Source of the DNA: an uncultured Verrucomicrobiota bacterium
GTDB taxonomy: Bacteria; Verrucomicrobiota; Verrucomicrobiia; Limisphaerales; UBA9464
NCBI GenBank assembly: GCA_903922605.1
Contig: CAIXUG010000026.1
Location: 1 to 64,000 of the forward strand
Reading direction: 5' to 3'
Length of the DNA stretch: 64,000 nucleotides
The notes below the pieces were generated by a model. That model did not search any database, was not told the DNA's origin, and worked only from the letters and a program-made list of their open reading frames with translations. Shown one piece after another: positions 1 to 64,000 of the stretch. How positions within the stretch are numbered: position 1 is the first letter of the stretch; the number at the start of each line of letters is the position of its first letter. The position numbers and the translations under genes were made by a program.

Positions 1-84
1 CAAACTCGGTCCGTTGGTCCATTGCGCGGGTCTCCTGCCAGGGCATCGGGCAGATTCGCGACCGCGAATCGCCTTCGCCACGGC

Positions 85-120
85 GTCACCCATGTTCTGA
101 CCCATACCTGTCACCCATGT
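85..120. repeat. Short direct repeat of GTCACCCATGT, possible transposon-end remnant
   Basis: The 11-mer GTCACCCATGT occurs at 85-95 and again at 110-120, and a related TGACCCATA lies between them. No transposase gene lies beside it in the window. Clusters of this kind of motif remind me of the ends of some DDE-type insertion sequences, but this is recollection, not a match I could run. The rest of 1-170 shows no convincing gene. Confidence 0.3.
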
Positions 121-170
121 ATTGAACCTGCACCGAAAGCGACTCGGTGGGTGCTCACGCTTGTCTTCCC

Positions 171-219
171 ACTCCTGACTCCTGACTCCCGGTCGTAAGG
201 CCGCTCCTGTCTCCTTCCC
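171..219. repeat. Heptamer tandem repeat (ACTCCTG type), locus 1
   Basis: Three perfect-register 7-nt units, ACTCCTG ACTCCTG ACTCCCG, run from 171 to 191. They are followed by a degenerate stretch ending in CCTGTCTCCTTCCC, which directly abuts the stop codon of the minus-strand peptidase gene at 220. The same CCTGTCTCCTTCCC string recurs at locus 3 near 45.17 kb, so the loci are related and not just low-complexity sequence. Confidence 0.7.
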
Positions 220-2304
220 TCAGGGCTTCAGATAGACCTTGAGCCAGTCGAAGATCGTCTGGTGCCACAGTTCGCTGTTCTGGGGCTTGAGCACCCAGTG
301 GCCTTCATCAGGAAAGATGAGCAGCTTCGACGGAATACCCCGGCGCTGCAGGGCCGTGAAGAGGTCGAGCCCCTGCGCGATGGGCACCCGGAAATCGAGC
401 TCGTTGTGGATGACCAGATTCGGCGTTTTGAACTGCTTCGCAAAACGGTGGGGCGAGCCCTCATTGAACTCCGGATGCTCCCACGGGATGCCGTGGTCCC
501 ATTCGTCGAACCACAGCTCCTCGGTGGTGCCGTACATCGTGTCGAAGTTGTAAACGCCGCAGTGCGTGACGAGTGTCTTGAACTTGTCGGTGTGCCCCTG
601 GAACCAGTTCATCATGAAGCCGCCGTAGGAGGCCCCGGCCGCCGCCATCCGCTTGGTGTCGATGTAGGGCTGCTGCTCCAGCAGGGCCAGGCACGCCATC
701 AGGTCGTCGTAAACCTTGCCGCTCCAGTCGCCGGAAATCTCGTCGGTGAACTTCTGCCCGAAGCCGGTCGAGCCGCGCGGATTCGGCAGCGCGATCACGT
801 AGCCCTGCGCCGCCCACAGCTCGGCGTTCCAGCGGGCGGACCACGAATCCAAAAACGCCCCCTGCGGGCCGCCATGGACCCAGAACACGAGCGGGTACTT
901 CTTAGCGGCATCGAAGCCCGGCGGCTTCACGATCCACATCTGCACCGGCGTGCCGCCCGCACCTTTCACGGTGACTGACTCCGGTTTGTTGACCTCCAAG
1001 TGGGCGAGCAACTCGTCGTTCGCGTGAGTCAGCTGAGTGACCGTTCCACCTTCAATAGGAACGCTCTGCATGGTTGCAGGCGAAGCCAGTTCGCTGCGGG
1101 TGAAGACCACGGTGCGCCCATCGGGCGTGATGACGGCCTCACCGCTCGCACCGCCGGTGGTGATGGGCTTCGGCGTGCCGCCGGCGGCGGGAATCGTCCA
1201 GAGCCGCTTCGTGGCCTTGTCCTCGGCGGCGAAGACCAGCGTCTTGCCGTCCGGCGTCCACGCGAAATCCTCGACCCACGCGTCGAAACCTTCGGTCAGG
1301 CTCCGCGACTGGCCCGTGGCACGATCCAGCAGCATGAGTTGCCAGCGATCAGCCTCAAACCCAGGCCGACTCTGCGCCCGGTAGGCCATGAATTTCCCAT
1401 CCGGCGAAAAGCGCGCGTACCCATCGGCGGCGGGATTCTTCGTGAGCTGGCGTCGCTCGCCCGTTCTGAGATTCACGGCCCACAGGTCGTGATTGGTGCT
1501 CCAGGCCTCCTCATGCGCCGGCGTCGGAGTCGCGGTGTAAACCAGTTCCGTGCTGTCGGGGGAAAAGGTGAACTCATCGCCTGCCTCGAACGTGGTAGAC
1601 GTTGGCACGGCGTCGCGGTCGCCCGGAGTAAGGTCACGCGGCTCGCCGGCACTGGCACCCCCCTGGACCGGCACCACAAAGAGATGCTGACGCTTGCCCT
1701 CCACCCACGAGTCCCAGTGGCGATAGAGCAGATGGGTGATGACGCGCGCCTTCACCTTGCTCTTCTCGCGCTCGTCGAGCTTCGCCTTGTTGGCCTTGTC
1801 CGACTCCGCGAAGGGCTTTTCGGAAAACTCGGGGAACACTGCGGAGATGAAGGCGATGCTTTTTCCATCCGGCGACCACACCGGCTGCGTTGCATCGGTC
1901 GCAATTGTGGTAAGCTTATGCGCCTCGCCGCCATCGGCCGGCATGACCCACACTTGGAACTCCCCGTCGCGGTTCGACTCGAAGGCGAGCCACTTACCAT
2001 CGGGCGACCATGCCGGGTGCCGGTCGTGCTTCGGCGAGCCGGTCAGCCGTCGCGGTTCGCCTCCGGCAGTAGGCATGAGCCAGATGTCGCTGTCGGTTCG
2101 GTTCTCGGCCTTGTTCACGTCGGCAACGACGTAGGCGATCCACTTGCCATCGGGGGACACCTGCGGGCTGGAGATCCGATGGAAGGCCACGAGGTCGTCG
2201 AACGTCATCGGGCGGCCCGCCGCCGATGCGCCGCTGCTGCCCAAGGAAGCAACGACCAGTGTGGCAAGGCCAACAAGGGAACGGATGGAACGCGTTCGAG
2301 TCAT
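220..2304 (-). CDS. Exported S9-family prolyl oligopeptidase / acylaminoacyl-peptidase-like peptidase
   Basis: Serine peptidase likely to cleave peptides outside the cytoplasm. The 694-residue product starts with a Sec-type signal peptide (about residues 1-29, ending SGASA). It then has a TolB/WD-like beta-propeller with many SPDGK blades, to about residue 430, and a C-terminal alpha/beta-hydrolase domain. The catalytic triad is visible as Ser559 in GASYGG, Asp637 in HNELDFR and His669 in DEGH. The open frame continues 24 codons upstream, but the ATG at 2304 gives the clean signal peptide, so I chose it. It lies downstream of the ABC-F gene on the same strand, separated by a repeat element, so it is probably transcribed separately. 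Confidence 0.93.
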   Translation of the reverse strand: MTRTRSIRSLVGLATLVVASLGSSGASAAGRPMTFDDLVAFHRISSPQVSPDGKWIAYVVADVNKAENRTDSDIWLMPTAGGEPRRLTGSPKHDRHPAWSPDGKWLAFESNRDGEFQVWVMPADGGEAHKLTTIATDATQPVWSPDGKSIAFISAVFPEFSEKPFAESDKANKAKLDEREKSKVKARVITHLLYRHWDSWVEGKRQHLFVVPVQGGASAGEPRDLTPGDRDAVPTSTTFEAGDEFTFSPDSTELVYTATPTPAHEEAWSTNHDLWAVNLRTGERRQLTKNPAADGYARFSPDGKFMAYRAQSRPGFEADRWQLMLLDRATGQSRSLTEGFDAWVEDFAWTPDGKTLVFAAEDKATKRLWTIPAAGGTPKPITTGGASGEAVITPDGRTVVFTRSELASPATMQSVPIEGGTVTQLTHANDELLAHLEVNKPESVTVKGAGGTPVQMWIVKPPGFDAAKKYPLVFWVHGGPQGAFLDSWSARWNAELWAAQGYVIALPNPRGSTGFGQKFTDEISGDWSGKVYDDLMACLALLEQQPYIDTKRMAAAGASYGGFMMNWFQGHTDKFKTLVTHCGVYNFDTMYGTTEELWFDEWDHGIPWEHPEFNEGSPHRFAKQFKTPNLVIHNELDFRVPIAQGLDLFTALQRRGIPSKLLIFPDEGHWVLKPQNSELWHQTIFDWLKVYLKP

Positions 2305-2388
2305 GCCGCCACGATGCAACCAGAAGTCGAATCGCGGCAAGCACGGCGCGCGGTCTCGCTGAGGTGGCCGGGGCATCGCCGGTCACTG

Positions 2389-2498
2389 GTAGGGATGGCG
2401 CGCTGCGCCGTTCCCCGTCGCCGAGCGTAGCGTCAGGCGACGGAACGATCGCCTACGGTGCTGGCGCGCATTCCGATGGAGCGCGGGCTGTCCCTACC
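2389..2498. repeat. Dispersed palindromic repeat, family A copy 1
   Basis: The element is bounded by GGTAGGGA (2389-2396) and its inverse TCCCTACC (2491-2498). Inside is a hairpin with stem CCGTCGCC/GGCGACGG (2415-2422 and 2436-2443). The central part, including CGTCGCCGAGCG and AGCGTCAGGCGACGGAAC, is nearly identical to the copy at 46.5 kb. It fills the gap between two minus-strand genes. Confidence 0.75.
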
Positions 2499-2508
2499 GT
2501 CACGCGCT

Positions 2509-4410
2509 TCAGGCCGCCGCGCGGATCTTTTCCAATTCCTCCCAACGGCCGAAGAGCTGCGCGGCCTTGGCCTTGGCGGCTTCCAGTTCGGCGATCACCG
2601 CATTGGCTTTTGCCCCCTGCGTACGGAAGAAATCCGGCGAAGCCAGCAAGGCTTCGAGTTTTGCGACCTCGGCCTCGGCGGTCTGGATCGCGGCTTCCAT
2701 GCCTTCGAGCTCCTTCTGCTCCTTGAAGCTCAGTTTCCGCCCCTTCGGCTTCGCCACCGCCACCGGCACCGGCGCCACCGACTTCGGACCCGGGACCTTG
2801 GACGCGGAACTCGGCGGCACCACCGCCGTCGCCCGCTTTTTCTTTTCGACGTAATAGTCGTAGTTGCCGTCGCTGTACTCGACGCGGCCATTCCCCTCAA
2901 ACGCGAGGATGCCGGTGCAGACGCGGTTCAGGAAGTAGCGGTCATGGCTCACCACGAGCACGCAGCCGGGGAACTCGATCAGCGCCTCCTCCAGCACGCG
3001 CAGCGTCTGGAGATCGAGGTCGTTGGTCGGCTCGTCGAGGATGAGGAAGTTGCCACCGCGCTTGAGCACCTTGGCGAGCAGCAGCCGGCTGCGTTCGCCA
3101 CCGCTGAGCCACTTCACGGCAGCGGTGATGCGGTCGTCGGTGAACAGGAAGCGCTTCAGGTAGCCGCGCAACGACAGCTTCGTCTCACCCCACTGGACCC
3201 ATTCGGTGCCGTCGCTGACTTCATCGAGCACGGTGCGGTCTTCGCGGAGCTGGAGGCGCGACTGGTCCACGTAGTTGAAGCGCGTGAGCTGGCCGGTCTT
3301 GATCTCGCCGGACGTGGGCGCGAGTTCGCCGAGGATGATCTTCAGCAGCGTGGTTTTGCCGACGCCGTTGCGGCCCGTGATGCCGATGCGCGTGCCGTTG
3401 GCGAAGTTGATGCTGAGGTTGTCGAACAGCGAGCGTCCGTTGAATTCAATGCCGACGCCGAGGAGGTCCACGACGCGGTTGCCCATCTGCGGCGGCGGCG
3501 GCACCACCAGGTCCATCTCGCCCTCCTCCGGCGGCGGCGCGTCGGCCTCGGCCGCGAAGAAGCGGTCGATGCGCGCCTTGGACTTGCTCGTCTGCGCCTT
3601 GGGCCGGCGGCGCACCCATTCGAGCTCCTTGCGCAGGAACATCTGCCGCTTGTGCTCGACCAGCTCCTCGCTGGCGAGCTTCTCGGCCCGCGCAAAGAGG
3701 TATTCGGTGTAGTTGCCCTCGTAACGCTCGAAAACGCCGTTGCGCAGCTCGACGATGGCGTTGGCCACCTGGTCAAGGAAGTGGCGGTCGTGCGTGACCA
3801 CCAGCAGCGCGCCCGGATAGCTCGCGAGGAACTGCGTGATCCACTCGACAGAATCGGTATCGAGGTGGTTCGTGGGCTCATCGAGCATCAGCACGTCGGG
3901 CTGGGCCACCAGCGCGCGGGCGAGCGCCACGCGGCGGCGTTCGCCACCGGAGAGCTTCGCGATGTTGCGGTCGTCCGGCGGGCAGGCAAGCTGGTTCAGC
4001 GCGGTGCGGATGCGCGTGTCGAGATTCCAGCCGTCGAGATGGTTTATCTGTTCTTCGAGTTCGTCGTGCCGCTTCGTGTGGCCGGGCAGATTCTCAAACT
4101 CGTGGATGAGATTCAGCACGTACTGCGCACCTCCCCGGACGCTTTCATAAACGGTGTGCGCCGGGTCCAGTTCGAACGTCTGCGGCAGGTAGCCCACGAC
4201 CGTGCCCCGCTGGCGCGTGATCAGGCCCTCGTCGGGAGGAAGTTCGCCGGCAAGGATGCGCAAGAAAGTGGACTTGCCCGCGCCGTTGCGGCCGACGAGC
4301 CCGACGCGGTCGCCGGGCGCGAGGCCGAACGACGCATGGTCGAGCAGCACGCGCTCGTTGTAACGCAGGACAATCTCCTGGGCGGTCAGAATGGCAGGTT
4401 CGGCACTCAC
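2509..4410 (-). CDS. uup: ABC-F ATPase, Uup-type, ribosome-associated
   Basis: Soluble twin ATP-binding-cassette protein without membrane domains, of the ABC-F family that acts on ribosomes. ABC1 has Walker A GRNGAGKST at residues 40-48, signature LSGGE near 153 and Walker B LMLDEP near 174. The interdomain tRNA-interaction linker is about residues 230-300. ABC2 has Walker A GRNGVGKTT near 346, LSGGE near 435 and LILDEP near 456. A Pro/Ala linker leads to a C-terminal coiled coil at about 558-633, which separates Uup from EttA. The length of 633 residues is normal. The exact subgroup is inferred from the coiled coil. Confidence 0.93.
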   Translation of the reverse strand: MSAEPAILTAQEIVLRYNERVLLDHASFGLAPGDRVGLVGRNGAGKSTFLRILAGELPPDEGLITRQRGTVVGYLPQTFELDPAHTVYESVRGGAQYVLNLIHEFENLPGHTKRHDELEEQINHLDGWNLDTRIRTALNQLACPPDDRNIAKLSGGERRRVALARALVAQPDVLMLDEPTNHLDTDSVEWITQFLASYPGALLVVTHDRHFLDQVANAIVELRNGVFERYEGNYTEYLFARAEKLASEELVEHKRQMFLRKELEWVRRRPKAQTSKSKARIDRFFAAEADAPPPEEGEMDLVVPPPPQMGNRVVDLLGVGIEFNGRSLFDNLSINFANGTRIGITGRNGVGKTTLLKIILGELAPTSGEIKTGQLTRFNYVDQSRLQLREDRTVLDEVSDGTEWVQWGETKLSLRGYLKRFLFTDDRITAAVKWLSGGERSRLLLAKVLKRGGNFLILDEPTNDLDLQTLRVLEEALIEFPGCVLVVSHDRYFLNRVCTGILAFEGNGRVEYSDGNYDYYVEKKKRATAVVPPSSASKVPGPKSVAPVPVAVAKPKGRKLSFKEQKELEGMEAAIQTAEAEVAKLEALLASPDFFRTQGAKANAVIAELEAAKAKAAQLFGRWEELEKIRAAA

Positions 4411-4457
4411 GTAGGCGGGAGAGCCTACCGGAAGGAAGGCGGGAACACCAAGAGCGG

Positions 4458-4499
4458 AAACGAGTGGTGACCGAAAGAAGCCCGGTCACACACTCGTTT
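4458..4499 (-). terminator. Probable intrinsic terminator of the PEP-CTERM gene
   Basis: Left arm AAACGAGTGGTGACCG pairs with right arm CGGTCACACACTCGTTT with one bulged base, giving a 16-bp stem. It lies 46 bp past the stop of the PEP-CTERM gene on the minus strand and is followed there by TTTCC, a weak U-tract. Confidence 0.55.
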
Positions 4500-4545
4500 C
4501 CTGGGTTCAGCGTACCGCCGGATCAGGAATCAGGCGGAAAATGCC

Positions 4546-5220
4546 TCATGCCCGTTTCCGACGCAGCAGCACGGCGGCGACCCCGCCGGCGGCCATCATT
4601 CCAGCGGTCAGCAGCGACGACGGCTCGGGGACTGCAGCGGTCCCGAAGGCATCAATTTCGCGAAACATGGATTCGCCGCCGACGCCGTTGTGAAACGTGA
4701 ATCGTATCGCGGACACATTCAGCAGGCTCAGGTTGCTGAGTGTGACCTGGGTTTCGCCAACCGAGCCGTTATCGGTCAGGGTGCCCAAAACCGACGCCAA
4801 GGGTGTGAAGCCCGCACCGACCAAGGAATACTCCACGTCGTAAACTTGCTGCGACCGGCCCTGAGTACTGCCGGTCAAGGACGCGATGGAGGTCAGGTTG
4901 TAGCCGAGCGGGCTGGCGGTGAGGTCAAAATGATAGGTGGCCACTGAGCCGTCCGTCGGTGTCAGGGTCGCAACGGTCTCGTCGTCGGCACCGAGGCCGT
5001 ACACGTCGCCATCGTTGAGCTTGCCCACCGAGGAACCGAAGGCTGCGGAGCCGCTATCGAGGGTCAGCGTGGTGCCGGCGGTCTGGCCGAGGTCGGTGTT
5101 GGAAACGCCAAAGGTGCCAGTAACGCCATTTTGCGCCGTGATGATGATCGCTGCGTTCGGGGAGGCGGCTGCGAGGAGCAGCACCGCACCGGCGGCGAGT
5201 GGTTTGATAAGGTTTTTCAT
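4546..5220 (-). CDS. PEP-CTERM sorting-domain exported protein
   Basis: Surface or exopolysaccharide-associated protein of unknown function. The 224-residue product has a Sec signal peptide (MKNLIKPLAAGAVLLLAAA) and a Thr/Ser/Gly-rich beta-type body. The C-terminal PEP-CTERM tripartite signal spans about residues 197-224: VPEPSS, a hydrophobic helix, then RRKR. Such tails are recognised by an exosortase, and no exosortase is present in this window. The ATG at 5220 is preferred over one 10 codons upstream because the upstream codons lie inside a hairpin and the signal peptide begins here. A strong hairpin sits just upstream and a terminator just downstream, so it looks monocistronic. Confidence 0.9.
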   Translation of the reverse strand: MKNLIKPLAAGAVLLLAAASPNAAIIITAQNGVTGTFGVSNTDLGQTAGTTLTLDSGSAAFGSSVGKLNDGDVYGLGADDETVATLTPTDGSVATYHFDLTASPLGYNLTSIASLTGSTQGRSQQVYDVEYSLVGAGFTPLASVLGTLTDNGSVGETQVTLSNLSLLNVSAIRFTFHNGVGGESMFREIDAFGTAAVPEPSSLLTAGMMAAGGVAAVLLRRKRA

Positions 5221-5236
5221 ATGATTATAAATGCAA

Positions 5237-5266
5237 AAGGGCTGGCTCATTTGTGAGCCAGCCCTT
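5237..5266 (-). promoter_or_regulatory. Perfect 13-bp hairpin in the PEP-CTERM gene leader
   Basis: AAGGGCTGGCTCA (5237-5249) pairs perfectly with TGAGCCAGCCCTT (5254-5266) around a 4-nt loop. Its 3' foot on the minus strand is only 16 nt before the start codon, followed by TTTTGCATTTATAATC. It could act as a translational or transcriptional control element, an mRNA stabiliser, or a terminator of an upstream transcript. The role is inferred. Confidence 0.7.
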
Positions 5267-5536
5267 CCAGCAAAGTGAAAATCTTTTCAGGAATGTCGAA
5301 TTGATGGCAATGCAAAACACCTCCGACGCCACTTATCCGCGTGATCCCCGGCTGCATAAATCGTGGTTTCGCCGGCCATGGGCCGAGGGTCGAGGCGCAG
5401 CCGGGCACCACCGGAATTGGGCGAAAATAATTCGGCAACCGGAAGGGTTACCCGAGATGGGTGAGACAATGGGAGGCTGAAAACCCCGAGGCCGAAACGA
5501 AGGAAGCAACTGTGACACTATCAAAGGGCCCCCCGC
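5267..5536. other. Intergenic stretch with no supported gene
   Basis: Several short open frames overlap on both strands here, but none has a recognisable family, a good start context or support from neighbours. It presumably holds the promoter of the PEP-CTERM gene. I could not pick out a convincing one. Confidence 0.5.
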
Positions 5537-5851
5537 TCAGGCAATTGCGGGCAAGAACAACCCAACCAAGACGATAACCAGCAGGGTCAGCCAGCCAGTC
5601 ACAGCGAGAGGTCGCGCAGTCGGACTCAGCAGAAAGCACACGCTGAATTGCCCAAGGAACGAAAACCAAAACGTAAACCCCATCAATGCCTCGAAGGCGG
5701 ACAAATCAACACGGTTATCGACGACGAAAAGCAGCACGACTGACGCGAGTAGAAGCGACTCGAATAGCCAGAACAGAACGACCAGCAAGTGTCGGCGGCA
5801 AACTGCTCTCGCTAACTTACGCGCACCCTCTTCTTCGAGCACCCCCTTCAT
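5537..5851 (-). CDS. Small hypothetical membrane protein
   Basis: The 104-residue product has a charged N-terminus (MKGVLEEEGARKLARA) followed by about three hydrophobic segments at roughly residues 22-44, 55-76 and 82-102, so it should be an inner-membrane protein. I do not recognise the family. The hydrophobic pattern and the clean ATG make a real gene more likely than chance. It is followed on the minus strand by a long gap, and the NIPSNAP gene lies upstream, 42 bp away, in the same direction. The two may share a transcript. Confidence 0.6.
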   Translation of the reverse strand: MKGVLEEEGARKLARAVCRRHLLVVLFWLFESLLLASVVLLFVVDNRVDLSAFEALMGFTFWFSFLGQFSVCFLLSPTARPLAVTGWLTLLVIVLVGLFLPAIA

Positions 5852-5893
5852 GAGGTGACGGCTTCGCTCAGCGGCTGCCCCATTTCTCTCACC

Positions 5894-6694
5894 TCAGATC
5901 TGCGACGCCGGCGTGCGCTTCAGGAAGATGCTGATGACCTTGGAGACGTTGTCCTTGTACTGGGGGTCGCCGCTCAGCTTCTTCCACACCGGCGCGTCGA
6001 AGAACGCCTTCCAGTGGACCTTGTGCGCGTCCTGGTTTTCGCCGGACACCATGTAGATGAGGTTGGGCATCTGCGTGCCCACCACCGTCTGCGCGAAGAA
6101 GACCGGCGACAGCCCGACCTGGTGCATCAGCGGGATCTCGCCGGCGTTGAACATGCCGACCTTGTTGATGCCCTTGCTCTCGCTGTGGCTCTGGTAGATG
6201 CGCAGCTCAAAAACCCACGGTTTCTTCTCCGCGGCGGAAGGCGGCACGGCGAGCTGCTTCATGCCGTCGAAGGCCACGAGCAGCGAACTCTCGAAGCGCA
6301 CGTAGGCGGGATCGCTCTTCGGGGTGTTCAGGTAGGCGGCACCGGCGGCCTGGTAAGCGGTATCGGCGGCGAGCTTGGCCGGAACCTCCGCATACGCGCC
6401 GGGCGTGGCGAAGGGGATGAGCACGTAAACCTTGTTGCTCGGGGAATCCGCCAGCTCAGTGAACACGCCGACGGACGCAACGCCCAAACGATTGTAGGCC
6501 GGGACGGCCGCCTTTTCCCAGTAGTCGCTGATGAGCTTCTGCTGCGCCTCGGTCTTGGTGGTGTAGGTGCGCAGCTCGTAATACTGCGGCGCGACCGAGG
6601 ACGACGACGGGGTGGTCGAACAACCGGTGCTGCCCAAGGCCAAGATCAGCGCCGCAAGAGCGATTAGGGATTGGAGGAACGTGCGTGACTTCAT
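5894..6694 (-). CDS. NIPSNAP-family lipoprotein
   Basis: The 266-residue product starts with a lipoprotein-type signal (LALGSTGC, with Cys near residue 26), so it is probably membrane-anchored. Two NIPSNAP-like units follow. The first starts at YYELRTYTT and the second at VFELRIYQS, each a ferredoxin-like dimeric alpha/beta-barrel fold. The family's biochemical role is poorly known, and in bacteria it is common in Verrucomicrobia and Planctomycetes. The open frame extends 22 codons upstream, but the ATG at 6694 directly precedes the basic n-region (MKSRTFLQ), so I placed the start there. Confidence 0.88.
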   Translation of the reverse strand: MKSRTFLQSLIALAALILALGSTGCSTTPSSSSVAPQYYELRTYTTKTEAQQKLISDYWEKAAVPAYNRLGVASVGVFTELADSPSNKVYVLIPFATPGAYAEVPAKLAADTAYQAAGAAYLNTPKSDPAYVRFESSLLVAFDGMKQLAVPPSAAEKKPWVFELRIYQSHSESKGINKVGMFNAGEIPLMHQVGLSPVFFAQTVVGTQMPNLIYMVSGENQDAHKVHWKAFFDAPVWKKLSGDPQYKDNVSKVISIFLKRTPASQI

Positions 6695-6895
6695 GCAGGA
6701 CGAATTGATACGCACACGGGGAAAGAGGGCGCAAGAAGCAAAGGATGCGGGAACAACCATGCAGATTAACCCCGAACTCAGGGAAATCCCGAGTTCTACC
6801 GCACCAAGAACCTCCGCCTGCAGACTTCTTTTGAATCACCCATTCAGGCACGTCCGATCGCCATTTGCGAGGCACGGGCTAACCGTAGCGCGGGT

Positions 6896-7116
6896 GGGGT
6901 AAAGTTGCCGCTTTGCCCACTATTACCGCCCCGACCAGCGCCAGCGCCGTCGGGGCGCCCCTGCACGGAGGCATGCGTCCCACAGCACCATGCCTTGGGG
7001 GCAAAGCCGTAAGGTCCTCATCGAGATCCGACTCCCCATGGGTTTAAGGCGGTCGGCCGCCTGCTTCGCTGCGCTCGCGGGCGGCTAATTCGAAGGCAAA
7101 GCGGCAGCTTTGCCCC
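6896..7116. mobile_element. MITE-like element with self-palindromic inverted ends
   Basis: The left end (6896-6918, GGGGTAAAGTTGCCGCTTTG...) and right end (7094-7116) are inverted copies matching at 20 of 23 positions. Each end is itself a hairpin (GGCAAAGC/GCTTTGCC on the right). Between them are another hairpin, CGCCCCGAC/GTCGGGGCG (6927-6957), and GC-rich palindromic sequence. No open frame of note is inside. The gap 6695-7236 holds nothing else that I can identify. Confidence 0.55.
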
Positions 7117-7236
7117 ACCAGCGCAGCAGGTTAATCCTCACGTCGCGAACGGCGATCAAGCCATCGGCAGTCGGGTCCCTCGCCTCACACCGCTTGCGCC
7201 TTCCTCGGCTTCCGCGACATTCCAAGCAGATCACCT

Positions 7237-8493
7237 ATGGACATCTACGCCTCGCCGACCTTCGACATGGCCTGCCGCCAGTTCGATCTCGTGGCCGACC
7301 ACTTGGACATCCCCGTCAACGACCGCGACCGGCTCAAGTATCCCAAGCGGGCTCTTACCGTAGCCGTGCCCGTCCACCTGGATGACGGCTCCACAAAGGT
7401 GTTTACCGGGCATCGCGTACAGCACCATCTCTCCCTGGGACCGACCAAGGGCGGAATCCGCTACCATCCCGAGGTGACGCTCGGTGAAGTCGCCGCGCTG
7501 GCCATGTGGATGAGCTGGAAATGCGCCCTGACCGGCCTGCCCTACGGCGGTGCCAAGGGCGGCGTGGCCGTGGACCCGCGCCGGCTTTCCCTCGGTGAAC
7601 TCGAACGGCTCACCCGCCGTTTCACCCAGGAGCTCATCCCCTTCATCGGGCCCCAAATCGACATTCCCGCGCCCGACATGGGCACCAACGAACAGACCAT
7701 GGCCTGGATGATGGACACCTACAGCACCCACGCCGGCCACTCGGTTCCGGCCGTGGTGACCGGCAAGCCGCTGAGCATCGGCGGCAGTGTGGGCCGGCGC
7801 GAAGCCACGGGCCGTGGTGTCGCCTACCTCATCGGCCGCGCGATGGACACGCTGGGCATGAACGCCGGCAGCTCCACCGCCGTGGTCCAGGGCTTTGGCA
7901 ATGTCGGCGCGGTGGCCGCGCAGTCGCTCACCAAGCAGGGGGTCAAGGTCATCGCCATCAGCGACGTGAACGGTGGCCTGTACAACGCGCATGGCCTGGA
8001 CCTCTTCAAGCTGGAGCAGTGGGCTCAGGAAAAAAGCACCACGCTGGGCTTCCCCGACGCCGACCCCATCACCAACGAGGACCTGCTGCGGCTGAAATGC
8101 GATGTGCTGGTGCCCGCCGCGCTTGAACGCCAGATCACCGCCGCCAATGCCGGCCAGATCCAGTGCCGCATCCTCGCCGAGGCTGCAAACGGCCCGACCA
8201 CGCCCGACGCCGACCTGATCCTCCAGCAGCGCGGCGATGTGTTCGTAATCCCCGACATCCTGTGCAACGCGGGTGGTGTGGTGGTGAGCTATTTTGAGTG
8301 GGTGCAGGACCTCCAGTCGTTCTTCTGGAGCGAGAGCGAGGTCGTGGACAAGCTCTTCCGCATCCTCGAAGGCGCGTTCACCCAGACCCTGGCGCTCTCC
8401 CGCAAGCGCAACCTCCCGATGCGCCTCGCCGCCCTCAGCCTGGGCGTGGGCCGCGTGCAGGAGGCCAAGCGGGTGCGCGGGTTGTTTCCGTGA
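7237..8493 (+). CDS. gdhA: Glutamate dehydrogenase (NAD(P)-dependent, ~420-residue type)
   Basis: Oxidative deamination of glutamate to 2-oxoglutarate and ammonia, or the reverse, in the cytoplasm. The 418-residue product is the short hexameric type. The dimerisation/substrate domain carries LGPTKGGIRYHP (Lys71) and the active-site motif PYGGAKGG with catalytic Lys107. A Rossmann domain follows with the nucleotide-binding loop VQGFGNVGA near residue 220. The C-terminus VGRVQEAKRVRGLFP is typical of this group. Cofactor preference cannot be told with confidence. The gene is convergent with the next one, with only 15 bp between stop codons. Confidence 0.95.
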   Translation: MDIYASPTFDMACRQFDLVADHLDIPVNDRDRLKYPKRALTVAVPVHLDDGSTKVFTGHRVQHHLSLGPTKGGIRYHPEVTLGEVAALAMWMSWKCALTGLPYGGAKGGVAVDPRRLSLGELERLTRRFTQELIPFIGPQIDIPAPDMGTNEQTMAWMMDTYSTHAGHSVPAVVTGKPLSIGGSVGRREATGRGVAYLIGRAMDTLGMNAGSSTAVVQGFGNVGAVAAQSLTKQGVKVIAISDVNGGLYNAHGLDLFKLEQWAQEKSTTLGFPDADPITNEDLLRLKCDVLVPAALERQITAANAGQIQCRILAEAANGPTTPDADLILQQRGDVFVIPDILCNAGGVVVSYFEWVQDLQSFFWSESEVVDKLFRILEGAFTQTLALSRKRNLPMRLAALSLGVGRVQEAKRVRGLFP

Positions 8494-8508
8494 GCTGCGG
8501 CGCTCAAT

Positions 8509-9699
8509 TCAATTTGCCGCCCCACCATCCTTGACCTTCGCCTCGAAGTAGTCCGTGCCGATTTGCGCCACCTTGTTGTCTGGGTCGAGGACGTAGCGCT
8601 GGAGCACCCGGGCGTCGCTGAAATCCAGGAGGTAGAGGTAGCTGCGCAGCGGTCCGTCGGTCGTGCGACCCACCAGGGTCAGCGACTGGAAGTGGCCCAG
8701 CGCCTTCATCTCCTCCTGAATCTGTTTCTGGGCGGGCCCCAGCTTCTGCCACAGCTCCGGGGTGTAGTCGGATTCGCGCATGGTGGCACCCCGGATGTCC
8801 ACCCCGAGCGCCCGGAGATGCGCGGTGACCAGCGGCTCCGCGTCCGGCAACGGCTTCAGGTTGTCGAGATAGAAGCGCTGCATGTTGGGCGGCAACGGCC
8901 GCGGAGCCTCCGCCAACTGCTCCTGCAGGCGCGGCATCTCATAGTAGTGGGGGCCCCGTGCCAGTTCGGCGGCCAGGTTGAGCTTCACCGCGTCCGGCCG
9001 GGTCGGCATAGGGGCGATGAACAGGTCACCGGTCTTCAGGTCATACACGCTGGAGTACTTGGTGGCGAATTCGCCCGTCTGCAGGGTCTCGCGCAGGATG
9101 CCCAGGCCGTTGGCCACGGTCGGTTCCGGCGGACGGGCCAGCAGCCTGTCCAGCGCCTCATGCCCATAGCCGAATCCCCGGCACGCGGTGGAGCGCTCCA
9201 CCTGCAGCCGGCCCGCTTGGGCGCTGATGATGGCCGACGCGCCGGTGCGGTCGGCGACGAGTATCCGGGAACGGGCGAAATCCGGCTCCCAGTACTTCCA
9301 GTAGAACGCGATGGCCTCGTTGACGGTCGAGCAGGTTTCGAGCATCCGCTGGCTCGGGTTGCCCCGCACCAGTTTCAGGCCGGGATTGGCCGGCCATTCC
9401 GCCGGGAAACCGGTGACCCAGTCGAAGGCCAGACCCGCCGTGTTCACGCCGCCCTGCGCCCAGCCATTGTCAAAGCCCACATAGGCGCAACCCATGAACC
9501 CCTCCCCCGCCGGCACGAACCAGAGGCGGCTGGCCGGATTCGACCAGTCCTCGTTGTTGAAAAACAGGGCCCGGCTCGCGTCGGTCAGCACGAAGATCGT
9601 GCAGGCCCGCCCCGGATTAATGAGGGCCACCGCCAGGCCCATGGCCAGGGCCAGCTTCAGGCCGAGGCTTTTCCGCCTTCCGAGGGTCAGCCGTTTCAT
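8509..9699 (-). CDS. Exported Ntn-hydrolase, choloylglycine hydrolase / linear-amide C-N hydrolase-like
   Basis: Probable amidase acting outside the cytoplasm, substrate unknown. The 396-residue product has an N-terminal signal peptide ending ...INPGRA, immediately followed by Cys33 in CTIFVLTD. In the bile-salt-hydrolase/penicillin-V-acylase superfamily the exposed N-terminal Cys is the nucleophile. Here signal-peptide cleavage between Ala32 and Cys33 would create it. FFNNEDW near residue 47 fits the Asn/Asp-rich loop of that fold, and GGVNTAGLAFDW is typical. It could instead be a relative that hydrolyses acyl-amino acids or acyl-homoserine lactones. The fold assignment is firmer than any substrate. 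Confidence 0.75.
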   Translation of the reverse strand: MKRLTLGRRKSLGLKLALAMGLAVALINPGRACTIFVLTDASRALFFNNEDWSNPASRLWFVPAGEGFMGCAYVGFDNGWAQGGVNTAGLAFDWVTGFPAEWPANPGLKLVRGNPSQRMLETCSTVNEAIAFYWKYWEPDFARSRILVADRTGASAIISAQAGRLQVERSTACRGFGYGHEALDRLLARPPEPTVANGLGILRETLQTGEFATKYSSVYDLKTGDLFIAPMPTRPDAVKLNLAAELARGPHYYEMPRLQEQLAEAPRPLPPNMQRFYLDNLKPLPDAEPLVTAHLRALGVDIRGATMRESDYTPELWQKLGPAQKQIQEEMKALGHFQSLTLVGRTTDGPLRSYLYLLDFSDARVLQRYVLDPDNKVAQIGTDYFEAKVKDGGAAN

Positions 9700-9796
9700 A
9701 AAAAATCTTTCTTCAACCTGCCTGCGTCAGATACCGAACCCGCCGATCCCCCGCAAAGTTTCGGGAAATCAGCGCCCATCCGGCGACATCCGCCCC

Positions 9797-9985
9797 TCAC
9801 GTCTCCCGCTTCGCCGCACGCAGGTCTTTCAGCACCTGCTCCGGCGGATCTTTGACGAAGAAGTTCAGATTCTCCGAGCACAGCACCTGCGTGGCATGAT
9901 CGGCATACTTCACCGCCACGACCTTGTCCGCGTTGAGATGGATGAGATTGTCGGTGTCGAATTCCGTGAAGGTGATGAATTGCAT
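9797..9985 (-). CDS. Small hypothetical protein (62 aa)
   Basis: The product MQFITFTEFDTDNLIHLNADKV... is short, soluble and beta-rich. The phrase LIHLNADKVVAVKY resembles the core of FlbD-like small proteins, but nothing flagellar is nearby, so I would not call it that. The ATG at 9985 is preferred to one 13 codons upstream because the upstream part is compositionally different. It shares its strand and rough spacing with the next two small membrane-protein genes. Confidence 0.6.
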   Translation of the reverse strand: MQFITFTEFDTDNLIHLNADKVVAVKYADHATQVLCSENLNFFVKDPPEQVLKDLRAAKRET

Positions 9986-10072
9986 GGCATCCCTACGCTG
10001 AAGGGAAACCCGAGGGGGTCGCAAGGTAGGGGAAACCCGTAGTCCTCAGGTCTTCACCAGACACTACCATGC

Positions 10073-10489
10073 TCATTCCGGCGGCTGTTCTCTGGCTGCG
10101 GACCTCTTCAAATGCCAGCGCCACAGAAGGACGAATGGCCCAAAGAACACGGCAGACTCGAAGAAAAGAATAAGCGCCTCCGTAAAACGAGCGTCCTCGC
10201 CGCCGGTGAGGGTCGCAAAGCAAAGTGCCAGGAACAGAATGGCCAAAATGGCGTTGGCGAACATCGCCGCACAGATTCGCATCGGATGCCGCACAAACGG
10301 GAATGCTCCCAACGTGCCGATCGCAAAGTAGGCCAAAATCGCATAAACTATCCACGGCCCACCAATTCCATCGCCATGATCAGCGGGTCCGTCACCCGCC
10401 GATCCAAGGCTTTTCAGAAGCTGATACACGAACCAAACAAACGCACCACCAAGCGCAAAGATGACCGAAGGGATGAAGCGAAGGATCAT
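10073..10489 (-). CDS. Hypothetical multi-pass membrane protein (138 aa)
   Basis: About four hydrophobic segments are visible: residues 7-25, 46-63, 70-93 and 104-125. Short polar loops separate them, and the C-terminal tail is basic/polar (WRWHLKRSAAREQ). I do not recognise a family. The frame has consistent codon use and a good hydrophobic pattern, which supports a real gene. It sits between two other unassigned minus-strand genes. Confidence 0.65.
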   Translation of the reverse strand: MILRFIPSVIFALGGAFVWFVYQLLKSLGSAGDGPADHGDGIGGPWIVYAILAYFAIGTLGAFPFVRHPMRICAAMFANAILAILFLALCFATLTGGEDARFTEALILFFESAVFFGPFVLLWRWHLKRSAAREQPPE

Positions 10490-10544
10490 GGCGGTTTTGT
10501 TTTGTCCTTGAGAAAGCCGGACGCGAAGTAGCGGCTCTTCAGAG

Positions 10545-10871
10545 CTACTGTAAAAGCTTGGCCGCTGCGTCTGAGCCTGTCCCCCGCGTATTGCGCTCGA
10601 TCTCCAACTGGCAAAGGGCGGCCTGGGCCTGGAGCCGTAACTGGGCCCCCCGCTCCATCCCTTGGCCGAGACCGACGATTCCGAGCACGACCGCCGGCAC
10701 CCAGTCCGGGCAATGCAGCGAAAGCGCCGACGGCAGCGCTTGCAGGATGTAGGGAGCGCCGACGAATCCGATGAGCACCCCGAGAATCGCCGACATCACG
10801 GGGACGTAAGCAGCGCGGGCATAGAGCCGGTCGGCGGAACGCTGGATTACAACGGGATCGTAGGTGGTCAT
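10545..10871 (-). CDS. Hypothetical membrane protein (108 aa)
   Basis: The product begins MTTYDPVVIQRSADRLYARA, a soluble amphipathic stretch, then has two hydrophobic segments (about 25-48 and 60-73) and a helical C-terminus rich in Gln, Glu and Arg. The N-terminal phrase of the type ADRLYxRA is common in small verrucomicrobial membrane proteins of unknown role, which is a weak impression only. It starts 24 bp downstream of the M28 peptidase stop, so the two could be co-transcribed. Confidence 0.65.
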   Translation of the reverse strand: MTTYDPVVIQRSADRLYARAAYVPVMSAILGVLIGFVGAPYILQALPSALSLHCPDWVPAVVLGIVGLGQGMERGAQLRLQAQAALCQLEIERNTRGTGSDAAAKLLQ

Positions 10872-10895
10872 GGAAAACGGTATTGGGGCCGCGAA

Positions 10896-12608
10896 TCAGC
10901 GCGTCGGTTTCAGCATCTCGTCACGGCGGGCCTTGAACTCGGTGCCGGGCTTCCACTCGGGCCAGCTCGCCCCGTTGGCCACGCGCAGGCCGACCTGGCG
11001 CAGGAGATCCAGATCCTCGATGGCACCCGTGAGATCCCAGTCGGGCTTCACGTCGTCGCTCACCTTGTGGTAGTCGCGATCGGTGTATTCGTCGGCCTTG
11101 GTCTGGCCGTAATTGGCCGGCTTGTCGCGGTAGTCCATGCCGCCTTTGCCGTAGAGCGCAGGCACGCCGACCTTGGCGAATTCGAAATGGTCGCTGCGGT
11201 AGAAGGTCCCCTTCTCGGGCATCGGCTCGGGCTTCACGGTACGTCCCTGCGCCGTGGCGACCTCGAGCACGAGTTCATCCAGCGTGGAGTTGCCCAGGCC
11301 GACCACGGAGAAATCCCGCGTCCGGCCCCAGGTGTTGAGGCCGTCCATGTTGATGTTCGCGAGCGTGCGGGTGAGCGGATAGAGCGGCTGGCTGGCGTAG
11401 AATTTCGCACCCAGCAATCCCTGCTCCTCCGCCGTGACAGCGAGGAAGAGCACGGAACGCTTCGGCGGCACGGGTGCATGGGCGAAGGACTCGGCGAGGC
11501 CGAGCAAACCGGCGGTGCCGATGGCGTTGTCGGCGGCGCCGTTGAAAATCTGGTCGCCGGTGAGCTTCTCATCGCGTCCAAGGTGGTCCCAGTGGGCGGT
11601 GTAGATGAGCCATTCGTCGCGTAGCTTGGCGTCACGGCCCGTCAGTTTCGCGACGACATTCTTGGAGCGGACGTGCCGGATCGTGTTCGTCACGTCGAAG
11701 TCGGCGGTGAAGCCCAGCGGCTGCGGTCGGAAATCGCGCCGCAGCGCGGATGCCTTCGCCGCCTCATAGCTGGTACCGGCGTCGGTGAAGAGCTTCTGCG
11801 CCCGCTCCAGACTGATCCAGGCCGCGATCTGCACCTGCGGCTCGGGGTTGGCATCGAGGTCAAAGCGCTCGCGCCCCCAGGAGTTCACGACCACGAACCA
11901 CGGATAGGCCGCGGGCTTGGTCTCATGAACGATGAGCGCGGCGGCGGCCCCCTTCTTCGCGGCGATCTCGAACTTGTAGGTCCATCGGCCGTAGTACGTC
12001 ATCGCCTTCCCCTTGAACATGGAGTCGTCGAGCTTCGTGGGATCGTGCGGGTCGGGGATGGGCGGGTCGTTGATCAGGAAGACCACGGTTTTGCCTCGCA
12101 CGTCCACGTCCTTGAAATCATCCCAGCCATACTCCGGGGCCACGATGCCGTAGCCGACAAAAACGAGTTCGGAATTGGTGAGTGTCACGCGGTCGCGCTG
12201 CGGCGGTGCCCAGGCCACAAAATCCTGCGGGAAGGTGAGGCTCTCATTCGTGCCGGCGTGATGGAGCTGGAACTGCGTCACCGACTTCATGCCCGCCATC
12301 GGCACATCCTGAAACCAGGAGCCATTGGGATTGCCCGGCTGCAGGCCAAAGGACTTGAACTGCTCTACCAGCCACGCGGTGGTGAGCTCTTCGCCATGGG
12401 TGCCGGGACCGCGGCCCTCAAATTCATCGGAGGCGAGTTTCGTGGTGCGCGCGAGAAGTGAAGGTGCGCTCAGGAAGGGATCGGTCGCCGGCGAATCGGC
12501 GGCGGTCACATTGGCGACCAAGCCCAGATGGATGGCCGTCAACAGGCCCACCAGTCGTGTGAAGGGTTTCACAGCGGCTGCAATAGCCCGGATGCTGTGC
12601 GACTGCAA
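10896..12608 (-). CDS. Exported M28-family metallopeptidase with PA domain
   Basis: Zinc-dependent aminopeptidase-type peptidase acting outside the cytoplasm. The 570-residue product has a signal peptide (to about ...VTAADS), a PA-like insertion in the first half, and the M28 zinc site. The site is visible as His in TAHWDHLG, Asp in GAADNAIG, the Glu pair in TAEEQGLLG, Asp in INMDGLN and His in [16 protein letters not shown]. The frame opens with TTG at 12608. A GTG at 12572 would give a more compact signal peptide ([11 protein letters not shown]...) and may be the true start; neither has a clear ribosome-binding site. Confidence 0.92.
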
Positions 12609-12804
12609 CGCCGGCGTGCCCGACGCAGCACAAAGAACTCATCAATTCGTCGTGGAGGTCCCAGGGGAAGGGAGGAACAACAAAATGGAAATACCGGTCA
12701 CCTCCCCTTCCTGTTTTCCTGCGTTCCAAATTTAAAACCTGCCCGGGCGCGCATTGACTCGCCCCCGCGCACTTCCCAAGCTTGGGCGTCCTTCACCTCG
12801 AGTC

Positions 12805-14796
<1,992 letters not shown>

Positions 14797-14835
14797 GCAC
14801 TTGCCAGCCCGGCGCGGTTTGCCGAACGTCACCCC

Positions 14836-15066
14836 ATGTCAGCGGATGAGCTAAAGCGGCTGCTGCAAGCGCGGCCGTTCAAATCCTTCAAGGTGTTCCT
14901 GCCGAGCGACCGAGCCTTTGAGGTGCCACATCCGGAGTTCGCCTGGCTTACGCCCAACGGCCGAACCTTGGTGGTGGGCGAGGCCACCAGCGACGGCTTC
15001 GACATTTTGGATGTGCCATTGATCGTCCGGGTTCAGGTGTCCCCTGCGCCCGGCAAAGAAGGCTGA
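14836..15066 (+). CDS. Small hypothetical protein (76 aa)
   Basis: The soluble product begins MSADELKRLLQARPFKSFKVFLPSDRAFEVPHPEF and ends in a short Pro/Gly tail. It looks like a small beta-strand protein of a type I have seen annotated as hypothetical in Verrucomicrobia and Planctomycetes. It lies 39 bp after acs on the same strand and could be co-transcribed, although a functional link is not evident. Confidence 0.7.
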   Translation: MSADELKRLLQARPFKSFKVFLPSDRAFEVPHPEFAWLTPNGRTLVVGEATSDGFDILDVPLIVRVQVSPAPGKEG

Positions 15067-15126
15067 CTTTCAACAAGGCGCCGCCTCAAAGGCTGGCGAA
15101 GCTCTTCAGCAGGAAAAATACCACCC

Positions 15127-15828
15127 ATGTCCCCATTTCGGACGGCCACTTTGGTATTGGCAATCGGCCTTGGCGCGCTCTGCGGCTGCTCCACCATTCT
15201 CCGGCATCCGTGGCATTCCATCCACGATGGCAGCACCTTTGCCGGCTGGTCCGCGCCGGACATGAGCTACTGGCGCATCGAGGACGGCGCGATCACGGGT
15301 GAGACGACCAAGGAACACAACCCGCCACGCAACCAGTTCATCACCTGGCAGGGCGGTGAGGTGCGGGACTTCGAGCTGAAGTTCGAATTCCGCATCTTCG
15401 GTGATCACTCGAATTCCGGAATGCAGTTCCGCAGCTCGGTGCATGAGTTCGGACTCGTCCACGGCTACCAGGCCGACATGGATGGCGCGGGCAAATACCT
15501 CGGCGGCATCTGGGACGAATACGGTCCGCGCCAGTCGCTGGCGGCCCGCGGCGAACGCGTGGTCATCGACGAGACCGGGAAACGAACCGTCACTCGTTTC
15601 GCCCCGGCGGCGGCGCTGACGAAAAGTTTCCGCCAAGGCCAGTGGAACGAATACCACATCAAGGCCATCGGCCCAAAGGTCACGCTTCGCATCAACGGTG
15701 AGTTGGTCGCGGAGCTGGAAGACCACGAGACCGGCAAAGCCGCCACGCACGGCGTCCTGGCCATGCCCATCATCCCCGGCGACCCGATGAAGGTGCAGTT
15801 CCGCAACCTGGTGTTGCGTGAGTGGTAG
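15127..15828 (+). CDS. DUF1080 (3-keto-disaccharide hydrolase-like) lipoprotein
   Basis: Concanavalin-like jelly-roll protein of the DUF1080 family, some members of which act on 3-keto-glycosides. The 233-residue product has a lipoprotein signal (GLGALCGCST, lipidated Cys near residue 20). The family core follows: IHDGSTFAGWS, WRIEDGAITGE, FELKFEFRI and NSGMQFRSS, and it ends QFRNLVLREW. Typical length for the family is 200-260. It is probably exposed on the outer or periplasmic membrane face and would fit with the sugar oxidoreductases at 59-62 kb, although those are far away. Confidence 0.9.
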   Translation: MSPFRTATLVLAIGLGALCGCSTILRHPWHSIHDGSTFAGWSAPDMSYWRIEDGAITGETTKEHNPPRNQFITWQGGEVRDFELKFEFRIFGDHSNSGMQFRSSVHEFGLVHGYQADMDGAGKYLGGIWDEYGPRQSLAARGERVVIDETGKRTVTRFAPAAALTKSFRQGQWNEYHIKAIGPKVTLRINGELVAELEDHETGKAATHGVLAMPIIPGDPMKVQFRNLVLREW

Positions 15829-15846
15829 GCCGTTGCCGGCGGACGC

Positions 15847-16089
15847 CTACTGCGCCTCGTCACTCAGCAGTCGGCGCTTCTGCGTGCCAAAGGCACTTGC
15901 CGACGTTTCCCAGGTCGCTTCCTGGCAGAAGAGGCTCGCCCACTCCTTGACCGCCTGACGCTCGCGCCAGGAGCCGCCGCGCAGCTCATAGCGGCCATTG
16001 GCGAAACGCAGCAGGCAGGCGTCGCCGAAACGGGTGATTTCCTCGCCGTCAGACGGCAGGACTTGGCAAAACAGCAGGTTTAACATCAT
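15847..16089 (-). CDS. Small hypothetical protein (80 aa)
   Basis: The product begins MMLNLLFCQVLPSDGEEITRF and contains RFANGRYELRGGSWRERQAV. It looks like a small globular soluble protein with no recognised family. Two consecutive ATG codons (16089 and 16086) could start it. It is convergent with the DUF1080 gene, 18 bp away. It is moderately supported by codon bias and its non-overlapping position. Confidence 0.5.
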   Translation of the reverse strand: MMLNLLFCQVLPSDGEEITRFGDACLLRFANGRYELRGGSWRERQAVKEWASLFCQEATWETSASAFGTQKRRLLSDEAQ

Positions 16090-16720
16090 CGGCGGTGACC
16101 CTAGCCAGGCCGGTCAGACATTCGCTGACCCTGCCCTCATTCCTTGAGCCGCCACCCCAATAAATCGGCGCAAATTCGAAATACTTAAGATCGTAAGCAG
16201 AAGGATAAGGCTTAAGAATCAGGCTGTTCGGCCGCTAGCTTTACCGTCCTGAGTGCCCTTTCCCTTACCCAAGAACCCTGCATGGAGGCGCAGCCAGCCG
16301 TGTCCATCAACTGGGGCTAAGGCAAGACGAGGCCGGCACTTACCCGGCAATAAACGAACCGGCGTCCCTGGAAAAGTGAGCATGCTTTGCGCGTGAGCAA
16401 TTCAAAGCTGCACTGTCCGAAAACAAGTGAGCATCGAAAGTATCGAAAGTAATCTCCGTCATCCTCAACTCGTAGCGCTCGCGATCTTCCCTGGCTCGAC
16501 CGTGTGGCTCATTGTCGCTTGTATCTCATGGGGAATCCGTTTGCGTGTGAGGGAATGGTCGGCCGTTCCGGTCTCTTCGATGCCGATTCAGATTCTGGCT
16601 CCGCCCACCCGTTTTTCATCATGTCGATGGTTTCGCTCCTCCATTGTGGGTTGCCCGTCCGCCGAGCGGCCAGGGCCTAGCCGATGCGGGCACTGAGACA
16701 GGAATGAGAAACTCAGACCG
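16090..16720. other. 630-bp gap with no supported gene
   Basis: An 89-codon open frame at 16427-16696 (+) has low-complexity, Ser/Arg-rich content and no family resemblance, so I do not call it. A short direct repeat, ATCGAAAGTATCGAAAGTA, begins near 16433. No promoter, RNA gene or PadR-type regulator, which often precedes ADOP permeases, could be recognised. Confidence 0.5.
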
Positions 16721-19288
16721 ATGAAGCCATTGAGAGCGATCTGGCACCGGCTTAGTTCGTTTCGACGGGCTAATGCGGAGCAGCGCACTGCGGAGAACAT
16801 CGCGGCGGGCGTTACGTCAGAGACCGCAGCTCGGGAAGCACGGAAACGTTTTGGGAACGTGCAGAGCGTTCGCGAAGAGCGCAGCGAAATTCGCGGTGCG
16901 CAGTGGATGGACAACTTCATCCAGGACGTGCGATTTGGCTTTCGACTGTGGAGAAAGCAGCCTGGATCGTTCCTGCTGGCGGTGACGGCGCTTACGCTGG
17001 GCATCGGGCTGGTCACCTTTTCGCTGTGCGCCATCAACTGCGTCTTTTTTGGCAGGCTCCCCTTTCCCGACCCCGACCGGCTCGTTTACACGACGATTGA
17101 TGAGCTGAGCCTGCGGGAGTTCCAGGAGCAACAATCCACGTTCGAGGGTCTCTCCGCCTTCGCCTCCGGTTCCGCCAATTTCAAAGCCATTGACGCGCCC
17201 TCACGCCGCCGCATCTGTTTCATCAGTGCGAACTTTCTGCAGGTGATCCACGACGCGCCGTTGGTAGGTCGGGGCTTTTTGCCGGGAGAAGGCAAAGCGG
17301 GAGCCGAACCGACCGTTCTGATCGGTTACAATCTATGGCAACAGGAATTCCACGGCAGTCCCGCAGCGGTAGGCTCCGTCATCCGGTTGGGAGGACAACC
17401 GCGAACGGTGATCGGAATCATGCCCGAGGGGTTCAAATTCCCGATCAATGAAGAGCTTTGGGTCCCCGCTGAACCGGGAACGGCCCAAATGGCCGGCTGG
17501 GGATTTGTCTTCGGCCGGCTCAAGGCTTCCTCGGCCATCGGGGATGCGCGCACGGAGCTGAACCTGATCGCCGAACGCCTGTCCCGATCGACGGGCGCGG
17601 CGGCAGGTTCAACTCGGCAGCATCCCATCATGGTCGGTGCTTTCACTCGTTTCGCCGATATGAAAGGAGCCCACGGGCCCACGCCAGGAGTGCTGGCCAT
17701 GCTCGTAGTCACGTTGCTGGTCTTATTCATCGCCTGCGCGAATGTCGCCGGACTGACCCTGGCCAATGCCACCAAACGCGGGACTGAGCTGGCCGTGCGC
17801 GGTGCATTGGGAGGCACGCGCGTGCGCCTGGTTACACAGATGCTGGTCGAAAGCCTGATTTTGTCGGTGAGCGGCGCGATTGGCGGCCTCCTGGTCATTG
17901 CCTGGTTGACCAGGTGGCTTGGCGTCGTGTTCGCATCCAATGAAGCGATGTTCTCAGAAATTCCATTTTGGACGCGCATCCAGATCGATGGCCGCCTGCT
18001 GCTTTCACTGATGGGCCTCATTTTTCTCACCAACTTGCTGGCCGGACTCTGGCCGGCATTGCAGGCAACGAAGCGCGACGTCAACGATGTGCTCAAGGTC
18101 GGCACGGGAGGAACATCCCGGATGCACACCGGAAAAGTTCGATGGCTTCTCGTGATGGTGCAAATCGCCTTCTCGGTTGTCGTCCTGACGCAGGCCATTG
18201 TTCTGTTGAACTTCAGCCAGCATTTGAGGCAGGCGCATCTGCCTTTTGATCCGGCGACCCTGCTGTCGGCGCACGTTGAGCTGCCGGCCTCCGTCGACGC
18301 CCGTTCCTTTCTTGATCAACTTGAGCACAATCTTGCGGGCACAGCCGGTGTCCAGGCGGTGGCCCTGACGACGAGCGATCCGGCCTCGGGACATGGCTGG
18401 AGACAGTTCGAAATCGAAGGAAAAGAATATCCGAAGCCGGAGGACCGTCCGAATAGTGGGATCGAGGTGATCTCCACCGGTTTTTTCCAGGCGCTTAACC
18501 TTTCCTTGTTGCTGGGGCGAAGTTTCGATGTTGGCGACACGGCTGGCTCCATGCCGGTGGCGATTGTAAACTCCACGTTTGCCAAAAAGTTTTTGCCGCC
18601 GGGCAATCCGCTGGGCCACCGCTTTCGGGAGGGGACCAATGCCTGGATGACCATTGTTGGCTGTGTGCCAGACCTCGAATACGACCCTTCGATGGTGTAT
18701 CACGAGCCGGTTTACTATGTGCCGGTGGCGCAGCAGCCGGTCAGTTCCATGGTCGTGATGCTTCGTGGAAACGGCCTCGCGACTGATTGGACCAAGACCA
18801 TCAGTTCGGAGGTTGCCCGTTTGCAGCCTGATCTCGCGATCTACCGAGTCGCCACCGTGCAAACGCTGATAAATCACCAAATCATTGGTTATTACCTCGG
18901 CAGCCTGCTGTTGGGAATATGCGGCAGCGCATCCCTGTTTCTTGCCACGTTGGGCATTTTTGGACTCATCACCCTTGCCGTCAGTCAGCGCACGCGGGAG
19001 ATTGGCGTCCGCTTGGCACTGGGTGCAACGCGGGGCCGGATTGTAACGACGCTCATGAGGCAGGCGGTCTGGCAAACTACGGCCGGGCTGGTAGTCGGAA
19101 CGCTGCTGAGTTTTGCGCTCAACCACTTATTGACGCACGCTATCGAAGCGTATCCCACGGTGAATTATCCGCTCCTGGTCTGCCTGGCCGCCGTGGTGTT
19201 CTTGGGAACCATCAGCCTGATTGCGGTGCTGATTCCCGCAATCCGGGGCGCGAGGGTCCAGCCGATGGTGGCGCTGAGATACGAATGA
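16721..19288 (+). CDS. ADOP/MacB-type ABC transporter permease, orphan
   Basis: Membrane permease of the FtsX/MacB superfamily in the fused ADOP arrangement. The 855-residue product has a short N-terminal prefix domain (TAENIAAGVTSETAAREARKRFGN). It then has one TM and a MacB-like periplasmic domain, three TMs around 330-450, a second periplasmic domain, and three TMs near the C-terminus ending VQPMVALRYE. FtsX signatures such as RGTELAVRGALGGTRVRLVTQM and TREIGVRLALGATRGRI are present twice. No ATPase gene is adjacent, which is usual for ADOPs. The prefix domain seems to lack its usual acidic ELDEE-type segment. The start is an ATG directly before KPLRAIW. Confidence 0.9.
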   Translation: MKPLRAIWHRLSSFRRANAEQRTAENIAAGVTSETAAREARKRFGNVQSVREERSEIRGAQWMDNFIQDVRFGFRLWRKQPGSFLLAVTALTLGIGLVTFSLCAINCVFFGRLPFPDPDRLVYTTIDELSLREFQEQQSTFEGLSAFASGSANFKAIDAPSRRRICFISANFLQVIHDAPLVGRGFLPGEGKAGAEPTVLIGYNLWQQEFHGSPAAVGSVIRLGGQPRTVIGIMPEGFKFPINEELWVPAEPGTAQMAGWGFVFGRLKASSAIGDARTELNLIAERLSRSTGAAAGSTRQHPIMVGAFTRFADMKGAHGPTPGVLAMLVVTLLVLFIACANVAGLTLANATKRGTELAVRGALGGTRVRLVTQMLVESLILSVSGAIGGLLVIAWLTRWLGVVFASNEAMFSEIPFWTRIQIDGRLLLSLMGLIFLTNLLAGLWPALQATKRDVNDVLKVGTGGTSRMHTGKVRWLLVMVQIAFSVVVLTQAIVLLNFSQHLRQAHLPFDPATLLSAHVELPASVDARSFLDQLEHNLAGTAGVQAVALTTSDPASGHGWRQFEIEGKEYPKPEDRPNSGIEVISTGFFQALNLSLLLGRSFDVGDTAGSMPVAIVNSTFAKKFLPPGNPLGHRFREGTNAWMTIVGCVPDLEYDPSMVYHEPVYYVPVAQQPVSSMVVMLRGNGLATDWTKTISSEVARLQPDLAIYRVATVQTLINHQIIGYYLGSLLLGICGSASLFLATLGIFGLITLAVSQRTREIGVRLALGATRGRIVTTLMRQAVWQTTAGLVVGTLLSFALNHLLTHAIEAYPTVNYPLLVCLAAVVFLGTISLIAVLIPAIRGARVQPMVALRYE

Positions 19289-19476
19289 CGCGCTCATGAC
19301 CCTTTTCCCAAAGGCTGACGCCGCTTTTGTTCGCAGGGACAAGCCAAACTGATGAAGCGTGGCCTTGTCGGCGACGGCGCTCCGGATGTCGTACTTGGAG
19401 CTGGAAGGGAGGGTCGGAATCGGACTGCCGCCACCATCCTTGCCCGTCCCGGTGGCGCCGCTACCCTGCGGACGAC

Positions 19477-20679
19477 ATGAGTTTTGCCGCCGAGTTCACC
19501 ACGCTGCCCTTCCCCGCCCTGCTTCGCCGGGCCCAGGAGGCGCGGCGCGATGATATCGGGCAGATCCTAAACACCGGTGCCAGTTCCTTGGTCGATTTCG
19601 CCGCGCTCCTCTCGCCCGCCGCCGGGGAGCAGCTGGAGGCGCTCTGCACCCGTTCGCAGGCGCTTACCCGGCAGCGCTTTGGCAAGGTGATCCGCCTCTT
19701 CGCGCCGCTGTACGTGAGCAACGAGTGCATCAACAACTGCTCCTACTGCGGCTTCTCGCGCGACAACCCGATCCTGCGCGTGACGCTCAGCCTCGACGAG
19801 GTGCGGCGTGAGGCGCAGGCGCTGGCGGCCCAGGGTTTTCGCAATATCCTGTTGGTTGCAGGCGAGCATCCGAAGTTTGTCTCGAACGGCTATCTGGCGG
19901 AATGCGTGGCCGTGCTGCGGGAAGCCTGCCCCTCGGTTTCGCTCGAAGTAGGGCCGATGGAGATGGCCGATTATGTGCCGATCGTGCAGGCGGGGGCGGA
20001 AGGGCTCGTGGTCTATCAGGAAACCTACGATCGCGAGGTGTATGCGCGAATGCACACCGCCGGGCCGAAGCGCGATTTCGACTGGCGGCTCGAATGCCCC
20101 GAACGCGCCTACGCCGCAGGCTTCCGCCGGCTGGGCATCGCCGCCCTGCACGGCCTGGCGGATTGGCGTTACGAGGCCATCGCCACCGCCGCCCACGCCC
20201 TGCACCTGCTGCGCCACTGCTGGAAGTCACAGGTGACCATCGCACTGCCGCGCCTGCGTCCGTGCGCGGGTGATTTTCAGCCGCTCACCACGCTGCGCGA
20301 CCGCGAGCTGGTGCAGTTGATCGCCGCCTTTCGCCTGCTGCTGCCGGATGCCGGCATCGTGCTTTCCACCCGTGAATCGGCGGAACTCCGGAACGGCCTG
20401 CTGCCCCTGGGTATCACCCACGCCAGCGCCGGCAGCCACACGGAACCAGGCGGCTACACAGGCGCGGGCCGGGATAACATCCACAAAACTGTGCGCGGAA
20501 GGATCATCGAGCTCGCCGAGGGGGCCAGCGAATGGGCCGCCACGGCTGGTCGCGCGACGAATGCGACCGGGCAGTTCGAAATCTCGGATGACCGTTCCCC
20601 CGAGGAAGTGGCCGCAGTCATCCGCCGCCTCGGCTACGAGCCCGTCTGGAAAGATTGGGATACGGCTTTGAGCGCGTGA
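19477..20679 (+). CDS. thiH: 2-iminoacetate synthase (ThiH), radical SAM
   Basis: Radical-SAM tyrosine lyase that makes dehydroglycine for the thiazole half of thiamine, normally with ThiG and ThiS. The 400-residue product has the CX3CX2C cluster motif at Cys84, Cys88 and Cys91 (NECINNCSYCGFS), the LSTRE segment, and the C-terminal family end GITHASAGSHTEPGGY...YEPVWKDWD. The length is typical. The ATG at 19477 starts MSFAAEF, although the frame is open 50 codons upstream. No other thi gene and no TPP-riboswitch-like sequence were seen next to it. A 42-codon open frame upstream overlaps its start as ATGA but is not recognisable. Confidence 0.93.
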   Translation: MSFAAEFTTLPFPALLRRAQEARRDDIGQILNTGASSLVDFAALLSPAAGEQLEALCTRSQALTRQRFGKVIRLFAPLYVSNECINNCSYCGFSRDNPILRVTLSLDEVRREAQALAAQGFRNILLVAGEHPKFVSNGYLAECVAVLREACPSVSLEVGPMEMADYVPIVQAGAEGLVVYQETYDREVYARMHTAGPKRDFDWRLECPERAYAAGFRRLGIAALHGLADWRYEAIATAAHALHLLRHCWKSQVTIALPRLRPCAGDFQPLTTLRDRELVQLIAAFRLLLPDAGIVLSTRESAELRNGLLPLGITHASAGSHTEPGGYTGAGRDNIHKTVRGRIIELAEGASEWAATAGRATNATGQFEISDDRSPEEVAAVIRRLGYEPVWKDWDTALSA

Positions 20680-20723
20680 TACCATTTCCCGATGACAACC
20701 GGTGGGTTGGGATGGCGTGGGGA

Positions 20724-20841
20724 GTAGGCCGGGCCGCTGGCCCGGCACGTACGGCGGGCTGCCAGCCCGCCGAAAAACCAGGGCAGCACCCGACGGGCTG
20801 GCAAGCCCGTCCTACAATATCGGGCCAGCGGCCCGACCTAC
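20724..20841. repeat. REP-like palindromic cluster in inverted outer arms
   Basis: The outer arms, 20724-20744 and 20821-20841, are inverted copies matching at 20 of 21 positions (core CGGGCCGCTGGCCCG, itself palindromic). Between them lie two more perfect palindromic hairpins, GGCGGGCTGCCAGCCCGCC at 20753-20771 and ACGGGCTGGCAAGCCCGT at 20793-20810. It occupies the space between thiH (+) and rplQ (-). Confidence 0.8.
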
Positions 20842-20975
20842 TGACGGAGCCGCCGCCCCCGCGCACGATCCTCTGCCAACATACCGTTTCTTTCAGGGAA
20901 CTGGTATGAGCCCTCAGCCGGCCCTACGCAGAAATTCGGCTCGGACTTTTATGGGCGGGACCTCATCAAAAGCGA

Positions 20976-21009
20976 AACGGGATTGGCGAATTGCTTCGCC
21001 AATCCCGTT
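20976..21009 (-). terminator. Intrinsic terminator of the ribosomal protein block
   Basis: A perfect 15-bp stem AACGGGATTGGCGAA (20976-20990) pairs with 20995-21009 around the loop TTGC. It starts about 30 bp past the rplQ stop on the minus strand and is followed there by TTTCGCTTTTGATG. This is the strongest terminator-like structure in the window. Confidence 0.85.
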
Positions 21010-21040
21010 ACGTGTAAGCCTGCTCAGCGCAGACCGATAA

Positions 21041-21589
21041 TCACTTGGCCGCCTCGGCCGGCTTGGCCTCGGTGGTCACGGCGGTTTCATCCACCGGCAG
21101 TTCGACCCACTCCAGGATCGCCATCTGGGCGACGTCGCCACGACGCGTCCCGACCCTCAGGATGCGGGTGTAGCCACCCGCACGGTCCTTGAACAGCGGG
21201 GCGATCTTGTCGAAGAGGATGTGCACGACGTCTTCCTGCTCGCGGAAGAGTTCGCGTTTGGCCTTGCCGGGGTTCTGCTTGGAGCCGGCGAACTGGGTGC
21301 GGCCATGCTGGCGCAACCGGGCGGCGGCCAGGCGGCGGTAATGCACATTGGCCGCGACGGCCTTTTTCTTCTCCTTGTCGTCGGTGGCGGTGCCGGCGGC
21401 CGCAATGGCGACCTGGGCATGCTTGCCGAGCGTGAGAAGCTTCTCAGCCACGGGACGGGTCGCCTTGGCTTTGGCGAGCGTGGTGGTGATGCGCTTGTGC
21501 TTGATGAGGCTGCACACCAGGTTGGCGAGCATCGCATTGCGATGTGAGCCGGTGCGGCCGAGTTTGGCGGTACGACGAAGGTGGCGCAT
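21041..21589 (-). CDS. rplQ: 50S ribosomal protein L17
   Basis: Large-subunit protein near the exit tunnel. The 182-residue product keeps the conserved N-terminus (RTGSHRNAMLANLVCSLIKHKRITTTLAKAK) and the C-terminal core (RAGGYTRILRVGTRRGDVAQMAILEWV). About 45 extra residues are inserted between them, rich in Lys, Ala and Gln (from GTATDDKEKKKAV), and an Ala/Glu/Lys tail follows, against about 120 residues in Escherichia coli. It is the last gene of the block, 6 bp after rpoA, followed by the terminator. Confidence 0.97.
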   Translation of the reverse strand: MRHLRRTAKLGRTGSHRNAMLANLVCSLIKHKRITTTLAKAKATRPVAEKLLTLGKHAQVAIAAAGTATDDKEKKKAVAANVHYRRLAAARLRQHGRTQFAGSKQNPGKAKRELFREQEDVVHILFDKIAPLFKDRAGGYTRILRVGTRRGDVAQMAILEWVELPVDETAVTTEAKPAEAAK

Positions 21590-21595
21590 GGGACG

Positions 21596-22606
21596 TTAAA
21601 CTTTCTTGGCTTCCGGAGCTGGCTCGAGCAGCGCCGGGTCGATGTTCATGCCAAGGGCGAGACCCAGGGCGGTGAGCTTCTCCTTGATCTCGTTCAGCGA
21701 CTTCTTGCCGAAGTTGCGGTACTTGAGCATCTCGGCTTCGGTTTTCAGCGCGAGCTGGCCGACGGAGGTGATATTGGCGTTGTTGAGGCAGTTCGCCGCA
21801 CGGACCGACAGCTCGATCTCGTTCACGGACATGTTGAGCAGCTTGCGGAGCTTGGCCTTCTCGTCGTCCTGCGGCTTCTGCTCCTCCTCGAATTCGATGG
21901 CGTTCTTGTCGTAGCCGACGAACACGTCGAGGTGGTGCTGCAGGATGGCCGAGGCCTGGGTCAGCGCGTCATCCGGGGAGATGCGGCCATCGGTCCAGAC
22001 TTCGACGAGGAGTTTGTCGTAATCGGTGCGCTGACCGACACGGGCGGCCTCGACGGCGTAACGGACGCGTGTGACGGGCGAAAAGAGCGAGTCGATGGCG
22101 ATGACGCCGATGGCCTGGTCGATCTTCTTGTTCTCGTCCCAAGGGCAAAAGCCGCGGCCGACCTTGATCTCCAGCTCCATCTCGAACTTCTTCTTCTTGT
22201 CGAGCGTGCAGATGTGCTGGTCGGGGTTGACGATCTCAACGTTCTGGTTGAGTTCGATGTCACCGGCGGTGACCGCGCCTTCCTTGTTCACCGTGAGCAG
22301 CAGGGTCTGCGTCTCGCGGCTGTGGACCTTGAACTTGACCTTCTTGAGGTTGAGGACGATGTCGGTGACATCCTCGACAACGCCATCCACCGTGGTGAAC
22401 TCGTGCATCGCGCCGTCGATCTTGACGGACGTGATCGCGGCACCCTCCAGCGAGCTCAGGAGCACGCGGCGGATCGAGTTGCCAATGGTGTGGCCGAAAC
22501 CGGTTTCAAACGGCTCGGCAATGAACTTGGCGTACGTGTCCGTGGAGGATGACTCATCCTTGGACAGCCTCTTCGGCATTTCAAAACGACCTAGACGGAC
22601 TGGCAT
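21596..22606 (-). CDS. rpoA: RNA polymerase alpha subunit
   Basis: Assembly platform of RNA polymerase. The 336-residue product has the alpha-NTD (FETGFGHTIGNSIRRVLLSSLEGAAITSVKI, about residues 20-240), a flexible acidic linker, and the alpha-CTD. The UP-element-binding helix is conserved (RAANCLNNANI, matching the Arg/Asn/Cys 265 determinant). The length is normal. It is separated from rpsD by 107 bp that contain a hairpin, so an internal promoter or attenuation point is possible, and it lies 6 bp before rplQ. Confidence 0.98.
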   Translation of the reverse strand: MPVRLGRFEMPKRLSKDESSSTDTYAKFIAEPFETGFGHTIGNSIRRVLLSSLEGAAITSVKIDGAMHEFTTVDGVVEDVTDIVLNLKKVKFKVHSRETQTLLLTVNKEGAVTAGDIELNQNVEIVNPDQHICTLDKKKKFEMELEIKVGRGFCPWDENKKIDQAIGVIAIDSLFSPVTRVRYAVEAARVGQRTDYDKLLVEVWTDGRISPDDALTQASAILQHHLDVFVGYDKNAIEFEEEQKPQDDEKAKLRKLLNMSVNEIELSVRAANCLNNANITSVGQLALKTEAEMLKYRNFGKKSLNEIKEKLTALGLALGMNIDPALLEPAPEAKKV

Positions 22607-22682
22607 ATGCTTATGGTTGCAATTTTAAACTGGGCAGGTTCCGGCAAATCACTCCCGGCCGGGTGCCCCATATAATTGCGGT

Positions 22683-22705
22683 GTCCCGCCGAACGGCGGC
22701 GGGAC
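22683..22705 (-). promoter_or_regulatory. Hairpin in the rpsD-rpoA gap
   Basis: GTCCCGCCG (22683-22691) pairs with CGGCGGGAC (22697-22705) around a 5-nt loop, just past the rpsD stop on the minus strand. No U-tract follows, so it is not a strong terminator. It may be a processing or attenuation site between rpsD and rpoA. Confidence 0.4.
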
Positions 22706-22713
22706 GGTTTGGT

Positions 22714-23322
22714 TTAGCGGGAGTAAAACTCGACGACGGCCTGCTCGTTGGCAATCGGGTTGATCTCGTCGCGCGAGGGCACACGCACCAGCGTGGCCTT
22801 GAGCGCGGTCTTGTCCACCACGAGCCAGTCGGGCACCACGCGGCTGGTGGATCCTTCGACGTTCTTGTTCGCCAGCTGCTTGCTGACGTTGTGGTCGCGG
22901 ACCTCGATCACGTCGTTCACCTTCACTGCGAAGCTGGAGATGCTGACCTTGCGACCGTTGACCTTCACGTGGCCGTGGCCGACCAGCTGGCGCGCGGCCG
23001 GGCGGGTCAGGGCGAAGCCGCAGTGATAGACGAGATTGTCGAGACGGGTCTCGAGAATCTGCAGCATCTTCTCGCCGGTGACGCCGCGCATGCGCAGCGC
23101 CTTCTCGTAGACGTTGCGGAACTGGCGTTCCTGCAGGCCGTAGAAATAGCGGAGCTTCTGCTTCTCGATCAGGCCGAGGGCGTAGTCGCTGTGCTTGCGG
23201 CGGGACTTGGGGCCATGGACGCCGGGGCCATAGGGACGGCGGTCGAGATACTTCGAGTTGCCGAAGATCGGAACACCAAAGCGGCGGCTGATGCGGGTAC
23301 GGGGGCCGGTATAACGTGCCAT
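22714..23322 (-). CDS. rpsD: 30S ribosomal protein S4
   Basis: Primary 16S rRNA-binding protein that nucleates 30S assembly and lines the mRNA entry pore. The 202-residue product has a normal N-terminal domain without the zinc-binding cysteines (C-minus form) and an S4 RNA-binding domain at about residues 95-160 (RLDNLVYHCGFALTRPAARQLVGHGHV). In E. coli S4 represses its own operon; whether that holds here is not visible. It follows rpsK by 33 bp. Confidence 0.98.
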   Translation of the reverse strand: MARYTGPRTRISRRFGVPIFGNSKYLDRRPYGPGVHGPKSRRKHSDYALGLIEKQKLRYFYGLQERQFRNVYEKALRMRGVTGEKMLQILETRLDNLVYHCGFALTRPAARQLVGHGHVKVNGRKVSISSFAVKVNDVIEVRDHNVSKQLANKNVEGSTSRVVPDWLVVDKTALKATLVRVPSRDEINPIANEQAVVEFYSR

Positions 23323-23355
23323 AGGACGAGCGGATTAAAAAGTACGAAGGGGGGA

Positions 23356-23955
23356 CTAGACGCGGCGCTTCTTGCGGGGACGGCAGCCGTTGTGGGGCAC
23401 CGGGGTGACATCCTTGATGGCCGAGATTTCCAGACCGATGGCCTGCAAGGCGCGGATGGCGGATTCACGGCCGGAACCGGGACCGTTCACACGGACCTCG
23501 AGTTCGCGCATGCCGTGGGACATCGCCTGACGGGCGGCATCCTGGGCGGCCTGCTGCGCGGCGAACGCCGTGCTCTTGCGGGAACCCTTGAAGCCGACGC
23601 GACCGGCCGTGCTCCAGCCGATCACGTTGCCCTGCATGTCCGTGATGGACACCTGGGTGTTGTTGAAGGTGGCCAGAATGTTCGCGATGCCGACCGCGAT
23701 GTTCTTGGCGCCCTTGACGCGGATGATCTTCTTCGCGTTCGGATCGTCACCGAGCAGCTCGGCGGCGGTCGGGGTGGCGACCACGGGGGCGGCGGGCGCG
23801 CCGGCAACGGCAGGAGCCCCAGCGGCGGTGGCCGGTGCGGCCTCCGCGGCGGGTGCCTTCTTGGGGGCGGGTGCGGCCTTTTCAGCAGGTGCCACGGCGC
23901 CTTCGGCGGCTTCCTTCTTGGCAGGTGCCTTTTTGGGCTTCGTCTCTTCAGCCAT
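23356..23955 (-). CDS. rpsK: 30S ribosomal protein S11 with long N-terminal extension
   Basis: Platform protein that contacts mRNA near the E site. The conserved S11 core begins near residue 74 ([32 protein letters not shown]) and ends with [10 protein letters not shown]. It is preceded by about 70 residues of Ala/Pro/Lys/Glu low-complexity sequence ([19 protein letters not shown]...), making 199 residues against about 128 usual. The extension is in frame and begins with a plausible ATG. There is no conserved-looking start nearer the core, so I keep the long form. It follows rpsM by 30 bp. Confidence 0.95.
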
Positions 23956-23985
23956 ATTATTTTCGATAAAAGTGGTTTACTGGGT

Positions 23986-24369
23986 TCAGGTCTTGGCTGC
24001 GGCACGCTGCACGCCGACCGTCTTGCGCGGTCCCTTGCGGGTGCGCGAGTTGGTCTGGGTACGCTGGCCGCGGACCGGCAGACTGCGCAGATGGCGCTGG
24101 CCGCGGTACGACTTGATGGCCTGGAGGCGCTTCAGGTTGATGCCGAGTTCGCGACGCAGGTCGCCCTCGACAACATACTTGCCCTCCTGGATCGCGTTCA
24201 CGATCTGGGAAAGCTGGCCCTCGTTCAGATTCTTGGCGCGGACGGCGGGATCAATCCCGGCCTTCGCCAGGATGACCTTCGCGTTGACCGGGCCAATGCC
24301 GTAGATGTAGCGGAGGGAAATATCCACCCGCTTCTCGCCCGGAATATCGACACCCAAAATACGTGGCAT
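23986..24369 (-). CDS. rpsM: 30S ribosomal protein S13
   Basis: Head protein contacting the P-site tRNA and forming inter-subunit bridges. The 127-residue product begins MPRILGVDIPGEKRVDISL, has the helix-two-turn-helix region around residues 14-60, and ends in the basic tail RTRKGPRKTVGVQRAAAKT that reaches the tRNA. It lies 12 bp after rpmJ, in the usual alpha-operon order. Confidence 0.98.
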   Translation of the reverse strand: MPRILGVDIPGEKRVDISLRYIYGIGPVNAKVILAKAGIDPAVRAKNLNEGQLSQIVNAIQEGKYVVEGDLRRELGINLKRLQAIKSYRGQRHLRSLPVRGQRTQTNSRTRKGPRKTVGVQRAAAKT

Positions 24370-24381
24370 AACTGTATACGT

Positions 24382-24495
24382 TTAACCTTGGCGCTGCTTG
24401 TGGCGCGCGTTCGAGCAGATCACGCGAATGACGCCCTTGCGCTTCACGATCTTGCAGTTCTCACAAAGTTTTTTAACTGACGCTCTAACTTTCAT
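24382..24495 (-). CDS. rpmJ: 50S ribosomal protein L36
   Basis: Small zinc-binding large-subunit protein of 37 residues, starting [19 protein letters not shown] and ending KQRQG. The zinc ligands Cys11, Cys14, Cys27 and His32 are all present, so this is the C-plus form. It lies 23 bp after map and 12 bp before rpsM, exactly where L36 is expected. Confidence 0.97.
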
Positions 24496-24518
24496 CTCAA
24501 AATCAATTTTCCCGCCGC

Positions 24519-25289
24519 CTAGTACAGCGGCGCCAACCCGTCTCTTGTCAAAATCTCCGGCTCGCCGCCGGTGATCAGCACCGTGTGCTCAAAATGGGCC
24601 GACAACTGCCGGTCCTTCGTCAACACCGTCCACTGGTCCGACATGATCTCCACCGCCGGACCACCCACATTCACCATCGGCTCAATCGCTATGGTCATTC
24701 CCGGGCGCAGCTTGGCGTTGCTGCGGGCATCCACATAGTTCGGCACCTGCGGTTCCTCATGAACCGACCGGCCGACCCCATGCCCGACAAACTCCCGCAC
24801 CACGCTGAATCCGGCAGCCTCCACGCACCGTTGCACGGCGCGCGAAATGTCCGTCACCCGGTTTCCGCCACGCGCGAAGGAAATTCCCTCATACAGGGCC
24901 TTCACCGTGACGTCCATCAGTTTTTGGGCAAGAGGAGAGCATCCACCGACCGCAACCGACATGGCGACGTCGCCAATGAAGCCCTTGTAGCGGACTCCGA
25001 TGTCCAGCTTGACCAAGTCCCCGAACTGCAGCCGCCGCTCATTGCCGATGCCGTGAACCACGGCCTCGTTGACCGAAATGCAGCATTGCGCCGGAAAATT
25101 GCGATACCCGTAAAAGGCGCTGACCGCGTCGTGTCGACGGATGATCTCACCGACCTGCCGGTCGAGATCCGCCGTGGTCAGACCCGGAGTGACCAATGCC
25201 ATCGCCTCACGCTGAACGCGCGCTGCAATCCGACCGGCCTGCCGCATGGCATCGATCTCCAAGGCTGATTTGGGAATTCCGTTACCCAT
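24519..25289 (-). CDS. map: Methionine aminopeptidase, type I
   Basis: Removes the initiator methionine from new proteins. The 256-residue product has the pita-bread fold with five metal ligands. They are visible as Asp in [16 protein letters not shown] (two Asp), His in [12 protein letters not shown], Glu in AIEPMVNVG and Glu near the C-terminus; His in [10 protein letters not shown] is the substrate-side histidine. It is type Ia, without a zinc-finger extension. The gene sits 99 bp after secY and 23 bp before rpmJ. The usual infA and adk genes are absent here. Confidence 0.97.
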
Positions 25290-25388
25290 TTCAATCCTGC
25301 TTCAAGCTGCCTGACATGCCGACAGTGTTTTCATTGTCGGTGGAACCAAGCGTAGTGATTGTGAAAGAACCTGACCGAAAACCCGACC

Positions 25389-26783
25389 TCATCCCATGCG
25401 ACCCCGTACCCGGCCCTTCTTGAGGAAGCCGTCATAGTGGCGCATGAGCAGGTAGGACTCCATCTGCCGCATCGTGTCGAGCAGCACGCCCACCGTGATG
25501 AGCATGGAAGTTCCACCGAAAAACTGGGCGACCGAGTAGTCGATGCCGACATACTTGGACAGCATGGTCGGGATGGTCGCGATGATCACGAGGAAGATCG
25601 CGCCGGCAAGCGTGATCCGGCTCATCGTGCGGTGCAAAAAGTCACTGGTCTGGACGCCCGGACGCACACCCGGGATGTAGCCGCCGTGCTTCTTCAAGTC
25701 GTCGGCCACCTGCAGCTCGTTAAACTGGGTCGCCACCCAGAAATACGAGAAGAACAGGATCATCAGCCCGAACAGGATCAGGTACAGCCAACCGTGTTCG
25801 GAGAGCATGATGCCCAGGCTCGTCAGGAACTTGACGTTGTACATGTCCCCGATCTTCGTGAAAATCAGGCTGGGGAACATCAGGATCGCCTGGGCGAAAA
25901 TGACGGGCATCACACCGGCGTAGTTGACGCGGAGCGGCATGAAGGACGTGCCACCCGAGAAAACCTTGCGACCCACGGCACGTTGGGCGTGCTGGACGGG
26001 AATCTTGCGTTGCGCCTGGGTGATCGCAATCACGGTCGCTACCACCACGGCGAGCGATCCGATCAGCAGAATGGCGGTCGGCCACCGGGCGGCGTGGGCC
26101 TTCATCTCAGGGTCCGTCGGAAAGAACATGACCTGCAGTGACTTCCCCGCCAGCGGCAAACGGGCCAAGATGCCGATCGTGATGATCAGGGAGACACCGT
26201 TGCCAACACCACGCTCGGTGATCTGTTCACCCAGCCACATCAGCAGGACGGTGGCAGTGGTCAAAATCGCGACCGTCTGAATCCGATACACCCAGAGGTT
26301 CGTATCGGGCGGAATCAGACTGCCAGAGAAACCCGAGAACGCCTTCTCCGGATGTTCCCAGCCGAGGGTCATGAACAGGCCCTGGCCGAGGCAGAGCAGA
26401 ACCGTCAGATAGCGTCCGTAGGCGATGATCTTCGCCCGGCCGCCCTCTTCACGGGACAGCTTGCTGAGCACCGGAATCACCGCGCTGAGGAGCTGGATGA
26501 TGATCGTTGCGCTGATGTAGGGCATGATGCCCAGCGAACCCACCGCGCACTTTTCCAAGGCGCCTCCGGTAAAGAGGCTGTAGAGCCCCACGACCGAGTT
26601 GGTGCCGGCGTTCTTGCTCTGGCTTTCAAAGAAAGCGGAAAGCGCGACGCCATCGAGGCCGGGAATCGGCGTCATGGCAATCAGCCGGCAAACGCCGAGC
26701 ACCAATGCCGTGAAGATGATCCGCGAACGCAGTTCGGGAATCTTGAAGCAGTTGGCGAAGGTCTGGAAAAGCTGGCTGAACAT
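25389..26783 (-). CDS. secY: Preprotein translocase subunit SecY
   Basis: Channel-forming subunit of the Sec translocon. The 464-residue product has about ten TM helices. It begins MFSQLFQTFANCFKIPELRSRI, carries the plug and pore-ring region (ALEKCAVGSLGIMPYISATIIIQLL), the cytoplasmic C5 loop with IPGVRPG, and the C-terminal RHYDGFLKKGRVRGR. It lies 23 bp after rplO as in most spc operons. Confidence 0.98.
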   Translation of the reverse strand: MFSQLFQTFANCFKIPELRSRIIFTALVLGVCRLIAMTPIPGLDGVALSAFFESQSKNAGTNSVVGLYSLFTGGALEKCAVGSLGIMPYISATIIIQLLSAVIPVLSKLSREEGGRAKIIAYGRYLTVLLCLGQGLFMTLGWEHPEKAFSGFSGSLIPPDTNLWVYRIQTVAILTTATVLLMWLGEQITERGVGNGVSLIITIGILARLPLAGKSLQVMFFPTDPEMKAHAARWPTAILLIGSLAVVVATVIAITQAQRKIPVQHAQRAVGRKVFSGGTSFMPLRVNYAGVMPVIFAQAILMFPSLIFTKIGDMYNVKFLTSLGIMLSEHGWLYLILFGLMILFFSYFWVATQFNELQVADDLKKHGGYIPGVRPGVQTSDFLHRTMSRITLAGAIFLVIIATIPTMLSKYVGIDYSVAQFFGGTSMLITVGVLLDTMRQMESYLLMRHYDGFLKKGRVRGRMG

Positions 26784-26806
26784 CGTGAGACGGGAGGTGT
26801 TGCCGC

Positions 26807-27259
26807 TCAGGCAACCACTTCGGCGGTGCCACCGAGCTTCTCAATGGCGGCTTTGGCGGAAGCGCTGAACTTGGCCGCCTTGACGTGCAGCTTCTTGGTC
26901 AGCTCGCCATCACCGAGGATCTTGATGCGGAGCTTCTTCTGGCCCCGGGCATTGCCCGAGTCACGAAGCACCGTCTCATCCACGGTCGCGCCCTCGTCAA
27001 AGGTGTCCAAAGCATCCAGATTCACCGGCAGATAGTCGGTGCGGAAGCGGGCGTTGTTGAAACCGCGCTTGGGGATGCGGCGGATCAGCGGCATCTGGCC
27101 GCCTTCGAAGCCGATACGGATCGAGCTGCCGGAACGGGCGGTCTGGCCCTTGCCACCGCGGCCGGAAGTTTTGCCGTGACCGCTGGACTCACCGCGACCG
27201 AGAATCTTCTTGCGGTGTTTCGCGCCCTCGGTGGGCTTGAGATTGTGGAGACGCATCAT
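26807..27259 (-). CDS. rplO: 50S ribosomal protein L15
   Basis: Late-assembly large-subunit protein. The 150-residue product begins MMRLHNLKPTEGAKHRKKILGRGESSGHGKTSGRGGKGQ, the Gly/Arg-rich N-terminal arm typical of L15, followed by the globular domain from about residue 65. It starts only 2 bp after the rpsE stop, which shows that rpmD (L30), normally found between them, is missing here. Confidence 0.98.
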   Translation of the reverse strand: MMRLHNLKPTEGAKHRKKILGRGESSGHGKTSGRGGKGQTARSGSSIRIGFEGGQMPLIRRIPKRGFNNARFRTDYLPVNLDALDTFDEGATVDETVLRDSGNARGQKKLRIKILGDGELTKKLHVKAAKFSASAKAAIEKLGGTAEVVA

Positions 27260-27261
27260 AC

Positions 27262-27969
27262 TCAGACTGCCTTCTTGTTAATACGGTGTTCCAGGCCACG
27301 GGCCTTCAGGATGTCCTCCCGGCGGCGGAGCTTGAGCAGGGCCTTGAGCGTGGCCTTGGCCACGTTGGCGGCGTTCTTCGAACCGAGCGACTTGGACAGG
27401 ATGTCCTTCACGCCGACGGATTCGACCACGGCGCGGACGGTTTTGCCGCAGATGAGACCGGTACCGGGGCTGGCCGGACGCAGGAGCACCTTGGCGCCGC
27501 CGAATTCGGAATAGGCCTCGTGGGGGATCGTGCTGTCCTTGAGCGAGACGCTGAGCATTCGGGAGCGGGCGTTTTCGCCGCCCTTGCGGATGGCGTCGCT
27601 CACTTCACCGCCCTTGCCCAGGCCGAGCCCGACATTGCCACGGCGGTCGCCGATGACGACGAGCGCGCTGAAGCTGAAACGGCGACCACCCTTGACGACC
27701 TTCGAGGAACGATTGATGAAAATCGTCTTCTCGGCAAAGTCGTCACTCTTGTTGTCACCCTGGTTGTCACGGCGCGGACCGCGGCGCGGACCGCCGCGAC
27801 CACCGCCGCCGCCACCATACCCGCCGCCGCCACCACCATAACCACCGCCGCCACCAGAATGTTGTCTGGCTTGGGGTGCCGCAGGTGCGGCAGGTGCAAC
27901 GGCCTCAGCAGGTGCGGCCGCAGCCACAGGTGCCTCGGATGGAGTCAGATTGTCTTTTTCGTCAGCCAC
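27262..27969 (-). CDS. rpsE: 30S ribosomal protein S5 with Ala/Pro and Gly-rich N-terminal extension
   Basis: Decoding-fidelity protein at the mRNA entrance. The S5 core starts near residue 78 (FAEKTIFINRSSKVVKGGRRFSFSALVVIGD) and is complete. About 75 extra residues precede it: first Ala/Pro-rich, then an almost pure Gly tract with Tyr spacers (about residues 39-58), then an Arg/Gly patch (RGGPRRGPRR) like RNA-binding RGG boxes. Length is 235 residues against about 166 in E. coli. The low-complexity tract is coded with few codon types, so it may vary in length by slippage. Confidence 0.96.
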   Translation of the reverse strand: MADEKDNLTPSEAPVAAAAPAEAVAPAAPAAPQARQHSGGGGGYGGGGGGYGGGGGGRGGPRRGPRRDNQGDNKSDDFAEKTIFINRSSKVVKGGRRFSFSALVVIGDRRGNVGLGLGKGGEVSDAIRKGGENARSRMLSVSLKDSTIPHEAYSEFGGAKVLLRPASPGTGLICGKTVRAVVESVGVKDILSKSLGSKNAANVAKATLKALLKLRRREDILKARGLEHRINKKAV

Positions 27970-27989
27970 TTTGGAATCCTCCGTGCAGG

Positions 27990-28352
27990 TTAAAACTTGA
28001 GGCCGGCTTCACGCGCGGCATCCGCCAGCGCCTTGACCTTGCCATGATACTTGGCCGAGCCGCGGTCGAAAACGACCGTCTCGACACCCTTGGCCTTGGC
28101 GGCCTCGGCGGCCGCCTTGCCCACGATCGCCGCGGAGACGACATTCGCGCCCTTGACCCCGGCCGGAGCGGTCTTGGCGGTCGTGCTGACCGCCGCCACC
28201 GTGCGACCGACGCTGTCGTCGATGAACTGGACGTGGATGTGACGGCCCGTGAACTTGACGCTCATACGGGGGCGTTCGGCGCTGCCAGCCACCTTCTTGC
28301 GGACCCGCCAGTGACGAAGCTGGGACAGGCGTTGTTTATGCTCGGTTCTCAT
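27990..28352 (-). CDS. rplR: 50S ribosomal protein L18
   Basis: 5S rRNA-binding protein of the central protuberance. The 120-residue product begins [32 protein letters not shown], the basic arm that contacts 5S rRNA, and ends [16 protein letters not shown] as in the family. It lies 36 bp after rplF and 20 bp before rpsE. Confidence 0.98.
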
Positions 28353-28388
28353 TCTGCGAACGAAATTTCAGGTTCTGTGTCCGTCGGC

Positions 28389-28925
28389 TTACTGAACGGT
28401 CTTGCCTTCCTTGCGGACGACCTTCTCGCCCGCATAACGGACACCCTTGCCCTTGTAAGGCTCGGGGGGATAGTAGCTGCGGATTTCCGCGGCCACACGG
28501 CCGACGGTTTCCTTGTCCGCGCCGTCAATGGTCAGCTTGGTGTTCTCCTCGACCGTCACCTTGATGCCGGCGGGGATGGGATAGAGGATCGGATGGCTGA
28601 AGCCGAGGGAGAGGTTGACCACGGCCCCCTGCACGGCGGCCTTGAAGCCGACGCCCTGGATCTCCAGCTTCTTCTGGAAGCCGTCGCTCACACCCTTGAC
28701 CATGTTGTTGATCAGGGCGCGCGCCAGGCCGTGCATGGCCCGGGCCTGCGAAGTTTCACCGGTGCGCTCCACCTTCACGTTGGTGCCGTCCACCTTCGCG
28801 GAGGTCTGGGCCGGGAGGCCGAGTTCCAGCTTGCCCTTCGGGCCTTCGGCGAACACACGGTTCCCAGTGACGGTCACCTTGACCTTGGCGGGGATAGCAA
28901 CCGGAGATTTACCAATACGGGACAT
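28389..28925 (-). CDS. rplF: 50S ribosomal protein L6
   Basis: Large-subunit protein next to the factor-binding site, made of two similar domains (about residues 1-80 and 83-170). The 178-residue product starts MSRIGKSPVAIPAKVKVTV, a perfect family N-terminus. The frame stays open 50 codons upstream into rpsH, so the longer reading is rejected. The C-terminal signature EPYKGKGVRYAGE is present. It starts 13 bp after rpsH. Confidence 0.98.
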   Translation of the reverse strand: MSRIGKSPVAIPAKVKVTVTGNRVFAEGPKGKLELGLPAQTSAKVDGTNVKVERTGETSQARAMHGLARALINNMVKGVSDGFQKKLEIQGVGFKAAVQGAVVNLSLGFSHPILYPIPAGIKVTVEENTKLTIDGADKETVGRVAAEIRSYYPPEPYKGKGVRYAGEKVVRKEGKTVQ

Positions 28926-28938
28926 ACGAAAATTCCTT

Positions 28939-29334
28939 TTACCAAACGTAGCAAACGAGTTCGCCACCGACGTTCTCCCTGCGGGCCTGCGAGTCGGACA
29001 GGATGCCCTTCGGGGTCGAAAGGATGGCCACGCCGAGACCGCCGAGAACGCGGGGGATTTCAGTGCTGCACACATAGCGGCGCAGCCCGGGCGTGCTGAC
29101 CTGCTTGAGGCCGACGATCACATTGCGGCGGCCCTGATACTTGAGGGAAAGCTTGAGCTGCTTGACCGGCGTGCCGGCCGCGCCCTCCACGGAGACGCTC
29201 GAGATATAGCCCTCGTCCTTGAGAATCTGGGCGATGGACTCCTTCATCTTGGAGTGCGGCATCAGCACTTCGGCGTGCTGGGCCAGCCCCGCGTTGCGGA
29301 TGCGGGTCAGAAAATCGGAAATGGGATCTTGCAT
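28939..29334 (-). CDS. rpsH: 30S ribosomal protein S8
   Basis: Binds the central domain of 16S rRNA; in E. coli it also represses the spc operon. The 131-residue product begins MQDPISDFLTRIRNAGLAQHAEV and ends SDSQARRENVGGELVCYVW, matching the family at both ends. It lies 12 bp after rpsN and 13 bp before rplF. Confidence 0.98.
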   Translation of the reverse strand: MQDPISDFLTRIRNAGLAQHAEVLMPHSKMKESIAQILKDEGYISSVSVEGAAGTPVKQLKLSLKYQGRRNVIVGLKQVSTPGLRRYVCSTEIPRVLGGLGVAILSTPKGILSDSQARRENVGGELVCYVW

Positions 29335-29346
29335 GGCGCGTAAATG

Positions 29347-29616
29347 TTACCAGCTGGCCTTGATGACACCCGGGATGAGGCCGTTCAGCGCGGCCTCACG
29401 GAAGGTGAGGCGCGAGCAGCCGTACTTGCGGAGGTAGCCACGACGGCGGCCGCTGAACTTGCAGCGGTTGACGACGCGGACCGGGCTCGCGTTCTTGGGC
29501 AGCTTCGACAGGCCGGCGTAGTCGCCCTTGGCCTTCAGCTCGGCGCGCAGGGTGGCGAACTTCTTCACCGTCTCGGTCTTCTTCTTGTTGCGTTCCAGCC
29601 AGGATTTTTTGGCCAT
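29347..29616 (-). CDS. rpsN: 30S ribosomal protein S14 (zinc-independent form)
   Basis: Head protein of the 30S subunit. The 89-residue product is the long C-minus form: no CXXC pair is present, and the family C-terminus [23 protein letters not shown] is intact. It lies between rplE (22 bp) and rpsH (12 bp), the usual spc order. L36 in the same block is the zinc-binding form. Confidence 0.98.
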
Positions 29617-29638
29617 AGGTGTGTCTGTTGGAAAAAAG

Positions 29639-30178
29639 TTACTTCGCGAACGGCATGCCCATGAGCTTCAGGAGATCATAGGCTTCCTCGTTGTTTTTCG
29701 CGCTGGTGACGATGGTGATGTCCATGCCCTGCTGCCGCTTGATCTTGTCGAGCTCGATCTCGGGGAAGATGGTCTGGTCGGGCAGGCCCATCGAGAAGCT
29801 GCCGCGGCCGTCGAACTGCCGGGGCGAGATGCCACGGAAATCGCGGATGCGCGGGAGCGAGGCGGTCACAAGCCGGTCAAAGAACTCGTACATCGCCTCG
29901 CGGCGAAGCGTGACGCGGCAGCCGATCGGCTGGCCCTCGCGGAGCTTGAAGCTCGCCACGCTCTTCTTGGACTTGCTGATCACGGGCTTGCGGCCGGTGA
30001 TCGCGGAAAGATCCTTGACGGCTTCCTCGAGGGAACCCTTTTCCGCCGAGCTGTTCACGCCCATGTTGACGACGATCTTCTCGATGCGGGGAATCTGGTG
30101 AACGTTCGTGTAGCCGCGCTTTTCCTTCAGCGCTGGCACCACTTCCGAAACGTATTTCGTGTAAAGACGGGGCTTCAT
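29639..30178 (-). CDS. rplE: 50S ribosomal protein L5
   Basis: 5S rRNA-binding protein that touches the P-site tRNA and bridges to the 30S head. The 179-residue product begins [20 protein letters not shown] and contains the family signature ([20 protein letters not shown]) and the C-terminal [19 protein letters not shown]. Length and order (4 bp after rplX) are standard. Confidence 0.98.
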
Positions 30179-30182
30179 TTAC

Positions 30183-30518
30183 TCAGGCGGTCTTGGCGGT
30201 TTTCGTCGCCTGCTTGTTGCTGCGGCGCTCGTATTCGTCGGCCTTCATCACGTTCGAGACGTGAATCGGCCCTTCCAGCCAGAGCAGTCCGCCCTGCGGA
30301 TTCTGCTGGCTCTTGGGCAGGTGGTGCAGCATGGGCTTCACCAGGCGACGCTTGTCGTCGTTATCCTTGCTGCGCTCGTCGGTGCCCTCGAGGACAACCG
30401 TGAGCTTCTTGGTGATGACGCGGGCGATCTTGCCGCGACGGCCTTTGGCCGAACCGGCGATAACGACCACTTCGTCACCACTGCGAACGTGAAATTTGAT
30501 TGGCTTCTCCACCTTCAT
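30183..30518 (-). CDS. rplX: 50S ribosomal protein L24
   Basis: Assembly initiator that binds the 5' domain of 23S rRNA near the tunnel exit. The 111-residue product has the KOW motif at residues 13-40 (GDEVVVIAGSAKGRRGKIARV), followed by the L24 C-terminal part and a Lys/Thr-rich tail. It lies 14 bp after rplN. Confidence 0.97.
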   Translation of the reverse strand: MKVEKPIKFHVRSGDEVVVIAGSAKGRRGKIARVITKKLTVVLEGTDERSKDNDDKRRLVKPMLHHLPKSQQNPQGGLLWLEGPIHVSNVMKADEYERRSNKQATKTAKTA

Positions 30519-30532
30519 GGCTGGTTTGGTCT

Positions 30533-30898
30533 TCAGATCACCTCGGGGGCGAGGGAAATGATTTTCATGAACTTCTTGTCCCGCAGCTCGCGCGCCACCG
30601 GGCCGAAAATGCGGGTACCCTTCGGGTTGTTTTCCTTGTCGATGATCACCACCGCGTTGCGGTCGAACCGGACGTAGGAGCCGTCGGCGCGGCGGGTGAT
30701 GTTCCGGGTGCGGACCACCACGGCGTTCTGCACTTCACCCTTCTTCACGGTGCCATCCGGAGCGGCCTCCTTGATGTGCACCTTGATGACGTCGCCGATG
30801 GCGGCGTAGCGTTGATTGCGGCCGATGACGCCAATCACCCATGCCAGTTTGGCACCGGTGTTGTCCGCCACGTCAGCGCTGGAACGAATCTGGAGCAT
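30533..30898 (-). CDS. rplN: 50S ribosomal protein L14
   Basis: Highly conserved beta-barrel protein at the subunit interface and the docking site of the silencing factor RsfS. The 121-residue product begins [24 protein letters not shown] and contains the signature [29 protein letters not shown] in its central and C-terminal part. It lies 14 bp after rpsQ. Confidence 0.98.
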
Positions 30899-30912
30899 AA
30901 AATCTTCTCAGT

Positions 30913-31200
30913 TCAGGCCTGGGCCTTGGCGGTGCCGTCGTTGTTGAGGACCTCAACCAGCCGCCAGCACTTGGTCTTGGAAAGCGGGCGGGTCTCCTGG
31001 ATGCGGACGAGGTCGCCGACCGACGCCTGCTCCTGCTCGTCGTGGGCGTACAGCTTTTTAAAGCTGGTCACGACCTTCTTGTAGCGCGGGTGCTGGAAGC
31101 GGCGTTCGACACGGACAACGATGGTTTTCGCCATCTTGTCGGAAACAACCTCTCCCACACGCTCTTTGCGGTGGCCACGGACTAGTGTTTGCTCAGCCAT
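30913..31200 (-). CDS. rpsQ: 30S ribosomal protein S17
   Basis: Primary 16S rRNA-binding OB-fold protein. The 95-residue product contains [19 protein letters not shown] near the N-terminus and the signature [23 protein letters not shown] in the second half, as in the family. It lies 6 bp after rpmC and 14 bp before rplN. Confidence 0.98.
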
Positions 31201-31206
31201 ACTTCG

Positions 31207-31431
31207 TCAAGCTTTCGGGGCGGCGGTAGTGGCCGACTGGTGCTTCTTGCGCAGCTCAGTCAGGCGCGTCTGGCAACGGGCGATTTCTTTGCGGATTTCG
31301 CGGATGCGATGCGGTTTTTCCAACCGTGCGGTCGCCTTCTGCAGGCGCAGGTTGAAGAGCTCCTGCCGGAGCTCGGAATCCTTCGCGCGCAGCTCCGGAT
31401 ACGTCAGATCGGTCAATGCAGTGGTGGCCAT
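31207..31431 (-). CDS. rpmC: 50S ribosomal protein L29
   Basis: Coiled-coil protein at the tunnel exit and part of the docking site for trigger factor and SRP. The 74-residue product starts MATTALTDLTYPELRAKDSELRQ and carries the family core (ELFNLRLQKATARLEKPHRIREIRKEIARCQT). The open frame runs 35 codons upstream into rplP and is rejected because it lacks family similarity. It starts 10 bp after rplP. Confidence 0.97.
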   Translation of the reverse strand: MATTALTDLTYPELRAKDSELRQELFNLRLQKATARLEKPHRIREIRKEIARCQTRLTELRKKHQSATTAAPKA

Positions 31432-31441
31432 GGTCGGTTCC

Positions 31442-31861
31442 TCAAGCCAGCTTCCGCCGGACAATAAACTTCGTTGAGATCGGCAGCTTGGTGGAGGCGA
31501 GGCGCATCGCTTCGCGGGCCACCACCTCGGGCACACCGTCCACCTCGAACAGGATGTTCGCCGGGCGGATCACCGCCACCCAGGACTCCACCGCGCCCTT
31601 GCCGGTGCCCATGCGGACTTCCAGCGGCTTCTTGGTGAAGCTCTTGTCGGGGAAGATGCGGATCCACACCTTGCCGCGGCGCTTCATGTAGCGGGTGACC
31701 GCCACGCGGGCCGCTTCAATCTGCTTGGTGTCGAGCCAGCAGCGCTCCAGCGCCTGCAAGCCGTATTCGCCAAATGCGACCGCATTTCCGCGGGACGCGA
31801 GCCCCGTGCGGTGGCCGCGATGCATCTTGCGATACTTAACTCTGGCGGGCATCAATGCCAT
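31442..31861 (-). CDS. rplP: 50S ribosomal protein L16
   Basis: Late-assembly protein next to the A- and P-site tRNAs. The 139-residue product begins [20 protein letters not shown] and ends FIVRRKLA, typical of L16. The basic tip loop and [15 protein letters not shown] are conserved. It lies 32 bp after rpsC and 10 bp before rpmC. Confidence 0.98.
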
Positions 31862-31893
31862 AATCTCGATCTCCTACTCTAAAAATGGGTTGG

Positions 31894-32577
31894 TTACTTG
31901 ACGGGGGCCGGAGCACTGGCTTCGGCCGGCTTGGCGGCCGGAACGGCTGACTTCTTGATCTCGCCCTTGCAGATCCAGCACTTGATGCCGAGCTTGCCGT
32001 ACATGGTCTTCGCCTCGGCGAAGCCGTAGTCGATGTTGGCCCGCAGGGTGTGCAGCGGCACGCTGCCTTCGTGATAGGTCTCCGTCCGGGAAAGTTCGGC
32101 GCCACCGAGGCGGCCCGAGCAGCGGATCTTGATGCCCTCGGCACCGAAATCCTTGGCGGTCTGCAGCGCCTTCTTCATCGCGCGGCGGAAGGAAATGCGG
32201 CGCTCGAGCTGGATCGCGACGTTTTCCGCCACGAGCTGGGCATCCGTTTCCGGCTGCTTGATCTCCTGGATGTCGACGTACACTTCCTTGCCCGTGAGCT
32301 TGGAGAGCTCTTCCTTGAGTTTGTCGATTTCCGAGCCCTTGCGCCCGATGACGACCCCGGGGCGGGCGGTGAAAATGGTGACGCGGCAGCGGGAGGCGGC
32401 GCGTTCGATGTTGATCCGCGGCACGGAGGCGGACTCGAGCTTCTTCTTCAGGGTCTCGCGGATGAGGCGATCCTCCTGCAGCAGTGCGCCGAAGTCCTTG
32501 TTCGGCGAGAACCACTTGGACCGCCAGTCCCGGTTGACGGGGATGCGGAAGCCGATTGGATTGGTTTTCTGGCCCAT
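31894..32577 (-). CDS. rpsC: 30S ribosomal protein S3
   Basis: Forms the mRNA entry channel with S4 and S5. The 227-residue product begins [20 protein letters not shown], has the type II KH domain with the GRKG-type loop ([10 protein letters not shown], near residue 75), and the C-terminal domain with [15 protein letters not shown]. It ends in a short Ala/Pro/Lys tail that resembles the compositions seen in S11 and L17 here. It starts 4 bp after rplV. Confidence 0.98.
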
Positions 32578-32581
32578 ACGC

Positions 32582-32923
32582 TTACTTGTCCGACTTGTCG
32601 GTGAGAACGATTTTGATGTGGCAGCTCCGCTTGATGACCGGGCCGGCGGAACCGCGGGCCTTCGGGGTGAAGCGCTTGATGCTGCGTGCGGTCAGGGCAT
32701 GCGCCTCGCTGATCACGAGCAGTTCCGGCTTGAGACCGTGGTTGTTTTCCGCGTTGGCGATCGCCGACTTCAGGGTCTTGGCGACGACCACGGCCGCCTT
32801 GCGGGGCACAAAGTGGAGCGTGGCGAGCGCCTCCATGGCGTTCATGCCACGCACCTGGCGCACGACCTCGCGCGCCTTCTGGGCGGACATCCGAAAATTG
32901 CGATAAATGGCGCTGACTTCCAT
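32582..32923 (-). CDS. rplV: 50S ribosomal protein L22
   Basis: Tunnel-wall protein whose beta-hairpin reaches the exit-tunnel constriction. The 113-residue product begins [26 protein letters not shown] and carries the hairpin with [24 protein letters not shown]. It lies 15 bp after rpsS and 4 bp before rpsC. Confidence 0.98.
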
Positions 32924-32938
32924 GGTGTCTCCCTTGAA

Positions 32939-33220
32939 CTACTTGGCTTCCGCCTTGGCGGTGTGGGCGCCGTGTTTCTTGAACGTGCGGGTGAATGAAA
33001 ACTCACCCAGCTTGTGGCCCACCATGTTTTCGGTGACGAACACCGCGTTAAACACCTTGCCGTTGTGAACGTTGAACGTGAGCCCCACGAAATCAGGGGT
33101 GATCATCGAACGCCGCGACCAGGTCTTGATCGGCAGCTTCGACTTTACCGCCTTGGCCTTTTCGACCTTGGTCAGCAGATGCTGGTCCACAAACGGACCC
33201 TTTTTAAGCGAGCGTCCCAT
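32939..33220 (-). CDS. rpsS: 30S ribosomal protein S19
   Basis: Head protein forming a complex with S13. The 93-residue product begins [20 protein letters not shown] and contains [24 protein letters not shown] and [15 protein letters not shown], all family hallmarks. It lies 4 bp after rplB. Confidence 0.98.
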
Positions 33221-33224
33221 ACGA

Positions 33225-34073
33225 TTACTTGTGCTTCATCGGCCGACCATCGCGACGAACGAGGATGAACCGGTTGGAAAGTTTGTGCTTGTTGCGCGTG
33301 CGCTTGCCCTTGGCGAGCTTGCCCCACGGCGACATGAGATGCTGGCGACCGCCACCACCCTTGGATTTGCCTTGGCCGCCACCGTTGGGGTGATCGACCG
33401 GGTTGCGCACCATACCACGGCTCATCGGGCGCTTGCCGAGATTGATATTCCGGCCGGCCTTGCCGAGAACCACGTTCTCCCACTGCGCGTTGCCGACCTG
33501 GCCGATGGTCGCGAGGCACTTCTCGTTGATCCGGCGGATTTCGCCGGAAGGCAGGCGGACCTGCGCATAGCCCTCGTCACGTGACATCAGGGTGGCAAAC
33601 GTGCCCGCCGAACGGACGATCTGGGCACCACGACCGGGCAGCAGCTCAACGCTGTGAATGCTCACGCCAACCGGAATGTTGCCCAGCGGCAGGGCGTTGC
33701 CCACGGTCGGAGGAGCGGTCGGGCCGCTCATCAGGGAATCGCCCACCTTGAGGCCGTCGGGGGCCACGATGTAGGTCTTCACCTGGTCGGCGTACTCGAG
33801 CAGGGCGATACGGGCACTGCGACCCGGATCGTATTCGATCGCGACCACCTTGGCCTCCACGCCGAATTTCTTCCGCTTGAAGTCCAGGATACGGATCTTC
33901 TGCTTGTGGCCGCCACCAATCGCACGCGCCGTAATCCGGCCGTAATTGTTGCGCCCACCAGTCTTCTTCTTGGTATATACGAGCGAACGTTCCGGCGTCG
34001 TCTTGGTGACGTCCGAAAAGTCCTGAACGGTAATATACCGCTGAGACGGCGTTAACGGTCTAAACGTTTTCAC
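33225..34073 (-). CDS. rplB: 50S ribosomal protein L2, GTG start
   Basis: Essential protein for subunit association and peptidyl-transferase activity. The 282-residue product is complete: [15 protein letters not shown] at the start, the two beta-barrel domains, and the C-terminal [18 protein letters not shown]. The family usually reads VDHPHGGG; the first His is kept and the second is Asn here. The frame is open 82 codons upstream but has no L2-like sequence there and no ATG near the conserved start. The GTG at 34073 (GTGAAAACGTTT) is therefore the likely start, without a clear ribosome-binding site. It is the first gene of the block; rplC, rplD, rplW and rpsJ are not upstream. Confidence 0.95.
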
Positions 34074-34131
34074 AGCAAAAAATACACAATCACGGAGCGG
34101 AGCTCTCGTGGGGCCCGGCCATAATTCCCGT

Positions 34132-34169
34132 GCCGCAAGGTGCGGCTTGGTTGTCGGCCGAACCGACAA
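34132..34169 (-). promoter_or_regulatory. Two adjacent hairpins in the rplB leader
   Basis: On the minus strand TTGTCGG/CCGACAA (34151-34157 and 34163-34169) and GCCGCA/TGCGGC (34132-34137 and 34141-34146) form two short hairpins in tandem. They lie between the candidate promoter and the rplB start. Ribosomal-protein leaders often use such structures for feedback control. The role here is inferred. Confidence 0.4.
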
Positions 34170-34204
34170 TTGTTTCCTCCGATTAGGGATGAAACGGAGC
34201 GCAG

Positions 34205-34232
34205 AGCTTAGAAATCGGGGGCTTCCGTGCAA
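34205..34232 (-). promoter_or_regulatory. Candidate sigma70 promoter of the ribosomal block
   Basis: Reading the minus strand, TTGCAC (34227-34232) and TAAGCT (34205-34210) are 16 bp apart, a fair -35/-10 pair about 130 bp before rplB. It is a by-eye match only. The whole 34074-34540 gap otherwise holds no supported gene. Confidence 0.3.
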
Positions 34233-34540
34233 TACTTTTTTGGAAGTTTTTTCGGATACACCACCTTCCGCCGTTGGCTCATCCGTTAAAATGCTCATTT
34301 TTCCTGAGCGTTTACGCAAATCTCATCCCGCCCCTCCGTTGCGGCGATTTTTCTCAAACATTCCACAACTGTCCCTGCCGGACGCATTCAGCGGATGAAC
34401 AGCCATCCGGCGAATTTTCTCTGACTGCTCACGGTTTCGGCCATTTCAGATTTTGGTTTTCGGGTTGTTCAGGCCGAATTCTGCCGAATCACCGATCCGC
34501 AGGCTTCCACCAAACACCCAATTCGATTTATCTGACCGTC

Positions 34541-37500
34541 ATGCGCACGTCCGGATTTCCACACCCGTTCCGTCCCTTGGGCCTCGTGCTTTGCACGCTC
34601 GGCCTTGGCATTGCCCAACTGCTGCGCGCCGAAGAGCCGCTGCCCAGTGCGGACCGCCTCCAATCCAGCCCCGTGCTGCGGCATCTGAAACTGAATCCGA
34701 TGCCCGCTCCCGCGAAAACAGGCCCGGAGGAGACGGTCGCGCAGATGCATGTGCCGGAAGGCTTTCGGGTCGAGCTGGTCGCGGGTGAACCCGACTTGCA
34801 GCAGCCCGTCGCCTTTGCCTGGGATGAACGCGGGCGCATCTGGGTGGCCGAGGCCTACAGTTATCCGACCAAGCGGCCCGACGGTCAGGGGCTCGACAAG
34901 CTGGTTATCTTCGAAGATCGCGACGGCGATGGAAAATTTGAGACGCGCAAGGTCTTCGCCGAGGGTTTGAACCTCGTGAGCGGCTTTGAGGTCGGTTACG
35001 GCGGGGTGTGGGTCGGGGCTGCGCCGCAGCTGCTCTTCATCCCGGATCGCAACCACGATGACGTGCCCGATGGCCCGCCCGAGGTGCTGCTGGACGGCTT
35101 CGGCTTTCAGGACACGCACGAGTGCCTGAACAGCTTCCTCTGGGGTCCGGACGGCTGGCTTTACGGCAATCAGGGCGTCTTCAACCTCGCACACATCGGC
35201 AAGCCGGGCGCGAAGGACAGCGAGCGGACCGAACTCCGCGCGGGCGTGTGGCGGTATCATCCGGTGCGTCATGAGTTCGAGGTGTTTGCCAACGGCGGCA
35301 GCAATCCGTGGGGCCTCGACTACGACGAGCACGGCCAGCTTTTCATGACGCATTGCCGCAGCTACTGGGGACGCGGGCTCACCACGCATGTGATTCAGGG
35401 CGGGCATTTCTGGAATCAGGCCAACGCGAATTACGCGCCCTTCATCGTCGCGAATCCGCCCGCCGACTTCCCCGATTTTCGCAACTTCCTGCTCGCCTCG
35501 GCGCGCTACGATCACGGTGCGGGCGGCGCCGGTGTGCGCGGCAGCGACGCCATCTACGGCGGCCACTCACACGTGGGCACGATGATCTATCTCGGGGACA
35601 ACTGGCCGGATGAATATCGCGGCCACCTGTTCACGCACAACCTCGGCGGCCACCAGATGAACCAGCAGGTGAACCATCGCCTCGGCTCCGGCTACGACAC
35701 CGTCCATGCGGGCAAGGATCAGCTCTTTTGCACCGATCCCAAATACGTCGCCGTGGACCTGCAATACGGCCCTGATGGTGCAGTCTATTTCATCGACTGG
35801 TACGACCAGCAGCACTGCCACAACCCCAACACCGAGCGCTGGGACCGCAGCAACGGCCGCATCTACCGGATGCAATGGGAGCCCACGTACAAGCCTGTGA
35901 AGGTGGACCTCGCGGCGAAGAGCGACGACGAACTCGCCCAGCTGCACGGCCACAAGAACGAATGGTTCGTCCGGACCGCACGCCGGCTGCTGCACGAGCG
36001 GGCGCAGACCAGGGGCGTCTCGCACGAAGCGCATGACACGCTGGCGGCCCAGTTCGCGAAAACTGGCGATGCCACCTCCCAGCTCCGTGCGCTGTGGAGC
36101 CTGAACGCCATTGGCGCCTTCACCTCCCCTCTCGCCCAGGCCGCGCTTCGTGACCCCGATGAGTTTGTGCGCGGCTGGGCGATCCAGCTCGCCACCGACC
36201 GGCGGCAAGTGCCTGCCGATTTGCTCACGGCGTTTGCCCGGCTCGCGAAGACCGATCCATCGCCCGTCGTACGGCGCTATCTCGCGTCCGCCATCCAGCG
36301 CGTGCCGGAGGAAACCGCCTGGACCATTGCCGAAGCGCTCGCACAACACGGCGAGGACCGTGAGGACCGGAACATTCCCCTGCTCCTCTGGGATGGGCTT
36401 GCCCAGCGGATGCCCGGGAATTTCAACCACGCCTTTGCCATCGCGGAACACACGCTGATGCCGCAGCTCGCCGACTATGTCTGGTGGTATGCCGCGACCA
36501 TGGATGGCACCGCACTCGACCGCAGTGTCGCCGAGGTGGGCAAGGCCGAGGGTGAAACCCAGCGTCGCCGGCTGGCCGGCCTATGGCTGGCCATGGAATC
36601 GCGCGCCAACGTGCCCGCGCCAGCTGCGTGGAAATCCGTCGCGCCCAGGCTCTATGCCAGCACCGATCTGCGCGTGCAGCGGCAGGCCGAGCGGATCGCC
36701 GCCGTGTTTGGTGACGATTCGATGTTCCCGCGCCTTCGCACCACGCTGGCCGATCGCAAGGCCGATCCCGAAGCGCGCAAACACGCTTTCGCCGTGCTCA
36801 GCCGGGCGCAGGACCGCGCCGCGCTGCCCGCCTTCCTAAGCCTGATTGGCGATGACACCTTCCGCTCGCCGGTCATCAATTTCCTGGCGCGCTTTGATTC
36901 GCCGGACATCGCCCCAGCCCTGCTTGGCAGTTTCGAGAAGTTTTCCCCCGCCGATCGCGCCGCCGCGCTCGGCACCCTGACCAGCCGCGCGAGTTACGCG
37001 CTGGCGCTGCTGGATGCCGTTTCCGCCGGAAAGCTCAAGCGCGACCAGCTCTCCGCCTTCCAGGTCCGCGCGCTCACCGGCCTGAAAAATCCCGAAGTGG
37101 ACCGGCGCGTCAACGCAACTTGGGGCCGCATCCTGCAAAGCCCGGCCGAGAAGCTGGCGCTGATGACGACCCTCGAGAAAACCTTCAACGAGGCACCGCT
37201 CTGGGCCTACTCGGCGAACGAGGGCCACAAACACTTCCAGCGGCTCTGCGCGCAATGCCACCGCCTTGGCGAGGACGGCGTGCGGATCGGGCCCGAGCTG
37301 ACGGGCGCGGGCAAGCACGGCATCCGCTACTTCCTGGAGAACGTCATTGATCCCAACGCGGTCATCGGCGCGGATTTCCAACTCACAACGGTCGAGACCA
37401 AGCAGGGGGACACCGTGTCAGGACTGATTCTCAGCGAGACGGCCAGCGCCCTGACGCTCCGCACGACCGCCGAGCAGGTCGTGGTGGCCAAGGCCGACAT

Positions 37501-37606
37501 CGCCAAACGCGAGACCAGCGACCGCTCGCTCATGCCCGAAGGCCTGCTGGAATCGCTCAAGGACCGCGAACGGATCGAACTCCTGAAGTTCCTCACGGAG
37601 AACTGA
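34541..37606 (+). CDS. PVC-type membrane-bound dehydrogenase with HEAT-like region and C-terminal CxxCH haem domain
   Basis: Probable exported sugar or alcohol dehydrogenase passing electrons to its own c-type haem. The 1021-residue product has a signal peptide (about 1-31). An NHL/sorbosone-dehydrogenase-like propeller follows to about residue 420 (VPEGFRVELVAGEP, PVAFAWDERGRIWVAE, NPWGLDYDEHG). A helical repeat region spans about 450-880, and the C-terminal haem domain carries CAQCH at 903-907 plus GPELTGAGKHGIRYFLENVIDPN. This N- and C-terminal pairing is a hallmark of Planctomycetes and Verrucomicrobia. The frame opens 89 codons earlier, but the ATG at 34541 precedes the signal peptide. 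The substrate is unknown. Confidence 0.93.
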   Translation: MRTSGFPHPFRPLGLVLCTLGLGIAQLLRAEEPLPSADRLQSSPVLRHLKLNPMPAPAKTGPEETVAQMHVPEGFRVELVAGEPDLQQPVAFAWDERGRIWVAEAYSYPTKRPDGQGLDKLVIFEDRDGDGKFETRKVFAEGLNLVSGFEVGYGGVWVGAAPQLLFIPDRNHDDVPDGPPEVLLDGFGFQDTHECLNSFLWGPDGWLYGNQGVFNLAHIGKPGAKDSERTELRAGVWRYHPVRHEFEVFANGGSNPWGLDYDEHGQLFMTHCRSYWGRGLTTHVIQGGHFWNQANANYAPFIVANPPADFPDFRNFLLASARYDHGAGGAGVRGSDAIYGGHSHVGTMIYLGDNWPDEYRGHLFTHNLGGHQMNQQVNHRLGSGYDTVHAGKDQLFCTDPKYVAVDLQYGPDGAVYFIDWYDQQHCHNPNTERWDRSNGRIYRMQWEPTYKPVKVDLAAKSDDELAQLHGHKNEWFVRTARRLLHERAQTRGVSHEAHDTLAAQFAKTGDATSQLRALWSLNAIGAFTSPLAQAALRDPDEFVRGWAIQLATDRRQVPADLLTAFARLAKTDPSPVVRRYLASAIQRVPEETAWTIAEALAQHGEDREDRNIPLLLWDGLAQRMPGNFNHAFAIAEHTLMPQLADYVWWYAATMDGTALDRSVAEVGKAEGETQRRRLAGLWLAMESRANVPAPAAWKSVAPRLYASTDLRVQRQAERIAAVFGDDSMFPRLRTTLADRKADPEARKHAFAVLSRAQDRAALPAFLSLIGDDTFRSPVINFLARFDSPDIAPALLGSFEKFSPADRAAALGTLTSRASYALALLDAVSAGKLKRDQLSAFQVRALTGLKNPEVDRRVNATWGRILQSPAEKLALMTTLEKTFNEAPLWAYSANEGHKHFQRLCAQCHRLGEDGVRIGPELTGAGKHGIRYFLENVIDPNAVIGADFQLTTVETKQGDTVSGLILSETASALTLRTTAEQVVVAKADIAKRETSDRSLMPEGLLESLKDRERIELLKFLTEN

Positions 37607-37609
37607 GGC

Positions 37610-37712
37610 TTGAGTCCCGAGTCCCGGGTCCAAAGTCCAAAGTCCGAAGTCCAAAGTCCCCCGCCGCACCCTGATCACTGTTCACTGTTCACTGATTACT
37701 GATCACTGATTC
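37610..37712. repeat. Heptamer tandem repeats filling a convergent junction, locus 2
   Basis: From 37610 the DNA reads in 7-nt units of the form NNNNGTC (TTGAGTC CCGAGTC), continuing through CAAAGTC units to about 37658. A second heptamer family follows (TGATCAC TGTTCAC), repeating to 37712. The tract begins 3 bp after the haem-dehydrogenase stop and reaches the hisC stop codon (37711-37713), so it makes up nearly the whole gap. Confidence 0.85.
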
Positions 37713-38808
37713 ACCGCCCCAGCACCTCGCGCAGGGCCGCCACGCATCGGGCATTCTCGGCGGGTGTGCCGATGGAGATGCGGAGCCATTCCGGCAGACT
37801 ATAGCTGGCCATCGGGCGCGTGATGACGCCGCGTTTCTGCAACTCGGCGAACACCCGGGCACCGTCGCCGACCTTGGCCAGTACGAAATTGGCGTGGGAT
37901 GGCACGAACTCCAGCCCGAGCTGCGCCAGCGCGGTGTGAAAATACTCCAGCCCTAGGCGGTTATTGGCCCGGGTGTTGGCCAGGTGCTCGCCATCATCCA
38001 ATGCGGCCAACGCACCGGCCTGCGCGATGGCATTGATGTTGAAGGGCTGGCGCACCTTCTCCAGGGCGCTCGCGAGGGTCGGCGCCATCACGCCGTAGCC
38101 GAGGCGCAGACCGGCGAGGCCGAAGATCTTCGAGAAGGTCCGCATCACTACCAGGTTCGGCTGGATGCCGAGGCGCACGAGGGAAAGGCAGTCGGTCGGA
38201 TCTTCGAGGAATTCCACGTACGCCTCGTCCATCGCGATCACGACGTGCGGCGGCACCTCCGCCAGCAGGCGGGAAATTTCGTCGCGCGAGGTCAGCGTGC
38301 CGGTCGGGTTGTTCGGGTTGGCTAGGAAGAGGATTTTCGTGCGTGGCGTCACCGCCCGGATCATGGCGGGAATGTCGGCATGGAAACCCTGCGCCGGCAC
38401 GGTGACGAGCTTGGCACCGAACAGCGCGGTCACAATCGGGTACACCGCGAAGCAGTGCTGCGACACAACCACCTCGTCGCCGGGCGCGAGCAGCGCGTGC
38501 CCGAGAAATTCGATGATCTCATTCGAGCCGGAGCCGAGGACAAGGTTGGCGGGTTCAACCCCGAGTTTCTCCGCCAGCTTGCGCTTCAAATAGAACGAAT
38601 TGCCGTCCGGGTAGAGGTGCAGGTTCCGCAGCACATGCTCCATCGCGGCCAACGCCTTGGGCGAGGGGCCGAGCGGGTTTTCATTGGACGCCAGCTTGAT
38701 GACGTCGGACGGCTTCAGGCCGTGTTCGCGGGCGACTTCCTCGATCGGTTTGCCGGGAACATAGACGGGCAGCGTGGCCAGATGCGGATTCAGGACGACG
38801 GAACTCAT
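37711..38808 (-). CDS. hisC: Histidinol-phosphate aminotransferase
   Basis: PLP enzyme converting imidazole acetol-phosphate to histidinol-phosphate in histidine synthesis. The 365-residue product is a fold-type-I aminotransferase. The substrate loop is SNENPLGPSP, Asn165 is in ANPNNPTG, Asp194 and Tyr197 are in MDEAYVEF, the PLP-lysine is Lys227 in TFSKIFGLAGLRLGYG, and the C-terminal Arg is in LRISIGT. The ATG at 38808 (MSSVVLNPHLATL) is preferred to a start 21 codons upstream. No other his gene is in the window. HisC-like enzymes can also act on phenylpyruvate or cobamide intermediates. Confidence 0.92.
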   Translation of the reverse strand: MSSVVLNPHLATLPVYVPGKPIEEVAREHGLKPSDVIKLASNENPLGPSPKALAAMEHVLRNLHLYPDGNSFYLKRKLAEKLGVEPANLVLGSGSNEIIEFLGHALLAPGDEVVVSQHCFAVYPIVTALFGAKLVTVPAQGFHADIPAMIRAVTPRTKILFLANPNNPTGTLTSRDEISRLLAEVPPHVVIAMDEAYVEFLEDPTDCLSLVRLGIQPNLVVMRTFSKIFGLAGLRLGYGVMAPTLASALEKVRQPFNINAIAQAGALAALDDGEHLANTRANNRLGLEYFHTALAQLGLEFVPSHANFVLAKVGDGARVFAELQKRGVITRPMASYSLPEWLRISIGTPAENARCVAALREVLGR

Positions 38809-38940
38809 GCGACCCGCAGAGTGAAGAAAGACCCGGCCGGGGTGAATGCAAATTGGTGCCTGGCCCATCACCGCGGACGCGCCATTTCACCATGGTTGGT
38901 CCCGGGCATTGGGAGTCCGGGCGGAGTCGGGTGGCCGTCC

Positions 38941-39092
38941 TCCCTCACCCCAGCCCTGTCCCGCTGGGAGAGGGGGAATGGTTGCCCGCCGGTCGGCGAA
39001 GGCAGACGCGGGACTGGCCGGAGAATCTCTCCATTTGGCCGGCGGCATTCCCTGCTGTCCCCTCTCCTAGCGGGAGAGGGTTAGGGTGAGGG
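38941..39092. repeat. Inverted-repeat element with CCCTCACCC...GGGTGAGGG ends
   Basis: The left arm (38941-38976, TCCCTCACCCCAGCCCTGTC...) and right arm (39059-39092, ...GGGAGAGGGTTAGGGTGAGG) are near-inverted copies of about 34 bp, each with an internal GGGAGAGG/CCTCTCC-type pairing. About 80 bp of non-coding sequence lies between them. Elements with this CCCTCACCC/CTCTCCC look are widespread in many bacterial genomes. The gap 38809-39166 holds nothing else that I can support. Confidence 0.7.
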
Positions 39093-39166
39093 AGAACGGC
39101 CCTCATTCGCCAGGGTCGACTTTTGCCTGGAAGCCGGTGGCTGAACACGGTGACAAGATGCGTCCC

Positions 39167-40711
39167 TCACCGCAATCCGGCAGCGGCAGCCCCTTTGCGA
39201 ACCGCGAACAGTCGGCTGTTCGTGCTCACGTAGACCGTGCCATTGGCGGCGGTGGCGGTGGAACTGATCTGGCCACCCAGCTCAACGCGGCTCAGCACGC
39301 GCTTTTCCCGGCCAACGGCGAGCACCCAGAAGATGCCGTTCCGCGTGCCGAGGTACACCTTGCCATCCGCCACCAGTGCCGAGGCCCAAAGCTCGCCCCC
39401 GACATCCTGCGTCCAGACGGCTGCGCCGGTCTTGGTGTCCACGCAATGCAGGAAGTGCTGCGAATCGGCCACGTAGGCCAGGCCGTCCTGCACCGCCGGC
39501 GTGCTCATCGTGTGGCGTCCGACCGGGTACGACCAAAGCACCGCGTTGGTCCCCGCCGGGCCGGTGCCGCGCGGATCGAGGCACTTCAGCCACGCCTCGT
39601 TCTTGCCCCAGAACCAGTCGCCGCCGCCGGCCACGTATAGCCGGCCCTGATCGAAGACCGGCATGCCGTAGATGTTGCTGGGGCTGACGCGGCGGTTGCT
39701 CAGGTAGCTGTGGATGTTTTCCTTCGGCGCGTCGGGATCAAAATCGTACTGCCAGACTTTTTTCAGCTTCTCCACCTGCCCTTCCGGCGGGTTTTTGGCC
39801 AAAGGCTCGAAGGCGTAGATCACCCCGTTGCCGCCGGCGAAAAAGATGCGTTCTGCGCCATCCACCTTGGCCAGCGAAGGCGACGACCAAGTGCAATGGA
39901 AGATGTCGGGTGCGATATGTTCATCGTCACGCGCCAGCAGGCGGCCGGTGCGCTTGTCGAGCACGATGAGGCTGGGGGCGTCAGGCGTGCGGATTACCTT
40001 GTGGGTGTTGTCCACGCCGGTACCGGTGTTGATGTAGAGGTGATTTCCCCGGACCAGAATGGATGCGTGCGCGCCATCGTGCGTCCAGATGCCGACCTCC
40101 TTCGGCATGTCGAAAAGCCAGACAATATCGGCGTCGTGGGGGCCGGCGACGTACGGCTGCGCGGGCGCGTTTGTGCCGCGCGGGGTCATATGCCGTCCCT
40201 CGTCGCGAAAGGGCCCATCATTGCCATCCGCCATGCCGCGCGGATCGAGGCAGAGCACCTCACCGCGGTTGCTCACCGTGTAAATCCGGTCGCCATCGAC
40301 GGTTACCGGGGACGACCAGCCGGTTTTCGGCCAGTCGAGATAGGGATCTTCCTCACGCTTGGGCACCACCAATTGCCAGAGCAGATGGCCATCTTTCTCA
40401 TCGAGACAGAGCACTACCCCGGCATCGCCGGTGTGCGCAGGGTCACGCGGTTCCTCGTTGTTGGTACCGATGTAAACACGGCCTCCCGCAACGATGGGCG
40501 AGGAATAGGTCTGGGTGCCCAGCGGGACCGACCAGCTCACATTCGTGCCGGTCTGCGGATCAAAGCCCTCCGGCAGGCCGCGCTCGGATGACACCATGTT
40601 TCGCGTCCAAGCCTGGCCCCATTGGGGTTGGTCCGCCGCGTGCAGGGCGGCGGCCACAGCCAGGGAAATACCCAATGCCAAACGGCGCAGGTCAATGAAG
40701 GAGAGGTTCAT
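39167..40711 (-). CDS. Exported PQQ-like beta-propeller protein
   Basis: The 514-residue product has a signal peptide (RRLALGISLAVAAALHAA) and then an eight-bladed PQQ/quinoprotein-like propeller. Blades are visible as repeats such as GGRVYIGTNNE, DGDRIYTVSNRGEVLCLDPRG, QDGLAYVADSQHFLHCVDTKTG and ADGKVYLGTRNGIFWVL. Such proteins may bind PQQ or act only as scaffolds, as BamB does; catalytic calcium ligands and the vicinal disulfide of true methanol dehydrogenases are not obvious. The start is set at MNLSFIDLRR. It is divergent from pckG with 142 bp between starts. Confidence 0.85.
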   Translation of the reverse strand: MNLSFIDLRRLALGISLAVAAALHAADQPQWGQAWTRNMVSSERGLPEGFDPQTGTNVSWSVPLGTQTYSSPIVAGGRVYIGTNNEEPRDPAHTGDAGVVLCLDEKDGHLLWQLVVPKREEDPYLDWPKTGWSSPVTVDGDRIYTVSNRGEVLCLDPRGMADGNDGPFRDEGRHMTPRGTNAPAQPYVAGPHDADIVWLFDMPKEVGIWTHDGAHASILVRGNHLYINTGTGVDNTHKVIRTPDAPSLIVLDKRTGRLLARDDEHIAPDIFHCTWSSPSLAKVDGAERIFFAGGNGVIYAFEPLAKNPPEGQVEKLKKVWQYDFDPDAPKENIHSYLSNRRVSPSNIYGMPVFDQGRLYVAGGGDWFWGKNEAWLKCLDPRGTGPAGTNAVLWSYPVGRHTMSTPAVQDGLAYVADSQHFLHCVDTKTGAAVWTQDVGGELWASALVADGKVYLGTRNGIFWVLAVGREKRVLSRVELGGQISSTATAANGTVYVSTNSRLFAVRKGAAAAGLR

Positions 40712-40853
40712 GCAATGTGGGACGGGCACGACAGGCTGGCATGTTCAGCTTTCTCCGGGCAATCCCGCAGACAACTTCCGCAATTTCGGTGGAGCCACCT
40801 CCCCCAGCAACCTTACTGTAGGTCCCAGCGCATCCGTCCGCGCCGACCCGATC

Positions 40854-42632
40854 ATGAACACCGCCACTCCCTTCGGCACCCGCCAGCCGGCCAATCCACA
40901 CGTCGCCGCCTGGGTTCGCGACATGGCTGCCATCACGCAGCCCGACCGCATCTTCTGGTGCGACGGTTCGGAGGCGGAACGCGATCACCTCTACGACGAG
41001 GCGGTGAAGTCCGGGGTGCTTCTCCGGCTGAACCAGGAGAAGCTGCCCGGCTGCTACTACCACCGCTCCAACCCGAACGACGTCGCCCGCGTGGAGCAGT
41101 GTACCTACATCTGCACCGAGACCGAGGAGGAGGCCGGCCCGACCAACAACTGGTCCGAACCGAAGGCCATGCGCGCGAAGCTGTTGGCACTGGCCAAGGG
41201 CGCCATGGTAGGACGCACGATGTACGTCGTGCCCTACCTGATGGGGCCGGCGGGTTCGCCGCTGACCAAGATCGGCTACGAGCTGACTGACAGCATCTAC
41301 GTCGTGCTGAACATGCGGATCATGACGCGCATGGGCGATGTGGCCCGACGGGAACTGGCCGATCGCGAGGATTTTAACCGGGGCCTGCACTGCCTGCTGG
41401 ATCTGGATCCGGCGAAGCGCTTCATCTGCCACTTCCCGCAGCGCAACGAGGTCATCTCCCTCGGCTCCGGCTATGGCGGCAACGTGCTTCTCGGAAAGAA
41501 GTGCCTGGCGCTGCGCATCGGCTCGTGGCTCGGCCGCAAGGAAGGCTGGCTCGCCGAGCACATGCTCATCCTCGGCGTTGAGTCCCCTACGGGCGAAAAG
41601 ACCTATGTGGCCGCCGCCTTTCCCAGCGCCTGTGGCAAGACGAACTTCGCGATGCTCGTGCCGCCGGCTCATTTCGCTGGCTGGAAGATCTGGACCGTCG
41701 GCGACGACATCGCGTGGATGAAACCCGGCCCGGATGGGCGGCTCTGGGCCATCAATCCCGAAGCGGGCTACTTCGGCGTGGCACCGGGCACCAACGCGAA
41801 GACGAACCCGAACGCGATGATCACGCTGTCGCGCGACACCATCTTCACGAACGTCGCGCTGACGCCCGACGGCACCGTCTGGTGGGAAGGCCACGATGAT
41901 CCGCCGCCCGCCGAATGCCTCGACTGGCAGGGCCGCCCATGGACGCCCGCCTCGAAGGAAAAGGCTGCCCACCCGAACTCACGCTTCACCGCGCCGATGC
42001 AGAACAACCCCGCCCTGGCCACCGAGGCCAACCAGCCGGACGGCGTGCCCATCGGCGCGATCATCTTTGGCGGTCGGCGGGCCACGACGCTGCCGCTGGT
42101 ATGCGAGGCGTTCAACTGGGTCCACGGTGTTTATCTCGGTGCCACGATGGGCAGCGAAATGACGGCCGCCGCCGCCGGCACGGTCGGCCAGGTGCGCCGC
42201 GACCCCATGGCAATGCTGCCCTTCTGCGGGTACAACATGGGGCACTACTTCCGGCACTGGCTGAACATGCGGAAGCGCCTGAAATACCCGCCGCGTGTCT
42301 TCCAGGTGAACTGGTTCCGCAAGGATGCCGCCGGCAAGTTCCTCTGGCCCGGCTTCGGCGAGAACATGCGCGTGCTCAAGTGGATCGTGGACCGTTGCCA
42401 CGGTCGCGTCGGCGCGCATGAGGCCCCGCTGGGCTGGCTGCCCCGCGTGCAGGATTTCGATTTCGACGGCCTCACGGAGTTCGGTCCCGAGCAGTTCACG
42501 CAGGTGCAGGACATCAACCTCGAGGAATGGCGCCGGGAGGTGCTCTCGCAGGACGAGCTGTTCATGAAGATCTACAGCTTCCTGCCCAAGGAGATGATCT
42601 TCCAGCGGGAGTTGCTGGTGGCGCGGCTGTGA
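40854..42632 (+). CDS. pckG: Phosphoenolpyruvate carboxykinase (GTP)
   Basis: Converts oxaloacetate to PEP with GTP, the entry step of gluconeogenesis. The 592-residue product has the GTP-type kinase loop FPSACGKTNFAM with the reactive Cys260 (residues 256-267), substrate loop FWCDGSEAE, the metal/kinase region WTVGDDIAWMKPGPDGRLWA and the guanine-binding C-terminal part (FRKDAAGKFLWPGFGENMRV). The ATP-type enzyme is unrelated, so the nucleotide choice is well supported. The frame is open 113 codons upstream, but MNTATPFGTRQPANPHVAAWV starts in the right place. Its likely metabolic partners are acs and gdhA in the same window. Confidence 0.97.
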   Translation: MNTATPFGTRQPANPHVAAWVRDMAAITQPDRIFWCDGSEAERDHLYDEAVKSGVLLRLNQEKLPGCYYHRSNPNDVARVEQCTYICTETEEEAGPTNNWSEPKAMRAKLLALAKGAMVGRTMYVVPYLMGPAGSPLTKIGYELTDSIYVVLNMRIMTRMGDVARRELADREDFNRGLHCLLDLDPAKRFICHFPQRNEVISLGSGYGGNVLLGKKCLALRIGSWLGRKEGWLAEHMLILGVESPTGEKTYVAAAFPSACGKTNFAMLVPPAHFAGWKIWTVGDDIAWMKPGPDGRLWAINPEAGYFGVAPGTNAKTNPNAMITLSRDTIFTNVALTPDGTVWWEGHDDPPPAECLDWQGRPWTPASKEKAAHPNSRFTAPMQNNPALATEANQPDGVPIGAIIFGGRRATTLPLVCEAFNWVHGVYLGATMGSEMTAAAAGTVGQVRRDPMAMLPFCGYNMGHYFRHWLNMRKRLKYPPRVFQVNWFRKDAAGKFLWPGFGENMRVLKWIVDRCHGRVGAHEAPLGWLPRVQDFDFDGLTEFGPEQFTQVQDINLEEWRREVLSQDELFMKIYSFLPKEMIFQRELLVARL

Positions 42633-42727
42633 GTTAGGGGCGTTTTCCCTCAAATCCCACACCGTAGGTGATTCCGACGAAGGATTTTGCCGGGACCGGC
42701 GTATTACCCGGGTGAAAGGTTCAACGA

Positions 42728-43594
42728 ATGACTTCACCACGTCTCCTCAAAGTCGCCATCCTCGTCCTGGCCGTGCACGGAATCGGGCTCAGCACGGCGT
42801 GTGCCCAGACCGTCCCGCCGGGCCAGTCACCCGCGATCGTACCGGGCTCCCCTGCCAAACCGGCCATTGCACCCGAAGATCCCGGGCCGAGGATGGATTT
42901 CAGGTTCGACGGGGTGCCGTTGACGGAGGCCATCAAAGGCATTCAAGAACAATATCACAAAGCTGCCAACCCCAAGTACCTGAACGTGGTCATCGGGGAA
43001 CACCTGCGCGAACTCGCGGATACCAATGTTGTCACCCTGGATGTTAAGCAGGTCACGGTAGGCGAAGTATTGAATCTGATGGGAAGCGCCAGTCAGGGAA
43101 ACCTCTACATCCCATATTCGCCAAACAACTTGGTCAAAGGCGGTTTCAGCTTTGTTTCGGTCACGGCCAACGGGGGAAACCCGACCTATCTGCTGCGTAG
43201 CGAATACCCCATTGGCTACTCGTCCGCTCTCGCTGCAATGGCGGGAAATCAGCCCGCTCCGCCGGCATTGCGCAAAACCGTCTCCTATTTCTCACTCGAA
43301 CCGCTGCTGGAGCGCTACAAGGTTGAGGACATCACCACCGCCATGAAGCTGGGTTGGGAACTCAGCGGGATCACAGCTCTGCCCACGATGAAGTTCCACG
43401 AGGAGACCAAGCTGCTGGTGGTCTCCGCCACCGATGAACAGATGTTAGTAATCAATCAGGTGATTCAAAATCTGACAGCAACAGCAAAAACAAGGGCCCA
43501 AGAGGGTCGGTTACAAAAAGCCGCGCTTCCGGGTGCCGCAACCCCCACGCCTGCCCCCCAATCCGCTATTCCCGTTTCGCCCGCCAAGCCCTAG
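42728..43594 (+). CDS. Exported protein with secretin N-domain (STN)-like region
   Basis: Function unknown. The 288-residue product has a signal peptide (ending GLSTACAQ), a Pro-rich linker, then FRFDGVPLTEAIKGIQEQYHK...TNVVTLDVKQVTVGEVLNLMG. This resembles the short STN domain of secretins and TonB-dependent receptors. It has a second alpha/beta segment ending VSATDEQMLVINQVIQNL, another secretin-N-like phrase, and an Ala/Pro tail. It has no secretin pore domain. Only 9 bp separate it from the sigma-factor gene, so it belongs to the sigma operon. It might be the sensed partner or target. Confidence 0.7.
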   Translation: MTSPRLLKVAILVLAVHGIGLSTACAQTVPPGQSPAIVPGSPAKPAIAPEDPGPRMDFRFDGVPLTEAIKGIQEQYHKAANPKYLNVVIGEHLRELADTNVVTLDVKQVTVGEVLNLMGSASQGNLYIPYSPNNLVKGGFSFVSVTANGGNPTYLLRSEYPIGYSSALAAMAGNQPAPPALRKTVSYFSLEPLLERYKVEDITTAMKLGWELSGITALPTMKFHEETKLLVVSATDEQMLVINQVIQNLTATAKTRAQEGRLQKAALPGAATPTPAPQSAIPVSPAKP

Positions 43595-43603
43595 GCTCCG
43601 CCC

Positions 43604-44209
43604 GTGGATTCCGTCGCGCTCGCCTCTGTGATGCCGACCGCCGCCGTCCTGGCACCCGCCATTTCGCCGACAGTCGCCCTCACGCAGGCATTGTGTACCG
43701 GCGACGAAGCTGCTTGGCGGGACTTTCATGCCGCTTACGCTCCCCGGCTGATGCGCTACCTGCTGGTGGTCTGCCAGGGGCGTGAGGAAAATGCCCGGGA
43801 AGCGCTCCAGCAGACGTTCATCCGTGCCGTCCGGCACATCCGGCCCTGCCAGACGGAAGCTGAGCTGTGGGGTTGGCTGACCCTGCTGGCCCGTTGCGCC
43901 GCCGCCGATCTTGGCCGCCGGGAGCGCCGCTACCTAGGCTTTCTGACCGGTTGGCTGCCTCAACAAAGCGATCCCCTGCCCGCTCCGCCAGACGCCGAGC
44001 AACGCATCCAAGAGGCGCTGACCACCGAACTGGCGGCGCTGCCCCTCGCTGACCGTGTGCTGCTGGAGCAGAAATACTTCGGGGATAACGCCGTCCGCGA
44101 ACTTGCCGAAACCTTGGGCACCTCGGAAAAGGCGGTCGAATCGCGCCTCACCCGGGCACGGCAGCGGCTGAAAACAGCCATCCTCAACCGCCTCCGCCAT
44201 GAAGCCTGA
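43604..44209 (+). CDS. ECF-type RNA polymerase sigma factor
   Basis: The 201-residue product has sigma region 2 (DFHAAYAPRLMRYLLVVCQGREENAREALQQTFIRAVRHI, about residues 40-80) and region 4 with a helix-turn-helix (LPLADRVLLEQKYFGDNAVRELAETLGTSEKAVESRLTRARQRL, about 150-195). Such factors direct RNA polymerase to stress or envelope promoters under control of a membrane anti-sigma. The frame starts with GTG at 43604; an ATG at 43631 is an alternative. It overlaps the next gene by 11 bp, as sigma/anti-sigma pairs commonly do. Confidence 0.92.
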   Translation: MDSVALASVMPTAAVLAPAISPTVALTQALCTGDEAAWRDFHAAYAPRLMRYLLVVCQGREENAREALQQTFIRAVRHIRPCQTEAELWGWLTLLARCAAADLGRRERRYLGFLTGWLPQQSDPLPAPPDAEQRIQEALTTELAALPLADRVLLEQKYFGDNAVRELAETLGTSEKAVESRLTRARQRLKTAILNRLRHEA

Positions 44210-44696
44210 GCCCACTTCCCACGAACTTCTGGACGACCTGTTCACCGGGCCCGGCACCGGCGACGATTCGTTTGGGCTCGTACTGCAGGCCGTCCGGGCA
44301 AGGCGGCGACGGCGGCAATACAGCCCGGCGGTGGCGGTGCTCGCGGTCATCCTCCTGACGGGCGTTTGGCTGGCCCGCCCCTCGTCAGCCCGGCACGAGG
44401 AAGCGCCTCGGCTAGCCGTGACCGCGCCTTCGCCCCAACTAAAGCTGGAATCGCCTGTCTTTCAACGCGTCCGTTCGGTGCCGTTGACCGCCGCTGAACA
44501 TCACCGAGGCGATGAAAGCCAGATGCTGGTGATCTTCGTGCGGACCGACCAGGCCGAAATCCCCCGGGTCTCGGACACCGAACTGCTCACGCTCGCTGGT
44601 GGGCGCGGGGTCGGGCTGTTCCGGAGCAACGGACGCACCGAACTCCTATTTGCGGACCTGAACCGGTCGCCGGATCCGCAACCGGTTCGGCAGTGA
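44199..44696 (+). CDS. Putative membrane anti-sigma factor
   Basis: The 165-residue product has a short cytoplasmic segment (MKPEPTSHELLDDLFTG...), a very basic patch (RARRRRRQY, residues 33-41), one TM helix (about 43-59, AVAVLAVILLTGVWLA) and a periplasmic domain of about 100 residues. This topology, and its overlap with the sigma gene, suggest an anti-sigma factor. No zinc-binding ZAS motif (HXXXCXXC) is present, so the assignment rests on context. Its stop codon shares a base with the next start (TGATG). Confidence 0.65.
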   Translation: MKPEPTSHELLDDLFTGPGTGDDSFGLVLQAVRARRRRRQYSPAVAVLAVILLTGVWLARPSSARHEEAPRLAVTAPSPQLKLESPVFQRVRSVPLTAAEHHRGDESQMLVIFVRTDQAEIPRVSDTELLTLAGGRGVGLFRSNGRTELLFADLNRSPDPQPVRQ

Positions 44697-44992
44697 TGAA
44701 GCACCCCGTATTTTTCCTCGTCCTGATTGGCGCAGCCCTGCTGACGAGCTACGGAATTGTGCGGGCCAACCGCCCGTCAGCGGGAATGTCCGATGAGCAA
44801 ATTCTGCGGTTCACGAAGTTGGATCCGGCAGCGATGCATCTGCAAAAGACCTTGGGCAAAGACGGTTACAGCACTGTGTACACCGACGGCGTGAATGAAG
44901 TTCACATCACGCGATCCAGCTTTTCAGGAGTCATCGTCTGGCGCGCGAAACCGGAGGAGAAGGGGCAGACTTGGAAACTGGGAAAACCGTAA
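44696..44992 (+). CDS. Small hypothetical exported or membrane-anchored protein
   Basis: The 98-residue product begins MKHPVFFLVLIGAALLTSYG, a signal peptide or anchor, and has a small soluble domain (SAGMSDEQILRFTKLDPAAMHLQKTLGKDGYSTVY). No family is recognised. The ATG overlaps the previous stop as TGATG, so it is translationally coupled to the anti-sigma-like gene. It is the last gene of the sigma unit and may be a periplasmic co-regulator. That is inference. Confidence 0.65.
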   Translation: MKHPVFFLVLIGAALLTSYGIVRANRPSAGMSDEQILRFTKLDPAAMHLQKTLGKDGYSTVYTDGVNEVHITRSSFSGVIVWRAKPEEKGQTWKLGKP

Positions 44993-45038
44993 ACCGCTCA
45001 GTCAGGCTTTCAGCCCTCGGCGCAATTCGGATCAGGCA

Positions 45039-45105
45039 CCTGGGGCTACGCTCACTACGTTCGCTTCACCCCAGGCAGTATTGGGGTGCGCTTTCAGCGC
45101 TCAGC
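45039..45105. repeat. REP-like palindrome (CCTGGGG...CCCCAGG)
   Basis: CCTGGGG (45039-45045) and CCCCAGG (45069-45075) enclose TACGCTCACTACGTTCGC-type sequence. A second palindromic string, TGCGCTTTCAGCGCTCA, follows to about 45105. It lies between the sigma unit and ispH, next to heptamer locus 3. Confidence 0.5.
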
Positions 45106-45140
45106 CCAGCCTCGACTACGTGCTAACCACCACCACCACC

Positions 45141-45186
45141 CAGCTCCTGACTCCCGACTCCTGTATCCTGTCTCCTTCCCCCTTTC
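45141..45186. repeat. Heptamer tandem repeat, locus 3
   Basis: Seven-base units CAGCTCC TGACTCC and then CGACTCC TGTATCC TGTCTCC run from 45141, ending TTCCCCC. They have the same phase and the same CCTGTCTCCTTCCC string as locus 1 at the left end of the window. It lies about 40 bp before ispH. Confidence 0.7.
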
Positions 45187-45224
45187 GACAACTCCCTCGA
45201 CGCGTTGGCCCGGCCCGTTAGACT

Positions 45225-46478
45225 ATGTCCGGTATGTCAACCGCAGCACCGGGGGGTTCCCCGGATCCCAGTCCGAAAAAGATCAATCTCCGCACGCCCG
45301 AGGTGATGGACGCCGTGCAGGCCCAGGTCGTCCTGCATTACCGCAGCGAACTGGTCGAAAGCATCCGCGCCAACGGCGGCGTGCTGAGCGCCGGTGGCCT
45401 GACCATCAAGCTCGCGAAGGAGTTCGGCTTCTGCTACGGCGTGGAGCGGGCCATCGATCTCGCCTATGCGGCCCGCAAGGTCTTTCCGGCGCCGGCGCGC
45501 ATCTTCCTGCTCGGTGAGATCATCCACAACCCCGAGGTGAACGACCAGATCCGCGGCATGGGCATCGTGAGCGTGAAGCCCAAGCCTACCGACGAGGATA
45601 TCGCGCACATCACCGCCGGCGACGTGGTGATCATCCCGGCCTTCGGCACCGAGGTTTCCACCCGGCGCAAGCTGGAGGCCAAGGGCTGCCAGCTCGTGGA
45701 CACCACCTGCGGCGACGTGATGAGCGTGTGGAAGCGCGTACGGCAGTATTCCAAGGAGAGCGTCACCAGCATCATCCACGGCAAGGCCAAGCACGAGGAG
45801 ACCAAGGCGACCACCAGCCAGGCGACGGCCTACGGCGCAGGTCATTATCTCGTCGTGTTCACGCTCGAGGAGACGGATTACGTGTGCAACTACATCCTGC
45901 ACGGCGGCGACAAGGCCGAGTTTCTGGAGAAGTTCAAGGGGGCCTATTCGGCCGGCTTTGACCCCGATCTCCACCTCAGCGCCGTGGGTGTGGCCAATCA
46001 GACGACCATGCTGCGCGGCGAAACCGAAGAGGTGCAGCGGCGCTTCAAGGCGGCGATGGCCAGCAAACACGGCGAGGCGAAACTGGCCGAGCACTTCCGC
46101 TTCTTCGACACCATCTGCGGCGCAACGCAGGAACGCCAGGACGCGCTGGAAAAGATGCTGAAGGAGCCCATGAACCTGCTGCTCGTCATCGGCGGCTACA
46201 ATTCCTCGAACACCTCGCACCTCGCGGAGATGGGCGAGAAGGTGCTGCCGACCTACTTCATCAAAAATGCCGCGATGATGCAGTCAGCGACGCTGATCCG
46301 GCACTGGGACCAGCACATCAACAAGGAAGTCGAGACGCCGAACTGGTTCCCCACGTCAGGATCTCTCACCGTCGGCATCACCGCCGGCGCGTCGTGTCCG
46401 AACAATCTCATTGAGGACACCATCAAGCGTATCTGCGAACTGCGCGGCATCAGCGTGCAGGACGTGCTGAAAAACTGA
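45225..46478 (+). CDS. ispH: 4-hydroxy-3-methylbut-2-enyl diphosphate reductase, long form
   Basis: Last step of the MEP isoprenoid pathway, giving IPP and DMAPP. The 417-residue product carries the three [4Fe-4S] ligands Cys70 (GFCYGVERA), Cys162 (DTTCGDVM) and Cys298 (DTICGATQERQ), plus the substrate loop (TVGITAGASCPNNLIEDTI). The E. coli protein is about 316 residues. This one has an N-terminal extension and insertions like the cyanobacterial/plant-type enzymes. The ATG at 45225 is used; another ATG three codons on is possible. Confidence 0.96.
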   Translation: MSGMSTAAPGGSPDPSPKKINLRTPEVMDAVQAQVVLHYRSELVESIRANGGVLSAGGLTIKLAKEFGFCYGVERAIDLAYAARKVFPAPARIFLLGEIIHNPEVNDQIRGMGIVSVKPKPTDEDIAHITAGDVVIIPAFGTEVSTRRKLEAKGCQLVDTTCGDVMSVWKRVRQYSKESVTSIIHGKAKHEETKATTSQATAYGAGHYLVVFTLEETDYVCNYILHGGDKAEFLEKFKGAYSAGFDPDLHLSAVGVANQTTMLRGETEEVQRRFKAAMASKHGEAKLAEHFRFFDTICGATQERQDALEKMLKEPMNLLLVIGGYNSSNTSHLAEMGEKVLPTYFIKNAAMMQSATLIRHWDQHINKEVETPNWFPTSGSLTVGITAGASCPNNLIEDTIKRICELRGISVQDVLKN

Positions 46479-46497
46479 GTTGCGGACGCGTTTTGAG

Positions 46498-46605
46498 GTA
46501 GGGATGGCGCACTGCGCCGGCCCCGTCGCCGAGCGAAGCGTCAGGCGACGGAACAGACATTCGCGCTGCGGTCGCGCGTTCCGACGGAGCGCGGGTGTGG
46601 CAACG
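46498..46605. repeat. Dispersed palindromic repeat, family A copy 2
   Basis: GGTAGGGATGGCGC opens this copy, followed by CCCGTCGCCGAGCG, AGCGTCAGGCGACGGAAC and a related right half ending near GGAGCGCGGGTGTGG. The left 55 bp are almost identical to 2389-2445, while the right half has diverged. It lies between ispH and the convergent M29 gene. Confidence 0.75.
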
Positions 46606-46719
46606 CCCATCCGCAGCAACTTGCGGTGGCCGGAGCAGGACCCGGAACCCCGAGCGCTTCCGTGCTGAGTCCCCTTGCTGCGGCTGGTCCTGCGGACACA
46701 GCCGCGCTCCCCGCCGGTA

Positions 46720-47835
46720 TCAGCTCCGCTTGAGCTTCTCCGGATTGAGCGGCTGGAGATCCTTGGGCAGGAACTTGCCGTCCTTGCGGATCAGTTCGCC
46801 GTCGAACCACACCTCGCCGCCGCCCCACTCAGGCCGCTGGATGAGCACCATGTCCCAGTGGACCGCCGAACGGTTGCCGTTGTCGCAATCCTCATACGCC
46901 TGTCCCGGAGTGAAGTGCAGCGAACCGGCGATCTTCTCGTCGAAGAGGATATCGCACATCGGGTTGAGGATGTAGGGGTTGAAGCCGAGGCTGAACTCGC
47001 CGATGTAGCGTGAGCCCGCATCGGTATCGAGGATCTCATTCAGCTTCTTCTCGTTGGAGCCGGTCGCCATCACCACCTTGCCATTCATGAACTCCAGACG
47101 GATGCCTTCAAACTTCGTCCCGGCATAGATCGTCGGCGTATTGAACGTGATGACGCCGTTCACGGAGTCCTTCACCGGGCAGGAGAACACCTCGCCATCG
47201 GGGATGTTCCGAATGCCCTCGCAGGGCCGCGCCCCGATGCCCTTGATGCTAAAGGTCAGCTCGGTGTTGGGCGCGACGAGCATGACCTTGTCGGCGGCGG
47301 CCATCCGCTTCACCAGCGGCTCCATCGCCTTCGCCATCTTCTGATAATCCATCGTGCAGACGTCGAAATAGAAATCCTCGAAGGCCTCGGTGCTCATGTT
47401 GGCAGCCTGGGCCATGGAAGGCGTGGGCCAGCGGAGCACGCACCATTTGGTCTTGTTCACGCGCCAATCCAGCACCGGCCGGAGCGTCTTGGCGTAGAGC
47501 TGCAGGCGGTCGCCGGGCACGTCGCTCGATTCGCTGGCGTTGTGCGCGCCGCGGATGGCGATGTAGGCCTGCACCTTCTTCATCCGCGCCAGCTCGATGT
47601 CGCGGACCGTCTTGGCGTGTTCCTCGTCGGTTCCGCGCTGGATCTCCCGGTTGATCCGCGAGTGCCGGACCTCGGCGATGGGGATCGCCCCGGCCGCCCG
47701 CGCCGCGCGGATGAGCGCCACGCCCATCTCGTCCGGCACGTCGATCAGATCGAGCAGGATGCGCTCCCCTTTCTGGAGGGAGCAGGAGTAGTTGATGAGC
47801 AGATCGGCGAGCTTGTGGAAACGGGAGTCGTTCAT
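46720..47835 (-). CDS. M29-family aminopeptidase
   Basis: Cobalt/zinc-type cytoplasmic aminopeptidase of the AmpS/AmpT family. The 371-residue product has the two-domain M29 layout. The N-terminal part ([38 protein letters not shown]) is typical. Metal ligands are visible in the C-terminal half as Glu in [12 protein letters not shown] and EFSLGFNP, and His/Asp in [10 protein letters not shown]. The frame also opens three codons earlier at a TTG, but the ATG at 47835 is better. It is probably monocistronic. Confidence 0.9.
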
Positions 47836-47990
47836 GTGAGCCAAGGACGGACGGAATTAACCATAGCGCCGCGCCGGGCACAGCGGAAATTCGTTTCGGC
47901 ATCATGGTAGCGGACAGACTGGATTCCCCGAAGCAGCCTCGACTTCCGGCAGGGGCTCCGTTAGCAGATTTCGCAGTAACTGCCCGAAAC

Positions 47991-48629
47991 ATGGCCCCGC
48001 CACGCCTCCTCGTCTTTTTGAAAGCTCCCCGGCACGGCACGGTCAAAACCCGGCTGGCCACCACCATGGGCCACGACCTTGCCTTGGTCGCCTACCGGGA
48101 ACTGGTTGCCATCACCCTCGGAAACCTCGCCGGCCTCGCGCCCGCCATTGACGTGGAATTGCGCTTTGCCCCGGACGATGCCGGGGCGGAGCTTGCCTCC
48201 TGGCTTCAGCCCGGTTGGCGGGCCCACCCGCAAGGCGCGGGTGATCTAGGAGCCCGGTTGGTCCGGGCTTTTCAGGATGCCTTCGCCAATTCCTGCCCGC
48301 AGGTGGTCGTCATCGGTTCCGACTGCCCATATCTCACTGCGAACGACATCCGCGCCGCCTTCGAGGCATTAGAGCGGTCCGAGGTGGTGCTCGGCCCGGC
48401 GACGGATGGCGGGTATTGGCTACTGGGGATGCGCCACTTCCGCCCGGAACTCTTCAGCGGCATCGACTGGAGCACCTTCCAGGTCCGTGCGCAGACCCTC
48501 GCCCGAGCCCAGGTCGCCGGACTTACCGTCACCGAACTGCGCGAATTGAGCGACGTTGATGCCGAAGCCGAATGGCGCGCCTGGCAGCAGGACGCCACCG
48601 GGCCGCTGCGGCTGCCGATCACGGCTTGA
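47991..48629 (+). CDS. TIGR04282 / DUF2064-type glycosyltransferase
   Basis: The 212-residue product is a short GT-A fold protein: LLVFLKAPRHGTVKTRLA at the N-terminus, the metal-binding style GSDCPYL near residue 109, and GPATDGGYWLLGM. This family has been linked to arsenosugar biosynthesis in some organisms and is otherwise of unknown substrate. No arsenic or SAM genes accompany it here, so I leave the substrate open. The frame is open 29 codons upstream, but MAPPRLLVFLKAP is the family start. It overlaps the convergent gene by 11 bp at the 3' end. Confidence 0.85.
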   Translation: MAPPRLLVFLKAPRHGTVKTRLATTMGHDLALVAYRELVAITLGNLAGLAPAIDVELRFAPDDAGAELASWLQPGWRAHPQGAGDLGARLVRAFQDAFANSCPQVVVIGSDCPYLTANDIRAAFEALERSEVVLGPATDGGYWLLGMRHFRPELFSGIDWSTFQVRAQTLARAQVAGLTVTELRELSDVDAEAEWRAWQQDATGPLRLPITA

Positions 48630-49623
48630 TCCACACGCTGCGAAACGTCGGGGTCATCAAGGCGCGCATCGGCTCCGCCACCCGGTTACCATCGTCACTG
48701 ACGATCAGCAGGTGCGGCTTCTCAGGCGGGCCGAAAATGGCAATCCCTTCCGAATTCATGTGCCTGAGGGAGGGATGGTCCAGTTGCTCGGGCTTCGCCT
48801 CCCCTCCCGCCCAACGCCAGAGCTGGGACACACCGCCTGCCCCACTGCGACCGGCGATGAGAAAGTATTCCTGGCCGCTCCACGCGAGGTCGCGAATCCC
48901 CAGGCCGCCCAGATCCAGCTGCAAAGGTTGCCCCAGCTTGGGCGCCTCGCCATGGATCACTTCGGACGGGTTCAGCAGGGGGACAAGCAACGCCTTGCCC
49001 TCCGGGATCGGACCACGAAATCCCAGCAGCAGACCGCCGTCGGGCATGGCTGAGAGCCCTTCAAGATTCAGCCCTCTTTTGTCTCCGGGAGCCCGCCCGG
49101 CCGCTTCCTTCAGGTTGAAGGCGGCCAGTTGCGGGGCCGAAATCAGCGCCTCCAGCAGATTCGTGCAGGGCCGGCCTAAGAAAGCCAGCGACGGCCCGTT
49201 GGTACCCTCGGTGAGTCGTGTGGCAAACAGGCGCTGGCGGTTCGGTCGCGGATGGCCGTCCTTGCTCCTCCCATGCGATCCGAGCCAGTACACCACATCG
49301 CCAATCCGGGCCGCGCCCTCGATGTTGACGTCCCGTGAACGCCCTTCCAGCTGGAGCCAGGGCGAGGGATCAAACTCCATGAGCGGCTTCCCGTCGGCAT
49401 TGGCCCGATACAGCTTGATCACATTGTCTTCGTCAGCCCCGGTAAGGAACAGATCCGGCCCGGCCGGCACCGCCACGGAGGCATTGGCCATGCCGGAATG
49501 GACCTGGAGGGGATGCTCGGCCCGGCAGGAAAGGCAGACCAGCCCAAGCAGGAAAAATCCGGCCAGACTTGCGCAACGATGAAACCGGAACGGCCCGGCC
49601 GTGGTCTGAAGTGGCATCGCCAT
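48619..49623 (-). CDS. DUF3616-type exported protein
   Basis: Function unknown. The 334-residue product has a signal peptide (FFLLGLVCLSCRA, maybe a lipoprotein Cys), then a beta-propeller-like body with SRDVNIEGAARIGDVVYWLGSHGR, the DUF3616 hallmark, RLTEGTNGPSLAFLGR, GDKRGLNLEGLSAMPDGGLLLGFRGPI and RHMNSEGIAIF. The start at 49623 or 49617 cannot be told apart. Its 3' end overlaps the convergent glycosyltransferase. Confidence 0.8.
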   Translation of the reverse strand: MAMPLQTTAGPFRFHRCASLAGFFLLGLVCLSCRAEHPLQVHSGMANASVAVPAGPDLFLTGADEDNVIKLYRANADGKPLMEFDPSPWLQLEGRSRDVNIEGAARIGDVVYWLGSHGRSKDGHPRPNRQRLFATRLTEGTNGPSLAFLGRPCTNLLEALISAPQLAAFNLKEAAGRAPGDKRGLNLEGLSAMPDGGLLLGFRGPIPEGKALLVPLLNPSEVIHGEAPKLGQPLQLDLGGLGIRDLAWSGQEYFLIAGRSGAGGVSQLWRWAGGEAKPEQLDHPSLRHMNSEGIAIFGPPEKPHLLIVSDDGNRVAEPMRALMTPTFRSVWIKP

Positions 49624-49733
49624 GAACGTGCGCCCTGGAAACAGTTCCGTCAAAGTTTGGAAACAGCTTGTCAATTACAGACGTGAACTTATGCTGTCTG
49701 GCAAATCACCGTTGATGACCTAGGATACCTCCC

Positions 49734-51122
49734 ATGCCAGAGAAGCCGATGAGCCAGATCCCGTTCGCCCAGCGGGATCTTTACGAGAAGGGAATTGCGG
49801 CCCTCCAGAAGAACAATCTGGACTACGCCCTTACCCTGTTCAGCACCGTGCTGAAGGCCGAGCCCGGCTTTTACGAGGCCCGCGAGGCCCTGCGGGCGAC
49901 GCAGCACAAGCGCGCCGGCGGCAAGAGCAGCTTCTTCAGGAAATTTGTCGGCTCCGCCAGCACGCTCACCCGCGGCCAGATGGCGCTGCGCACCAAACCG
50001 CTGGAAGCCATCCTGATCGCGGAGGAGGCGCTGAACGACGATCCCACCAACGCCGCCGCGCACGAGCTGCTGGCCGACGCCGCCCTCGCCGCCGGGTTCC
50101 CCCGGACGGCGCTGCTGTCGCTGGAGGTCGCCTTCAAGCACAATCCCACCAATCGCAAGCTGGCCCTGGAACTGGCCACCGCGCTGGGCCAGACCGGCAA
50201 CCGCGCCCGGGCGGAAAAACTCCTTCAGGACCTGCTCCGCAACGATCCGAACGATGCGGCCCTGAACGAGGCGCTCAAGAACATCCTCGCCAACCGCACC
50301 ATGCACGAGGGCGGTTATGCCGCCGTTGTGGAGGCCAAGGGCAGCTACCGAGAGCTCATCCGCGACAAGCAGGAGGCCGTGATCCTGGAACAGGCCAACC
50401 GCGCGGTGAAGGACGTGGACGTCGCCGAGCGACTGATCGCCGATTACGAACGGCGGCTCGCCACCGAGGGCAACAACCTCAAGCTCGTCCGTGATATTGC
50501 GGAGCTGTATCGCAAGAAGAACGATTTCGCCCAGGCCATCGCCTATTACGAGCGCATCAACACCACCAGCGGCATCAACGACCCGACGATCCAGCAGGCC
50601 ATCCGCGACACCCGGCTGGCCGAGTTCGAGCATCTGGAGGAATCGCTCGACAAGACGGCGACGGATTATGAGACGCAGCTCGCCGCGCTGTATGCCCGGC
50701 GGCAGACGTGGCGGCTGGAGGAGACGAAGCGGCGCGCCGATTCCAACCCCACCGACCTGCACCTGCGCTTCGAGCTGGGCCAGCTCTACCTCGAGTCCGG
50801 CAAGCTGGGCGAGGCCATCGCCGAGCTGCAGAAGGCGCAGAACAACCCGAACAAACGCATCCCCGCCATGAGCCTGCTCGCACAGGCCTTTGCCCGCCGG
50901 GGCATGAACGACCTGGCCGCGCGCAAGCTCCAGGAGGCGCTCAAGGAAAAGCTCGTGTTCGACGACGAGGCCAAGGATCTGCGCTACCAGCTCGGCTGCG
51001 TGCTGGAAAAGGTCAACAAACCCGCCGAGGCCATCGAGCAGTTTAAGCTCATCTACGAGCAGGACGTCAGCTACCGCGATGTGATGTCCAAAGTGGACGC
51101 CTACTATGCGGCCCAAGGGTAA
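49734..51122 (+). CDS. Tetratricopeptide-repeat protein
   Basis: The 462-residue product has no signal peptide and is almost all alpha-helical. TPR-like units are visible at about residues 15-50 (LYEKGIAALQKNNLDYALTLFSTVLKAEPGFYEA), 90-160, 250-290 and 340-440, the last with LHLRFELGQLYLESGKLGEAIAELQKAQN. It likely scaffolds protein complexes. Its 3' end overlaps the next gene, a prepilin-like protein, by 17 bp, so it may belong to a secretion or pilus-like system. The partner is unknown. Confidence 0.88.
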   Translation: MPEKPMSQIPFAQRDLYEKGIAALQKNNLDYALTLFSTVLKAEPGFYEAREALRATQHKRAGGKSSFFRKFVGSASTLTRGQMALRTKPLEAILIAEEALNDDPTNAAAHELLADAALAAGFPRTALLSLEVAFKHNPTNRKLALELATALGQTGNRARAEKLLQDLLRNDPNDAALNEALKNILANRTMHEGGYAAVVEAKGSYRELIRDKQEAVILEQANRAVKDVDVAERLIADYERRLATEGNNLKLVRDIAELYRKKNDFAQAIAYYERINTTSGINDPTIQQAIRDTRLAEFEHLEESLDKTATDYETQLAALYARRQTWRLEETKRRADSNPTDLHLRFELGQLYLESGKLGEAIAELQKAQNNPNKRIPAMSLLAQAFARRGMNDLAARKLQEALKEKLVFDDEAKDLRYQLGCVLEKVNKPAEAIEQFKLIYEQDVSYRDVMSKVDAYYAAQG

Positions 51123-51774
51123 GCATGCCCTTCAAAAGACCGGAGCGCTGACGGTCATCGAGGTGCTGGTCGTTGTGGTAGTGATGGCACTGCTGGCCGG
51201 GCTGGTGATGCCGTGGCTTCAGAAAAGCAGCGCAAAGGCCAATCGCCTTTGGTGTACCAACAACCTGAAAGGCATTGGCCTCAGCTATCGCATCTTCGCG
51301 ACCGACCACACCAACCGGTTCCCCTGGCAGATCAGTTCCAATGGTGGTGGCACCCGGCAGTTCGCTTCCGACGTTTCGAACGTCTGGCGTCATGTCGCGG
51401 CGATCTCAAATGAACTGAGCAGTCCGCAAACTGCTTTTTGCCCTTCCGATATAGCACGACGCGAAGCCCGGGATTTCTCCAAATTCAACAGCAACCAAAA
51501 CCTCAGCTACTTCATCGGTCTCGGCGCCTCGTTCGACAGTCCCCAATCCATTCTCTCCGGCGACCGTAACCTGATGCTGGACGGAAGTTCTCTCGAAGGT
51601 CAGATCCTCACCCTCTCCCGCAATGCAAACGTCTCTTTTGACCGGCGCATTCACAAGACCGAGGGCAACGTGCTGCTCGGCGACGGCAGTGTGCAGATGC
51701 TCACGTCCGCCCGCCTGCGTGAAACCATTCGAGATGCGGGGAAAGTTTCCACCAATACGCTGATGGTTCCGTAA
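51106..51774 (+). CDS. Prepilin-like protein with type II secretion N-terminal motif
   Basis: The 222-residue product has the class III-like signal GALTVIEVLVVVVVMALLAGLVMPWLQ, with Glu at the +5-like position, then the family phrase CTNNLKGIGLSYRIFATDHTNRFPW and the short VLLGDGSVQMLTSARLR box. Such proteins (DUF1559-like, H-X9-DG type) are abundant in Verrucomicrobia and Planctomycetes. The motif is less canonical than FTLIE. It overlaps the TPR gene by 17 bp, so the two are translationally linked. Confidence 0.85.
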   Translation: MRPKGKHALQKTGALTVIEVLVVVVVMALLAGLVMPWLQKSSAKANRLWCTNNLKGIGLSYRIFATDHTNRFPWQISSNGGGTRQFASDVSNVWRHVAAISNELSSPQTAFCPSDIARREARDFSKFNSNQNLSYFIGLGASFDSPQSILSGDRNLMLDGSSLEGQILTLSRNANVSFDRRIHKTEGNVLLGDGSVQMLTSARLRETIRDAGKVSTNTLMVP

Positions 51775-51861
51775 ACGCGGACAACGGAGCACCGAGCATT
51801 GCCCGGCTTGAGCACCGCGTCAGTCGTTCGGGCCGAGCAATGCTCGGCGTTCCCGTGCGGC

Positions 51862-52593
51862 CTAATTCGCCATCGCCCGGTTCGTGCGAAACAGGTCGGT
51901 GACGGCCCAGAGGTTCAGCGGATAGAGCGCGCCACGGTACTTGATGAACTCCGCGTGCCCGTCGGCAAAGCCGTAGTTCGAGCCGCCATCCTTGCGCTTG
52001 GGTCCGCTGCTCATGTGGCGGTTGCGGACGACTTCGGTGATGTCGTTGCCGCCGTTCTCCAGAAAATCCATGTAGAAGTTGTCCGAGTTCGTCAGCTTTT
52101 CGCCGAAAACGATGGTCAGGGTCGGCTGCGGGATGGCGCTTTCCGGGATCGACTTCCCAACCATCTGCCCGACATCGGAAATCCTAAGCGCGTCTTTGAA
52201 ATAGTCGTTCCATCCGTTGATGATAAAACTGCGGAGGGCGGTGTCGGGCGTTTTCTCCGCCTGGGCCTGCTGGGCAGCCGTCAGACGCCGCCGGTCCTCA
52301 GGGCAGCCCAGCACGGCAAGCATACGGTAGCCGGGCCGAAGCTGGGTCGGCCAGCGCTTGTCATCGCGGCGCTCGGGGAAAAGGCCGCGATTGTCATCGG
52401 CGTAAATCGTGTGGGCGAGCCCGAGCTGGTGCAGGTTGTTCAGGCAGGTCATGGACTTGGCCTTCATCTTGGCCCGCGTGAGTGCCGGCAGGAGCAATCC
52501 GGCGAGCACGGCGATGATGGCGATCACGACCAGGAGCTCGATCAGCGTGAAGGCGCGGCGGCGCAGGCTCGACAACAGTAGGGACGTGCTCAT
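51862..52593 (-). CDS. Prepilin-like protein ([24 protein letters not shown] type)
   Basis: The 243-residue product has the canonical type IV pilin/pseudopilin N-terminus [19 protein letters not shown] near residue 13. It continues with [24 protein letters not shown] and the C-terminal [18 protein letters not shown] of H-X9-DG-type proteins. The prepilin peptidase would cut before the Phe. The frame is open 45 codons upstream, but the start at 52593 gives the right n-region. It is convergent with the other prepilin-like gene. Confidence 0.9.
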
Positions 52594-52912
52594 GCGAAGA
52601 CGGGTCCGAAAGGGAACGTTGGCAACGTGGCGCGAGGGTGCTGTGCTGGGAAGCAAAAAGACGTTACAACGGCGACAAAGGATGCAGCACGGTCTGAGCG
52701 ACGGAACGATGCTTTCCATAGCAGGCAAGGCCCGGACCTCCGTCTCTGCCCCGCCAGTTGTCCGGCTTGCTTCCGCCGCACAGCTGCGCTGTCCTATGGG
52801 AATGAACCCCTTGCCCGGCTCAAAAATGAAACGCCGAAACGGTCATTGCCAAATCCTCGCCAGCAACTGAAAGGAAATTGGCGGAAATGCCGCTGAATCA
52901 GATGACTGAGAT
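52594..52912. other. 319-bp gap with no supported gene
   Basis: It separates two divergently transcribed genes and should hold both promoters. Short open frames are present on both strands, but none is recognisable. No clear hairpin or repeat was seen. Confidence 0.5.
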
Positions 52913-53488
52913 ATGATCGCACTGACTGACGCTGACGACCCTCGTTTCGTTGCCCTGGCGAACCGGCTCCTTGAAGCCGCCGTCACAACCTATCGGCCGG
53001 CCGAGATTTATCTGGTCCGTATCGACCAATGGTTTGACACTAAGTGGCTCAATTTCTCAGGCAAAGCTCTCGGTGCGCTCGGGGTCTGGAATAAACGGAC
53101 CACTGTCCCGCCTTTCCATCCGGGCCGCGTTCGAGAAGAACATCATTTTTCGGTCACAACGAATCCGGATGCCTTCGAGAAAACTCCGGCCGCTCCGCTT
53201 CATCTCGCTCAGGAGAGCAGCCAGAATCTCGTCCGCTCCATTTCCAGGATCTCGTCCGACGCCGTATTTTTCTGGTACAGTTCGGCCACCGTCGGTCTGG
53301 ATCGCGGCAGTATCATGCTCTATCGAACACATCAAAACGAGGTGCTCTCCTGGTATGTTTCCTTTCACCGGACTGCCACGTGGCGGCTCGACCGTCACCT
53401 TGGCATTTCCCCTGGTGAAGTCCGCCACCTGTTGCAATGCGACCAGTCTTGCCTCCAGTCCTTGGCCCCAAGTGCCGCTGACCTCTGA
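52913..53488 (+). CDS. Hypothetical soluble protein (191 aa)
   Basis: No signal peptide or membrane segment. The sequence contains VRIDQWFDTKWLNFSGKALGALGVW and TVPPFHPGRVREEHHF, an aromatic-rich pattern I have seen in other bacterial hypothetical proteins but cannot name. It begins MIALTDADDPRFVALANRLLEAA. It precedes the histidine-kinase gene by 28 bp on the same strand, but its content gives no reason to link it to signalling. Confidence 0.65.
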   Translation: MIALTDADDPRFVALANRLLEAAVTTYRPAEIYLVRIDQWFDTKWLNFSGKALGALGVWNKRTTVPPFHPGRVREEHHFSVTTNPDAFEKTPAAPLHLAQESSQNLVRSISRISSDAVFFWYSSATVGLDRGSIMLYRTHQNEVLSWYVSFHRTATWRLDRHLGISPGEVRHLLQCDQSCLQSLAPSAADL

Positions 53489-53516
53489 GCCGCCCCAGTC
53501 CAGCAACTGATTCGTT

Positions 53517-56500
53517 TTGAATCCAACCCATTCATGGTCGGGACGCCGACTTTGCCGGTGCGCCCTGATCACCTGGGCGTGGCTCGTCGCCCATGGCCTG
53601 CCGTTGCGAGCCCAAGTGGACACCAACAGTCCCATCCTGGCCTCGATCCGGCTGGTGCGGGAACTGACTTCGGCCCAGGCCAGCCAGCTACAACCGGTCG
53701 CCCTGGAAGGCGTGCTCACCTATGTCGACCCGCCGCGCTACCTGTGCTTCCTGCAGGACGGCTCGAGCGGGGTCTATCTCCAGACAGATCGTGCGGCGAG
53801 GCTGCACGCTGGCCAGCGCCTGCGCGTGCTGGGTACGACTGGGGCCGGCTATTTCACGCCCATCGTCCGGGCCTCCAATGTCACAGTATTGGACAGCGTA
53901 CCGCTGCCCGTTCCCCGCCGCGTCACGTTCGCTGAATTCAAGACCGGTCTGGTGGATTCCGATTGGGTCGAACTTCAGGGCCGTGTGCGTTCCGCCACGC
54001 CAGACCAAGGCAGGCTCAAGGTGAAGCTGGCGCTGCCCGAGGGCGTGCTGACCGTCTGGGTCCGCAATCCCGCCGGCCTGGATCCGGCCCGGCTGGTGGC
54101 TTCGGAAATCCGCGTGCGGGGCGTCTGTGCGGGTGCCTTTGGCGGGCAGAACGAGATTCTCGATTTCGACCTGTATGCCGACTCGCCAGCCGTGGAGCTG
54201 GTCAATCCGCCGCCTTTGGCACCGGAAGCGATCCCGGTCCGCCCGATCAACCGGCTCGGACTCGACTGGCGGGACGGGGCGATCCAGGCCCGGTGCCGGG
54301 GGCGGGTCACGCTGCACTGGCCAGGCCGGTTCCTGTTCATCGAGGACGAAACCGGGGCCGTGGAACTTCGGACCGAACAGCCGCTGAACCTGCGACCGGG
54401 GGACGAGGTGGAAGCGCTGGGCTTCCGGGTGCTGGCCCACCGGCGGGTGGTGCTGGAGGACTGCTCGGTGCGGGTGCTGGGCCATGGACCGCCAGCCATC
54501 CCCCGCCACCCTACCCTGCGGGAGCTTTACGCCCGCCACAGTCACGGCGAATTCGCCGCTATTGAAGGCACCCTGGAGGAACTCATCAGCCAGCCGCGCA
54601 TCCGGGTGCCAAATTCACAGCGCATGAGCTTCGAGAGCGAGCCGGTGCTCGTGATGAAGGTGGAGGAGTGGTTCCTGCGGGCGGAACTGCCGCCGGGAAC
54701 AACCATGAATGACCTGGCCTTTTTGCAGCCGGGCAGCCGGCTGTCGCTGGTCGGTGTTCTCGCCGCGGATGCCGTTTCTGCCGGCGAATCCCTGACCTAC
54801 CGCCTGCTCCTTCCCTCCAAAGAGGCGATCCGGGTGCTGCAACCGGCCCCGTGGTGGACCCGCGGGCGGACCTTCGCGGTGGTGGGTGGAACGGCGGTGA
54901 CCATCATCTCGTTCATGGGCTGGGCGGTCGGCTTCACGCAGCGACAGCGCCGGCAGGCGGAACAGGCCGTCCAGCGGCATCACGAGCAGACCATCCGGCA
55001 CCAGGCCGCGCTGCTGGAACTGGCCTGTCAGGTCCATGGGCCGGACGACCAGGCAACGTTAAAGCACGCGACCGAACTCCTGGCCACGACGCTGGGGGTA
55101 TCGCGCGCGAGCCTGTGGCGGTTCGAGGATGACGGCCGCACCTTGCGTTGCGTGGATCTGCACCAGCGCGAAGGCGGCCATCGCGAGGGCAATGTGCTGG
55201 TCACCACGGCCTATCCCGCCTATTTCGCCGCCCTGGCCGAAAGCCGCGTCGTCAGCGTGCCTGACGTCCGTACGGACCCACGCACCCGCGAATTGGTGGA
55301 GGCCTATCTCCTGCCCAATGACATCCGCTCCATGCTCGACGTGCCCCTGCGGCTGCGGGGCGGCCTGGCCGGAGTGCTGTGCCTCGAACAGGCGGGCGCC
55401 GTGCGGTCATGGACCTCCACCGAGGAAACCTTCGCGGCCGGCGTGGCCGACCAGCTCAACATCCTGCTCGAATCACGCGAACGGAAACGGACGGAACGGG
55501 CACTGCGCGAATCCGAGGAAAAATTTGCCCGGGCGTTTCACACCAGTTCGGATGGTCATGCCATCATCACGCTCGATGGCGAACGGTATCTGGAGGTGAA
55601 CGAGGCGTTCTGCCAGCTCGCCGGGCTCACCAAGCAGGAGATTCTCAGCCGCACCCGGTCCCAGTTTACCTGGGTGATGCCGGAGGAGCGGATGCTGCTC
55701 ATGGAGCGGGTCCGGGCCGGTGAGCAGGTGCGCGATATGGAAGCCCGGATCATCCGCCCGGATGGCGAGCCGCGGGATGTGCTGATCTCGTGCGACCGGG
55801 CGGTGCTGGCCGGCGAACCCTGCCTGCTGGGCGTGATCCGGGACGTGACGGAGCGGCGCCGTTCGGAACGCGCGCTCCGCGAGGCGCACGCCGAGCTGGA
55901 GCTGCGCGTGCTGCTCCGGACCACCCAGCTCGCCGAGGCGCGCGACCGCGCCGAATCGGCGGACCGGCTGAAAAGCGCCTTCCTGGCGACCATGTCGCAT
56001 GAGCTGCGCACACCGCTGAATTCGATCATCGGCTTCACCGGCATCATCTTGCAGGGCCTGGTAGGTCCCCTGACGGAGGAGCAGAAGAAGCAGCTCGGCA
56101 TGGTGATGAACAGCTCCCGGCACCTGCTCAGCCTGATCAACGACGTGCTCGATATCTCCAAGATCGAGGCCGGGCAGATCGAGGTGCAGTGGGCCCAGTT
56201 TGATTTCCGCGAATCCGTCCACCGGGTCGCCCAGATCGTCGCCCCGCTCGCCGCCCGCAAAGGGCTGCCAGTCCGGATCACGCTGGCACCGGAGGTGGGC
56301 CGGATCATCAGTGATCGCCGCCGGGTGGAGCAGATCCTGATCAACCTCGTGAACAACGCCATCAAGTTCACCGATCAGGGCGAGGTGCATGTGGAGGCCC
56401 GCCTGCACGGCGCGAAACTGGTCGTACGCGTGAGCGATACCGGCATCGGCATCCGGCCGGAGGATCTGGGGCGGCTCTTCCGCCCGTTCCAGCAGCTGGA

Positions 56501-56660
56501 TACCGGTCTGGCCCGCCAGCACGAGGGTACGGGGCTCGGCCTTGCTATCTGCAGTCGGCTGGTAAAAATACTCGGTGGCGAAATCACCGTGGAAAGTGTC
56601 TGGCAGAAGGGCAGCACATTCACCCTGACCCTGCCAGTTGAAGACCCGTCCCGGAGATGA
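53517..56660 (+). CDS. Membrane histidine kinase with OB-fold-like sensor, GAF and PAS domains
   Basis: The 1047-residue product has a signal peptide or first TM (1-33). A large exported region (about 35-450) contains at least two OB-fold-like repeats (GVLTYVDPPRYLCFLQDGSSGVYLQ; GRVTLHWPGRFLFIEDETGAVEL). A TM helix (about 455-475), GAF (about 500-645) and PAS (about 665-780) follow. HisKA has His828 in ATMSHELRTPLNSIIG, and HATPase carries N-box NLVNNAIKF, SDTGIGI and GTGLGLAI. It has no receiver domain, so phosphate must pass to another protein. Its stop overlaps the next start (ATGA). The ligand is unknown. Confidence 0.93.
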   Translation: MNPTHSWSGRRLCRCALITWAWLVAHGLPLRAQVDTNSPILASIRLVRELTSAQASQLQPVALEGVLTYVDPPRYLCFLQDGSSGVYLQTDRAARLHAGQRLRVLGTTGAGYFTPIVRASNVTVLDSVPLPVPRRVTFAEFKTGLVDSDWVELQGRVRSATPDQGRLKVKLALPEGVLTVWVRNPAGLDPARLVASEIRVRGVCAGAFGGQNEILDFDLYADSPAVELVNPPPLAPEAIPVRPINRLGLDWRDGAIQARCRGRVTLHWPGRFLFIEDETGAVELRTEQPLNLRPGDEVEALGFRVLAHRRVVLEDCSVRVLGHGPPAIPRHPTLRELYARHSHGEFAAIEGTLEELISQPRIRVPNSQRMSFESEPVLVMKVEEWFLRAELPPGTTMNDLAFLQPGSRLSLVGVLAADAVSAGESLTYRLLLPSKEAIRVLQPAPWWTRGRTFAVVGGTAVTIISFMGWAVGFTQRQRRQAEQAVQRHHEQTIRHQAALLELACQVHGPDDQATLKHATELLATTLGVSRASLWRFEDDGRTLRCVDLHQREGGHREGNVLVTTAYPAYFAALAESRVVSVPDVRTDPRTRELVEAYLLPNDIRSMLDVPLRLRGGLAGVLCLEQAGAVRSWTSTEETFAAGVADQLNILLESRERKRTERALRESEEKFARAFHTSSDGHAIITLDGERYLEVNEAFCQLAGLTKQEILSRTRSQFTWVMPEERMLLMERVRAGEQVRDMEARIIRPDGEPRDVLISCDRAVLAGEPCLLGVIRDVTERRRSERALREAHAELELRVLLRTTQLAEARDRAESADRLKSAFLATMSHELRTPLNSIIGFTGIILQGLVGPLTEEQKKQLGMVMNSSRHLLSLINDVLDISKIEAGQIEVQWAQFDFRESVHRVAQIVAPLAARKGLPVRITLAPEVGRIISDRRRVEQILINLVNNAIKFTDQGEVHVEARLHGAKLVVRVSDTGIGIRPEDLGRLFRPFQQLDTGLARQHEGTGLGLAICSRLVKILGGEITVESVWQKGSTFTLTLPVEDPSRR

Positions 56661-59098
56661 AAACGGTCCTGATCATCGAAGACAACGAGCAGAATCTCTA
56701 CCTTGCCCGCTTCATGCTGGAGCAGCGAGGCTTCCGGGTGGAGGCCGCCCCGGACGGACCGTCCGGCATTGTCGCCGCCCTGCGCCACCGGCCCGCGCTC
56801 ATCCTGCTCGACATCCAGCTGCCCGGCATGGATGGCCACGAGGTCGCCCGGCGCCTCCGGTCGCATGTGGCGCTGATGGGCGTTCCAATTGTGGCCGTGA
56901 CCTCCTACGCCATGCCCGGCGACCGGGAGCGCATCCTGGCCGCCGGCTGCACCGGCTACGTGGAGAAGCCGATCAACCCCGAAACCTTCCTCCAGGAAAT
57001 CGAGGCCTTCCTGGCCGCCCAGGGTGAAAACAACGAGTCCCTGCGCGTGCTGGTCGTGGATGATATCGAGGCCAACCGCTACCTGCTGGAGGCGCTGCTG
57101 CGTTCCCACGGCTTCAAGGTGGCCCGGGCCACGCAGGGGGCGGAGGCGCTCGGCCTGGCCCGGCTGGAGCCGCCCGACCTGATCGTCAGTGACATCCTCA
57201 TGCCGGTCATGGACGGCTTTTCCCTCTGCCGCGAATGGCGCAACGACCCCGCGCTCGCCGAGATTCCCTTCGTCTTTTACACGGCCACCTACACGAGTCC
57301 GGAGGACGAGGAGCTGGCCATGGGCCTGGGCGCCGACCTCTTCCTCATCAAACCGCTGGAACCGGATCTGCTCATGCCGAAGCTGCAGGACCTGATCGCC
57401 GCGCAGCGCGAAGGCCGTCTGGTCCGTACGACCCGGACACAGACCGATGAGCAGGCCAGCCTGCGCGAATACAATGCCGCCCTCGTCCGGAAGCTGGAGG
57501 ACAAGATGCGCCAGTTGGAATCGCTCAACCGGCAGCTGGAGCAGCGCGTCCGGGAGCGGACGAACGAGCTGGAGGCCGCCAACCGTGAACTGCAGGCCCT
57601 GAGCCATGTCGGCACCTGGACCTCGGATCTGAGCCCCACCGGCCGGCTGAGCTGGTCCCCCGAAACTCATCGCATCTTCGGCCTGCCTCCCGAAGCGTTC
57701 GATGGACGCCCGGAAACCTTCTTCTCGCTCATCCATCCGGACGATTTGGAATCCGTCCGTGCCGCCAGCCGGGACGCCTGGGCCGGGCTGCGCCCGTTGA
57801 ACGTGGAACACCGCATCCTCCGTGCCGAAGGTCGCGTGCGTTGGGTGCACGAGCAGGCCGAACTGGAGCGCGATGCACAGGAGCTGCCGGTACGGCTCGT
57901 CGGCATCGTCCGTGACATCACCGACCAGCGCGTGCTGGCGGAGCAGCTCCGGCAGGCGCAGAAGATGGAGGCGGTGGGCCAGCTGGCCGGTGGCGTCGCC
58001 CACGATTTCAACAACCTGCTCACCGTGGTGCAGGGACACGCCTCCCTGCTGATGGCCATGCAGGGCCTGCCACCCAGTGCCGCCGAATCGGCCCAGCAGA
58101 TCGCCGAGGCCGCCGACCGGGCCTCGAGCCTGACCCGGCAGCTGCTCACCTTCAGCCGGCGCCAGCTGCTCCGCCTCCGGCCGCTCGACCTCAACAACAT
58201 CGTGGCGGGCATGACGCGGATGCTGCGCCGGATCGTCGGCGAGCATATCGCCCTGCACGAGGGCCTGGCTTCCACCCTGCCCCGCGTGCTCGCCGACACA
58301 GGCATGATGGAGCAGGTGATCATGAACCTGGTCGTGAACGCCCGCGATGCCATGCCCAAGGGCGGCGAACTTTCCCTGCAAACCTCGGTGGCTGAACTCG
58401 ATGCCGCCGCCGCGGCCCAAGCCCCCTCGGCCCGCGCCGGCCGCTATGTGGTGCTGGCCATCCGCGACACCGGCACCGGCATCGACTCCGATCATCTGCC
58501 CCACATTTTTGAGCCGTTTTTCACCACCAAGGGCGTCGGCCACGGCACCGGCCTGGGATTGGCCACGGTTTATGGCATCGTCCAGCAGCATCAGGGCTGG
58601 ATCACCGTGGAAACGGAACCCGGCCGGGGCACCACTTTCGCCATTTTCCTTCCGATCACGGAGGAACTGGCTGAAAGCGCCCCGGATCCCACGGGCGGCC
58701 AGGTCACGGGCGGCGGCGAAACGATCCTGGTCGCCGAGGACGAGGCCGCCCTGCGCCTGCTCGTGCAAAACATCCTGAGCCGGCACGGCTACCGTGTGCT
58801 CGTGGCGGAGAATGCCGTCGAAGCGCTGCGGGTCTGGCGCAGCGTGGCCGGACGGGTGGAACTGCTTCTGACCGATTTGGTGATGCCCGGCGAGCTCTCC
58901 GGCCGGGAGCTCGCCGAGTGCCTGCTTCAGGAGCAGCCGCGCCTCAAGGTCATCTTCACGAGCGGATATAGCGCCGAATCGCTCACGGCCAATGCCCTGT
59001 CCGACACGGAAACGGCCTTTTTGCAGAAGCCCTATCGGCCCGAGAAGCTCGTGCTCGCCGTGCGCGAATGCCTCGACGCGCCGGCCAAGCGCGGATGA
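56657..59098 (+). CDS. Soluble hybrid kinase with three receiver domains (REC-REC-PAS-HisKA-HATPase-REC)
   Basis: The 813-residue product has no membrane segment. REC1 (1-120, Asp52 in LLDIQLPGMDG) is followed by REC2 (about 129-250, Asp179 in VSDILMPVMDG), a coiled-coil linker (about 265-320), PAS (about 325-430), HisKA (His449 in GGVAHDFNNLL), HATPase (about 555-680, DTGTGID and GLGLATVYGI) and a C-terminal REC3 (Asp740 in LLTDLVMPG). It is translationally coupled to the membrane kinase by ATGA. That makes it the likely phospho-acceptor and a relay hub. No output regulator with a DNA-binding domain is adjacent. Confidence 0.93.
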   Translation: MKTVLIIEDNEQNLYLARFMLEQRGFRVEAAPDGPSGIVAALRHRPALILLDIQLPGMDGHEVARRLRSHVALMGVPIVAVTSYAMPGDRERILAAGCTGYVEKPINPETFLQEIEAFLAAQGENNESLRVLVVDDIEANRYLLEALLRSHGFKVARATQGAEALGLARLEPPDLIVSDILMPVMDGFSLCREWRNDPALAEIPFVFYTATYTSPEDEELAMGLGADLFLIKPLEPDLLMPKLQDLIAAQREGRLVRTTRTQTDEQASLREYNAALVRKLEDKMRQLESLNRQLEQRVRERTNELEAANRELQALSHVGTWTSDLSPTGRLSWSPETHRIFGLPPEAFDGRPETFFSLIHPDDLESVRAASRDAWAGLRPLNVEHRILRAEGRVRWVHEQAELERDAQELPVRLVGIVRDITDQRVLAEQLRQAQKMEAVGQLAGGVAHDFNNLLTVVQGHASLLMAMQGLPPSAAESAQQIAEAADRASSLTRQLLTFSRRQLLRLRPLDLNNIVAGMTRMLRRIVGEHIALHEGLASTLPRVLADTGMMEQVIMNLVVNARDAMPKGGELSLQTSVAELDAAAAAQAPSARAGRYVVLAIRDTGTGIDSDHLPHIFEPFFTTKGVGHGTGLGLATVYGIVQQHQGWITVETEPGRGTTFAIFLPITEELAESAPDPTGGQVTGGGETILVAEDEAALRLLVQNILSRHGYRVLVAENAVEALRVWRSVAGRVELLLTDLVMPGELSGRELAECLLQEQPRLKVIFTSGYSAESLTANALSDTETAFLQKPYRPEKLVLAVRECLDAPAKRG

Positions 59099-59217
59099 CC
59101 GCCCAGTTCCAGATCGGCCGGACATTCCGGTTCTGCCGCGTGCAGCCTCGTTCCTCCATTTGAGAACGCCACGGTCAAAACCGTGACGCGCTGGCAGCCC
59201 TCGCATATTCTCCGGCC

Positions 59218-59997
59218 ATGTCTCCCCTCCCAGGTATCCGGCTTTTCGATCTCACCGGTCGCACGGCGCTCATCACCGGCGGTTCCAAAGGGCTCGGCCA
59301 GGCCATGGCCGCCGGCCTCGCCTCCGCCGGGGCGGACGTGATGCTCGTCAGTCGCCACGGAGCTCAGGCCGAACAGGCCGCCGCCGAAATCGCGCGCGAC
59401 TTCGGCCACCGCGCGATTGGCTTTGAAGCCGACGTCACGGCGCCGGCGCAGGTCGACGCCATGGTCGCGGCGGCGAATCGCGAATTGGGCCGCGTGGACA
59501 TTCTCATCAACAGCGCCGGCATCAACATCCGTGGGCCGATCGAGACCCTTTCGCCCGAGCAGTTCCAGCAGGTCATCAGCGTGAACCTGACCGGCACCTG
59601 GCTTTGCGCCCGAGCCGTGGTACCGCTGATGCGGGTGGCCAAAGGCGGCCGCATCATCAACCTCGCCAGCGCCCTGGCGCTGGTGGGACTCGCGGGACGC
59701 ACACCCTATTGCGCCAGCAAGGGCGCGGTCGCCCAGATGACCCGGGCGCTGGCGCTCGAAGTCGCCGCCGACCACATCACGGTGAACGCCATCTGCCCCG
59801 GACCCTTCCTCACCGAGATGAACCTGCCCATCGCCGACACCGAGGACGGCCGGAAGTTCGTGGTAGGCGCGACCGCGCTCAAACGTTGGGGCCGGCTCGA
59901 AGAAATCCAAGGCGCGGCCATCTTCCTCGCGAGCGAGGCCGCAAGCTACGTCACGGGTTCCATGCTCACCGTCGATGGCGGCTGGACGGCGCAGTGA
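59218..59997 (+). CDS. Short-chain dehydrogenase/reductase
   Basis: Classical SDR of 259 residues: cofactor loop TGGSKGLG (20-27), NSAG (98-101), and catalytic Ser151, Tyr164 and Lys168 (PYCASKGAV). It ends ASYVTGSMLTVDGGWTAQ, typical of sugar-acid or gluconate-type members. The family is too broad for a substrate call. It is followed by a Tat-exported oxidoreductase and a TIM-barrel isomerase on the same strand, suggesting a shared carbohydrate or polyol route. Confidence 0.9.
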   Translation: MSPLPGIRLFDLTGRTALITGGSKGLGQAMAAGLASAGADVMLVSRHGAQAEQAAAEIARDFGHRAIGFEADVTAPAQVDAMVAAANRELGRVDILINSAGINIRGPIETLSPEQFQQVISVNLTGTWLCARAVVPLMRVAKGGRIINLASALALVGLAGRTPYCASKGAVAQMTRALALEVAADHITVNAICPGPFLTEMNLPIADTEDGRKFVVGATALKRWGRLEEIQGAAIFLASEAASYVTGSMLTVDGGWTAQ

Positions 59998-60050
59998 CGA
60001 AACAGGAATGATTACCGCCGTCTCCGGTATCGTCCCTTTTGTCGCTGAAC

Positions 60051-61385
60051 ATGACACCGATCTCTTCGCTCAACCGTCGCCGTTTCCTCCGGACTTCCGT
60101 TGCGGCGGGCGCGGCCCTGACGGCGGCTCCGTTCATCCTCGCTGCCGATCCCGGCAGAAAGTTTCGCACGGTGCTCATCGGCTCCGGGTGGTGGGGCAAA
60201 AACATCCTGCGCGAGGCCATTGCGAGCGGCCGGATCCAAGTCGTCGCGCTCTGTGACGCCGACACCACCATCTGCCGGCTCGCCGGCGAACTGGTCAAGG
60301 GCCTGAACGGCGACGAGCCGAAGTTCTACGGAGATTTCCGCGAACTGCTGGCGAAGGAGAAGCCCGAGGTCGTCATCATCGCCACGCCCGACCACTGGCA
60401 CGCGCTCCAGACCATCGCGGCGGTGAAGTCCGGCGCGCACGTCTTCGTGGAAAAGCCGACCGGCCACACCGTCAACGAAAGCCGGGCCATGTTGCACGCC
60501 GCCCGGGACAGTGGGCGGGTCGTGCAGGTCGGCCTCCACCGGCGCATCGGCCCGCATCACGTCAGCGCGATGAAGTTCCTGAAGTCGGGCGCGGTCGGCG
60601 AGGTCGGCATGGTACGGCTCTTCGCGGACGGCGGTGGCGACCGTGAGAAGCCCTCGCCGAATACCGAACCGCCGAACACGCTCGATTGGGACATGTGGTG
60701 CGGCCCCGCGCCGAAGCGCCCGTTCAACAAGCGAATCCATCCCGGCGGCTGGCGCAACTTTCTCGACTACGGCAACGGCCAGCTCGGTGACTGGGGTGTG
60801 CACTGGCTCGACCAAGTGCTCTGGTGGAGCGGCGAGAAATACCCGAAGCGGGTCTTTTCAACGATGGGGAGGCCGATCAGCGGACCGCCGATCCTCAACG
60901 ACAAGGAACAGACGACCGACGCACCCGACCACCAGGTGGCGGTGTACGAGTTCGAGCAGTTCACCTGCACCTGGGAACACCGGCGCTTTGCCGAGAACCA
61001 CGCGGAGAAGCACTCCATTGGCGCGTACTTCTACGGCACCAATGGCACGCTGCACATCGGCTGGCAGGATGGCTGGACGTTTTACCCCGCCGACGACAAC
61101 GCCCCGGTCGTCCACGAGGATTCGCAGCTCCAACAGCCCGACGGCCACAATCTGAAATTGCTGTGGGCCGATTTCATGGCCGCCATCGACGAAGGAAGAA
61201 AGGGCGTGGCCAGCATCGAGATTGCCCACCGCTCCTCGGTGCTGCCGCTGCTGGGAATGATCTCCGCCCGCACCGGTCGCAGCCTCAATTGGGATGCCGA
61301 CAAAGAGCAGATCATTGGTGACCCCGAGGCCAACAAGCTGCTCAGCCGGCCCTATCGCGCGCCGTGGGTGTATCCGGCGGTGTGA
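60051..61385 (+). CDS. Gfo/Idh/MocA-family oxidoreductase, Tat-exported
   Basis: The 444-residue product has a twin-arginine signal (NRRRFLRTSVAAGAALTAAP, residues 8-27). A Rossmann domain (TVLIGSGWWGKN near 42-53) and the EKPTGHTVNE motif with the conserved Lys of the family follow, then the C-terminal beta-sheet domain. Exported Gfo/Idh/MocA proteins carry their nucleotide through Tat and oxidise or epimerise sugars in the periplasm. The start is the ATG at 60051; the upstream TTG at 60039 is less likely. It lies 53 bp after the SDR gene. Confidence 0.92.
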   Translation: MTPISSLNRRRFLRTSVAAGAALTAAPFILAADPGRKFRTVLIGSGWWGKNILREAIASGRIQVVALCDADTTICRLAGELVKGLNGDEPKFYGDFRELLAKEKPEVVIIATPDHWHALQTIAAVKSGAHVFVEKPTGHTVNESRAMLHAARDSGRVVQVGLHRRIGPHHVSAMKFLKSGAVGEVGMVRLFADGGGDREKPSPNTEPPNTLDWDMWCGPAPKRPFNKRIHPGGWRNFLDYGNGQLGDWGVHWLDQVLWWSGEKYPKRVFSTMGRPISGPPILNDKEQTTDAPDHQVAVYEFEQFTCTWEHRRFAENHAEKHSIGAYFYGTNGTLHIGWQDGWTFYPADDNAPVVHEDSQLQQPDGHNLKLLWADFMAAIDEGRKGVASIEIAHRSSVLPLLGMISARTGRSLNWDADKEQIIGDPEANKLLSRPYRAPWVYPAV

Positions 61386-61392
61386 TCTGTGC

Positions 61393-61467
61393 GGAGCGCC
61401 GGTCTCCGACCCGGCACGGCGGTTGCCTTTTCGCTCTCATCCACGCCGGATCGGAGATCGGCGCTCC
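61393..61467. repeat. Short inverted-repeat element
   Basis: The arms 61393-61415 (GGAGCGCCGGTCTCCGACCC...) and 61445-61467 are inverted copies matching at 21 of 23 positions, with about 29 bp between. The element is about 75 bp in all. It sits between the Gfo/Idh/MocA gene and the next gene in the same direction, so it would be transcribed as a long hairpin in their shared message. Confidence 0.75.
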
Positions 61468-61514
61468 AACGTCGCGGTTGGACTTCCACCCCGTTCTTGG
61501 GCCAGGGTCACGTC

Positions 61515-62429
61515 ATGCAACTCGGCTTCGTCTCCGCCATCCTGCCCGAATTGTCCCTCGATCAGGTGCTCTCCTTTGCGGCGGCGGAACGCTTCGCCTG
61601 TGTGGAGGCCATGTGCTGGCCAGTCGGCAAAGCCGAGCGGAAATTCGCCGGGGTCACGCACATTGACGTAGACGGGTTCAACCGGTCGCGCGCCGAAGCG
61701 GTTCACGCGCTCTGCGCAAAGCACGGAGTCTCGCTCACCGCACTCGGTTATTACCCGAACCCGCTCGACCCAGACCCCACGGTTGCCAAGGTCGCGGTGG
61801 GCCATCTGCGCAAGGTCATCAAGGCCGCCTCGGTGCTAGGCCTGAAAACCGTGAACACCTTCGTCGGGCGCGACTGGACGAAAAGCGTGGACGACAACTG
61901 GCCACGTTTCCTGAAGACGTGGCGTCCGCTTATCGCCTTCGCGGAGGATCACTGCATCCGCATCGGCATCGAGAACTGCCCGATGCGCTTTACCCAGGAC
62001 GAATGGCCCGGCGGCAAAAATCTCATGACCACGCCCATTATCTGGCGGCGCGCGTTCAATGACATTCCGTCGGCGAATTTCGGCCTGAACTACGACCCGT
62101 CACACTTCGTGCTGCAGGACATGGACCCGGCCAGCCCGTTGCGGGAGTTCCAGGACAGGCTCTTCCACCTCCATGCCAAGGACGTGAAGATCCGCCGCGA
62201 CCGCATCAACGAGGTCGGCGTCTTCGCGCACCCGCTGGAGTGGCATCAGCCCCGCATCCCCGGCTACGGGGAAATGGACTGGGGCAAATTCCTGGGCGCG
62301 CTGATGGAAACAACCTACCGCGGCCCCGTGTGCATTGAGGTCGAGGACGACACCTTCGGCAAGACCCTCGAAGGCCGCCAACGCGCGCTGCGGGTGGCGG
62401 GAAATGCGTTGCGGCCGTTCCTGGGCTGA
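61515..62429 (+). CDS. Sugar-phosphate isomerase/epimerase (xylose-isomerase-like TIM barrel)
   Basis: The 304-residue product is an AP-endonuclease-2-like TIM barrel. It begins MQLGFVSAILPELSLDQVLSFAAAERFACVE and has metal-site phrases IGIENCPM (Glu), LNYDPSHFVLQ (Asp and His), LFHLHAKDVKI (His) and VCIEVEDD (Glu). Members isomerise or epimerise sugars or inosose derivatives. The frame opens 42 codons upstream inside the inverted repeat, so the ATG at 61515 is chosen. It probably works with the SDR and Gfo/Idh/MocA enzymes. Confidence 0.9.
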   Translation: MQLGFVSAILPELSLDQVLSFAAAERFACVEAMCWPVGKAERKFAGVTHIDVDGFNRSRAEAVHALCAKHGVSLTALGYYPNPLDPDPTVAKVAVGHLRKVIKAASVLGLKTVNTFVGRDWTKSVDDNWPRFLKTWRPLIAFAEDHCIRIGIENCPMRFTQDEWPGGKNLMTTPIIWRRAFNDIPSANFGLNYDPSHFVLQDMDPASPLREFQDRLFHLHAKDVKIRRDRINEVGVFAHPLEWHQPRIPGYGEMDWGKFLGALMETTYRGPVCIEVEDDTFGKTLEGRQRALRVAGNALRPFLG

Positions 62430-62458
62430 TACGAAAGGTTCAGAAAGCCTCCTCCCTC

Positions 62459-63682
62459 GTGAAGAAACCCGCCGCCAAAACCAAGCGCAGCATTGCGAGC
62501 TATCCGACGCTGCTCACCGGCATCGGTTCGCTGCTCGAACAGTCCCGGCGTGCAGTCATGCGGGCGGCGAATGGCTTCATGACCGTCACCTACTGGGAGA
62601 TTGGCCGGCGCATCGTGGAGTTCGAGCAGGGCGGCAAACGGCGTGCGGAGTATGGGGAGGAGCTGCTGAAGCGGCTCGCCGAGGACTTGACCACCCGGCA
62701 CGGGCGGGGGTTCTCGGAACGGAACCTGGAGCAGATGCGCCGGTTTTACGAGAGCTGGCCAATTTCGCAGACGGTGTCTGCGAAATCTTTTCCCGCCGAG
62801 CCTCCGGCAATTTCGCAGACAGTGTCTGCGAAATCTCCCGGTCTGATCTCTGCAGCATTCCCGCGCAAAGCCGCCAGCCCAGACTGGACCGAGGTGCCTC
62901 ATGCCCTCACCACCTGTTTTCCGCTCCCGTGGTCGCACTATGTCAAACTGCTCACCGTGAAGGACGAGGCGGCCCGCCGGTTCTACGAGGAGGAAGCCCT
63001 ACGGGGCGGCTGGAGCGTGCGCCAGCTGGATCGCCAGATCGGCTCCCTTTTCCACCAGCGCACGCTCCTGTCAAAAGATAAGGCCACCATGCTGCACAAG
63101 GGCGCGAAGCCCCGGCCCGGTGACACCCTCACGGTGCAGGAAATTGTGCGCGACCCGTTCGTGCTCGAGTTCCTCGATCTCAAGGACGAATACTCCGAGA
63201 CCGACCTCGAGGAGGCCCTCGTGCGCCACCTCGAGAGCTTCCTGCTCGAACTCGGCGGCGACTTCACCTTTGTCGGGCGCCAGCGCCGCCTCCGCATCGG
63301 CCAGGTCTGGTATCGCGTGGACCTCCTCTTCTTCCACCGCCGCCTGCGCTGCCTCGTTGTCCTCGACCTCAAACTGGGTGACTTCACTCACGCCGATGCC
63401 GGCCAGATGCATCTCTATCTCAACTACGCCCGCGAGCACTGGACGCACCCCGGCGAAAACCCGCCCATCGGCATCATCCTCTGCTCCTCCGCCGATGCCG
63501 CACTCGCCCGCTACACGCTCGATTCGTTGCCCAACAAAATCATGGCCCGCGAATACCAGTTCGCCCTGCCGGAGGTGAAACGTCTCGAAGCCGAGCTCAA
63601 CACCACGCGTATGTTGCTGGAGCGATCCGGGAAGAAAACGCCGAGGCGTCGGGTGAGCAAAGGCCGATCCGCACAACACTGA
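62459..63682 (+). CDS. DUF1016 (YhcG-type) PD-(D/E)XK nuclease with internal palindrome-coded repeats
   Basis: The 407-residue product has the DUF1016 N-terminal helical domain (about 15-100, YWEIGRRIVEFEQGGKRRAEYGEELLKRLAEDLT...FSERNLEQMRRFYESWP) and the C-terminal nuclease domain. The active site is Asp288 (YRVDLLFFHR) and Asp303-Leu-Lys305 (VLDLKLGDF), fitting PD-(D/E)XK. Between the domains two copies of ISQTVSAKS (102-110 and 118-126) are coded by a perfect DNA palindrome. The family's role is uncertain: defence, DNA repair and association with mobile DNA have all been suggested. It starts with GTG at 62459, 30 bp after the TIM-barrel gene. Confidence 0.93.
   Translation: MKKPAAKTKRSIASYPTLLTGIGSLLEQSRRAVMRAANGFMTVTYWEIGRRIVEFEQGGKRRAEYGEELLKRLAEDLTTRHGRGFSERNLEQMRRFYESWPISQTVSAKSFPAEPPAISQTVSAKSPGLISAAFPRKAASPDWTEVPHALTTCFPLPWSHYVKLLTVKDEAARRFYEEEALRGGWSVRQLDRQIGSLFHQRTLLSKDKATMLHKGAKPRPGDTLTVQEIVRDPFVLEFLDLKDEYSETDLEEALVRHLESFLLELGGDFTFVGRQRRLRIGQVWYRVDLLFFHRRLRCLVVLDLKLGDFTHADAGQMHLYLNYAREHWTHPGENPPIGIILCSSADAALARYTLDSLPNKIMAREYQFALPEVKRLEAELNTTRMLLERSGKKTPRRRVSKGRSAQH
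62762..62786. repeat. In-frame palindrome copy 1 inside the DUF1016 gene
   Basis: ATTTCGCAGAC (62762-62772) and GTCTGCGAAAT (62776-62786) are a perfect inverted repeat with spacer GGT. It is translated as ISQTVSAK in the DUF1016 frame. Read on the other strand it gives a near-identical peptide (ISQTPSAK). Confidence 0.92.
62810..62834. repeat. In-frame palindrome copy 2 inside the DUF1016 gene
   Basis: The same 11-bp arms occur at 62810-62820 and 62824-62834 with spacer AGT. It starts 48 bp, exactly 16 codons, after copy 1, in the same orientation and frame. Confidence 0.92.
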
Positions 63683-63785
63683 GGCCGGAGCTGATTCGCC
63701 ATTCTGTTCCAACCGGCCTTCGCTCCCAACCGCTTCCCTTCCCTCCTGAATTCGGCTGAACTCCGGCCAACAACTCCCGTCCCCG

Positions 63786-64000
63786 ATGAAATACACCTAC
63801 GAACAGCTCGCGAAGATGATCGACCACTCCCTCCTCCATCCCACGATGACGGATCAGGAGCTGGAGGATGGCTGCCGGCTCGCCGCGAAATACGGTGTGG
63901 CCTCAGTCTGCATCAAACCTTACGCCGTGAAGCGTGCAGCGGAACTGCTGCACGGAACTGGCGTGCTGGTCGGGGCGGTCATCGGCTTTCCGCACGGCAA
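63786..64000 (+). CDS. deoC: Deoxyribose-phosphate aldolase, 5' part only
   Basis: Cleaves 2-deoxyribose-5-phosphate to glyceraldehyde-3-phosphate and acetaldehyde in nucleoside catabolism. The window holds 71 codons: MKYTYEQLAKMIDHSLLHPT, then VASVCIKPYAVKRAAELL and VLVGAVIGFPHG, all DeoC signatures. The catalytic lysine lies beyond the edge. The ATG at 63786 is the only sensible start. It is on the same strand as the DUF1016 gene, 103 bp on. Confidence 0.9.
   Translation, partial: MKYTYEQLAKMIDHSLLHPTMTDQELEDGCRLAAKYGVASVCIKPYAVKRAAELLHGTGVLVGAVIGFPHG

Follow-up and report, generated by a model that had tools for sequence, protein, structure and literature searches.

Palindromes within DUF1016/YhcG nuclease genes as probable binding sites of the proteins encoded by the same genes

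The window, i.e., the whole stretch of 64,000 nucleotides analyzed here, includes a nuclease gene of the DUF1016/YhcG family that contains two perfect palindromes, and the question is why coding DNA should hold them. The initial annotation had described two palindromes with identical arms, located in frame at a distance of 16 codons and both translated as ISQTVSAKS, and the palindrome scan confirmed the description. The features of the locus are as follows.

62459..63682, + strand: DUF1016/YhcG gene, 407 aa, GTG start (ORF list, Pfam, AlphaFold model, fold searches)
62714..62746, + strand: codons of the inferred main recognition helix SERNLEQMRRF, residues 86-96 (covariation; helix H87-99 in the AlphaFold model)
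62762..62786, + strand: predicted self-site 1, ATTTCGCAGAC-GGT-GTCTGCGAAAT, encoding ISQTVSAKS (palindrome scan)
62810..62834, + strand: predicted self-site 2, ATTTCGCAGAC-AGT-GTCTGCGAAAT, encoding ISQTVSAKS (palindrome scan)
62933..62944, + strand: codons S159-V162 (WSHYV) (covariation; helix H158-164 in the AlphaFold model)
63017..63022, + strand: codons V187-R188 (GWSVRQL) (covariation; helix H187-195 in the AlphaFold model)
63137..63598, + strand: PD-(D/E)XK nuclease domain, YhcG_C (Pfam; NucS/EndoMS as nearest folds)

Each palindrome is 25 bp long, with 11-bp arms, a 3-bp centre and 0 mismatches. Both are in the same frame, with 48 bp (16 codons) from one start to the next, and their spacers, GGT and AGT, differ by 1 base. 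No palindrome with at most 3 mismatches appeared in 100 shuffles of the window. Pfam recognized DUF1016_N at residues 22-201 and YhcG_C at residues 227-380 of the window protein, and the bit scores were 138.4 for PF17761 (cut-off 32.8) and 184.2 for PF06250 (cut-off 32.5). Because DUF1016_N covers residues 22-201, the palindromes (residues about 102-126) are inside the N-terminal domain, not in a linker between this domain and the nuclease domain as the initial annotation had placed them. The genome assembly (5.3 Mb, 90 contigs, 96% complete) includes these two sites, both in the nuclease gene, and no further copy with at most 3 mismatches was found in the rest of it. In five relatives (L322, L326, L327, L329 and L337), deoC comes directly after a sugar isomerase gene, at a distance of 20-92 bp, and thus this locus differs by the presence or absence of a single gene, the DUF1016 gene. 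The empty isomerase-deoC junctions of the five relatives, inspected by eye as printed, show no such palindrome.

Genes of the family were gathered by protein and family searches from relatives, 20 genomes, viral contigs and four clade samples (the class of G481, the class of G482, and the phyla of G483 and G485), and from each family search the best loci were taken (at most 30, or 60 for viral contigs). The palindrome test set comprises 239 non-redundant ORFs, each with 200 codons or more, 54 of them selected by the pattern and 185 not. An in-register palindrome with a score of at least 9 and a 3-base centre was found in 160 of the 239 genes, compared with a mean of 1.35 and a maximum of 4 genes in 40 rounds of synonymous-codon shuffling. 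The other two reading registers yielded 7 and 4 genes, and mirror repeats 1. Without the 54 pattern-selected genes, 109/185 genes have the palindrome, vs about 1 in shuffles, and 146/185 have it at a score of at least 8. By group, the counts at a score of at least 9 are 17/26 for relatives, 36/51 for viral contigs, 15/23, 16/29, 8/19 and 11/22 for the four clade samples, and 6/15 for the 20 genomes, which hold the pattern while the 15 genes themselves were not chosen by it. At a score of at least 8, there are 261 palindrome axes, of which 170 share one alignment column (EIVQT|LSAQLSWSHY), a further 43 are on the adjoining linker column, and 17 map to a second helix that lies 36 columns upstream. 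The arm sequences differ widely between DUF1016 genes, yet the pairing is kept, and the number of copies at this place varies among relatives. As judged from these sequences, the window palindromes exemplify a feature found in DUF1016/YhcG nuclease genes, and are not a mobile element.

The shape of the site was read from 134 distinct 25-mers with a score of at least 8, found in 147 genes; as the sites were chosen by this score and pattern-selected genes are included, the pairing observed is due in part to selection. The centre is R-S-Y in 116/134 sites. At positions ±2 to ±9, pairing is found in 92-99% of the sites, and all four pair types occur at each of ±2 to ±8. Positions ±10 to ±12 are mostly T, T and A and are paired in 81-87%, ±13 is purine/pyrimidine in 94%, and pairing is down to 30% at ±14. 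The mismatches are 19 GT vs 23 AC at ±2 to ±12, and 30 GT vs 28 AC at ±1. Since GT and AC mismatches are equally rare, double-stranded DNA is favoured over an RNA hairpin.

Mutual information between the arms and the alignment columns of the protein was calculated from 159 genes. Apart from the columns that encode the palindrome, the top columns are 87, 90 and 91 in the helix SERNLEQM, 115 and 118 in WSHYV, and 143 and 144 in GWSVRQL. They correspond to R88, E91, Q92, S159, V162, V187 and R188 of the window protein. R88 covaries with arm positions 6 and 7, E91 with 8 and 9, Q92 with 5, S159 with 3, V162 with 4, V187 with 3, and R188 with 2. The earlier recognition counts, as well as the control-column test and the new-gene prediction described below, include 53 genes from the pattern search, the window gene among them. 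The pattern-selected genes share one arm sequence, and therefore the counts, the comparison of gene pairs and the prediction from genes <40% identical were repeated without them, on 141 genes. In the comparison of 66 disjoint pairs of relatives over 326 columns (columns 98-113 and pattern-selected genes left out), the best columns for arms 2-9 were 144, 115, 118, 91, 87, 87, 90 and 90, respectively, i.e., six residues on three helices. Their Fisher p values are 4.5e-4 to 4.2e-8 before correction; after multiplication by the 326 columns, arm 5 on its own loses significance, and arm 2 stands at the borderline.

In the 141 genes, Arg at column 87 occurs with G7 (51/51) and Lys with C7 (20/21). 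At column 91, Gln, Asn or Tyr goes with A5 (68/70) and Arg with C5 (30/41). Glu at column 90 accompanies C8 (13/13), Arg or Lys at column 143 accompanies C3 (43/47), and at column 144 Arg is found with C2 (89/90) and Asn with A2 (13/18). Thr at column 87 and Lys and Arg at column 90 are ambiguous. The residue-base pairs Arg-G, Asn/Gln-A and Glu-C are chemically sensible. The window gene has the commonest base at all seven positions: R88-G7, E91-C8, Q92-A5, S159-A3, V162-G4, V187-A3 and R188-C2. The site of the relative L004, 71% identical, has C7, C5 and G6 in place of G7, A5 and C6. The covariation extends to silent positions. The valine codon at arm 7 is GTG with R87 (26/26) and GTC with K87 (15/15), and that at arm 5 is GTT with Y91 (19/19) and GTG with R91 (13/13). 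Likewise, the alanine codon at arm 8 is GCG with E90 (5/5) and GCA or GCC with K90 (23/23), and the glutamine codon at arm 4 is CAG with V118 (20/26) and CAA with I118 (15/16). No protein-level constraint was seen that would explain a synonymous choice set by a distant residue.

The site can be predicted in part from the protein. In a strict test, in which the rules were learned from genes <40% identical and pattern-selected genes were left out, the prediction was above the baseline of the majority base at arm 3 (97/99 correct, baseline 7), arm 4 (103/133, baseline 41), arm 5 (105/125, baseline 78) and arm 7 (103/131, baseline 30). It was not clearly above the majority base at arms 2 (92/121 vs 98), 6 (53/99 vs 50), 8 (62/131 vs 82) and 9 (67/124 vs 65). 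With the pattern genes included, the key column outperformed all entropy-matched control columns at arms 3, 4, 5, 7, 8 and 9, and was not better than all of them at arms 2 and 6. The rules were also applied to 17 new genes, E. coli K-12 yhcG and 16 plasmid genes chosen from match lists for spread, some of which are up to 88% identical to training genes. The palindrome is present in 15 of the 17 and absent from 2, and 88 of 108 predictable bases were correct, vs 61 by majority. The gain comes from arm 3 (13/13 vs 4), arm 4 (12/15 vs 6), arm 6 (11/12 vs 8) and arm 7 (10/13 vs 5); arm 5 showed none (13/15 vs 14 by majority), and E. coli K-12 yhcG fails the rules at arms 7-9.

The roughly 200-residue N-terminal domain of the family matched no known structure in 2005, according to an excerpt of the family description (PMC1189080). 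By sequence, no solved structure was found for the window protein up to E 1, and query A1 gave two weak matches (ribosomal uL24m, E 0.1). As the nuclease domain filled the fold search with the whole protein, the N-terminal domain was modelled separately, using the relative L162 and not the window protein (pLDDT 92.0, pTM 0.82). With Foldseek, the first 19 matches of this domain are ParB, Noc or Spo0J, with the best E 0.06 and none below 0.001. With VIA, the first 12 are ParB/Noc/Spo0J, including complexes with parS or NBS, at Z 7.6-9.3, a middling range that can be common for helical domains according to the warning of the tool, and the next match is an unrelated protein at 6.6. The model of the window protein itself found Noc with its site at rank 50 (Z 7.3). 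Pfam HTH_ParB matches 16/61 family members, with the best E 8.6e-5, and does not match the window protein up to E 5. By model comparison, the DUF1016 N-terminal domain is predicted to fold like the DNA-binding domains of ParB and Noc. The ParB N-terminal CTPase-type domain has no Pfam match in the window protein up to E 5, and AlphaFold models the N-terminus of the window protein as a long helix. The nearest folds of its nuclease domain are NucS/EndoMS (E 9.5e-5, Z 13.1). D288 and K305 are invariant in 61/61 aligned proteins, and are read here as the catalytic pair on the basis of the motif in the excerpted family description (PMC1189080). In the open-access literature covered, no earlier statement of a DUF1016-ParB relation or of the palindromes was found.

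The yhcG gene of E. coli allows a comparison between close alleles. At least part of yhcG is present in 4417 of 5426 complete E. coli genomes, and at least 80% of the gene in 3310. Two allele types were recognized among six genes compared, three strains each: the K-12 type with three sites and the helix SAKNLRQM, and the 405 type with two sites and the helix STRNLWQF. At one position, YhcG of MG1655 has Arg, in contrast to Trp in the five other alleles. Along yhcG, K-12 and strain 405 differ at 5/240, 74/183, 14/120 and 8/588 positions. The divergent block of 74/183 corresponds to nt 241-420 and includes the sites together with one recognition helix; in the other two strains of the 405 type, this block has 70/183 and each segment elsewhere has 4-14 differences. 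This pattern indicates that a block with the recognition helix and its sites has been exchanged between yhcG alleles. One site of the 405 type varies as well, being ATTCTCCAGAC/GTCTGGAGAAT in one strain and ATTCGCCAGAC/ATCTGGCGAAT in the two others, where one change is compensated in the opposite arm and an A adjoining the centre is not. A 33-base query with the K-12 site matched 7053 places in 3526 genomes, with a median of 2 and at most 4 per genome. A median of 2 corresponds to one palindrome on both strands, and thus nearly all of the 3526 genomes have no further copy at that sensitivity. In yhcG copies interrupted next to transposase genes, the breaks are at nt 385, within the last palindrome (nt 382-406), and at nt 406, where this palindrome ends.

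The exact 21-bp core was found 73 times in 72 stretches among 84,980 species searched, in betaproteobacteria, bacteroidetes, planctomycetes, acidobacteria, archaea and others, and had 0 matches in viral contigs. The cores are within ORFs matching the DUF1016 profile in 56 of 73 cases, counting L060, where the best ORF is in another frame and the expected frame is present too. A further 3 adjoin a DUF1016 gene or fragment (L069, L081 and L110). Ten of the remaining 14 either look like chance matches, whose number is roughly estimated at a handful, or lack part of the pattern; four have all features (L068, L072, L100 and L105). The DUF1016/YhcG family is found on 463 of 72,556 plasmid records. 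In one plasmid relative, a parA gene lies two genes upstream.

Extra sites of each gene's own type were scanned in 194 genes and their flanks (965 kb; threshold 17/22 matches, counted once per gene). This revealed 90 extra sites inside the same gene (85/194 genes; 85 sites in frame) and 7 outside, and the latter number hardly exceeds the control of 0-5 in five reassignments at the same threshold. Common offsets are -108 bp (14 genes), +183 bp (7 genes) and +36 to +66 bp, and in multi-site genes the copies often differ at arms 7-9. Outside sites are found upstream of the open frame in 2/194 genes (L249 at -45 and L110 at -152), 8-16 bp past its end in 3 genes (L069, L319 and L241), and farther away in 2 genes (L274 and L289). 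A promoter operator with the same arms was considered and rejected on the count of two upstream sites.

It is very probable that the two palindromes of the window are binding sites of the protein from the same gene, and each DUF1016 gene probably carries the binding site of its own protein, because the palindrome covaries with the reading residues, is partly predictable from them, and was exchanged together with the helix in E. coli. That the protein actually binds the site is what we infer from these patterns. Other explanations of the palindrome account for less. It could be a plain protein motif, the conserved helix EIVQTLSAQLSWSHY, with codons palindromic by chance or by amino-acid constraint, and it does encode a conserved helix in the members with a short linker; this can hardly be credited, as synonymous shuffling abolishes the palindrome (160 vs 1.35 genes) and the encoded peptides are diverse. 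The same shuffling agrees with the initial annotation in treating the palindrome as a DNA-level feature: instead of a constant peptide with synonymous changes that break the palindrome, the opposite is seen, a varying peptide with a persistent palindrome. An mRNA hairpin whose loop has three bases, and which either acts on translation or is bound in RNA form, would suit the long arms and the short spacer, but GU-type mismatches are no commoner than AC-type ones (19 vs 23 and 30 vs 28) and the covarying residues are located on helices of a ParB-like DNA-binding fold, which makes it very unlikely. The initial annotation had compared the palindromes to selfish in-frame insertions like the Rickettsia palindromic elements. 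The varying copy number in the linker and the 14/73 exact cores without a tie to a DUF1016 gene are in line with such a mobile element; nevertheless, it is highly improbable. The many genomic copies to be looked for are absent beyond the two of the nuclease gene, 56/73 exact cores are in DUF1016 ORFs, and 170/261 axes occupy one main position across the family, nearly all in one register. Moreover, the arm sequences are gene-specific and tied to protein residues, and the 7053 places of the E. coli K-12 site in 3526 genomes fit one palindrome on both strands. What stands of the initial annotation is the DNA-level palindrome, its variable copy number and the recognition by the nuclease, an idea now strongly supported by the residue-site covariation and the prediction tests; the linker location and the mobile element were not borne out.

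The protein would act as a dimer, predicted to join a ParB/Noc-type DNA-binding domain to a PD-(D/E)XK (NucS/EndoMS-like) nuclease, and the DNA-binding domain would read the two-fold symmetric site of roughly 27 bp. Each half-site would be read by three helices: one with R88, E91 and Q92 at the outer and middle bases, one with S159 and V162 at the inner bases, and one with V187 and R188 at those nearest the centre. Since the site is in codons of the DNA-binding domain beside the recognition helix, site and reader travel and change together; this placement would hold the lock and its key together when recombination occurs, which is what the E. coli alleles point to. As to the purpose, binding inside the gene may block RNA polymerase and so repress the gene's own transcription, keeping a potentially harmful nuclease low, while specificities would diversify to prevent cross-talk with relatives. 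This autorepression is favoured, since hardly any sites are found outside the gene and a nuclease needs a brake, and its probability is put slightly below even. Against it, a site upstream of the open frame is rare (2/194 genes), and the active site of the nuclease is kept although repression alone does not need it.

The kept active site, with D288 and K305 invariant in 61/61 proteins, would be expected if the nuclease cut or nicked its own gene at the palindrome and repair promoted the exchange of the helix-site cassette, a homing-like drive. The E. coli alleles, with 74/183 differences in nt 241-420 and 5/240 and 8/588 to either side, the breaks beside transposase genes in and at the end of the last yhcG palindrome, and the single-gene presence/absence between the window and 5 relatives point in the same direction. 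However, a self-cutting gene would be unstable, yet 4417/5426 E. coli genomes keep at least part of yhcG and 3310/5426 keep at least 80%, and classical homing into an empty site misfits because the gene-less junctions of the relatives show no such palindrome by eye; self-cutting is considered unlikely. The palindrome could also be a tag of incompatibility or immunity, by which a resident protein silences or cuts incoming copies of the same specificity so that new specificities are favoured. The very diverse arms, the presence on 463/72,556 plasmid records and the specificity cassette exchanged in E. coli agree with this, and none of 30 same-genome paralog pairs share 7 of 8 arm bases (a 95%-identical pair left out), which is suggestive of orthogonal sites, though the difference is small against a between-genome background of 1-37% of pairs depending on protein identity. 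The tag leaves the sparing of the resident copy unexplained, and is improbable as well. Beside the tentatively preferred autorepression, a wider reading is possible but doubtful: DUF1016 proteins may be self-addressed, each nuclease acting on or being controlled by the copies of its own gene, as a self/non-self system (immunity or incompatibility) among bacterial and archaeal mobile genes. The helix and its site would then be one exchangeable cassette, so that each specificity brings its own target.

No assigned function of the DUF1016/YhcG family was found in the open-access literature, and the family is widespread, as its presence in 4417/5426 complete E. coli genomes illustrates. If the proteins do recognize sites in their own genes, most gene sequences of the family would yield a DNA-binding protein and its candidate target together, so that a protein-DNA recognition code could be studied on a natural data set and the function of the family would be directly testable. 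In most of the family's range, a coding sequence would then also serve as the site to which its own product binds.

Among known systems, ParB-parS and Noc-NBS share the same DNA-binding fold by model comparison. In the excerpt of a ParB study (PMC7383237), the recognition helix alpha4 and the helices alpha6 and alpha8 read the palindrome as two monomers, and the specificity is set by R173-G1, Q173-A1 and R201-G(-6). The covarying residues of DUF1016 are likewise on three separate helices, which, from helix order and not from superposition, may be the same three as in ParB. Unlike parS and NBS, the DUF1016 site is about 27 bp instead of 16 and has an odd centre; the window protein has a nuclease fused on and no detected N-terminal CTPase-type domain, and the site is within the protein's own gene in most members examined. 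One parS of B. subtilis lies inside spo0J. LAGLIDADG homing endonucleases, another family of site-specific endonucleases, reportedly show protein-DNA covariation with their targets as well, whereas their fold is different and their target lies in the gene being invaded, not in the gene of the nuclease. In the immunity regions of phages, repressor and operators are exchanged as one block, similar to the reader and sites swapped together in E. coli yhcG, where in contrast the block, about 180 bp, is within a single reading frame that encodes a nuclease. To our knowledge, no family has been described where the cognate site of a protein is embedded, in most of the genes, in the codons of that protein's own DNA-binding domain. 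Rickettsia palindromic elements are selfish elements of about 100-150 nt found in genes, RNAs and intergenic DNA, according to an excerpt of their description (PMC4316617). They share with the DUF1016 site the palindromic DNA in frame inside genes, whereas the latter is 25-27 bp and bound to one gene family. The component parts, a ParB-type domain and a PD-(D/E)XK nuclease, are of already known kinds, and if any ParB-type protein with a site in cis is counted as the same kind, the DUF1016 arrangement would be a variant thereof.

Second own-type sites, that is, extra palindromes whose arms match those of the main palindrome of a DUF1016 gene at 17 of 22 positions or better, were recognized at two fixed distances. 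In 14 genes, the second site precedes the main one by exactly 108 bp; in 7, it follows the main one at a distance of 183 bp.

108 bp upstream: loci L016, L017, L019, L020, L040, L164, L239, L241, and six others
183 bp downstream: loci L021, L041, L192, L252, L255, L262, L298

This constant spacing could reflect cooperative binding, or simply fixed codon positions.

At four loci (L068, L072, L100, and L105), the palindrome looks complete with an R-S-Y centre, and no DUF1016 piece was found within 1.5 kb of it. The L072 palindrome is longer by ten base pairs and lies ~385 bp from the contig end. The isomerase-deoC junction, which harbors the DUF1016 gene at the window locus, holds a different insert of ~650 bp in another relative (L335:2418-3071), and this suggests that the junction is an insertion-prone place. 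In three of the 16 plasmid loci (L344, L345, and L351), the DUF1016 gene lies within a type I restriction-modification operon, flanked by the M (methyltransferase) gene on one side and the S gene on the other.

Three E. coli loci concern the DUF1016 gene yhcG:

L358:3001-3406, yhcG break in an E. coli B derivative
L359:3001-3744, second, separate yhcG break
L341:5828-6955, yhcG of E. coli K-12 MG1655

Both breaks are adjoined by transposase genes. The yhcG piece at L358 stops at nt 406, the end of the last yhcG palindrome (nt 382-406), and the piece at L359 starts at nt 385, within the same palindrome. Among the six E. coli alleles compared, MG1655 YhcG has Arg (PLPRSTYV), whereas the other five have Trp, at a position at least 90% conserved across the family in the family alignments. 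Judging from this substitution, the MG1655 laboratory allele may be weakened.
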